A stretch of DNA of 30,081 bases, from positions 1 through 30,081 of IMG/VR virus record IMGVR_UViG_3300009451_000001. One strand, written 5' to 3'. A model generated the notes under the pieces. That model did not search any database. It was not told the DNA's origin and worked only from the letters and a program-made list of their open reading frames with translations. This stretch comes from a virus. This document shows positions 1-30,081 of the stretch, one piece after another; position 1 is the stretch's first letter; every line of letters starts with the position of its first letter. Position numbers and translations under genes: made by a program.

Positions 1-291
1 GGTAGCATCTGTTGCAGTAAACTCAGAACTATTACTCCAAAGAGACGCCCCACCAGTTGTTTCAGCTCTAACCCATACCTTATAGTCTGCATCTTTAGTT
101 AAGACCAGCTCATCGAAATTGACAGAAGTATAATTGCCTCTCACAAATTTAATTGCAATAGCTTGCCCATCTACGTTTGGCTCTGTTACAGCCGTTGCCG
201 CAATAGCCACAGAAAATCCTACTAAATAATCATCGTTAATCAGATCAGTCCATGACCAACTTACAACATAGGATTTAATTATTTTTGCCAT
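1..291 (-). CDS. Partial fibronectin-III-like tail or baseplate protein (C-terminus beyond the left edge)
   Basis: The first 97 codons of a gene that continues past the left edge, with no stop in the visible part. The start ATG (291-289) lies one base after the TAA of the preceding fibre gene, so translation is probably coupled. The visible part reads as a single beta-sandwich module: a start like VVSWSWTD, a middle strand LVGFSVAI and a late DYKVWVRAET strand. This is the pattern of a fibronectin type III fold and parallels, motif for motif, the first 100 residues of the preceding gene (VTIAWTD, LIGYRIAL, YEAWVQT). The two are therefore probably tandem paralogues. Such modules are common on phage tail and fibre proteins, where they often mediate surface or carbohydrate contact. 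Fold and role are inferred from the pattern only. Confidence 0.7.
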   Translation of the reverse strand, partial: MAKIIKSYVVSWSWTDLINDDYLVGFSVAIAATAVTEPNVDGQAIAIKFVRGNYTSVNFDELVLTKDADYKVWVRAETTGGASLWSNSSEFTATDAT

Positions 292-292
292 T

Positions 293-1456
293 TTACGATA
301 CTGTCACAGCAGATGGCATAGTTACAGTATGACGAGCAGGATTATCGTATTCTTTAAGTACTTCCCAAGCTCCTGTGGCGACCGTAGTAGCATTGACACA
401 TCTCGCCACATACAATAGATTATCATCATCCGTATCAATCCAATAATCACCCACAGCGGTAGATGTTGGTATTCCAGTTTGCGAGAATGTCCTAGGTTGA
501 ACTACATTAAGCACACTCCCAAGCCCTATGGTAGTTTTATTGGGAGTAACAGCTTCCCAATACCCGGTAGCTATCGTTGTAGCTCCTACACTCGCAGCCA
601 CATAAACTTTATTGTTATCATCGGTATCATACCACACATCGCCAATGGCTAACGATATTGGAATAGCAGCCTGTTTAAAAGTTGATGTCTGTGCCTGATT
701 AAGAACGCTCCCAAGCCCTACATCTGATTTACTAACTGCATGCGGATTACCGGTGACTAGCCCCCTGTGGGTGGTATTATTGCCAACAGGAGTAGTGAAG
801 TCCGTATTTGGAACATTGCTAAGCCCTACATCTGATTTGGTAGTATTAGAGTTCAAATAAGAACCATCTGGCCTTACCTCTGTAATTCTAGCGTCAACGG
901 CACTCTGATCAAAAGATTTTAGTTCAGAGAAGTTTGTCGCTATATCCCCATTACCATTTTCCCCAGTAGTATTTATGTAAGTTGTTTGAACATCTTCTAT
1001 TACTACAAGATCACCCTTTTGAAAAACTTCACCTAATGCATATAGCGCAGCAACATCAGCCACCGTATAAACCTCACTAATAGCCAGCGCTGGCATGCTA
1101 GCAGATTTGAATTTACCTTCGCTATCAAAAACATCATCATTGGTCATCAGCTTTTCTGTCCCCAAAGCAGTTGGAGTATAATCTACCGTATTTATTTTCC
1201 AAGTAGAAACACCGCCGATCCAAATAGTTTGTACCCATGCCTCATATACCGATCCTACATCAAGCAAGACTTCCTTCATTATATGATCAACAGGGGTGGT
1301 TGATCCCTTATAAACCGTCTCTACCCTTATAGCTGATTTTTCAATAGCAGATTCTGATGTACCATCTGGCGTCAAAGCTATTCGATAGCCGATTAACTTA
1401 GTATTATTCTTGTCAGCATCAGTCCAAGCAATGGTTACGTCTCTTACAAATTTCAT
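293..1456 (-). CDS. Tail fibre / baseplate-associated protein with FN3-like head and two tandem repeats
   Basis: 387 residues. Residues 1 to about 98 form a fibronectin-III-like module similar to the next gene. Around 128-150 (VADVAALYALGEVFQKGD) is a segment typical of phage fibre proteins. Then come short motifs KSDVGLSNVPN and KSDVGLGSVLN, the LGNV-type repeats seen in T4 gp37-like long fibres. Two tandem units of about 64 residues follow, each with (I/V)GLGSVLN, GDxWxDTDDxN, YVA and ATGxWE. The DTDDxN element is common in fibres that thread as trimers. The ribosome site AAAGGAGT precedes the ATG. The protein ends in VTVS, as does its upstream neighbour. The likely role is host recognition or baseplate attachment; no receptor can be inferred. 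Confidence 0.75.
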   Translation of the reverse strand: MKFVRDVTIAWTDADKNNTKLIGYRIALTPDGTSESAIEKSAIRVETVYKGSTTPVDHIMKEVLLDVGSVYEAWVQTIWIGGVSTWKINTVDYTPTALGTEKLMTNDDVFDSEGKFKSASMPALAISEVYTVADVAALYALGEVFQKGDLVVIEDVQTTYINTTGENGNGDIATNFSELKSFDQSAVDARITEVRPDGSYLNSNTTKSDVGLSNVPNTDFTTPVGNNTTHRGLVTGNPHAVSKSDVGLGSVLNQAQTSTFKQAAIPISLAIGDVWYDTDDNNKVYVAASVGATTIATGYWEAVTPNKTTIGLGSVLNVVQPRTFSQTGIPTSTAVGDYWIDTDDDNLLYVARCVNATTVATGAWEVLKEYDNPARHTVTMPSAVTVS

Positions 1457-1472
1457 TTTTTTTACTCCTTTA

Positions 1473-1715
1473 TTATGATACAGTTACGCTTTCAGGCGGA
1501 TCTGGTCTATGCCTTTCTGGATCATCCGCATATAGCTTTGCTGTTTCCAAGCTATCCTCAGCCTCTTCGACCATTTTAACAACCGTTTCTTCCGGTATGC
1601 CACCGATAGTCGGATACTTTCTCACTGTCCTAGGAAGTTTAATTCGGTTCAAGCCCGTAGGCCATACAACTAACTCATCTTCCTTTATGACTTCAGGAGA
1701 AAATCTATCAGGCAT
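1473..1715 (-). CDS. Small acidic protein of the tail-fibre operon, unknown function
   Basis: 80 residues, not recognised. The N-terminal half contains a WPTGLNRIKLPRTVRKYP stretch, and the C-terminal half is an acidic helix (EETVVKMVEEAEDSLETAK) followed by a proline-rich tail. It ends in ESVTVS, close to the SAVTVS that ends the following fibre gene. It lies between a 215-residue probable tail protein and the fibre gene, with gaps of 11 and 16 bases, so it is probably co-transcribed. A GAGTGAAG ribosome site precedes the ATG. It may be a fibre connector or assembly partner, judged from position only. Confidence 0.6.
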   Translation of the reverse strand: MPDRFSPEVIKEDELVVWPTGLNRIKLPRTVRKYPTIGGIPEETVVKMVEEAEDSLETAKLYADDPERHRPDPPESVTVS

Positions 1716-1726
1716 ACTTCACTCTA

Positions 1727-2374
1727 TTAAGATGTTTCTATATGAGCTGAAACACCCGTCACAAATGTTCTATCTTCTGCTAGCACTGCGGCCAATGCCA
1801 CAAGTGCAGTATCGTCATTTTTAATAGCATCCTTAATAGCAGCGGCAGTGATATTAAGGCCTGTCGGCAAATTAGTCATATTAAGCGCAAATGTAGTCAC
1901 TAACTGATCAGCTATGACAGCTCCCGCTGCATTGACTGCTTCCTGGAGAGCTTTCATTTTATAAGCTTCCATGTACTGAGTGATAATCGGTTTTGGATCA
2001 CATCCCTGCACAATTTCCCATTCACTATCATCTGGTCCAATATATTCTGTGGCCGTGCCAGTTTTCACGAAGTAAAAATCTTCTCTATCTTCATTATCAG
2101 CTCTAAGCGTGGCCGTATTTATTTCATAGTACCACATTCCGTTACTCACATATGTTAATTCTGCTTCAGTAACGCCGCCTCCAACAAGAGCATCTTCTGG
2201 AGTAGATCCACCATGTATATCATCATCCCACCAGGTGTATGGGTATTCTTTTCCAGAATTCTCTGATGTCCTACGTTTAGCGTAGACCAAGATTGCTTTT
2301 TGATCACCAGCTGAAGTATAATCAGTCCCACCAGAATTTGTTATATTTATATATTCTCTTCTAACGACGTCCAT
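1727..2374 (-). CDS. Probable tail-associated structural protein, unknown
   Basis: 215 residues with no family recognised. The first 125 or so look beta-rich, with many Thr, Tyr and Gly residues and a WWDDD cluster near 48-52. The last 90 are helical and Ala-rich (EAYKMKALQEAVNAAGAVIADQ). The start is well fixed: the ribosome site GGAGGATAAT is formed by the last codons and stop of the portal gene, with ATG one base after the TAA, so translation is coupled to the portal. Its position between portal and fibre genes suggests a virion part such as a neck or fibre adaptor. Confidence 0.6.
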   Translation of the reverse strand: MDVVRREYINITNSGGTDYTSAGDQKAILVYAKRRTSENSGKEYPYTWWDDDIHGGSTPEDALVGGGVTEAELTYVSNGMWYYEINTATLRADNEDREDFYFVKTGTATEYIGPDDSEWEIVQGCDPKPIITQYMEAYKMKALQEAVNAAGAVIADQLVTTFALNMTNLPTGLNITAAAIKDAIKNDDTALVALAAVLAEDRTFVTGVSAHIETS

Positions 2375-2375
2375 A

Positions 2376-5165
2376 TTATCCTCCGATAATAGCTAAAACT
2401 TTGTTATATGCTTCGGTATCTTCCTGCTTGAGCATTTCCAGATATTGTTTTCTATCTTCCTCTGGCATTCCCTTCAACTTCGCTGCCATCTCCTGCATAG
2501 CAAGGTCATAATATTGGGCAAGCTTTTCACGTTTTTTTGCAATCCCTCTCGATAGATAGTATTCCGTGACTTCATCCTCAAGCATAGCCTTGTAGAACGA
2601 GACTATTTGTGCTTTAAAGAAATCTGGAGCATTTTCAGCAATAGCTTCTAATGCTTCTGCTTGTTTATCAGGTTTATCTTTAAGACGATACAGCTGTCCA
2701 GCATACAATTTAGCCTGGTGCATTAAAATAAGCTGTTCCCTGACCCTCTGTGTAACCTTATCGGCTATCTCCGGCATCTTATCGCGGACCATAGTAATAA
2801 GAGACATCTCATCCCCGGGTTTTGCCTTCATAATGCCTTCTGTTTGATACTGAACTTCAAGTTCTTGTAATAGGTTCATAACCTTACTATATTTCGTAGC
2901 ATCTTCCTGCATAAGCTCATATTTTAACTTTTCGACTTCTTCAGGAGTTGTGGCATTTCTTATAGCCATTGCTATTTGATAGATATCCTCTTCCTCGGTC
3001 TTCTTTTCTATCATTTTATCTTGGGATTTTTCATCCGTAGGCTGGTTGAGAGACTCTTCTTCTTGAGCGGCGGACATCATGCTTTGAAGTTGCTGATATT
3101 TTTCCTCTTCCGGCATCTGGCTAAGTGATTCTTTCTCTTCATCTGGGAGATTTTCATAAAATTGGTCCATCTCAACCTTCATACCAAGGTTAATCAGATA
3201 TCCTCGTTGTTCTTCTTCACTCATGCTAGCCATAGCCTGTTGATCTTCTTCGGTAAGGCCCTGATTTGCCATTTGAATGTATTGATCTTCTTGCTCCTGT
3301 TGATCAAGAGACTGAAGCTCTTTCTGTACTTCTCTCTCAGCAAGTGCTTGTTGCTTCATGCTATCTGTTTGTACATGCATTTGCTCACGCATCATTTTAA
3401 TGTTATTGGCAATATTTGCCTTCATCATGCGGAGTTCTCTAAGTTCATTTTCATCCATCACAGACTTTTGCTTTTCGAATTGATCATCCGTAAGCATCTT
3501 CTGTACCCTAGCATTTTCATAAAGCATTTCTTTCTGCAATTTAATACTAGAGGCCATGTCGTCTGCTTTAACCGCAGCCAAAGCCAATTGATCCTTGAGT
3601 TGTTCTCTTCTCTGAACGTCTGCTTGCTTTTTACCAAACTCTAGCTTCATTTCTGATGCGGCTATTTCAGCTTCAACCTGCATTTTGGCTTTTTCAATGA
3701 TATTTTCCTTGATACCCTCAAGTTCTTCATCTCCCATCTCATTTTCAGCATCATAGTCTATTCCCATTCTACCATAATATGTATGTTTAGTAATATCACC
3801 ATCATCCATACCGGCTTTAAGAAAGGACATTTCTGATAAACCTTCCACAATTCTTGGAGGTTTGATATAGATCCCTATCTCTTCATCTTTGCCAATTGAT
3901 TCCTGAATTTGTTCAGATATGTAATCCAACAGTTCCTGAGTCCTCATGGCCATATTCCAGATAGTGTTCTCCAACACAATTGCCGAAACATTCTGTCGAG
4001 ACCACGTTGCTCCACCATAAATAAACTCAATAGCAACGCCGATTTCAGCAAGAGCATCTTTTGTTGTAGATGTTAGCAGTGGATCCAGGACGAGCATCTT
4101 TCCGTCGCCCCAAAAGTCTTTAGAACCCACTTCCATCGGAACTATGGGCATATAACTGTTATCTGCAAGCCATTTATTAATCTCTTCACGAAGTTTAGTA
4201 GCATTTTGGGCAAGATTAAGCATTCCTGAATTCTGATTGGGAACCCTATTATTGCCAGCCCTATCAACTGTGAAGAGCATTCTCATTGGTATCATCATAT
4301 CGTCGGCGATCTTCATATTCGCACGATCGAACTTGCCCCTTCGCAGCATTGTCATTACAGACCTTGCCATCGGGGGTATAGGCATCCCGTCTATCTTGGC
4401 AGGCCCCATCTCAAATACAAAGGTTCTTGCAGTATCTAGCTTAACCTTTTTAGCAGTAGCGCTGTCAGCAGCCTTAAGAAATATGTCGGGAGTAGTACAC
4501 AGAGCAAAATGGTTTTTCTTCTTGATTAATGACTTTGTTCCGGGAGGTATTTGATAGTAATACTCTCTATCACCTGTAATTTCATTTTCAAGGATAGTTA
4601 TATAATACACTTCACGATTTATGAGTCTAAGCTTATCAGCCTGCCCACTTCGCTTATCACTCGATGCGAATTCAGATTCACCTTTATGAGTGCAGTCGGG
4701 ATGATTACAATTAAAATAGAATTTGCCGTCATCATATCTGTATTGAGGATTCCCGTCAGAGTCAATCAAATCTTCTAGTAAGTATGAGTGATCACAGTGC
4801 TTACATGTTATCATTTTAGATGATGGTTGCATTACGGATACAACTGATATCCCGTGACGCATAAGGTTAACGTTTGAGCATTTAAGCTTCTCCATCAACC
4901 TTATCTTTCCTAACATTCTGGAGACTTTATCGCGAGTTTGTCTCGTCTTAGCCACTATATATATATTAGCTAGAGGAAACTCCGCCATCTTATCGATAGC
5001 CGTACCGAGTATTGTAAAACCATAATAGTAATCACATAGCCGATACAGCTTTCTAATATCTTCTTTCCTAAAATTAGTGGTCAGAATTGTATTTATATCG
5101 GCAGACCCACTCTCTAGCCTGGCGATAGGATTTCTAAGTACTAACCTTTTATCCGGTTCTAACAC
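2376..5165 (-). CDS. Portal protein, with an inserted zinc ribbon and a very long helical C-terminal extension
   Basis: 929 residues; a GTG start follows AAGGGGTGA at good spacing. The core (about 30-450) has the order seen in T4-gp20-like myovirus portals: an early YYYGFTILGTAIDKMAEFP segment, YYYQIPPGTKSLI near 203-215, IPPMARSVMTMLRRGKFDRA, MMIPMRMLFTVDRAG and a late GGATWSRQNVSAIVLEN segment. A zinc-ribbon-like insertion is visible (Cys121-x2-Cys124, Cys153-x4-Cys158, with His156 and His160 nearby). The portal is the dodecameric ring at the head vertex through which DNA is packaged and ejected. From about 480 to the end it is almost wholly charged, Gln/Met-rich coiled coil, making it far longer than T4 gp20 (524 aa). 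It lies downstream of terminase with two small orphans between. Confidence 0.85.
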   Translation of the reverse strand: MLEPDKRLVLRNPIARLESGSADINTILTTNFRKEDIRKLYRLCDYYYGFTILGTAIDKMAEFPLANIYIVAKTRQTRDKVSRMLGKIRLMEKLKCSNVNLMRHGISVVSVMQPSSKMITCKHCDHSYLLEDLIDSDGNPQYRYDDGKFYFNCNHPDCTHKGESEFASSDKRSGQADKLRLINREVYYITILENEITGDREYYYQIPPGTKSLIKKKNHFALCTTPDIFLKAADSATAKKVKLDTARTFVFEMGPAKIDGMPIPPMARSVMTMLRRGKFDRANMKIADDMMIPMRMLFTVDRAGNNRVPNQNSGMLNLAQNATKLREEINKWLADNSYMPIVPMEVGSKDFWGDGKMLVLDPLLTSTTKDALAEIGVAIEFIYGGATWSRQNVSAIVLENTIWNMAMRTQELLDYISEQIQESIGKDEEIGIYIKPPRIVEGLSEMSFLKAGMDDGDITKHTYYGRMGIDYDAENEMGDEELEGIKENIIEKAKMQVEAEIAASEMKLEFGKKQADVQRREQLKDQLALAAVKADDMASSIKLQKEMLYENARVQKMLTDDQFEKQKSVMDENELRELRMMKANIANNIKMMREQMHVQTDSMKQQALAEREVQKELQSLDQQEQEDQYIQMANQGLTEEDQQAMASMSEEEQRGYLINLGMKVEMDQFYENLPDEEKESLSQMPEEEKYQQLQSMMSAAQEEESLNQPTDEKSQDKMIEKKTEEEDIYQIAMAIRNATTPEEVEKLKYELMQEDATKYSKVMNLLQELEVQYQTEGIMKAKPGDEMSLITMVRDKMPEIADKVTQRVREQLILMHQAKLYAGQLYRLKDKPDKQAEALEAIAENAPDFFKAQIVSFYKAMLEDEVTEYYLSRGIAKKREKLAQYYDLAMQEMAAKLKGMPEEDRKQYLEMLKQEDTEAYNKVLAIIGG

Positions 5166-5195
5166 TGATTCACCCCTTTTTACTGGCAGATTTTA

Positions 5196-6581
5196 CTAGT
5201 TATTACCCTTAACAACCTTAAATGGTTCCATAACCTTACGCACTTTATATGCCGTATCGAGGCTCTTTAATGCTCCGGCCATTGGAGATGAATCTGCTTT
5301 CATCATTTTAGCCTTAAGAAGTTCTCCTACAGTTGATGTATCAATAGTACCATAAGCATCATGCTTAAGTAATATCTGTGCTAAATAATAAGGCGTTTTA
5401 GCGAGAGACGGATCAAGAGTTATTATGTCCTCGAACAATTTATCGTAGAGATCCGCGTCCATTCTAGCAAGTTGGGGATATTCATTCAACAACTGTTGTT
5501 TAACTCTTCGGCTTCTTACCTCGTCGGTTATAACATTAGCAGCCAGTGTGCCAACTGTTAGTGCTGCCGTCATAATAGCCTGTGGAGTTTTCATCTGTCC
5601 ACCGATCGTGCTAAAAAGTGAATTCATAAATCCTGGAGCTTTTTTAGCTGCCCCTTGAGCAATACCACTAGCTGCACCAGCAGCGGAAGAGCTGGCAACT
5701 TTTTCAGGATCAGAGAGCATATTAAAAATGAACGCTTGCGTATCAATCTTAGCTTTCTTTCTAATACCCTCAACCATCATGCCACCACCTGACCTACGCA
5801 GGGTATCCAATATCTTTTCATGCACCAGGCTAGTTTTGATTAACCGGTCACCAATTTCTTCAAGCTCTCTAGCTTGTTTGGCTAATTCGGTATCATCAAC
5901 TTCACGGATTTCGAAGTCTTCTGGGTTAGTATATTCATATTCCGGAGCCAGAACACCTTCAGATTTAAGCTGTTCAATAATAACGGGGAATTCTCTCTTA
6001 AGCTCACCCTGATTTTGCTCTCCCCAGGTCTTAGCAAGTACTTCATACACATCTTCCGGCTTATCACCTTCTTGAATCAATTTCTTGATCGTGTTATAAA
6101 TCTCTGCACTTTGACCTCTCTGCTCATAAACAGTATCATTAAGGGTATTGACATTATCTTGCGCTGCGCTGTAAACTATCCCTCTGTCCTCCAGAAGTTG
6201 GTTGACTACATCTTCCCCGGACTGATCTTCAGCAATCTTAGCAATCTCAACATCATCATCACTATCAGACAATATGAATATCTGCTCCGATTCTATGGTA
6301 GCTTGCTTTTCAATAATATCGGGAGAATTTGCAATTTCCAATGCTTCTTGATGTTTAGCAGCCTTAAACACAGATAATTTATCAACAGCTCTCTTTTCTT
6401 CCCAAACCATATGGTTAAGCCGATGACATACCAATTCAACCTCATTGGGATTGAGTTCGTTCTCGTCAGCAACTTTAGCGAGAGCAGTCGTAAGATCACA
6501 TGGTGCTGTATGAGCATAGTCTCTTGCAGCTTGTGCCATCTTGTTGACTTCTTCTACTCTTTTTGTATCCTCAAACATCAC
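5196..6581 (-). CDS. Unknown, probably virion-associated protein upstream of portal
   Basis: 461 residues, not recognised. The first 240 or so are acidic and helical (SDSDDDVEIAKIAEDQ), and the middle has a Gly/Ala-rich stretch (ASSSAAGAASGIAQGAAKK). Next comes an apolar helix (PQAIMTAALTVGTLAANVI), then a helical C-terminus with LDPSLAKTPYYLAQILLKH. GTG at 6581 and ATG at 6578 are both possible starts after a G-rich ribosome site; the ATG has the more usual spacing. It lies directly upstream of portal, where scaffold, protease or internal head proteins often lie, but I see no protease motif. The apolar Ala-rich helix would fit a protein that meets a membrane during ejection; this is speculation. 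Confidence 0.6.
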   Translation of the reverse strand: MMFEDTKRVEEVNKMAQAARDYAHTAPCDLTTALAKVADENELNPNEVELVCHRLNHMVWEEKRAVDKLSVFKAAKHQEALEIANSPDIIEKQATIESEQIFILSDSDDDVEIAKIAEDQSGEDVVNQLLEDRGIVYSAAQDNVNTLNDTVYEQRGQSAEIYNTIKKLIQEGDKPEDVYEVLAKTWGEQNQGELKREFPVIIEQLKSEGVLAPEYEYTNPEDFEIREVDDTELAKQARELEEIGDRLIKTSLVHEKILDTLRRSGGGMMVEGIRKKAKIDTQAFIFNMLSDPEKVASSSAAGAASGIAQGAAKKAPGFMNSLFSTIGGQMKTPQAIMTAALTVGTLAANVITDEVRSRRVKQQLLNEYPQLARMDADLYDKLFEDIITLDPSLAKTPYYLAQILLKHDAYGTIDTSTVGELLKAKMMKADSSPMAGALKSLDTAYKVRKVMEPFKVVKGNN

Positions 6582-6593
6582 CCTACCCCCCTC

Positions 6594-6938
6594 TTATACT
6601 TTTTTCATTAATTTGGCAGTCAAAAGTTGTTTATGCTTTTCATCAGAACTAAGGCCTTTGTTTTTCATAATTTCCATTGCTGCAGGAACATTATGAAATT
6701 TATACCCTTCCCCACCATGAGTAGTATTAATCCACTCACCATCTTTTGCTATCTTAATACTAATCATATTAGAATAGCTTTCCAGAGCTTCTGCTGCATG
6801 TTTCGTACTACCGGTTTCCAACGCTCTATCCATACTTTGTATGGCGACATTTCCGACAACTTCATTCACCAGATCTTCCTCAGCCATCTTGATATTGGCT
6901 TTTTCTCTAGCTGCTGCTAATTTTTCGATTGCACTCAT
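6594..6938 (-). CDS. Small hypothetical protein between terminase and portal
   Basis: 114 residues, not recognised. Predominantly helical: an Ala/Lys/Glu-rich N-terminal helix (MSAIEKLAAAREKANIKMA), a middle helix (TKHAAEALESYSNM) and a basic C-terminus. A very good ribosome site (TAGGAGGACAAA) precedes the ATG. It ends 12 bases before the next gene and begins after the 74-base gap behind the terminase gene. A head assembly or scaffold role is possible from position, with no motif to support it. Confidence 0.6.
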   Translation of the reverse strand: MSAIEKLAAAREKANIKMAEEDLVNEVVGNVAIQSMDRALETGSTKHAAEALESYSNMISIKIAKDGEWINTTHGGEGYKFHNVPAAMEIMKNKGLSSDEKHKQLLTAKLMKKV

Positions 6939-7012
6939 TTTGTCCTCCTACGTTTTTTTACTGCACATATTTATATTGAAAAAGATTGTTGTAATTCTTT
7001 TTGTCAATATAT

Positions 7013-8713
7013 TTATTTCTCTATCCATCTAAATCTGTTAAACTCACCTCGATACCACAACTTAGCAAGCAATAAATATGTGAGGTTCTGGAACCAGTCA
7101 TCCGGTTTTGTTTTACCATACCTCAGCGTTCTTTTGACCGGATCATTAAATCTGTAGATCGTGGTCAGGTCGGTTAAATGCTCAGTTGTTTCACCGCTGA
7201 ATTTAGCGAACTCAAACTCGCCTTGTTTGATGGCGTCGATACATTCGGTCATTGCATTTGTTCTGGGAGTAATCCATTTGGACGTAGCCCCATCATAGGT
7301 ATAATAATCTCCAACATCACCAACATATTGGAATTCCATGACCCTACTCCAGCCAAGCATTTCTCTTAATCTCTGATTTTCCTTATGCCCAGCACCATAG
7401 TCACACCCAAGTAGTTCTATCTTAGCCGCGTCACAATACTCTGTAATATCTTTAAGTACGGCTTCCGGATCATCAGCATTCATATTGGTCATATCATAAT
7501 ATTTACGTCTAAAAAGAATCTCTAATCTATTTGTATTAAGATTAAGCTCAGCTATAGTCAGCATCGTATATGATTTTATACTCACTGTATTACCGCTTCT
7601 TGGAGCAGTTTCCATTGCCCAGTCTAAACCAGCAAAGGCGGGATTGGTGAAATTACGTGCAGCGATTAATTCTCGCACAGTTCTGGCATACAACCTATCT
7701 GGGTGACAATTATCTCTGACTGTTTGTTCTGTTACCGGATGAGTACTATCAGCATATGACACGCCAAGTATCTCATTAAATACTGTCACTAGCGGGTCAT
7801 GAGTCATTCTATATAATAATTCCTGCCACGATGTTGATCCCGGAGCAGTAGGAGGCACCATCAATTCATTGATATGATATCCACCAATATTTCTAGTAGG
7901 ATGTGCCGCCACCCATTCACCGTGCTGCGCAAATATTCTACGCCCGCATTTCATACAAACAATGCCATGATTACCAATATTGTGTATTCTTTTATCGGTA
8001 CCATCCCCACCCAGTGGTCCATTCCAATAATTACAATGGGTACATTTAACCATCCATTCATTTTGGGTACTATCTTGCCACTTTTGCTCCAATGGATTGT
8101 CCGGTGTTTTAGGTGTCCCAGAGAAAATTGAAAACCTATATGGAGACCGATTCATTGTATTCAAAACAATCGTAACATTCTCTTCTGGAAGGTCTTGCAT
8201 TTCATCGAAAATAGCGCATGCAGAGCTAATACCCCGCACACTGAGCACACTAGAATGGATGTTCGCAAGCACGATTCGTGACCCTGTAGTGAAGCTCATT
8301 TTCTTTACTTGCCGTTCCGTCTTTCTTGTTTCGTAATACCACTCATCTAAAGGAATGGTATCACTGACAAATCTTTTCAGGATATCAGCAGAGAATTGAC
8401 TTATCTGTTTATCTGTAGGCTGACAGACGATAACAGTGAAGTTATCACGCAAGTATGCCATTGAGGCAGCGATTGCCCCTGTACTTACAGATTTACCCAC
8501 CTGACGGGAACATTTGTATACTAACTTCCTATCTACCTGATCTACCTTAACAGTTAATCTCTCACTATTGAATATGTCTTTCCAGAAGGGAAAGTATTCG
8601 AATGAGTAAGGGATGCTTTTAAAACTGAGTAATGCTTGAGCTACATCAGCTAAATTAAGATCACCCTCGTTAACTTCTTCTCGAAAGAATGTCGACTTGT
8701 TCGTCTTGGACAT
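7013..8713 (-). CDS. terL: Large terminase subunit (ATPase and nuclease) with a zinc ribbon
   Basis: 566 residues; the DNA-packaging motor that cuts concatemeric DNA and pumps it into the prohead through the portal. Visible motifs: Walker A CSRQVGKS (68-75), Walker B AIFDE (167-171) with the catalytic Glu, coupling motif SGT (198-200), then a zinc ribbon (Cys224, Cys227, Cys253, Cys256) between ATPase and nuclease parts. The C-terminal RNase-H-like nuclease domain has acidic residues at Asp364 (GLDWA) and Asp438 (GCDYG). Length is ordinary for the family. AGGAG lies seven bases before the ATG, which sits inside the preceding gene (44-base overlap), so the two are probably translationally coupled. 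Confidence 0.93.
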   Translation of the reverse strand: MSKTNKSTFFREEVNEGDLNLADVAQALLSFKSIPYSFEYFPFWKDIFNSERLTVKVDQVDRKLVYKCSRQVGKSVSTGAIAASMAYLRDNFTVIVCQPTDKQISQFSADILKRFVSDTIPLDEWYYETRKTERQVKKMSFTTGSRIVLANIHSSVLSVRGISSACAIFDEMQDLPEENVTIVLNTMNRSPYRFSIFSGTPKTPDNPLEQKWQDSTQNEWMVKCTHCNYWNGPLGGDGTDKRIHNIGNHGIVCMKCGRRIFAQHGEWVAAHPTRNIGGYHINELMVPPTAPGSTSWQELLYRMTHDPLVTVFNEILGVSYADSTHPVTEQTVRDNCHPDRLYARTVRELIAARNFTNPAFAGLDWAMETAPRSGNTVSIKSYTMLTIAELNLNTNRLEILFRRKYYDMTNMNADDPEAVLKDITEYCDAAKIELLGCDYGAGHKENQRLREMLGWSRVMEFQYVGDVGDYYTYDGATSKWITPRTNAMTECIDAIKQGEFEFAKFSGETTEHLTDLTTIYRFNDPVKRTLRYGKTKPDDWFQNLTYLLLAKLWYRGEFNRFRWIEK

Positions 8714-9656
8714 TAGGGAGCTCCTCTAGTACTTCACCTTTGTGACTATTAATATACTCATCATCTCTGTGAATACCTAAGGCTCTCTGGAATATCCTCC
8801 TAAGTTCATCGATATGTTTCTGAGGACCATTCTCGTTCATGTCATATTCTCTCTGCTCATCATTGATATTATTCCATACCATTGCTGCCCATTGAGGAAT
8901 ATAATTGCCCTTACTCTGGAGACTAACGATCATCTTTCTGGTTAATATTCCCTGCAGAACCCTGTTAAGCTTTAACCGGTCTTCATTTGTCATGAACCCG
9001 GTGAAGTATCTAGCTTCTGTATCGGTTTTATCAAGTAGAAATCGATGCTGATCATAATAGGCATTGTAAGGATCTCGCAATAAGTATACCGTAATATCTT
9101 TGCGGGACCACTGATGATTCATCATGTGATTAGCACTAACATCCCAGAAAAAATAATAATATTTGCCCATGTTTTCGTAGGATATCTTATAAGAACTGCT
9201 CTCAGCTCCTCTATTCCATAGTGTATGGATAACATCTAACGGCATTCTAACCATTAACGATGTTTCAAGAAATGTCTTCATACTGGTAGATTCTAATGAT
9301 CTAATGAGACGCCTCATGGCTGATTTTTTCTTTCTTGCTCGAACCTTTTTATTATCAAGCTTAAAGCGCATATGATAATAAATAAAATCCTCAACTTCTA
9401 TTTTATTTCTGAATGTATCCATGACTTCTTTATGCAACAGGGGTTCTAATTCTTGTTCATACCTTATTTTGTTCTGTGCGATCATGTCAGCACCCTCAGG
9501 AAATGAACCACACTTTTTAATGAACTCATCCATTTCTAATTTATCAGGCGGATTAAGGTTATGAAGCCTAAGATTTTCTATTATGCTTTCACCGGAGAAC
9601 CCTGAATAAATCAGGGTTCTCATGAAATTATAATATGGGAAAAACGGTAAGCGCAT
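8670..9656 (-). CDS. Unknown protein immediately upstream of the large terminase
   Basis: 328 residues, not recognised by family. It is mostly helical and rich in aromatic and basic residues (a KKVRARKKKSAMRRLIRSL stretch near 102-120), which suggests nucleic-acid contact. Its ATG directly follows the TAG of the 698-residue gene, whose last codons supply the ribosome site GGGAGGAG. Its end overlaps the terminase start by 44 bases. This is the place where phages often encode the small terminase subunit, but at 328 residues it is longer than most of those and I see no clear helix-turn-helix. A packaging partner is a positional guess only. Confidence 0.6.
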   Translation of the reverse strand: MRLPFFPYYNFMRTLIYSGFSGESIIENLRLHNLNPPDKLEMDEFIKKCGSFPEGADMIAQNKIRYEQELEPLLHKEVMDTFRNKIEVEDFIYYHMRFKLDNKKVRARKKKSAMRRLIRSLESTSMKTFLETSLMVRMPLDVIHTLWNRGAESSSYKISYENMGKYYYFFWDVSANHMMNHQWSRKDITVYLLRDPYNAYYDQHRFLLDKTDTEARYFTGFMTNEDRLKLNRVLQGILTRKMIVSLQSKGNYIPQWAAMVWNNINDEQREYDMNENGPQKHIDELRRIFQRALGIHRDDEYINSHKGEVLEELPNVQDEQVDILSRRS

Positions 9657-11753
9657 CTACTCCTCCCTAGACACACTACCTCTTATCTCTTTCAGAACTT
9701 TGGTTAGAGCCTGAATTGCTCTCATGAGTATGTTTTCCGGTATGTTGTTTTTACCCATTCGCGCGATAAGTAATAGCTGCCCCAGCTTGTCTATCGTGTC
9801 TTCTACTGCACTTTCTACATGACTGGTATCGCCGATATTGTCATTATCCACGTATTCCAGTCCAATTATATCATCAACCATACTTTCGAGATCACCAAGC
9901 TTAGTGAGTAGATCCAGATTATCTGCGCTTTTCTCGATATCATGGAAGAATTCTTTTATATTCTTATCCTTCATCATAACATAGGCAAGTTTCACCCATT
10001 CTCCCCTGTACTCATCGAACGCATTAGCCGTAGCAATCTTTAGCATAGGAGCTTTGTCTTTTTTGGCTAACTTATAGGATTCCCCGATATATAGATCTTT
10101 GACACCTATATTCTCGTTACCCATGAAGTATTGAATATGAAGGTCAGCGGCAACCTTATCCAGAGACTCATAGACTTCCGGATTCTTGCCCTCGGCCTTT
10201 ATCTCGATATCAACTTTCTTAGGATTCAACCCGTTAGTTTCCACGGTGAGTTCATGATCATAGTCTTGCATCTCGCCATCAAAATAATCGTTGTAAAACT
10301 TCTTAGGCATTGTAGGTTCTATTTCTTCACCCCTCAGAATTCTTACTTCATACAGGGATGGAATCAGCCAAAGCGGATACCTCGTGTCGGAAATAGGTGA
10401 GAATTGGTTAGTCCTCATTTTATCCTTATTACCCTTGATAGGATAATTAACCTCACAGCCCATCCAACAAGATATTCTGCTTTTGGACGCTAACGACATC
10501 AAATGTAAGACAACTTCTCTGTTCTTCTTACTGCCAAGCATGAAATCATCTACCTTTTCTACAACATACGGAGAGGAAAGCCTATTTTCCGGGACATAGA
10601 ATACGATTGTTTTATTAAGTAATCCCTGAGGATCTTCCATCTTATCGATGTTATCAACCCATGTTCCAGTGCTCTTTCCTTCACCTTTAAATTTAGTGGC
10701 TTCTGATGTACCATATACTTTTCCATAAGACCATGCAGGACCATTATTGAGTTGTTTTGGCTCTTTATAATCGGGTGCTTCATCCTGTCCATTTATTATA
10801 GGGGTACAATTGTCATATCTGCCATCATCAAGGATAGTCAAAGGTTTAAGCCTTTTCTTTGATACGCCCTCAATAGAAAATGTGTTCATAAATACATGGG
10901 CTCTGCGCACCCCTGCTCCCAAAGGTATAGAATAAGTACCAGACTCAGTAATTTCTTTCATAGCCGGAGGAGCAACTGTTTCCGGGTCAAACGATACCCA
11001 TTCGGATTCTTTAACAGTCTTTTCCCCGAGCTTTTGCACGTCTATTTCCGGTAAAGCACTTATATGCTCGTACTTAATAGATAAGCCGGCCCTCTTCAAT
11101 ATGTCACAATCATAATGATATGGTTTATCGGCTCTTTCAACCGTAGCAAGCTTAAGGATATCTTCCCTTTCATAAATACTTTTAGCATTTTTTATAAATT
11201 TCTGTGCACTTTCAGGGAGTATCTGATCTGGCTTGAACAAATCATTATAGGCCTTAGCTACTTTTTCCACAGTTTCCTTGGCGCTTTTGACATACATAGG
11301 ATTTCCATCCGTATCGGTCTCATTGGTATCAAATAAACTTGATATGAATTCAGATTGTTCCGTCATATCCTCGCCCTTAGGATTATCTACTATCTTAGCG
11401 GTCATCTGGGATTTATTTCTCAGGCTGCTAATCATATCCACATCCAAAGGAACAACTTTACTGCCATGAAGAGCGATATCAGGATCCTTGAGCTTCCATT
11501 CTGAGATAAAGATAGGAATCGTCAACGAGACACCACTATCACGATACTCGCACGATCCGATCGCGCTTCCTGTCTCAGGATCTTTCAGTTCAAAGTTCAC
11601 GGGTCTCATCCCACCTGATAGACGTGGGAATTTGTCAGTAAGATACTCATCTACCAGAGATGACCATCTACTAGCATCTTTTGCTTCTAAATTGAGCAAT
11701 GCAACCTTAACCATATTAAATGGTTCTACTTGTTTAAATAATCCGCTACCCAT
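9657..11753 (-). CDS. Large unknown protein of the packaging/head module
   Basis: 698 residues; excellent ribosome site (AGGAGGAAAAA) before the ATG. No family recognised. The N-terminal 130 residues look like a mixed alpha/beta domain (VNFELKDPETGSAIGSCEY, LTIPIFISEWKL), the middle (about 270-510) is beta-rich, and the last 150 are helical. The sequence near residue 14 (NMVKVALLN) faintly resembles the tag of the downstream-encoded proteins but lacks the Cys-Pro and is not at the start. It is the largest gene between the amidoligase cluster and terminase. A structural or head-maturation role is likely from size and position, but nothing proves it. Confidence 0.65.
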   Translation of the reverse strand: MGSGLFKQVEPFNMVKVALLNLEAKDASRWSSLVDEYLTDKFPRLSGGMRPVNFELKDPETGSAIGSCEYRDSGVSLTIPIFISEWKLKDPDIALHGSKVVPLDVDMISSLRNKSQMTAKIVDNPKGEDMTEQSEFISSLFDTNETDTDGNPMYVKSAKETVEKVAKAYNDLFKPDQILPESAQKFIKNAKSIYEREDILKLATVERADKPYHYDCDILKRAGLSIKYEHISALPEIDVQKLGEKTVKESEWVSFDPETVAPPAMKEITESGTYSIPLGAGVRRAHVFMNTFSIEGVSKKRLKPLTILDDGRYDNCTPIINGQDEAPDYKEPKQLNNGPAWSYGKVYGTSEATKFKGEGKSTGTWVDNIDKMEDPQGLLNKTIVFYVPENRLSSPYVVEKVDDFMLGSKKNREVVLHLMSLASKSRISCWMGCEVNYPIKGNKDKMRTNQFSPISDTRYPLWLIPSLYEVRILRGEEIEPTMPKKFYNDYFDGEMQDYDHELTVETNGLNPKKVDIEIKAEGKNPEVYESLDKVAADLHIQYFMGNENIGVKDLYIGESYKLAKKDKAPMLKIATANAFDEYRGEWVKLAYVMMKDKNIKEFFHDIEKSADNLDLLTKLGDLESMVDDIIGLEYVDNDNIGDTSHVESAVEDTIDKLGQLLLIARMGKNNIPENILMRAIQALTKVLKEIRGSVSREE

Positions 11754-11815
11754 TTTTTCCTCCTGGGGTATTATGTTTAAAGTCTATGTTACTGTTCTTC
11801 ATGATGTATTTTTTT

Positions 11816-12133
11816 TTACCACTTAAGGGTTATTGCACCGGCAACTACTACCGGATTCTCTTCATCAGTTGTGATTATATTAACTATCTTACCTAAATAA
11901 TCTTCACCCTTGTTACAATACTCTGTAACATACGTATTTACGCCAAGTACGCTCACCATACCCGCATAGCATATCTGATATGATCCAGCTACATTGCATT
12001 TGAATCCCCTGCATGCAAGGTCAAAGTTTTCCCCGTCAAAATCATGAAGATCTTGTGCATATGCATATCGATTACTGGCTTCTTTATCATTCTGCTTCAA
12101 ATACTCTTTCATCGCATCTTTTGCTGCGCTCAT
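11816..12133 (-). CDS. Small hypothetical protein, possibly virion-associated
   Basis: 105 residues, not recognised. A helical N-terminus (AKDAMKEYLKQNDKEASNR) is followed by a beta-rich part with four Cys residues (ACRGFKCN, QICYAG, EYCNKG) and a C-terminal strand pair (KIVNIIT, NPVVVAGAITLKW). The pattern of a helix plus small beta barrel would suit a head decoration or completion protein, but this is a guess from composition. A GTAGGAG site precedes the ATG, and the gene begins 9 bases after the end of the DUF3008-like gene. Confidence 0.55.
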   Translation of the reverse strand: MSAAKDAMKEYLKQNDKEASNRYAYAQDLHDFDGENFDLACRGFKCNVAGSYQICYAGMVSVLGVNTYVTEYCNKGEDYLGKIVNIITTDEENPVVVAGAITLKW

Positions 12134-12142
12134 AAATAACTC

Positions 12143-12493
12143 CTACAATTTTTTTAACATGTTGCCGGCATTAACTTTTAACGTATCCATGACAGGCTTT
12201 TTATATAAGGCTGCAGTCACACCTGTTCCAATTGTAGCGATGGGCTTCTTAATAAGAGATTTACCCACAGCCTTACCAGCACCCATGATCATTTTTCCAA
12301 CCCAAGCAACTTTCGCTCTGTCAGGTAATGTTCTTCTGGGCGTGTGTGCAAATTCACTTAACTGTTTCAATGTCATGTCCCCCCAGTACAACTTTTTAGC
12401 TGATCCCCTAAGGCTATTTACATCCATCCTGCCACGTCTAGCAGCATAGGCCATGCCCATAGCCTTTTGCTGCTTCTTACTTACGCTCGGCAA
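12143..12493 (-). CDS. DUF3008-like protein with a TTG start and a hydrophobic C-terminal extension
   Basis: 116 residues from TTG at 12493. The N-terminal 60 residues (MPSVSKKQQKAMGMAYAARR, a SLRGSAKKLY segment and LKQLSEFAHTPRRTLPD) match my memory of the small DUF3008 family, whose members begin MPAKSKxQQKAAGxAxxAKRG and continue with LKGASKxMYxSMSxxELExFAST. That family start coincides exactly with this TTG, which has GAGG five bases upstream and lies just after the TGA of the preceding gene. A longer ATG-initiated frame to 12565 would overlap that gene by 65 bases and add residues foreign to the family. Residues 65-116 are an extra Gly/Lys-rich amphipathic region (AGKAVGKSLIKKPIATIGTG). 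Function of DUF3008 is unknown. Confidence 0.75.
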   Translation of the reverse strand: MPSVSKKQQKAMGMAYAARRGRMDVNSLRGSAKKLYWGDMTLKQLSEFAHTPRRTLPDRAKVAWVGKMIMGAGKAVGKSLIKKPIATIGTGVTAALYKKPVMDTLKVNAGNMLKKL

Positions 12494-12500
12494 CCTTTCC

Positions 12501-12917
12501 TCAACTCTTCTTGGGTTTATAATCTGATTTCTTTTGAGGTCTACCGAAAATATGCCCGCCACCATAAGCTAAAGGTGCTACCATAGCTCCACCAACTACA
12601 CCTGCAGCCACATTTGCGGGTATCGCAAGAGGATTTCTCTGGGCTAAAGCCTGTAATATACCATACACCGAGCCGCCTATTCCGCCACCGACGGCGCCTT
12701 GTCCTATAGCTTGAGGTAAATACGATTTACCAGTATTTTTTGCGACAGCACCCATAGCACCGGGTCTTCCCCATAAAAGACTCACAGCCGGGTGTTGAAT
12801 AAAATGTTCTGAAGCAAGCCCATACGGTACAGCACCCCTTAATCCGCCTTTTAATGCATCCATTTCTGCACCATATTGGTCATATGCTGCGATCTTAATC
12901 ATTGTTGGACATTTCAT
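12501..12917 (-). CDS. Tagged Gly/Ala-rich membrane-active-looking protein, copy B of a tandem pair
   Basis: 138 residues, same length as the preceding gene product and clearly its paralogue: shared AAYDQYG, ALKGG, AVPYGL, SEHF, the HP-V-S-L motif and AxAKNTGKS. It starts with the peptide MKCPTMIKIAA, one of six versions of a common N-terminal tag in this window. The second half is a glycine-zipper-like apolar region (AVGGGIGGSVYGILQAL, AANVAAGVVGGAMVAPLAYG type) ending in a lysine-rich tail. Such regions can insert in membranes or oligomerise. No known family recognised. Strong ribosome site AAAAAGGAGAAAAAG, identical in the sister gene. A virion-internal, ejected or membrane-pore role is possible. 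Confidence 0.7.
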   Translation of the reverse strand: MKCPTMIKIAAYDQYGAEMDALKGGLRGAVPYGLASEHFIQHPAVSLLWGRPGAMGAVAKNTGKSYLPQAIGQGAVGGGIGGSVYGILQALAQRNPLAIPANVAAGVVGGAMVAPLAYGGGHIFGRPQKKSDYKPKKS

Positions 12918-12935
12918 CTTTTTCTCCTTTTTATT

Positions 12936-13352
12936 TTATCGTTTTGGTGGGGTATAGGATGATGCATCTCTTCTTTTCCCGAAGGCACTTCCCATACCAT
13001 ATGGTAACATAGATTCAGCCGCTCCAACACCTGCTCCACCTGCTGCAAACATTGGTGCAAGCCAAGGTTTTTTGGTCATTAATGCTGCTAATATACCAAC
13101 ACCAAGCCCGCCTACTCCACCGGCTGTTGCACTTTGTCCCACAGATTTACCAAAATTTGATTTACCTGTGTTTTTAGCAATAGCTCCAAGCTGACCACTT
13201 CTTCCAAACAGGCTAGACACAACCGGGTGTCTACCGAAATGTTCTGAGCCAAGCCCATATGGTACAGCACTTCTAAACCCGCCCTTTAGAGCATTTCCTT
13301 CTACACCATATTGGTCATATGCTGCATTTTTAATCATTATTGGACATTTCAC
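12936..13352 (-). CDS. Tagged Gly/Ala-rich protein, copy A of a tandem pair (GTG start)
   Basis: 138 residues from GTG at 13352. The tag VKCPIMIKNAA (Met when initiated) follows AAAAAGGAGAAAAAG at the same spacing as in the sister gene, and the length then equals the sister's. An ATG at 13394 is in frame but lies inside the preceding gene and adds a lysine-rich leader absent from the paralogue, so I reject it. The C-terminal half carries two glycine-rich apolar stretches (TAGGVGGLGVGILAALM and FAAGGAGVGAAESMLPYG). The region 65-80 (GQLGAIAKNTGKSNFG) aligns with the sister. Function unknown; see the tag finding. Confidence 0.7.
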   Translation of the reverse strand: MKCPIMIKNAAYDQYGVEGNALKGGFRSAVPYGLGSEHFGRHPVVSSLFGRSGQLGAIAKNTGKSNFGKSVGQSATAGGVGGLGVGILAALMTKKPWLAPMFAAGGAGVGAAESMLPYGMGSAFGKRRDASSYTPPKR

Positions 13353-13365
13353 CTTTTTCTCCTTT

Positions 13366-14715
13366 TTAGATACGCCATGCTTTTGATATGTCAAGGTCTA
13401 CGTTAGGTTTACCGTCAGCCAAACTTTGTAAGACCTTATGAAGTTTAGGATCCCATTTAACCCCAGCCTTCGTTAATATTCTGTATATTTCATTACCAAA
13501 AAACCTATGATTACTAGGGGTAAATAGATTTATAGTTGTACCGTCCCCAGTCCTTCTCATCATTTCCCTGCCAAGAGCAACTGCATCATTATGTAAATCA
13601 GGGTGGGAAGTTAAAAGTTGAGTTAATCCGTAGGTACTGTATGTTTGTTCTGGACTGCCAAGAAACGTAGGCCCCTGCCTCGCTTCAAATGTTTTTACTC
13701 CGTTACCCAAAGTCTTGATGCCTCTGGTATCAAATAAAGTATTCCCATAGTGAGCATCTCTTGCTCTTATTTTAGCCCCTCCAACAGTATACTGATTAAC
13801 TATACCGGAGAGAATAGCTTTCAAAAACAGTGGATCATCCTTAGATAGATATTTACCCCCACCATACCTAAGATCTCCTGTCTTTAGATCAGCCAACTCA
13901 TTTTTAAGAATATCTAAATGAAGGTGGCCGCCATGCCCTGCGCTTTGACCAGGTATAGCAGCTAAACTTGTCATAGTTGCGTTTGAAGGTAAATAATTTT
14001 TTTTGGTAGCCTTTAACAACGCTCTGAATACTTCTTCAGCTTCTTCTGGGTCAGTCATTGCTTTTGGATTAAATTCGAGACCGAATGTTGAGCTATCACC
14101 GGATATTTGACCAGCGATATCTTTTGCTTTATTCCAAAATTGACTTGGCTTTCCTTTCATAGTTATTTCACGGCCGAAGCCATACATGGTTTGTGGAACC
14201 GGTCCAACGAGACGACTAGCAGGCCCATCGATCCCTTTATATAAAGCAAGTAACTCTGGGTCTGATCCGATGAACCTTATGTTGGGTTTTGGTATTTTCC
14301 TCACCAACTTTGCCAGATCACCAATCGCGGCGGTCTTACCAAATAGATCTCCTGCGTCTCTATAAATATTACCAACATTAACATTCCTAGCGCCAGTCGG
14401 TATGGCGTGCCTACTGGTTCTCATGAGTTTCTCATAAAGTTCAGTTTTATTAATACCAATAATCGCGGCGGAAATAGCATGTCTTTTCAGGGTTTCAACT
14501 GGATTTTCTTTCACCATTCTTCCAACAGTTTTTATGGGATTACCTTCATATGCGGTTAAATAAGCAGCAGTTCCTAAAGCATGAGGAATACCCCTCGCAA
14601 TGTTATATCGGCCTTTGGCTGTATATCCAAACCTAAGAGCACCCTTTAATGCAACTCCAAGTAATGTGGCCGCTGCTGCATTATTTGGTTCTTTAACTTT
14701 AACATCTTTTTCCAT
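13366..14715 (-). CDS. Phage amidoligase-like (COOH-NH2 ligase) protein
   Basis: 449 residues. Motifs in order: GSDPE (150-154), FGLEFN (211-216), HGGHLHLD (261-268) and FEARQGP (343-349). This series matches the glutamine-synthetase-like carboxylate-amine ligases that phages carry (phiEco32-type amidoligases), with a GADPE-like start, a GGHxH motif and a final E-x-R motif. Such enzymes are predicted to join an amine to a carboxylate using ATP and have been proposed to modify cell-wall peptides or proteins; substrates are unproven. The first 140 residues are an extra helical, Ala-rich domain (NNAAAATLLGVALKGALRFG) that could anchor it. GAGGTGAT precedes the ATG. It lies among tagged proteins and next to sugar-modifying genes. 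The assignment rests on motif memory. Confidence 0.55.
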   Translation of the reverse strand: MEKDVKVKEPNNAAAATLLGVALKGALRFGYTAKGRYNIARGIPHALGTAAYLTAYEGNPIKTVGRMVKENPVETLKRHAISAAIIGINKTELYEKLMRTSRHAIPTGARNVNVGNIYRDAGDLFGKTAAIGDLAKLVRKIPKPNIRFIGSDPELLALYKGIDGPASRLVGPVPQTMYGFGREITMKGKPSQFWNKAKDIAGQISGDSSTFGLEFNPKAMTDPEEAEEVFRALLKATKKNYLPSNATMTSLAAIPGQSAGHGGHLHLDILKNELADLKTGDLRYGGGKYLSKDDPLFLKAILSGIVNQYTVGGAKIRARDAHYGNTLFDTRGIKTLGNGVKTFEARQGPTFLGSPEQTYSTYGLTQLLTSHPDLHNDAVALGREMMRRTGDGTTINLFTPSNHRFFGNEIYRILTKAGVKWDPKLHKVLQSLADGKPNVDLDISKAWRI

Positions 14716-14795
14716 AAATCACCTCACCATAGCAATTAAAAAAATGATACTTAGGTTGTTGTCAATCTTTTTTTTAAGATCATGTTTTTTTGATA

Positions 14796-15839
14796 TCATA
14801 ATGACCTGTATATGTCATCCCACATATCGGCAACAACTCTATAACTGTGAAAGTTATCGCAAAATTCCTTTGTGGCTATTGATAATGCTTCCATATCAGA
14901 ATTTAATGCGCCTTGCATAGCTTTATAAGCCCCCTGCATGGTATCTCGATTAAACATAATCACGGGACAATCTTTACCCAATTTCCCGCTAGATTGGCGT
15001 AAGGCCATATTTGTTACATGACATACCGTTGGAATTCCGAATTGCATCGCTTCTAACGCAGAGTTACCATAAAATCCTGCACCGGCCTGATCAAAAAACA
15101 TGTGAGAGCGTTTCTTCCTTTCTACGCATTCAATAAATGGTACTCCGTGAATTATCTCTTCTTGACATTCTATTCCACTTCTTTGTAGTTTCCTAACTGC
15201 CGGAACAAAAATACTATAAGTTGACTTTTTTTCAATATTAGAAGGGGAATGACTAATGATATATGCTCCCCCATCATAATTATATGTTCTTTCCACAGAT
15301 TCGCTGTCTATAGCCTGTTGAGTGTAAATACCTTTAAATCCAGGATAGTTTATATCGGCCGTCAATGCAGTGTAAAGATCAGCCTTGCCATACTCAGCGA
15401 TACTACCCCATGAGTGACAGATCTTAGACTTTTTAAGGTGCCTTCTAGCTCCACTACCCCCGGTAGTAACTATGGTTTTCTTGTCGCGAGGTATAGTTAT
15501 AACTTTTCCCCATACATGAACCGGAGGCTCGTCTCCCTTGAAATGAATGACATCTGCCTCGTTGACTAACTCCTGAACTTTTCTGAAGCCTGTTTTTATG
15601 AGATGTTGAATTTTATCTAGGTCTCTCTTCCTTGGGTGTTTTGTTTTTAACACCAACCGCTCTCTACGAACTAGTCTAGCCGGTTTTACAACCGTGAGGG
15701 TATAATCAGAGCCATGCATAGTAGGCCGACTAGTAACTAACACGATATGATGTTCAGGATGATACATCCGGACACAGTCTCTTATTCTCTTCCCAGACCC
15801 TGCATAATCCGCATTAGATAGAATTACGATATTTGCCAT
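14796..15839 (-). CDS. GT-B-fold glycosyltransferase
   Basis: 347 residues. The start (MANIVILSNADYAGSGKRI) is a Rossmann strand-loop-helix typical of GT-B enzymes, followed by strands HHIVLVTSRP and ADVIHFKGDE. Near the C-terminus, AGAGFYGNSALEAMQFGIPT has the Glu-x7-Gly pattern of the family 4/1 donor-binding loop. Such enzymes transfer a sugar from an activated donor. In phages they decorate virion proteins, DNA or host surface glycans. An LicD-like gene lies immediately upstream, so the two may act together on one glycan. The AAAAGGGAA ribosome site is close to the ATG. Donor and acceptor cannot be told from sequence. Confidence 0.75.
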   Translation of the reverse strand: MANIVILSNADYAGSGKRIRDCVRMYHPEHHIVLVTSRPTMHGSDYTLTVVKPARLVRRERLVLKTKHPRKRDLDKIQHLIKTGFRKVQELVNEADVIHFKGDEPPVHVWGKVITIPRDKKTIVTTGGSGARRHLKKSKICHSWGSIAEYGKADLYTALTADINYPGFKGIYTQQAIDSESVERTYNYDGGAYIISHSPSNIEKKSTYSIFVPAVRKLQRSGIECQEEIIHGVPFIECVERKKRSHMFFDQAGAGFYGNSALEAMQFGIPTVCHVTNMALRQSSGKLGKDCPVIMFNRDTMQGAYKAMQGALNSDMEALSIATKEFCDNFHSYRVVADMWDDIYRSL

Positions 15840-15891
15840 TTCCCTTTTCCCATCCTATTATTCCGCCGATTCTTCATACATAAACATACCT

Positions 15892-16575
15892 TTATGTCAT
15901 GTTCTTAATCTTATCATTTTCATTTATCAGGATCGTTTGCAAAATCTTTTCATTAAAATACCCTTCTTTGGGCACCTTCCAGTTTCCATACCACACAGAT
16001 AAGCAATTTTTATAAGAGACGGGAACTTTAAATCTCTGATGTAACAATTTTCCATCATTTTTAAGCGGGAATATCCACTTCTTAGGGATAGAGCTGTAGT
16101 GTCTTATACTTTTCCCATGTACTCTTGGATAAAAGTTATATATCGCAAGGTTATTATTATTCAATGGATCTTCGAAGGCAAGGTACACATCAAAAAACAT
16201 ACCTCTTAGTATTGCTCCACCTTCAGTAGTCCATGTTGTAAAACGAAGACCACCCCATTCTTTAGAAGGCCTTGGTCGAGTTATTTCACGATTATTGCCT
16301 ATTTCTTTTGAGATAGATTCTATTTCTTTCTTCAGACTGGCATAATCATTCGATTCTGATTTCGATATAATAGCAACATCGATGTCTTTATCATACGGGA
16401 TGGGCCGCTTGTTACGGATTGAAGCTAACAATCCACCATACACCATGAACATCTCATAACCCATCTCAGCTAATTTCTGTTCCATTTCTTTCAGCTTATC
16501 TACATAATATTCTATTTCTATCGGCATAAGCTGTTCGAATTTTCGTTTGATCCTGCGGTCATTAATCATCATCAC
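15892..16575 (-). CDS. LicD-like nucleotidyltransferase-fold transferase
   Basis: 227 residues. The segment YEMFMVYGGLLASIRNKRP, continued by IPYDKDIDVAI, is the hallmark of the LicD / fukutin-related family: a Gly-rich GxLL-x3-R start, then PxDxDIDV carrying the metal-binding aspartates. LicD proteins transfer phosphocholine or similar phospho-alcohol groups onto cell-surface glycans. The remaining half (GGLRFTTWTTEGGAILRGMF, then a Trp/Tyr-rich end) is less conserved. GTG at 16575 follows AAGGGG; ATGs at 16572 and 16569 are also possible. Together with the adjacent glycosyltransferase it suggests a small glycan-modification pair, for virion proteins or for the host surface. Substrate unknown. 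Confidence 0.68.
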   Translation of the reverse strand: MMMINDRRIKRKFEQLMPIEIEYYVDKLKEMEQKLAEMGYEMFMVYGGLLASIRNKRPIPYDKDIDVAIISKSESNDYASLKKEIESISKEIGNNREITRPRPSKEWGGLRFTTWTTEGGAILRGMFFDVYLAFEDPLNNNNLAIYNFYPRVHGKSIRHYSSIPKKWIFPLKNDGKLLHQRFKVPVSYKNCLSVWYGNWKVPKEGYFNEKILQTILINENDKIKNMT

Positions 16576-16609
16576 ATTGCCCCTTCCACTATTATTTATT
16601 ATATGCGGT

Positions 16610-17899
16610 TTAATACCATCTTATCATTGTACCAATTGCCGTTTTATCCATGGACGATGACATTTCGAATGCCAACTTAGAATACCATCTTGATTTTCTC
16701 ATAGCAGCCCTCATATTCACTGCTTCATTAAGAGCTTCATTTGTACCGCCACGATCTGGATGAGTGGACATAAATATTCTTCTCATTGCATTCTCAGCCT
16801 CTCGTTTAGTTGTAAATTTTTTTGCATCTTTGCCATAAGTAGAGAAGAATTCATTAATTCCGGGAGAGTGACTTCTTCCTGCTCTCCATGCGCCTGAAGA
16901 GCTACTACTACCACCACCAAACCCAGATGAACTTCTACGATAGCTACCGCTGCTACCACCACCAAACCCAGATGATCCTCTACTGTATCCATTAAAATTA
17001 AATTCATCCCCAAATGATTCTCTCCATGCTCTTCTAAATGATTCGTTAAACTCATCACCAAAATTACTTCTGGTTCTAGATGATCCTGAAGGACCTCCAG
17101 ACATTGAAGACCATCTGCGGGATCTTTCCATATCAGCGAGACCATTCAGCGCACTTCCACCTAAATACCCAGCACCAGCACCGAATAAAACTCCGCGAAA
17201 GTAATTCCTGATATTTCTTCTTCGTTTCTCATGTGTAGTCCCTTTTCCGGTCATATTCTTTCTATACTGAGCTGCCATATTAATGGGCCCCCCATACAGA
17301 GCGCCCCCCCATGCACCGAGTATATTAGCCTCGTTTGGTTTTAATGCTCTTAATAAATTAGAAGATATCTTAATCGTTTGCTTAGTTAATGGTTTGCCTG
17401 TATCCCCGTTCATGACCCACTCCTTAAATTGTTCTACCGTCAGAGATCTGATCGGTCCACACTTCCAACCTTTTTCATAATTAGCCAGATATGTTTTTAT
17501 AGCTTCATCTTCAGTTAATGCCCCGATAACACATTTATGCTCGTCGAACTTACCTGATTTATCAACTTGGTCTATAATAAAGACGATTTCGCTTTCAGGA
17601 TGATCACCGATGAATATATCTACAGCATCGCCATCGGCATCAGATGATGTTCTTGCAATGTATCCATAATCGTACTTCATGGTAACGCTCCATGCCTTAC
17701 CACTTGGATCAGTACCTGATCGGGTAGAACCCTTCGGATTCTCTATCTTAACGGTTAACCCCTTCCAAGGAAAGGAACCCTTCTTATAGTTCCCAGCTTG
17801 TATCTGAGCTTCTGTAGGGTTAGTGTTAGTATCTCTCCGAGCTTGAGCTATATCGGCTTTAATCCCGGCCATCTTCACTATCATTCTAGGGCAGTTCAT
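16610..17899 (-). CDS. Tagged polyvalent-type protein: pyrophosphatase-like domain fused to a C-terminal J domain
   Basis: 429 residues from ATG 17899, which overlaps the upstream TGA as ATGA; an ATG four codons earlier has no support. Order: tag MNCPRMIVKMA (1-11); pyrophosphatase-like domain (about 28-150; NPTEAQIQAGNYKKG, NPKGSTRSG, DADGDAVDIFIGD, FDEHK), a module I recall from phage and plasmid polyvalent proteins; a Gly-rich apolar region (about 193-252); a Ser/Gly/Arg low-complexity stretch (about 264-345); and a J domain with HPD at 380-382 in MSTHPDRGGTNEAL. J domains stimulate Hsp70 (DnaK). An apolar segment followed by a C-terminal J domain resembles Pam18-type proteins. Polyvalent proteins are thought to be co-injected with DNA to protect it. 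I infer a virion-carried effector that may recruit host DnaK at the membrane; this is untested. Confidence 0.8.
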   Translation of the reverse strand: MNCPRMIVKMAGIKADIAQARRDTNTNPTEAQIQAGNYKKGSFPWKGLTVKIENPKGSTRSGTDPSGKAWSVTMKYDYGYIARTSSDADGDAVDIFIGDHPESEIVFIIDQVDKSGKFDEHKCVIGALTEDEAIKTYLANYEKGWKCGPIRSLTVEQFKEWVMNGDTGKPLTKQTIKISSNLLRALKPNEANILGAWGGALYGGPINMAAQYRKNMTGKGTTHEKRRRNIRNYFRGVLFGAGAGYLGGSALNGLADMERSRRWSSMSGGPSGSSRTRSNFGDEFNESFRRAWRESFGDEFNFNGYSRGSSGFGGGSSGSYRRSSSGFGGGSSSSSGAWRAGRSHSPGINEFFSTYGKDAKKFTTKREAENAMRRIFMSTHPDRGGTNEALNEAVNMRAAMRKSRWYSKLAFEMSSSMDKTAIGTMIRWY

Positions 17900-18210
17900 C
17901 TTGGAGTCCATGGCATAAACTTAGTTTCTCTCTCTATCTTCTTAAAGTCTCTAAGCCTATAACCTGTCTTTTTAGCTAAATATCTCATAAAATGCTTTTG
18001 TCGTTTTTGGTTATGGAGAACTATATTATTATGTAATCTCTTTATGTGTTTGGCTTTTAGTTTAGCTTGGGGAGTAGATTTCCACCAAGGGCTAATTCCC
18101 ATATTATCTGCCATTAATTGACCAACTCTACTATATTGTTTATCCAATGCTCTTCTTGCTAAGTCAATAGATAAAGCTTCTTTAACTATCATTCTTGGAC
18201 AACTTATCAT
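17896..18210 (-). CDS. Tagged small basic protein
   Basis: 104 residues, not recognised. It begins MISCPRMIVKEA, the tag with one extra residue before the Cys. CPRMIVK is identical to the tag of the following gene, although the codons for Cys, Pro, Val and Lys all differ synonymously. The rest is helical and very basic (KAKHIKRLHNNIVLHNQKRQ, AKKTGYRLRDFKKIERETK), suggesting nucleic-acid binding. Its ATG lies 29 bases inside the end of a small upstream gene, with a weak ribosome site, so it may depend on coupling. Its TGA overlaps the next ATG. A DNA-associated protein packaged with the genome is one possibility. Confidence 0.65.
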   Translation of the reverse strand: MISCPRMIVKEALSIDLARRALDKQYSRVGQLMADNMGISPWWKSTPQAKLKAKHIKRLHNNIVLHNQKRQKHFMRYLAKKTGYRLRDFKKIERETKFMPWTPR

Positions 18211-18313
18211 TATTCCATTTCTCTACTAATTCTTTGTTACTGTGATATTTGGCAATGAGCCAATCCCAGTACTCTTTTTCAGCCTTCTTCTTATCATTAT
18301 CACCTTCCGCCAT
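18182..18313 (-). CDS. 43-residue charged small protein
   Basis: A short open frame of 43 residues (start MAEGDNDKKKAEKEYWDW, end NDKLSKNDS), highly charged and helical. It fills the otherwise empty 128 bases between two tagged genes. Its last 29 bases overlap the start of the tagged basic protein in another frame. I see no clear ribosome site, since the preceding bases are AT-rich (ACGGGATGTTTAATC). It could be a real small protein that drives translation of the overlapping gene, or a chance frame. The composition, with Trp and Tyr set among Lys and Glu, is typical of real coding in this window. Confidence 0.45.
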   Translation of the reverse strand: MAEGDNDKKKAEKEYWDWLIAKYHSNKELVEKWNNDKLSKNDS

Positions 18314-18338
18314 GATTAAACATCCCGTAAAACCAATT

Positions 18339-18842
18339 TCATTTATTCACCTTAACCTTATGTTTTTTATTAATGTCTTCTATAGAATTAATAATCACAT
18401 CTAATAATCCTGGTATGCCCGATCTTTCTCTAAGGCTATCTCTGGCTCTACCAGAATAACCTATATAAGCCGGAATGCCCACAGTAAGGCCAGGTTTATT
18501 TCTTTCACCAAATCTAACTCCAGCATACGGGTATGGTAGAAGTCCTAAAAAATTTGAATATCCTAAGGATAGTTGTGTATTAGATTTGCCTGATCCATAT
18601 TCATGCCCTCTTCCACCCCAGCTAAAAAATGCTTTTTTAATAGTCATTTTAGGGAATAATCCTAGTTTACGCTCATCAGCAGCACGCCTCAATATTCTTG
18701 CTCTATGCATTAATTCTTCTACTTTATCACCCTTAAAGCCTTTTCCTCTTACTTTGTAAGCTTTGAGAAATAGCTTTCTTGCTGCATTACTATAGGATTG
18801 AGGCAACAATGCTACCTTAATTATCATAGTCGGACAGTTCAT
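18339..18842 (-). CDS. Tagged protein of unknown function
   Basis: 167 residues. It starts with the tag MNCPTMIIKVALL after a good AGAGGAT site. Residues 15-65 are basic and helical (SNAARKLFLKAYKVRGKGFKG, EELMHRARILRRAADERK). The middle is Gly/Tyr-rich (GGRGHEYGSG, LSLGYSNFLGLLPYPYAGV) and may be beta-structured, and the end is a charged helix. No family recognised. It is the first tagged gene of the main cluster in transcription order and directly follows a 55-residue small gene. Apart from the tag I see no similarity to the other tagged proteins. Confidence 0.68.
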   Translation of the reverse strand: MNCPTMIIKVALLPQSYSNAARKLFLKAYKVRGKGFKGDKVEELMHRARILRRAADERKLGLFPKMTIKKAFFSWGGRGHEYGSGKSNTQLSLGYSNFLGLLPYPYAGVRFGERNKPGLTVGIPAYIGYSGRARDSLRERSGIPGLLDVIINSIEDINKKHKVKVNK

Positions 18843-18851
18843 ATGATCCTC

Positions 18852-19019
18852 TTATACTTTAGGTTTCTTGTTAGTGGCTGGTCTTTTAATACGGATTGTT
18901 GTGTTTTTGTGGGCATCAGCATATTCTTTTGAGACAAACTTGCGCCCATCGGCTGATTTGTATTGATAATAATATCCATCCTTCTTTCTACGTTTACCGA
19001 ATATACTTAATAACGACAT
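18852..19019 (-). CDS. 55-residue basic small protein
   Basis: Start MSLLSIFGKRRKKDGYYYQY, then KSADGRKFVSKEYADAHK and a lysine-rich tail. It is the first gene downstream of the large gene-free stretch. A GGGGGGTAAG ribosome site precedes the ATG, and the stop lies 9 bases before the next gene's start. The YYYQYKSADGRKFVSKEYAD part reads like a short beta-hairpin unit, as found in Arm-type DNA-binding or other small nucleic-acid-binding proteins; this comparison is loose. It is probably real given ribosome site, position and composition. Confidence 0.6.
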   Translation of the reverse strand: MSLLSIFGKRRKKDGYYYQYKSADGRKFVSKEYADAHKNTTIRIKRPATNKKPKV

Positions 19020-19356
19020 CTTACCCCCCAAATAAAACTCAACAACTATACAATTAAATACTTCATATCTTTTGCAATTATTTTGTCAAGCATTTTGAAA
19101 TTACTATTTTTAAACAAGCAGGGGGGTAGGCCATTGCTTTCTTTTATTTTTTCTTTACTTATATAATTAAGTTATATTAAAGATTTATATATATTATATA
19201 GAGGGGCCAGAACGACCTCAATGGATAGGCCAAAATGACCCCAATAAGGGGCCAAAATGACCTCAATGAAATCCCGTGCCCAGCAGTAGATTTTCTTATA
19301 CCCATAAAACACAAATTCACCTTCCCCCCTATTGGGGCCAAAATGACCCCAATGGA
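19020..19356 (-). other. Gene-free stretch with AT-rich tract and iterons: candidate replication origin
   Basis: 337 bases without a credible gene. It contains, from low to high coordinate: a TTGACA hexamer on the minus strand (19084-19089); a G-run (19121-19126); an AT tract in which 55 of 60 bases at 19141-19200 are A or T; and four copies of a 22-23-base repeat. An AT-rich unwinding tract next to phased iterons, beside a gene for a winged-helix replication-type protein, is the usual layout of an iteron origin. Alternatively the repeats are operators for that protein. No origin function is shown by sequence alone. Confidence 0.5.
19203..19356. repeat. Four direct repeats (iteron-like), about 22 bp
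   Basis: Consensus GGGGCCAAAATGACCYCAAT followed by GGA. Copies start at 19203, about 19226, 19248 and 19334. The first three are spaced 23 and 22 bases, about two helical turns. The fourth is 86 bases further, close to four such units, and ends exactly at the stop codon of the winged-helix gene. Copy 4 also holds an inverted repeat ATTGGGG/CCCCAAT around CCAAAATGA. Copies 2 and 4 have CCCC where 1 and 3 have CCTC. Helical phasing suggests binding of one protein to one face of the DNA. Confidence 0.8.
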
Positions 19357-19725
19357 TTAATCCGCATCAGAAAAGGCTTCATCAATGATATCACCATCTA
19401 ATACTATTTTATACCACCATCGATAAGGGTTACCTCTACGCTCCATTTCTATCAACCCCATATTTGACAGATCTGCTCTAGCATCCCGCTGATCTCTTCG
19501 ACTTAAGCAGATATTCTCAGTCATGGCTTCTGTACTGTAATTAAAGAAACCATCTTCAGGCAAGGATCCTGTTTTAGATAAGAGATCCATTCTGGAAAAT
19601 AATTCACCGTAGTACATTGCTCCTGTAGGTTTTACTTTCTTTGCTAGATGTCTGTTGCACATGATGTAACCACTGCGACTAAAGATACGCATAAACGTAT
19701 CCCTTGATATTTGCATCTTACTCAT
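19357..19725 (-). CDS. Winged-helix DNA-binding protein of phage replication type
   Basis: 122 residues. The pattern SGYIMCNRHLAKKVKPTGAM, then YYGELFSRMDLL, DGFFNYSTEAM, LSRRDQRDARADLSNMGLIE and RWWYKI is that of small phage winged-helix proteins related to replication initiators: an alpha-helical start, a recognition helix around the LSRRDQRDAR segment and a beta wing (MGLIEMERRGNP, then YRWWYKIVL). It probably binds DNA, and the direct repeats that begin at its stop codon are obvious candidate targets. AAGGGGGCAAA precedes the ATG, which overlaps the HNH gene end by 8 bases. Alternative: a transcription repressor. Family membership is from pattern memory. Confidence 0.6.
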   Translation of the reverse strand: MSKMQISRDTFMRIFSRSGYIMCNRHLAKKVKPTGAMYYGELFSRMDLLSKTGSLPEDGFFNYSTEAMTENICLSRRDQRDARADLSNMGLIEMERRGNPYRWWYKIVLDGDIIDEAFSDAD

Positions 19726-20107
19726 TTTGCCCCCTTAGCTTTTCAAAATAAAATACAACTGGTTTTCGATTAAATGTTATAATTCCATACTGTTCAAGTA
19801 GAAGAACATTACTATCTTTTACTCTATCAATTTTTAGTATTAACTGCTCTCTATACTCTTCGACGGTAAAGGTTCCCTTATGGTAGTTACACCTCCTGCA
19901 GGATGGCATTAAGTTCTCAATATCATTGATATCTTTAAGACCTTCAGAACCGGTCCCCAACATCATCGCATCACTCTGCAGATAATGAGATTTTGCTTTC
20001 GGGAACTTATGATCTATCTGCATATCTTGATAATTAATTACCTTACCACAGTAAGCACATCGACAATCATACTTATTCCATAATTTTGTTCGTAGTTTCT
20101 TCTTCAT
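19718..20107 (-). CDS. HNH endonuclease
   Basis: 129 residues from ATG 20107, which overlaps the previous stop as ATGA; an upstream ATG at 20158 is less likely as it lies within that gene. Zinc-knuckle Cys17 and Cys20 (CAYC), catalytic-type Asp32-His33 (QIDHKFP), Asn65 and Cys70/Cys73-Asn74-x-His76 (CRRCNYHKG) give a complete HNH with structural zinc. HNH enzymes nick or cut DNA with one metal ion. Phage roles include packaging, homing and recombination. Here it sits beside the replication-type gene rather than terminase, so a homing or replication-linked role is more likely than packaging. All key residues are present. Confidence 0.85.
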   Translation of the reverse strand: MKKKLRTKLWNKYDCRCAYCGKVINYQDMQIDHKFPKAKSHYLQSDAMMLGTGSEGLKDINDIENLMPSCRRCNYHKGTFTVEEYREQLILKIDRVKDSNVLLLEQYGIITFNRKPVVFYFEKLRGQNE

Positions 20108-20451
20108 ATTTCCATCTTTCTTGCTAATCTTTTCCAGAACCGACAGGTTCTTTTCCAAATATATCGGTATTTATACATCCCATAATCCACATAACGCCCT
20201 TTCTGTTTATACCATGATTCTTTTATCTTCATCTTTTTAATGTTTTTCTTAGCAGACATAGATTGTTTACCCATTGGCTCCAGAGAACCCTTCTTGATTT
20301 GAAAATAACTGTAGGCCTTCATTACCTGGAATTTACTAAGATCAAAGATAAACAATATCTCATACTCGAAGTATCCCATCGATAGAAAGGCTTCTAATTC
20401 CCATAGAGAATAGCATTTCTTCACGAACCGCTTCGCTAAGACTATTATCAT
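20104..20451 (-). CDS. Small basic hypothetical protein
   Basis: 115 residues, not recognised. Rich in Lys, Arg, Tyr and Trp (KKNIKKMKIKESWYKQKGRY, YRYIWKRTCRFWKRLARK), so it is strongly positive and could bind nucleic acid. The N-terminal part (YSLWELEAFLSMGYFEYEIL) is more hydrophobic. The ATG directly follows the preceding TAA with little ribosome-site signal, implying coupling, and its TGA overlaps the HNH start. In T-even-like phages small basic neighbours of HNH genes are common, but no function is implied. Confidence 0.55.
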   Translation of the reverse strand: MIIVLAKRFVKKCYSLWELEAFLSMGYFEYEILFIFDLSKFQVMKAYSYFQIKKGSLEPMGKQSMSAKKNIKKMKIKESWYKQKGRYVDYGMYKYRYIWKRTCRFWKRLARKMEI

Positions 20452-20712
20452 TTATTTATGTGGTCTATTTATGTTATCGATAAATTCTGCAATATCTCTC
20501 AAGCATTGATTGTTAAATATCATGTTATCGAGTGTTTCCATTACGTATTGACGCCAATGTCCATGCCAACATATTGATCCCAACAGTGATCCCAATGTAT
20601 TGTTACTACGGATGAAGAAAAAAGTTGTTTTTTTCCCTTCTTTGAGCGGTTCCATTTCAAAATAGATGTGCTTATAATTAGCCTTGATTTGTGCGCCATA
20701 GTATTCAATCAT
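20452..20712 (-). CDS. Small hypothetical protein
   Basis: 86 residues, not recognised. It has an N-terminal strand-like region (YYGAQIKANYKHIYFEMEPL), a middle basic part (KEGKKTTFFFIRSNN) and a C-terminal helix (YVMETLDNMIFNNQCLRDIA). An AAGGGGGC ribosome site precedes the ATG. It is the first gene after the baseplate-like group and is probably co-transcribed with the HNH and winged-helix genes. Confidence 0.55.
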   Translation of the reverse strand: MIEYYGAQIKANYKHIYFEMEPLKEGKKTTFFFIRSNNTLGSLLGSICWHGHWRQYVMETLDNMIFNNQCLRDIAEFIDNINRPHK

Positions 20713-20741
20713 TAAGCCCCCTTCATGATTATATTTTACTA

Positions 20742-21269
20742 TTATGATATATCAATTAACGTCAAAATTCCTGTAGATCCAGATGCCATTCCCTGCGCTG
20801 GTATTGCTAATGTTGGCGGGATGAAAACAGATAACTTAAGGCACAATACAATGCCAAATGCTATTCCCATCATCGCCCCGTCTCTATCTTTGAGATGCGT
20901 GTCCATAAACAAATTACAGACGCTCATAGTGCTTTCTGGAACACACTGTATGGTTTCCATTTCATTTACACCGGGATATACGCCACTTAATGCAAGATGT
21001 AACGCGATGTTGAACCCCGGCATTCCACCGACAGCTTTAGCTTGTGCTTCTATCTCAGCCTTGTTAAAGTTGGTAATAAGGTTTAATACGTGAGGACCGT
21101 TTAGTGGGGATGGTGAACTACCAAGATTACCAGAAAATGTAGCATGTACCTCAGCTTTATCTTGAATATAATCTTCTATCGCCGTAAGCATTAATATCCA
21201 AGCGTTCTCAGGACTTGCACCTTCAGTTGCAGTCAGTAGTTCCTGTTTAAGCTCATTTGCATCCAACAT
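20742..21269 (-). CDS. Probable baseplate-associated protein, unknown
   Basis: 175 residues, not recognised. A helical N-terminus (ANELKQELLTATEG, WILMLTAIEDYIQDKAEVHA) is followed by a Gly/Pro-rich middle (FSGNLGSSPSPLNGPH) and a hydrophobic C-terminal half (GAMMGIAFGIVLCLKLSVF, then PPTLAIPAQGMASGSTGILT). The start overlaps the previous stop (TAATG) with GAGGATAA as ribosome site. It follows the spike-like gene and one small orphan, so a baseplate role is likely by position. The apolar C-terminus does not look like a classical membrane helix pair but cannot be excluded. Confidence 0.6.
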   Translation of the reverse strand: MLDANELKQELLTATEGASPENAWILMLTAIEDYIQDKAEVHATFSGNLGSSPSPLNGPHVLNLITNFNKAEIEAQAKAVGGMPGFNIALHLALSGVYPGVNEMETIQCVPESTMSVCNLFMDTHLKDRDGAMMGIAFGIVLCLKLSVFIPPTLAIPAQGMASGSTGILTLIDIS

Positions 21270-21484
21270 TATTTATCCTCTTTAAATTCAATTAATTTAT
21301 TTGCATGTTTTTCAAGCAAGCATTTTTTTTTAAAATGAAACAATGCCAATTTAATCCTTACCCTGTCATAAATACCGAGCTGCTTAAACACGACATTAAC
21401 ATTTATTCGCTCAGTCATTCCAATTTTTTGGCACTCTTCCGCAATAAGTGATATATATCTCGACTGCTGTTTAATGTTAACCAA
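21269..21484 (-). CDS. Small hypothetical basic protein (TTG start uncertain)
   Basis: Up to 71 residues from TTG at 21484; an ATG at residue 23 (MTERINVNVVFKQLG) is an alternative. Neither has a strong ribosome site. The sequence is helical with a basic middle (RVRIKLALFHFKKKC). The residues VVFKQLGIYDRVRIKLALF could form a helix-turn-helix-like pair, which is weak evidence. It overlaps the spike gene by 8 bases and its stop overlaps the next start, so it is embedded in a coupled operon. I cannot assign a function. Confidence 0.45.
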   Translation of the reverse strand: MVNIKQQSRYISLIAEECQKIGMTERINVNVVFKQLGIYDRVRIKLALFHFKKKCLLEKHANKLIEFKEDK

Positions 21485-22565
21485 TTGGATTCACCACGTT
21501 TGTTGTATGGGGAGCATTTGTAAATGGACATATTGGCATAGAACAAAACCCAGGAGTTCCGGGAAGAGTATGAATATCAAACGCTAAACCATGTATATGT
21601 ATAATTCCGTCTGGCGTTACTTCGATTGATGCTAGCGGACCTTGGACTAAAATATTGCCAAGCGGAGTTGCTGTTATGGATGCTAATCCATTGCCAGTAG
21701 ATGCTCTCACATCACCGGTAGCTGTTAGTTCTAATGAAGCACCGGACGTTGTTTTTATACTCACCATATGCTCTGGATCACTTACTTTTGGACCGGCTAA
21801 TATTTTACAAAATTGTCCTACACTAATTGAAACCCCTGAAAGCGTGTCAGTATGAGCGCCCATTTTAATCGTTATAGCTTCTATTGGCAATATAACACTA
21901 CCGAGAGCAGATCTTGCGGGTAGGGGGCTATTATCGACCGTTAATTCGAAAATACCATCAGTAGACATAGGGGTGTCTTTTGTCTTAGACGGTACTGACG
22001 GATTGGAGAACCTAAGTTTGAATCTTGGAGACATATCATTTATGGATAGTTTACCTTCAAACAGATATCCAAAATTTCCTGTATCTGGGTCATACTCCAT
22101 AGCTATGTTACCGTTAGTAGAAGAACCTAATAAATCAAGTACTAAATTCTCCGCTGAGAGAATAAGCTTCTCATCTTCACGATCATAGTGTACAATCGGA
22201 GTTCCTTTCTCAACTGTTCCATCCTCTTTACGATAAACCTTAAATATTCCTATATCGCCCACAGATGAAAGGGATAAAATTCTATCTTCTCCAGCCCAGA
22301 ATATCTCTTCATCAGTGCCAACATTTAAGAACATCTCTGACAGATTTTCATCCGGAGTATAGAATCCAAGAATGAATTTGTCCAATGGCAATTCAAGAAC
22401 AACACAATTCTGTCCTATTTTCTTACCGGAAGACATATTCATGGTGGGAGTTAATGGCTTTACATTATCTATCCAGGTAAATTTATTATTTCTTTCACCC
22501 AGCCTAGAGACAGTATATCGCCCTTCACTGTCCACCGATTCTACCACACCCCTAACAACATTCAT
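21477..22565 (-). CDS. Baseplate central-spike-like protein (gp5/gpV type)
   Basis: 362 residues from ATG 22565, five bases after GGGAG and two bases after the previous stop; a GTG two codons earlier overlaps that stop. The N-terminus (about 1-75) resembles an OB-fold gp5/gpV N-domain (VVRGVVESVDSEGRYTVSRL, NCVVLELPLDKFILGFY). The C-terminal third has repeated short strands (GASLELTATGDVRASTGNGL, SITATPLGNILVQG, SIEVTPDGIIHIHG) as in triple-stranded beta-helix needles. IHIHG near the end recalls the His-x-His iron site at the tip of P2 and phi92 spikes, and two later Cys (FCSMPICPF) could also bind metal. Role: the membrane-piercing tip of a contractile baseplate. No lysozyme domain is present. 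Confidence 0.7.
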   Translation of the reverse strand: MNVVRGVVESVDSEGRYTVSRLGERNNKFTWIDNVKPLTPTMNMSSGKKIGQNCVVLELPLDKFILGFYTPDENLSEMFLNVGTDEEIFWAGEDRILSLSSVGDIGIFKVYRKEDGTVEKGTPIVHYDREDEKLILSAENLVLDLLGSSTNGNIAMEYDPDTGNFGYLFEGKLSINDMSPRFKLRFSNPSVPSKTKDTPMSTDGIFELTVDNSPLPARSALGSVILPIEAITIKMGAHTDTLSGVSISVGQFCKILAGPKVSDPEHMVSIKTTSGASLELTATGDVRASTGNGLASITATPLGNILVQGPLASIEVTPDGIIHIHGLAFDIHTLPGTPGFCSMPICPFTNAPHTTNVVNPIG

Positions 22566-22567
22566 TG

Positions 22568-22810
22568 TCACTCCCTAATTTTCTTCATTATCATTCTCCG
22601 CCTTTCAGCAGATAATACCTTTTCTCTCTCTAAATAATCTACAACATAATGCTTACACAATAAATTATCTTCAAAACTTACACACGGGCAGCTACAATAG
22701 CCTTCTTCATCCCACCCTACATCATCACTAATATCGTCGTCGTCACACCTAAATAAACATTTGCCATCTATTGACTTAAATAAGCAACTCAATATCTGCT
22801 CCATCTCCAC
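22568..22810 (-). CDS. Small Cys-rich SWIM-like zinc protein
   Basis: 80 residues from GTG 22810, or 78 from ATG 22804 after AGGTGG; the ATG is preferred. YCSCPCVSFEDNLLCKHYV fits the SWIM zinc-finger pattern Cys-x-Cys-xn-Cys-x-His, which usually serves DNA or protein binding. Upstream there is an acidic CDDDDISDD stretch and another Cys pair. The C-terminus is a basic helix (EREKVLSAERRRMIMKK). It sits between the transpeptidase-like and spike genes, so it is not obviously structural. The SWIM call is by pattern only. Confidence 0.6.
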   Translation of the reverse strand: MEMEQILSCLFKSIDGKCLFRCDDDDISDDVGWDEEGYCSCPCVSFEDNLLCKHYVVDYLEREKVLSAERRRMIMKKIRE

Positions 22811-23452
22811 CTACATAGTTATGAAATCATCCTCCTCAAGCAGGGTGTAAGATACTTTGAAGTATTTCAGCAGCTTCATGGAATAACTAATAATTTCATA
22901 CCACATTCTATATTTGACCTTGTTGGCCAGTACCTGGCAGCCTTCAGAGAACCCACCGATATTTTCTAAGAATATCTTATCTGGAAAAGTAGAGGAGTGG
23001 GCGTCGTGTAAATCAAATCTTTTATCGGGTCCAGCAACTACTACTACGTTTTTATCTATCTTTCCGTCTTTATTCTTGTCACGGTATACGTTAAAGTTAC
23101 CGCATTGGGTTAATGCCTCGCGACCTTTATGCTTACCCTTTTCCCATACAGCTTTGTAATGGCCAGGAACAATGATACCCAGCCCTTCTGGATTACTGTA
23201 GTTAGAATGATAGATTATACCTGGCACTGTTGTGCCGATCGCCTTCTCTACGTGATTATAATTCAGATGATCAGTATAAACTAAAAGAAACAGATCCGCA
23301 AACTTCTTGAAGTCTTGATCCTTCATCCGGATCCCGATAATGTTCACGTCAAATGGTTTTGTATAGAATGGATATCCTTTGCGGAACATTATATTTTTTA
23401 AAGGTGTTACAACGCTTTCACTATCTTCCCATAATTGTCTTATTAATTTCAT
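22811..23452 (-). CDS. YkuD-type L,D-transpeptidase-like protein, probable peptidoglycan-active enzyme
   Basis: 213 residues. Late in the chain a series of motifs matches YkuD-fold enzymes: a long strand region LGIIVPGHYKAVWEKGKHKG, RDKNKDGKID (123-133), DLHDAHS (147-153) and GGFSEGCQVL with Ser169-x-Gly171-Cys172. In the family, His (149 or 152 here) and the Cys of S-x-GC form the catalytic pair that forms or breaks L,D cross-links or peptide bonds in peptidoglycan. Related proteins occur in phages as cell-wall-degrading or virion-associated enzymes. It has no signal peptide. It lies beside the spike gene, so it could be a tail-borne wall enzyme or an endolysin. TTTTAGGGGGGGG precedes the ATG. 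Confidence 0.6.
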   Translation of the reverse strand: MKLIRQLWEDSESVVTPLKNIMFRKGYPFYTKPFDVNIIGIRMKDQDFKKFADLFLLVYTDHLNYNHVEKAIGTTVPGIIYHSNYSNPEGLGIIVPGHYKAVWEKGKHKGREALTQCGNFNVYRDKNKDGKIDKNVVVVAGPDKRFDLHDAHSSTFPDKIFLENIGGFSEGCQVLANKVKYRMWYEIISYSMKLLKYFKVSYTLLEEDDFITM

Positions 23453-23460
23453 GCCCCCCC

Positions 23461-23871
23461 CTAAAAGCTAACTCTTGCCAGATCCTTTACAACATTTACC
23501 CCGATACTCTTCACATTTCTCTTGGTTCGATCTTTCTTTCTATTCTGAGCGTCTATTTCGGATAATGCCATCATGACGTTTTTAATAATTCTATCGTCTT
23601 CCTGTCTGTTATTTCGCTGGGTGTACCTCATTCTGGGGTATTTCTCCATTAACATCTCACCTACTGATTTTACCGCATTTCTACGTCTACCCATATCACC
23701 AATACCAAGAGTAAGAATCGGGTGACGCAACAACACGTTACTCTGCAGCTTTTCAGCTATCAGATTTTTTACTTCTTTCTCGCGGTCATCTGGAATATTC
23801 TGTCTCAGATAATCTTCTATGTCTTCCAATACTATCCTGGCTAATTTTACAATGTTAACAGGACATTTCAT
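23461..23871 (-). CDS. Tagged small basic protein, remote member of the tag set
   Basis: 136 residues from ATG 23871 after TAGGAGTTAGT; an ATG 14 codons earlier lacks a ribosome site and overlaps the terminator U-tract. It starts with MKCPVNIVKLARIV, the tag with Asn at the usual Met. The rest is helical and basic (AEKLQSNVLLRHPI, GRRRNAVKSVGEMLMEKYPR, RKKDRTKRNVKSIG) and may bind nucleic acid. It lies 4.6 kb from the main tag cluster and shares nothing else with those proteins that I can see. An intrinsic terminator ends 26 bases upstream, so expression may depend on read-through. Confidence 0.7.
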   Translation of the reverse strand: MKCPVNIVKLARIVLEDIEDYLRQNIPDDREKEVKNLIAEKLQSNVLLRHPILTLGIGDMGRRRNAVKSVGEMLMEKYPRMRYTQRNNRQEDDRIIKNVMMALSEIDAQNRKKDRTKRNVKSIGVNVVKDLARVSF

Positions 23872-23896
23872 ACTAACTCCTATTTGGCCAATAGCT

Positions 23897-23930
23897 AAAA
23901 AAAGGTGAGGCACAGCTTTCGCCGTGCCTC
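23897..23930 (-). terminator. Strong intrinsic terminator
   Basis: On the minus strand GAGGCACGGC pairs with GCTGTGCCTC (one G-U pair) around a GAAA tetraloop, followed three bases later by seven T. It ends the transcript carrying the 17-codon ORF and sits just before the ribosome site of the next tagged gene. Confidence 0.9.
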
Positions 23931-23936
23931 TAATAA

Positions 23937-23990
23937 TTAAGTTAAATTAAGGGTTAATTCCCTTCTATAAAGGTCGCTTGCCAAACCCAT
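23937..23990 (-). CDS. 17-residue small ORF (leader-peptide-like)
   Basis: ATG at 23990 preceded by a GGAGG ribosome site (23999-23995) at four bases, encoding MGLASDLYRRELTLNLT. It ends 7 bases before the terminator stem. The ribosome site begins directly after a seven-T tract that follows a hairpin, so translation could be sensitive to the RNA fold upstream. Either a small functional peptide or a leader ORF. No similarity recognised. Confidence 0.45.
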   Translation of the reverse strand: MGLASDLYRRELTLNLT

Positions 23991-23999
23991 ATCGCCTCC

Positions 24000-24115
24000 A
24001 AAAAAAGCCTTCCATGCAATATTTAAAATACGCATGGGCGGACACGGTTCGCCTTTCGACGCCTATAATCCTGGGGCAATCCCATGCGTATCACAACTAT
24101 ATTTATCGATACGCA
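24000..24115 (-). promoter_or_regulatory. Attenuator-like structured RNA element with serial alternative hairpins
   Basis: In minus-strand order: segment 1 TGCGTATC (24115-24108), segment 2 GATACGCATGGG (24092-24081), segment 3 CCCATGCGTAT (24038-24028) and segment 4 GCATGG (24017-24012). Pairings 1:2 (8 bp), 2:3 (11 bp, 42-base loop) and 3:4 (6 bp plus an inner TATT/AATA) are each perfect, and 2:3 excludes the other two. Segment 4 is followed, after five bases, by seven T (24006-24000), so 3:4 could act as a terminator and 2:3 as antiterminator. This is the four-segment logic of an attenuator or riboswitch. The 42-base loop of 2:3 could be a sensor; I recognise no known aptamer. Confidence 0.6.
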
Positions 24116-24148
24116 CAGAACCTTAAAGTTTATTTTTTGTCAAGATAT

Positions 24149-24670
24149 TTACGCCAAAGTAATAAGAACAATCCCAATTGCCAAAAATAATATATCATGC
24201 CATGGCCTTCTAGGAATACTGACTGTTCCATTTAAAAAATCCCAATTGACCTTTTGTGGCCATAGATCATTATATGCGATATAATTGAAAACCCGCTCAT
24301 AAAAGAATATCCCAGCGAATGTTGCACCCGCATAATACAATAATATAGACCATATTGGTACCCCCAGCTTGACCAACACTCCAAACATAATCATTCCACC
24401 GTACATGCCGACATTTTCTCCGGTTACCCGCCAAGTATGATAGCACCACCAACCTTTGGAGTCCTGAGTACTATCATGTTTACCTGGCTTAATGATAAGA
24501 TTCATGTGTCTTCTCATGGGATCTGCCCAAGTATACCCTTCGGTACACCCTTCTCCAAACCAATACCACATAACGAAGACTATGGCACCTGCTACTGGGA
24601 ACAAAATTGATATTACTACCAATAACAACACAGCGAACACAACAGATAGTTTTGCTAACTTTTTTTTCAT
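24149..24670 (-). CDS. Multi-pass membrane protein, unknown
   Basis: 173 residues. A lysine-rich start (MKKKLAKL) is followed by a long apolar helix (about 9-38), and further hydrophobic segments lie near 92-103, 108-125 and 158-173. Between them is a soluble stretch with Cys and Trp (GCTEGYTWADPMRRHMN, KGWWCYHTWRV). TAAGGAGAGCGAG precedes the ATG. No holin, spanin or transporter family is recognised. It lies just upstream of the structured RNA element. It could be a membrane partner in lysis or superinfection exclusion; the sequence supports only membrane location. Confidence 0.65.
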   Translation of the reverse strand: MKKKLAKLSVVFAVLLLVVISILFPVAGAIVFVMWYWFGEGCTEGYTWADPMRRHMNLIIKPGKHDSTQDSKGWWCYHTWRVTGENVGMYGGMIMFGVLVKLGVPIWSILLYYAGATFAGIFFYERVFNYIAYNDLWPQKVNWDFLNGTVSIPRRPWHDILFLAIGIVLITLA

Positions 24671-24680
24671 CTCGCTCTCC

Positions 24681-25331
24681 TTATTCTATTATCGACCAAC
24701 CCCTTTCAGTGTACACATAGTACATGTTGTCAATATCTTTTTTGATCACAACGCCTTCATGCTCAAGCTTCTCCCATCCTTTTTTGGTATAGTGCCAACA
24801 ACAATCTTTGCCGACAAATATAAGATAATCGAACGGAGCCCAGTATTTCTTTAGCTCTGTGAATTGTTCTTCTGTCATGCACGTTGCGTTCATCATGACA
24901 TTATTGCTAACGCACTCTTCCAGCTTCTCGATCATTGTGCAGTGTTTTCTCTTATAGATAGAATACTTCTTGAGCCCAGAAATGATGTCAACCATCTTTT
25001 TGTACATTTTCTTGTCTTCATAATATTCAGGACTAAGACCATTTGATACCTGGTCAATTATAACCGGAAGATTAATGATAGCAAGAAATGGAAGTTTTAC
25101 GATATCTTTGATGCGAGCACGCAGGCGTCTGTACTTCTTGTAAGCTGCAACATAGGAGTTGCGCTTAATTTCTGTAACACTAAATGGGAATGCTTTAATA
25201 TTCCCAGAACCGATAAAGTTGATTAACTTCTCTTTACCATATACAGTGGCGTCACATTCGTTGTAGGTATATTTGTAACCATCTGGGGTCTCTTTTAAAT
25301 ACCCTAACCCTTTTATGTAGATACAATACAT
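24681..25331 (-). CDS. Hypothetical protein, unknown
   Basis: 216 residues, not recognised. N-terminal beta-type region (MYCIYIKGLGYLKETPDG), basic helices in the middle (AAYKKYRRLRARIKDIVK), an apolar stretch (LPFLAIINLPVIIDQ) and a C-terminal winged-type pattern (WHYTKKGWEKLEHEGVVIKK, then YYVYTERGW). The two aromatic GW motifs near the end repeat (TKKGWEKLE and TERGWSIIE). The start ATG lies ten bases after AAGGAG. A nearer ATG in another frame opens only a 28-codon ORF. It follows the terminator of the exported-protein gene. Confidence 0.6.
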   Translation of the reverse strand: MYCIYIKGLGYLKETPDGYKYTYNECDATVYGKEKLINFIGSGNIKAFPFSVTEIKRNSYVAAYKKYRRLRARIKDIVKLPFLAIINLPVIIDQVSNGLSPEYYEDKKMYKKMVDIISGLKKYSIYKRKHCTMIEKLEECVSNNVMMNATCMTEEQFTELKKYWAPFDYLIFVGKDCCWHYTKKGWEKLEHEGVVIKKDIDNMYYVYTERGWSIIE

Positions 25332-25355
25332 TTGTCATTTTCTCCTTGTTTAATC

Positions 25356-25389
25356 GAAAAACCGGCAGAGCATTTAAACTCTGCCGGTT
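25356..25389 (-). terminator. Intrinsic terminator after the exported-protein gene
   Basis: Perfect 11-bp inverted repeat AACCGGCAGAG / CTCTGCCGGTT around an 8-base loop. On the minus strand the right arm is followed by a T-run (GGTTTTTCG). It lies 35 bases after the stop of the signal-peptide gene, so that gene can form its own transcript. Confidence 0.9.
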
Positions 25390-25423
25390 CAAGTATACTT
25401 ATTTTGCTACCAGGAAAAACCGG

Positions 25424-25945
25424 TTATATAAATCTAACTCTTTCTTGGTACTGTTTGCCAAATTTGAGTACGACCTCTGGCGTGTTATAGTTCATTCCAT
25501 TAGTCAGGCCAAGCAACCAACTGTGGGTTGCAATAACAAGCTTTCCTTCTCGGAACATACTTTTATTATAAAGGTTACTCAGATTATTTGAGATAGCCGG
25601 CATTACGGCATATGAATTACCAGAGTGGTCATCAAGGACCACTTTATTTAGAGTGATTTTGAGTCGAGTCTCCGGCATAATATAATATTCGGATCGGACC
25701 GTGTTCACATAACAGGCCTCGTCTGCTGCATTTAGACTTATAATATTCGGATCTTGCCCGGCCGCATTACAGAAGATGCAGTCACTCAAGGTGATCACTT
25801 CCATGGCTTGGCTCGGAACTTCAAATACAACGTCACGACAATGCGGCTGGTTCACCGGTGCTTCTGGTAAGATACCATCAACCGCCCAGGCACTAAATGC
25901 TATAGCTAGCACTAGCACTAACAGTAGGCTAATTTTTCTCTTCAC
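25424..25945 (-). CDS. Exported protein with signal peptide, flanked by its own promoter and terminator
   Basis: 173 residues from GTG 25945 after GGAGGGAAA. Residues 1-21 are a textbook Sec signal peptide: MKRK, then LLLVLVLAIAF, and cleavage likely after SAWA. The mature part is soluble, with Cys at 36, 56, 59 and 78 (PHCRD, DCIFCNAAG, EACYV), suggesting disulfides or metal binding outside the cytoplasm. Beta-rich segments follow (YYIMPETRLKITLNKVVLDD, KLVIATHSWLLG). No family recognised. A sigma70-like promoter lies about 100 bases upstream and a strong terminator just downstream, the layout of a moron gene expressed apart from the lytic operon. A role at the host envelope, such as superinfection exclusion or lysogenic conversion, is possible but unproven. 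Confidence 0.7.
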   Translation of the reverse strand: MKRKISLLLVLVLAIAFSAWAVDGILPEAPVNQPHCRDVVFEVPSQAMEVITLSDCIFCNAAGQDPNIISLNAADEACYVNTVRSEYYIMPETRLKITLNKVVLDDHSGNSYAVMPAISNNLSNLYNKSMFREGKLVIATHSWLLGLTNGMNYNTPEVVLKFGKQYQERVRFI

Positions 25946-26025
25946 TTTCCCTCCTTATGGGATTTTAAGTCCAACCGGACTCTTTGTTTGTAAAGCGTCT
26001 CACACTATTCATTTAATACGTATAC

Positions 26026-26056
26026 AATATAGACACTTGTTGGTTACGATTGTCAA
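26026..26056 (-). promoter_or_regulatory. Sigma70-like promoter for the exported-protein gene
   Basis: On the minus strand TTGACA (26056-26051, perfect -35) is followed after 19 bases by TATATT (26031-26026); TCTATA at 17 bases is an alternative -10. A short inverted repeat AGTCC-GGTT-GGACT occurs in the leader further down. No other gene start lies between this and GTG 25945. Confidence 0.55.
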
Positions 26057-26079
26057 GCTTTTTTTTGGCTTTTGCCGGG

Positions 26080-26184
26080 CTAACAATCAAATGATATGCC
26101 GGCCGGTATTTGATTATTGGCGATGATAACTAACCCCGTAAGTATGGATATCACCACTATTATACTCAATAGGAAATATTTCAT
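26080..26184 (-). CDS. 34-residue single-helix membrane peptide
   Basis: Open frame from ATG 26184 with a very strong AAGGAGGAAGAT ribosome site. It starts MKYFLLSIIVVISILTG, continues as one apolar helix to about residue 22, then ends with a short polar tail and a terminal Cys (PAGISFDC). It is a probable single-pass inner-membrane peptide with the charged residue at the start. It lies between the zinc-ribbon gene and the candidate promoter. Small phage membrane peptides can act in lysis control or exclusion; nothing here decides. Confidence 0.6.
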   Translation of the reverse strand: MKYFLLSIIVVISILTGLVIIANNQIPAGISFDC

Positions 26185-26212
26185 ATCTTCCTCCTTACAC
26201 TTATTTGTGTGA

Positions 26213-26707
26213 TTAACACACACCGACATGTGCTGATAAATTTGAGCTTCTACGCATTACATTGTAATACATCCCGTCTATTTTGAACAGCTCCCCATGT
26301 TCTGGTAAGATTTCATATTTCCACCAACCGGGATAATGCACATTGATAGTATGGATGAGCTTACTAAGACATTCCTTAGAATCTGTTTGATAGGCTTTCT
26401 TCATTAACTTATAGAAATCACCGATCTCAATGGCGGTATGGATAACCGTGTTATCGTTGATGAAGGTACATAATTCACCTAATGCTTTTACGCCTTCTCT
26501 CATAAAAGCTTCAGCCCCGTTTCCGCCTTCCCAACAAACATAGCAGATATGATGTCCTGCTCTATTCGGTCGGAATGGCATTCCGCATTTTGTGCAAATT
26601 CTCTGTTTAGAACTCTTCATTATTTCATGCATTGTTGGATCTTTGAAGATATCATCCATGTACAATTGACTCATCATTAATATGCTGAGTATTTTGCTGT
26701 AACTCAT
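26213..26707 (-). CDS. Zinc-ribbon protein, unknown
   Basis: 164 residues. A four-Cys ribbon (ICTKCGMPFRPNRAGHHICY, next Cys two residues on) lies near 37-58. It is preceded by a helical start and followed by a helical region and a beta-type end (GWWKYEILPEHGELFKIDG). Such ribbons typically bind nucleic acid or stabilise a small fold. AATGGAGGCGATACA precedes the ATG. One of at least four short zinc-ribbon genes in the right-hand 4 kb. Role unknown. Confidence 0.6.
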   Translation of the reverse strand: MSYSKILSILMMSQLYMDDIFKDPTMHEIMKSSKQRICTKCGMPFRPNRAGHHICYVCWEGGNGAEAFMREGVKALGELCTFINDNTVIHTAIEIGDFYKLMKKAYQTDSKECLSKLIHTINVHYPGWWKYEILPEHGELFKIDGMYYNVMRRSSNLSAHVGVC

Positions 26708-26734
26708 TGTATCGCCTCCATTTTTTTTGGTTGT

Positions 26735-26962
26735 TTACGCTAATCTATAACCATGATAGTTACACCCTGGGCAGTGAACATTTTTCTGTGGTGGGTCACT
26801 GGTAAGAGTAGACATCGGATCGCTATCCATCATTTCTTCTCCGCATTCAGGGCAAGCTATGCCATTCGGTCGCGGTTCATTGGAATTTAAGATATAATGC
26901 AAATCGCTTTGCCTGTGATTATGCTCTCCCAGACTAATCAGTTTTTTCTTCTTTGCCATCAT
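26735..26962 (-). CDS. Small zinc-ribbon protein
   Basis: 75 residues; two adjacent ATG codons follow GGGAGAAA. Basic start (MMAKKKKL), then two Cys pairs (ACPECGEE and HCPGCNYHG) enclosing about 26 residues. The start overlaps the previous gene by 29 bases. Probably a zinc-ribbon fold. The arrangement CPECG-x(n)-CPGC resembles small phage ribbons whose function is unknown. Confidence 0.6.
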   Translation of the reverse strand: MMAKKKKLISLGEHNHRQSDLHYILNSNEPRPNGIACPECGEEMMDSDPMSTLTSDPPQKNVHCPGCNYHGYRLA

Positions 26963-27557
26963 TTTCTCCCTCGTATTTATCTACCAAGCATACCTTCTCA
27001 ATATCCTCTTTATTCTCAAGAATACTGAGGGCTTTTTTGATTGTTGGAATTATATGATCTTTCAATTGACGCGCATCATATGTAAGCTTACGCTCAATCC
27101 CGTGATCAAACCAATATGATTCTACATTAATGTCTCCGATGCAAGGAAGGTTATTAATCCACACGTACAGTTGATTTTCTTGGGTTATGCAGTCAAATCC
27201 CTCATTAATAGATATCTCTGCTTCCCAAAAGCTTCTAAGATCATCCTTGCTGATAGACCCTTCGCGCCTTAACCCGATAAGATATTTTTTGAACTGTTTA
27301 ATACTCCCCTCGATATCTATCTCAAAAATGTTTGCCATTAAGTTTTTCAGAAGATACGCATTTTCACAACTTCTGAAGAATGTACTCATATCGCTATTCA
27401 TAGTTCCCCAGCTGGCGGAGTATGCCACAGAACCACTCCTGATTAGGATGCTGCCCTTACCAGGAGCAATATCTTCAATGTACACAGTGATTGGATACTG
27501 CCCTTTAATAAGGTCATTGATATAGATTTTTTTTGTTCTCGAAACTTCAATTTTCAT
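26934..27557 (-). CDS. Hypothetical protein, unknown
   Basis: 207 residues, not recognised. Beta-rich first third (KIEVSRTKKIYINDLIKGQY, SILIRSGSVAYSASWG), helical middle (SIKQFKKYLIGLRREGSISK), helical acidic end (HIIPTIKKALSILENKED). GTAGGTGAATC precedes the ATG. It lies in a run of short accessory genes transcribed together. Nothing identifies a role. Confidence 0.6.
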   Translation of the reverse strand: MKIEVSRTKKIYINDLIKGQYPITVYIEDIAPGKGSILIRSGSVAYSASWGTMNSDMSTFFRSCENAYLLKNLMANIFEIDIEGSIKQFKKYLIGLRREGSISKDDLRSFWEAEISINEGFDCITQENQLYVWINNLPCIGDINVESYWFDHGIERKLTYDARQLKDHIIPTIKKALSILENKEDIEKVCLVDKYEGENDGKEEKTD

Positions 27558-27577
27558 GATTCACCTACTTTATTAGT

Positions 27578-28081
27578 TTAGACCGACCATACGATATGCA
27601 CCTCATGCTTACAGTTTTTACAAGTAAGCGTGTGATATGGATTTTTCCCCAAATTTCTTTTACTTGGAGCAATAAACTCATTACTCCCACATTTTGAGCA
27701 TACCCCCATTGAATTGATCCCACCCCTTGGAGTTTTACCATTGAGATAGTAAATGGAATATTTCTCGTGAGATATCGGTTCATATACTGCCTCGAATAGT
27801 TTAATCTCAATTGGCCGATAAACTGCATGCTCGATGGCTACTAACTTTTCTGCCGACAGCGGCTCATCGAAATCTTTGACAAGCACAACGTTATCCCAAT
27901 CCACGCTACCATCTGCAAATATTGCGGCCGAAGCAAGCCCACCATCAAATGGGTCTACTGAGAATGATGGCTCGTGCCAATATGCTGTACCATTTTTTTC
28001 ATCCTTATATATAATCGGCGGGCACATTTCACCTCTTTTCCGCATAGAAGCTAGCGTCCATTCTATTCCTATATCTTTCAT
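27578..28081 (-). CDS. Hypothetical protein with C-terminal zinc ribbon
   Basis: 167 residues. The first 120 residues look mixed alpha/beta (ASAAIFADGSVDWDNVVLVK, LSAEKLVAIEHAVYRPIEIK). The last 45 form a zinc ribbon: VCSKCGS, then LTCKNCKHE. The ATG is nine bases after AAGGAG; a nearer ATG reads only Met-Lys-stop. Not a recognised family. A C-terminal ribbon on a small domain may serve nucleic-acid contact. Confidence 0.6.
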   Translation of the reverse strand: MKDIGIEWTLASMRKRGEMCPPIIYKDEKNGTAYWHEPSFSVDPFDGGLASAAIFADGSVDWDNVVLVKDFDEPLSAEKLVAIEHAVYRPIEIKLFEAVYEPISHEKYSIYYLNGKTPRGGINSMGVCSKCGSNEFIAPSKRNLGKNPYHTLTCKNCKHEVHIVWSV

Positions 28082-28093
28082 TTCATTGACTCC

Positions 28094-28360
28094 TTACATT
28101 GAATTGATCATGTACTTTAATTGTGCCATCAGTTTCAAATAATCTTCAGTAGCTATCTGTGCTTTTGCGGTTACGGTTGTCCTAATTCCGCCCCCTTTCC
28201 CTCGTCTTGGGGCAGTACAACTACATTCTCTCTCAGAGGCACGGTTCATAGCTTTTCTAGCTCGATTCATTGCGATGCCAGTAGACTTGATCATATCACA
28301 TTTCTCATCGTCTCCCAGCTTCCCCCATCCAGACTTAAATATTTCTGACACCTCAAACAT
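28094..28360 (-). CDS. Small basic helical protein
   Basis: 88 residues, not recognised. Helical start (FEVSEIFKSGWGKLGDDEK), a repeated MNRARKAMNRASE segment, a CSC motif, a basic Gly/Arg linker (PRRGKGGGIRTT) and a helical end. The ATG lies two bases after the TGA of the previous gene, so coupling is likely. Function unknown. Confidence 0.5.
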   Translation of the reverse strand: MFEVSEIFKSGWGKLGDDEKCDMIKSTGIAMNRARKAMNRASERECSCTAPRRGKGGGIRTTVTAKAQIATEDYLKLMAQLKYMINSM

Positions 28361-28362
28361 AG

Positions 28363-28710
28363 TCAGACCATCATACGTATGATATATCTATAAGTGAATA
28401 TCAGTAGACACAGATGCAATAGTTGGTTCGCCCCGGTGAAAAGTCCATCGGTATAACATCCACCAAATGGAACATCCCCTCTAGCCCTTTCTCTCAATAG
28501 ATGTATTAAATGATGTATCATAATATGAGAGAATGCATATGCAAATATAATCACAAAGGCTTTGCCCGGGATTTCCATGATTACACCAATACAACAGTAT
28601 GTGATGGATATGACTAGAAAATGTAGCAACGAGGCGGCTATCGGCTTCAAATTTCTGAAATCTATCGCATACTCAAGAATGAAATAAATAAGAATGATTA
28701 AATATATCAT
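28363..28710 (-). CDS. Membrane protein, possibly DUF3307-like
   Basis: 115 residues with about four apolar helices (MIYLIILIYFILEYAIDF, AASLLHFLVISITYCCIGV, KAFVIIFAYAFSHIMIHHL, LLHLCLLIFTYRYIIRM). The repeated His-rich helices and the late ANQLLHL recall DUF3307 membrane proteins, which have an H-x3-D pattern and a terminal DQxLHL motif; here Asn replaces the Asp. Phages often carry this family; function unknown. The ATG overlaps the stop of the preceding small zinc protein (ATGA). Confidence 0.5.
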   Translation of the reverse strand: MIYLIILIYFILEYAIDFRNLKPIAASLLHFLVISITYCCIGVIMEIPGKAFVIIFAYAFSHIMIHHLIHLLRERARGDVPFGGCYTDGLFTGANQLLHLCLLIFTYRYIIRMMV

Positions 28711-28844
28711 TCATCCTCCTCTTCTTCGTTTAATTTTTTAGCGAAACAGCTATCGCAATATCCATCCTTCTGTTTAGCCTTGAATCGTGAGATCATAGTT
28801 CCACACTCTTGACATGGTACGCGTGGGTCTTTTACCTCTTTCAT
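28707..28844 (-). CDS. 45-residue zinc-ribbon protein
   Basis: Open frame from ATG 28844 after GGAGGTAGAAGGGCAA. CQECGTMISRFKAKQKDGYC followed by DSCF gives two Cys-x2-Cys pairs 16 residues apart, a minimal zinc ribbon of the type found in small phage transcription or DNA-binding proteins. It ends in a glutamate-rich tail. Its stop overlaps the next start. Clear coding signals despite the small size. Confidence 0.75.
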   Translation of the reverse strand: MKEVKDPRVPCQECGTMISRFKAKQKDGYCDSCFAKKLNEEEEDE

Positions 28845-28904
28845 TTGCCCTTCTACCTCCTTCTATCTTATCTTGATAGATATTGATGTTTTAACAAAAT
28901 TCTG

Positions 28905-29402
28905 TCAACTCAAATCTAATCCAGAGTACAGTAGAGACACCCCGCAATCGCTAACCTTTCGTTCGAAACCATGCCCAGATTTTTGAATGTCCCACAGTAC
29001 TGCTGATCTTACTTCTTCATTATGACCATTATCTTTGATGGCTTGAACCAAGACTAATTTAGCCCCATTTTTAACCCAGATCGCTCTCTTATTCTTGCCA
29101 TTTATCTTGTTTAGTCTGGCGTACATGTACCCATTCTGAACATCACAGTGAGGTCCTTCAACCTTCTCAGACCCTTCTGCATCTCGCTTGTACGCTGAGA
29201 TACCAAGTCTGGTGATGAACCAATATTCATTTTCGTAAAGCACTTCATCACCTAACATCACATCGTACTTTTCCTTCGCTTCAATTTCGTACGAAGTCAT
29301 AATAGACAACAGTATGCATCCAACTTCTTTAAAGTAATTATTTCTGACTTGAGCTATGTGCTGCACTGCCGCCTTAATGCTATCTTTCGTAAATTGATTC
29401 AT
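28905..29402 (-). CDS. Hypothetical protein, unknown
   Basis: 165 residues, not recognised. Helical N-terminus (KDSIKAAVQHIAQVRNNYFK), then a beta-rich middle (YDVMLGDEVLYENEYWFITR, MYARLNKINGKNKRAIWVKN) and a mixed end. The ATG overlaps the previous gene's end. The 60-base gap after it holds a TTGACA hexamer overlapping its stop and otherwise nothing I can read. Confidence 0.6.
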   Translation of the reverse strand: MNQFTKDSIKAAVQHIAQVRNNYFKEVGCILLSIMTSYEIEAKEKYDVMLGDEVLYENEYWFITRLGISAYKRDAEGSEKVEGPHCDVQNGYMYARLNKINGKNKRAIWVKNGAKLVLVQAIKDNGHNEEVRSAVLWDIQKSGHGFERKVSDCGVSLLYSGLDLS

Positions 29403-29665
29403 TACATTCCTCTCTTCGCTCTTTCTATTGTTGCGATCAATTCAAGTTTCTCTGCTTCACACCCCGGGAGATCATGCCGGATTATACACTGCATATTAGA
29501 TACATGTGATATACGCTTGTAGGACTCACTGATTTGTCTTACATTCAGCAGTGAATTAACTGCGTTCCTAAGCTTTGGTGGCATGTCTGGCATTTTAGCT
29601 CGGATATCCATAACTATTGCGCAGATCGGTCTTTGATGGCCGGTTCTTCCATCCACTTCAATCAT
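29402..29665 (-). CDS. Small hypothetical protein
   Basis: 87 residues, not recognised; helical, rich in Arg and Met (AIVMDIRAKMPDMPPKLRNA, QISESYKRISHVSNMQC). ATGA-type overlap with the preceding gene and a one-base overlap with the following ATG. Four closely coupled small genes occupy the right end of the window. Confidence 0.55.
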   Translation of the reverse strand: MIEVDGRTGHQRPICAIVMDIRAKMPDMPPKLRNAVNSLLNVRQISESYKRISHVSNMQCIIRHDLPGCEAEKLELIATIERAKRGM

Positions 29666-29904
29666 GCCACCCTCCCAAGAAGTTGATATTGTTTGATCAT
29701 GCCATCAAGATATACTCGGGCCATTTGTCGATGCCTAGGTAGGCTATTAAGGACTTTTGCCTTCAATGCCAGCGCTATCTCGAACACACTACGCTGCAGG
29801 ACCACCCCCTCAGATTCTAGAGTGTATTCAATCGTGTTCCCGGGAACGAGCTGTGTATCATCCATTACCAGCTGTGGTACAACCTCGAATTTTAACTTTT
29901 TCAT
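29662..29904 (-). CDS. Small hypothetical protein
   Basis: 80 residues, not recognised. A beta-type first half (KKLKFEVVPQLVMDDTQLVP, NTIEYTLESEGVVLQRSVFE) leads into helices (IALALKAKVLNSL, QMARVYLDGMIKQYQ). A good ATAGGAGTAATC site precedes the ATG. No function can be assigned. Confidence 0.55.
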   Translation of the reverse strand: MKKLKFEVVPQLVMDDTQLVPGNTIEYTLESEGVVLQRSVFEIALALKAKVLNSLPRHRQMARVYLDGMIKQYQLLGRVA

Positions 29905-29912
29905 GATTACTC

Positions 29913-30081
29913 CTATAGTTCTCCCAGTATAAGCATCTCTTCATCCCAGGCACCCAGGATCTGCCAGTAAAGGCCAAATGGACTCTGCACTAATAGGATG
30001 GGATCTCTCTTCTTGTCGATCTCTCTGAACTGGTCTTTGTTGGCAATAACATAATACATCGGTTTCTTGCCACAAATCTTC
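29913..30081 (-). CDS. Partial C-terminus of an unknown gene
   Basis: The open frame enters from the right edge and stops with TAG at 29913-29915, giving 56 visible codons. Segments such as PMYYVIANKDQFREI and DPILLVQSPFGLYWQILGAW suggest an alpha/beta domain with aromatic-rich end. The start is outside the window, although an in-frame ATG (MYYVIANK) near the edge without a ribosome site cannot be ruled out. Not recognised. Confidence 0.6.
   Translation of the reverse strand, partial: KICGKKPMYYVIANKDQFREIDKKRDPILLVQSPFGLYWQILGAWDEEMLILGEL

Follow-up and report, generated by a model that had tools for sequence, protein, structure and literature searches.

An intergenic gap of an uncultivated phage holds a structured leader with the anatomy of a transcription attenuator, and this structure is real and non-random. 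Its best reading, a tentative one, is a leader-type transcription attenuator that would decide by the origin of the transcript. The window, by which we mean the whole analysed stretch of 30,081 bases, is an IMG/VR virus record; the gap (24148-23872, 277 bases) is among its largest intergenic gaps and separates small unknown genes on one side from the lysis, virion and packaging block on the other. All elements of the feature lie on the minus strand, to which the RNA is assigned because the surrounding predicted genes read leftwards. From 5' to 3' come TTGACA, segments 1 and 2, a loop of 42 nt, segments 3 and 4, T7, GGAGG, a 17-codon ORF, a GAAA-loop terminator that has its own T7, and finally the gene at 23871 (Table 1).

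Table 1. Elements of the leader and its surroundings, in window positions
Element	Position	Strand	Remark
TTGACA, -35-like hexamer	24138..24143	minus	TTCTGT at 17 nt; no recognisable -10 at 16-18 nt
Segment 1, 5' arm of hairpin 1:2	24107..24122 (core TGCGTATC 24115-24108)	minus	from folding and helix listing
Segment 2, 3' arm of 1:2 or 5' arm of 2:3	24078..24093 (core GATACGCATGGG 24092-24081)	minus	
42-nt loop of 2:3	24039..24080	minus	without Rfam family
Segment 3, 3' arm of 2:3 or 5' arm of 3:4	24027..24038 (CCCATGCGTAT 24038-24028)	minus	
Segment 4, GCATGG 24017-24012, with GGC 24009-24007 and U7 24006-24000	24000..24017	minus	with segment 3, putative intrinsic terminator
GGAGG 23999-23995 and 17-codon ORF 23990-23937 (MGLASDLYRRELTLNLT, stop)	23937..23999	minus	putative ORF
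Strong intrinsic terminator (10 bp, GAAA loop), followed by ACC and T7	23897..23930 (hairpin 23930-23907, T7 23903-23897)	minus	
TAGCTATTGGCCAAA, conserved sequence behind the terminator	23883..23897	minus	TAGCTATNNGCCAAA common to the relative
First downstream gene, 136 aa, N-terminus MKCPVNIVK	23461..23871	minus	homologue 39% identical in the relative (L013 2203-2577)

A complete listing of the 132-nt core gave exactly three perfect helices with 6 bp or more: 1:2, with a perfect part of 8 bp (24115-24108 with 24092-24085), 2:3, with 11 bp (24091-24081 with 24038-24028), and 3:4, with 6 bp (24037-24032 with 24017-24012). These are the lengths that the first-pass annotation had reported; the perfect 11-bp helix is as it described, and the eight Watson-Crick pairs of 1:2 are present but belong to a longer helix, which with G-U pairs reaches 16 bp (24122-24107 with 24093-24078, -19.5 kcal/mol) and is the strongest early hairpin. 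The description of 3:4 as followed by seven T needed correction: the six pairs and the U7 are there, but the pairs stop 5 nt short of the U-tract, and for the hairpin to have the shape of a terminator, GCC 24039-24037 must pair with GGC 24009-24007, leaving GAA as a bulge. This bulged form is the predicted minimum-energy fold (-10.0 kcal/mol), and its stem reaches the U-tract across the 3-nt bulge. The GGAGG of the 17-codon ORF does begin right behind the T-run, and the 10-bp GAAA-loop terminator does end the unit.

The annotation had also judged that such overlapping pairings would hardly arise by chance, and this was borne out. When the 132-nt stretch was dinucleotide-shuffled 4000 times, the chain of overlapping helices never appeared, even in a relaxed 7/8/6 bp version, and six shuffles had any perfect helix of at least 11 bp. 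In natural sequence, the relaxed chain was found in 3 of 2468 sliding windows on both strands of both phage contigs, one of them here and the other two being a single AT-rich place found on each strand. Folding energies also stand out, with z = -3.6 for a 269-nt stretch and z = -2.9 for a 143-nt core.

Folding prediction gives the leader two mutually exclusive structures, one of which includes an intrinsic terminator with a U-tract. With segment 1 present, hairpin 1:2 is predicted to form once it has been made and to persist, the probability of 2:3 being at most about 0.05 before segment 4 is made and no more than about 0.001 after synthesis of the U-tract. As 1:2 occupies segment 2, the latter would be unavailable to segment 3, and the 3:4 hairpin would form. 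For RNAs starting at 24117 or further upstream, the predicted probability is about 1 for 1:2 and 0.99-1.0 for 3:4 at the U-tract; for starts at 24108-24104 it is 0.94-0.96 for 2:3 and 0.04-0.06 for 3:4. A start at 24096 still leaves 2:3 ahead (about 0.8), one at 24112 gives a mixture of 2:3 and 3:4, and one at 24090 puts the terminator 3:4 ahead again. Small shifts of the RNA's 5' end are therefore predicted to change the fold.

Where that 5' end may lie is suggested by the TTGACA, which looks like a promoter element because the hexamer is enriched between genes: of its 19 coding-strand copies in the two contigs, 10 are intergenic, against 9% expected (p=1.4e-6). A flank similar to that of this copy occurs at L013 1199-1225 of the relative (ATATCTTTGACAAAAAATATATTAAGG). 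At the usual 17-nt spacing we infer a start near 24108, just past segment 1. This local start is an assumption, since no -10 element is recognisable downstream of the hexamer and a motif search downstream of the TTGACA boxes gave no robust second element (best 12-mer LL 40.1, shuffled maximum 39.0). The phage's promoter type may be unusual, judging from the intergenic enrichment of coding-strand TTGACA in the window and in the relative and the lack of a clear -10 at normal spacing. The sequence TATAAATA was considered as a late promoter and rejected as not significant. No terminator-like site separates segment 1 from the next gene upstream (24149-24670), so read-through RNA from upstream is to be expected.

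These elements would fit together as follows. RNA entering from the upstream genes would carry segment 1, fold into 1:2 and 3:4 and stop near 24000, while RNA from the local TTGACA promoter would begin at about 24108 without segment 1, fold into 2:3 and continue beyond the U-tract to the 17-codon ORF. At 23907 the conserved terminator would then end most transcripts and act as the main gate to the late genes, which would be reached only via read-through or antitermination there. The outcome would be set by the RNA start, or by a factor that keeps segment 1 off segment 2, and a metabolite would not necessarily be involved. A deciding role for transcript origin draws on the helix chain that shuffling does not reproduce, on the fold that flips with the 5' end, on the intergenic enrichment of TTGACA and on the terminator and TAGCTATNNGCCAAA in the relative; against it stand the absence of the array from the only relative, the weak and bulged 3:4 stem, the mixed or reversed predictions for starts at 24112 or 24090, and the second terminator, which leaves the first controlling the 17-codon ORF only. 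The stricter claim, that the phage's own promoter starts the RNA at a point that leaves out the segment through which the terminator would be released, and that upstream RNA terminates, we consider unlikely. The phage riboregulator of the first-pass annotation thus stands in part: the exclusive pairings, the U-tract and the terminator position common to one relative fit an attenuator, but the array is absent from that relative and 2:3 is never favoured with segment 1 present.

The annotation further had the switch decide read-through into the gene at 23871 and the baseplate genes, a claim weakened by the strong terminator at 23907. As this stands between the putative switch and that gene, the switch alone could not give such read-through. 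The downstream genes include a match to a lysin-like family, a weak baseplate match (E 0.00095) and a terminase match. In transcripts that reach 23975 or beyond, the ribosome-binding site of the 17-codon ORF is for the most part paired in the predicted folds; GGCGAACCGUGUCC in the 42-nt loop is also predicted to be able to pair with the start region of the ORF (duplex -13.7 kcal/mol). A translational layer, made up of this pairing and the paired start region, is possible.

Protein-guided searches found a single true relative, contig G001 (L013), whose terminase is 66% identical; 79 other loci share the lysin-like gene alone. Window and relative share homologous, collinear genes directly downstream, a 9-bp terminator lies at the equivalent place (L013 2083-2104), and TAGCTATNNGCCAAA occurs once per contig on the coding strand (window 23897, G001 2112). 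Before the homologue of the 23871 gene, the relative thus has the terminator, then TAGCTATNNGCCAAA and TTGACA. Its leader ahead of the terminator differs, with a hairpin at about 1795-1846 and a 68-aa ORF, and the equivalent region of this one relative holds no chain of three overlapping helices. As far as the two sequences tell, the conserved part is the terminator boundary and not the four-segment array. Close relatives are lacking, and the array's absence from a single diverged one speaks neither for nor against its having a function in this phage. The relative's stable hairpin (L013 1795-1846, GTGCGTGGGG...CCCGCGCAC) sits right after a stop codon and before the 68-aa ORF, which is basic; by eye, its loop ACTCCTC could pair with the AGGGG ribosome-binding site of that ORF.

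Nearly as likely as an attenuator deciding by transcript origin is an ordinary transcription-unit boundary, at which 1:2 and 3:4 are an independent hairpin and a terminator, 2:3 is a by-product of their similar stems (TGCGTATC.. / ATGCGTAT..), and the terminator at 23907 does the work without any switching. Indeed 2:3 is negligible with segment 1 present once the U-tract is made, the relative shares the terminator and not the array, TGCGTAT occurs in the stems of both hairpins, and segments 1 and 3 continue into similar AT-rich sequence (CGATAAATATAG, TTTTAAATATTG). A perfect 11-bp 2:3 that exactly spans both hairpins, however, exceeds what two plain hairpins need, as the shuffles indicate (any such helix in 6 of 4000, the chain in none). 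There is also a small chance that the locus makes a phage small RNA or late leader, a short RNA that ends at 23907 until a phage antitermination factor opens the late genes, in the manner of lambda 6S RNA (pR'-tR') or Gifsy-1 IsrK. In lambda, pR'-6S RNA-tR' comprises a promoter, a leader of about 200 nt and a strong terminator before the late genes, and 6S RNA is not known for a four-segment array. The arrangement here is similar: a promoter-like hexamer, a leader of about 210 nt and a strong terminator, conserved in the one relative, directly before the late genes (lysin-like, baseplate-like, terminase). Unlike in lambda, no Q protein or other antiterminator was found among the window proteins scanned (a subset of the genes of a record that may be a fragment), and no Q-binding site was identified here. 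It also counts against such a late leader that the relative has another leader, with the 68-aa ORF, before its terminator, which is followed by a further TTGACA. The phage RNA IsrK, a published case, ends at a terminator of its own; read-through there leads into a short ORF whose translation is affected by alternative structures. IsrK acts in trans on the transcript that arises from its own read-through, and it feeds the AntQ antiterminator (PMC4825925). The present leader resembles it in the terminator-ended RNA, the short ORF behind read-through and the alternative structures, but neither trans action on its own read-through transcript nor AntQ was found here.

Two further explanations have much less in their favour. 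The inverted repeats could be operator or origin sites in DNA, with RNA folding irrelevant, and a 20-nt inverted repeat (80%) agrees with this; we nevertheless think it very improbable, as a better origin candidate with iterons lies by the initiator gene at 19203-19354, the ATGCGTAT/ATACGCAT motif does not recur in the other gaps between genes, and the U-tract and Shine-Dalgarno sequence are strand-specific to RNA. Least probable of all is that the 42-nt loop of 2:3 holds a new aptamer and the leader is a riboswitch, although that loop is structured and lies inside the antiterminator. The loop had been said to match no known aptamer, and the Rfam search agrees: no family reached its gathering score, the best permissive matches had E 0.37-0.38, and none of the riboswitch, T-box or ribosomal-protein leader covariance models matched. 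Homologues were also lacking: DNA similarity search in phages and plasmids returned nothing meaningful (a plasmid match covered the terminator hairpin only, E 0.07), and hairpin pattern scans of viral contigs gave no match. The genes that follow have structural or unknown functions and are not metabolic. A loop pattern had seven exact matches in genome contigs, all in unrelated bacteria and judged to be chance.

Among known systems, the leader is like the trp and his attenuators in its four serial segments, its 1:2, 2:3 and 3:4 pairing and the U-tract after 3:4; unlike them, it has no leader peptide with regulatory codons and its downstream genes are not biosynthetic. The only frame noticed over segment 1, which begins with GTG at 24116 and runs through segment 2 (17 codons, 24116-24063, VRIDKYSCDTHGIAPGL), has a weak Shine-Dalgarno sequence, no codon run and a stop beyond segment 2, and was rejected as a leader peptide of the trp or his type. 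A second likeness is to the protection of IS10 transposase from read-through, reportedly described by Davis, Simons and Kleckner in 1985, in which incoming RNA with an extra upstream arm is said to fold into an inactive form and RNA from the internal promoter does not. Here too, RNA from outside is predicted to have an extra upstream arm that locally started RNA lacks, but IS10 blocks translation, whereas the effect predicted for the phage leader is on termination and depends on a putative local start. Antisense-RNA attenuators, of the plasmid pIP501/pT181 type or in the phage P4 CI RNA, also have a leader in which two exclusive folds decide termination; unlike in those systems, no antisense transcript or promoter was identified opposite the leader here.

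Other observations concern the rest of the two phages. Nine mostly different proteins of 120-429 aa share an N-terminal tag with the consensus M[KNR]CPxMI(V/I)K-A, which may serve as a signal for targeting, packaging or processing; the tagged proteins start at 23871, 18842, 17899, 13352 and 12917 on the minus strand of the window, at L013 2203 and 6130, and at G001 7989 and 12965. One of them, the window 16610-17911 protein with its MNCP tag from 17899, has an N-terminal Pfam InPase domain (PF18823, E 5e-50) and also matches large virion-protein families. Two 261-nt direct repeats, 74% identical (12673-12933 and 13108-13368), overlap two nearby tagged genes and are probably a gene duplication. 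Window 19018-19356 holds four copies of GGGGCCAAAATGACCYCAATG beside a gene that matches DnaD/O-like replication initiation families (19357-19725), with an AT-rich stretch adjoining, and is likely a replication origin.

An attenuator that decides by transcript origin predicts that moving the 5' end from one side of 24115-24108 to the other flips termination at 24000. If this holds, the late genes would be insulated from early read-through without protein or ligand, and the phage would have a simple, protein-free separation of early and late transcription in which the start point of the RNA chooses the fold.
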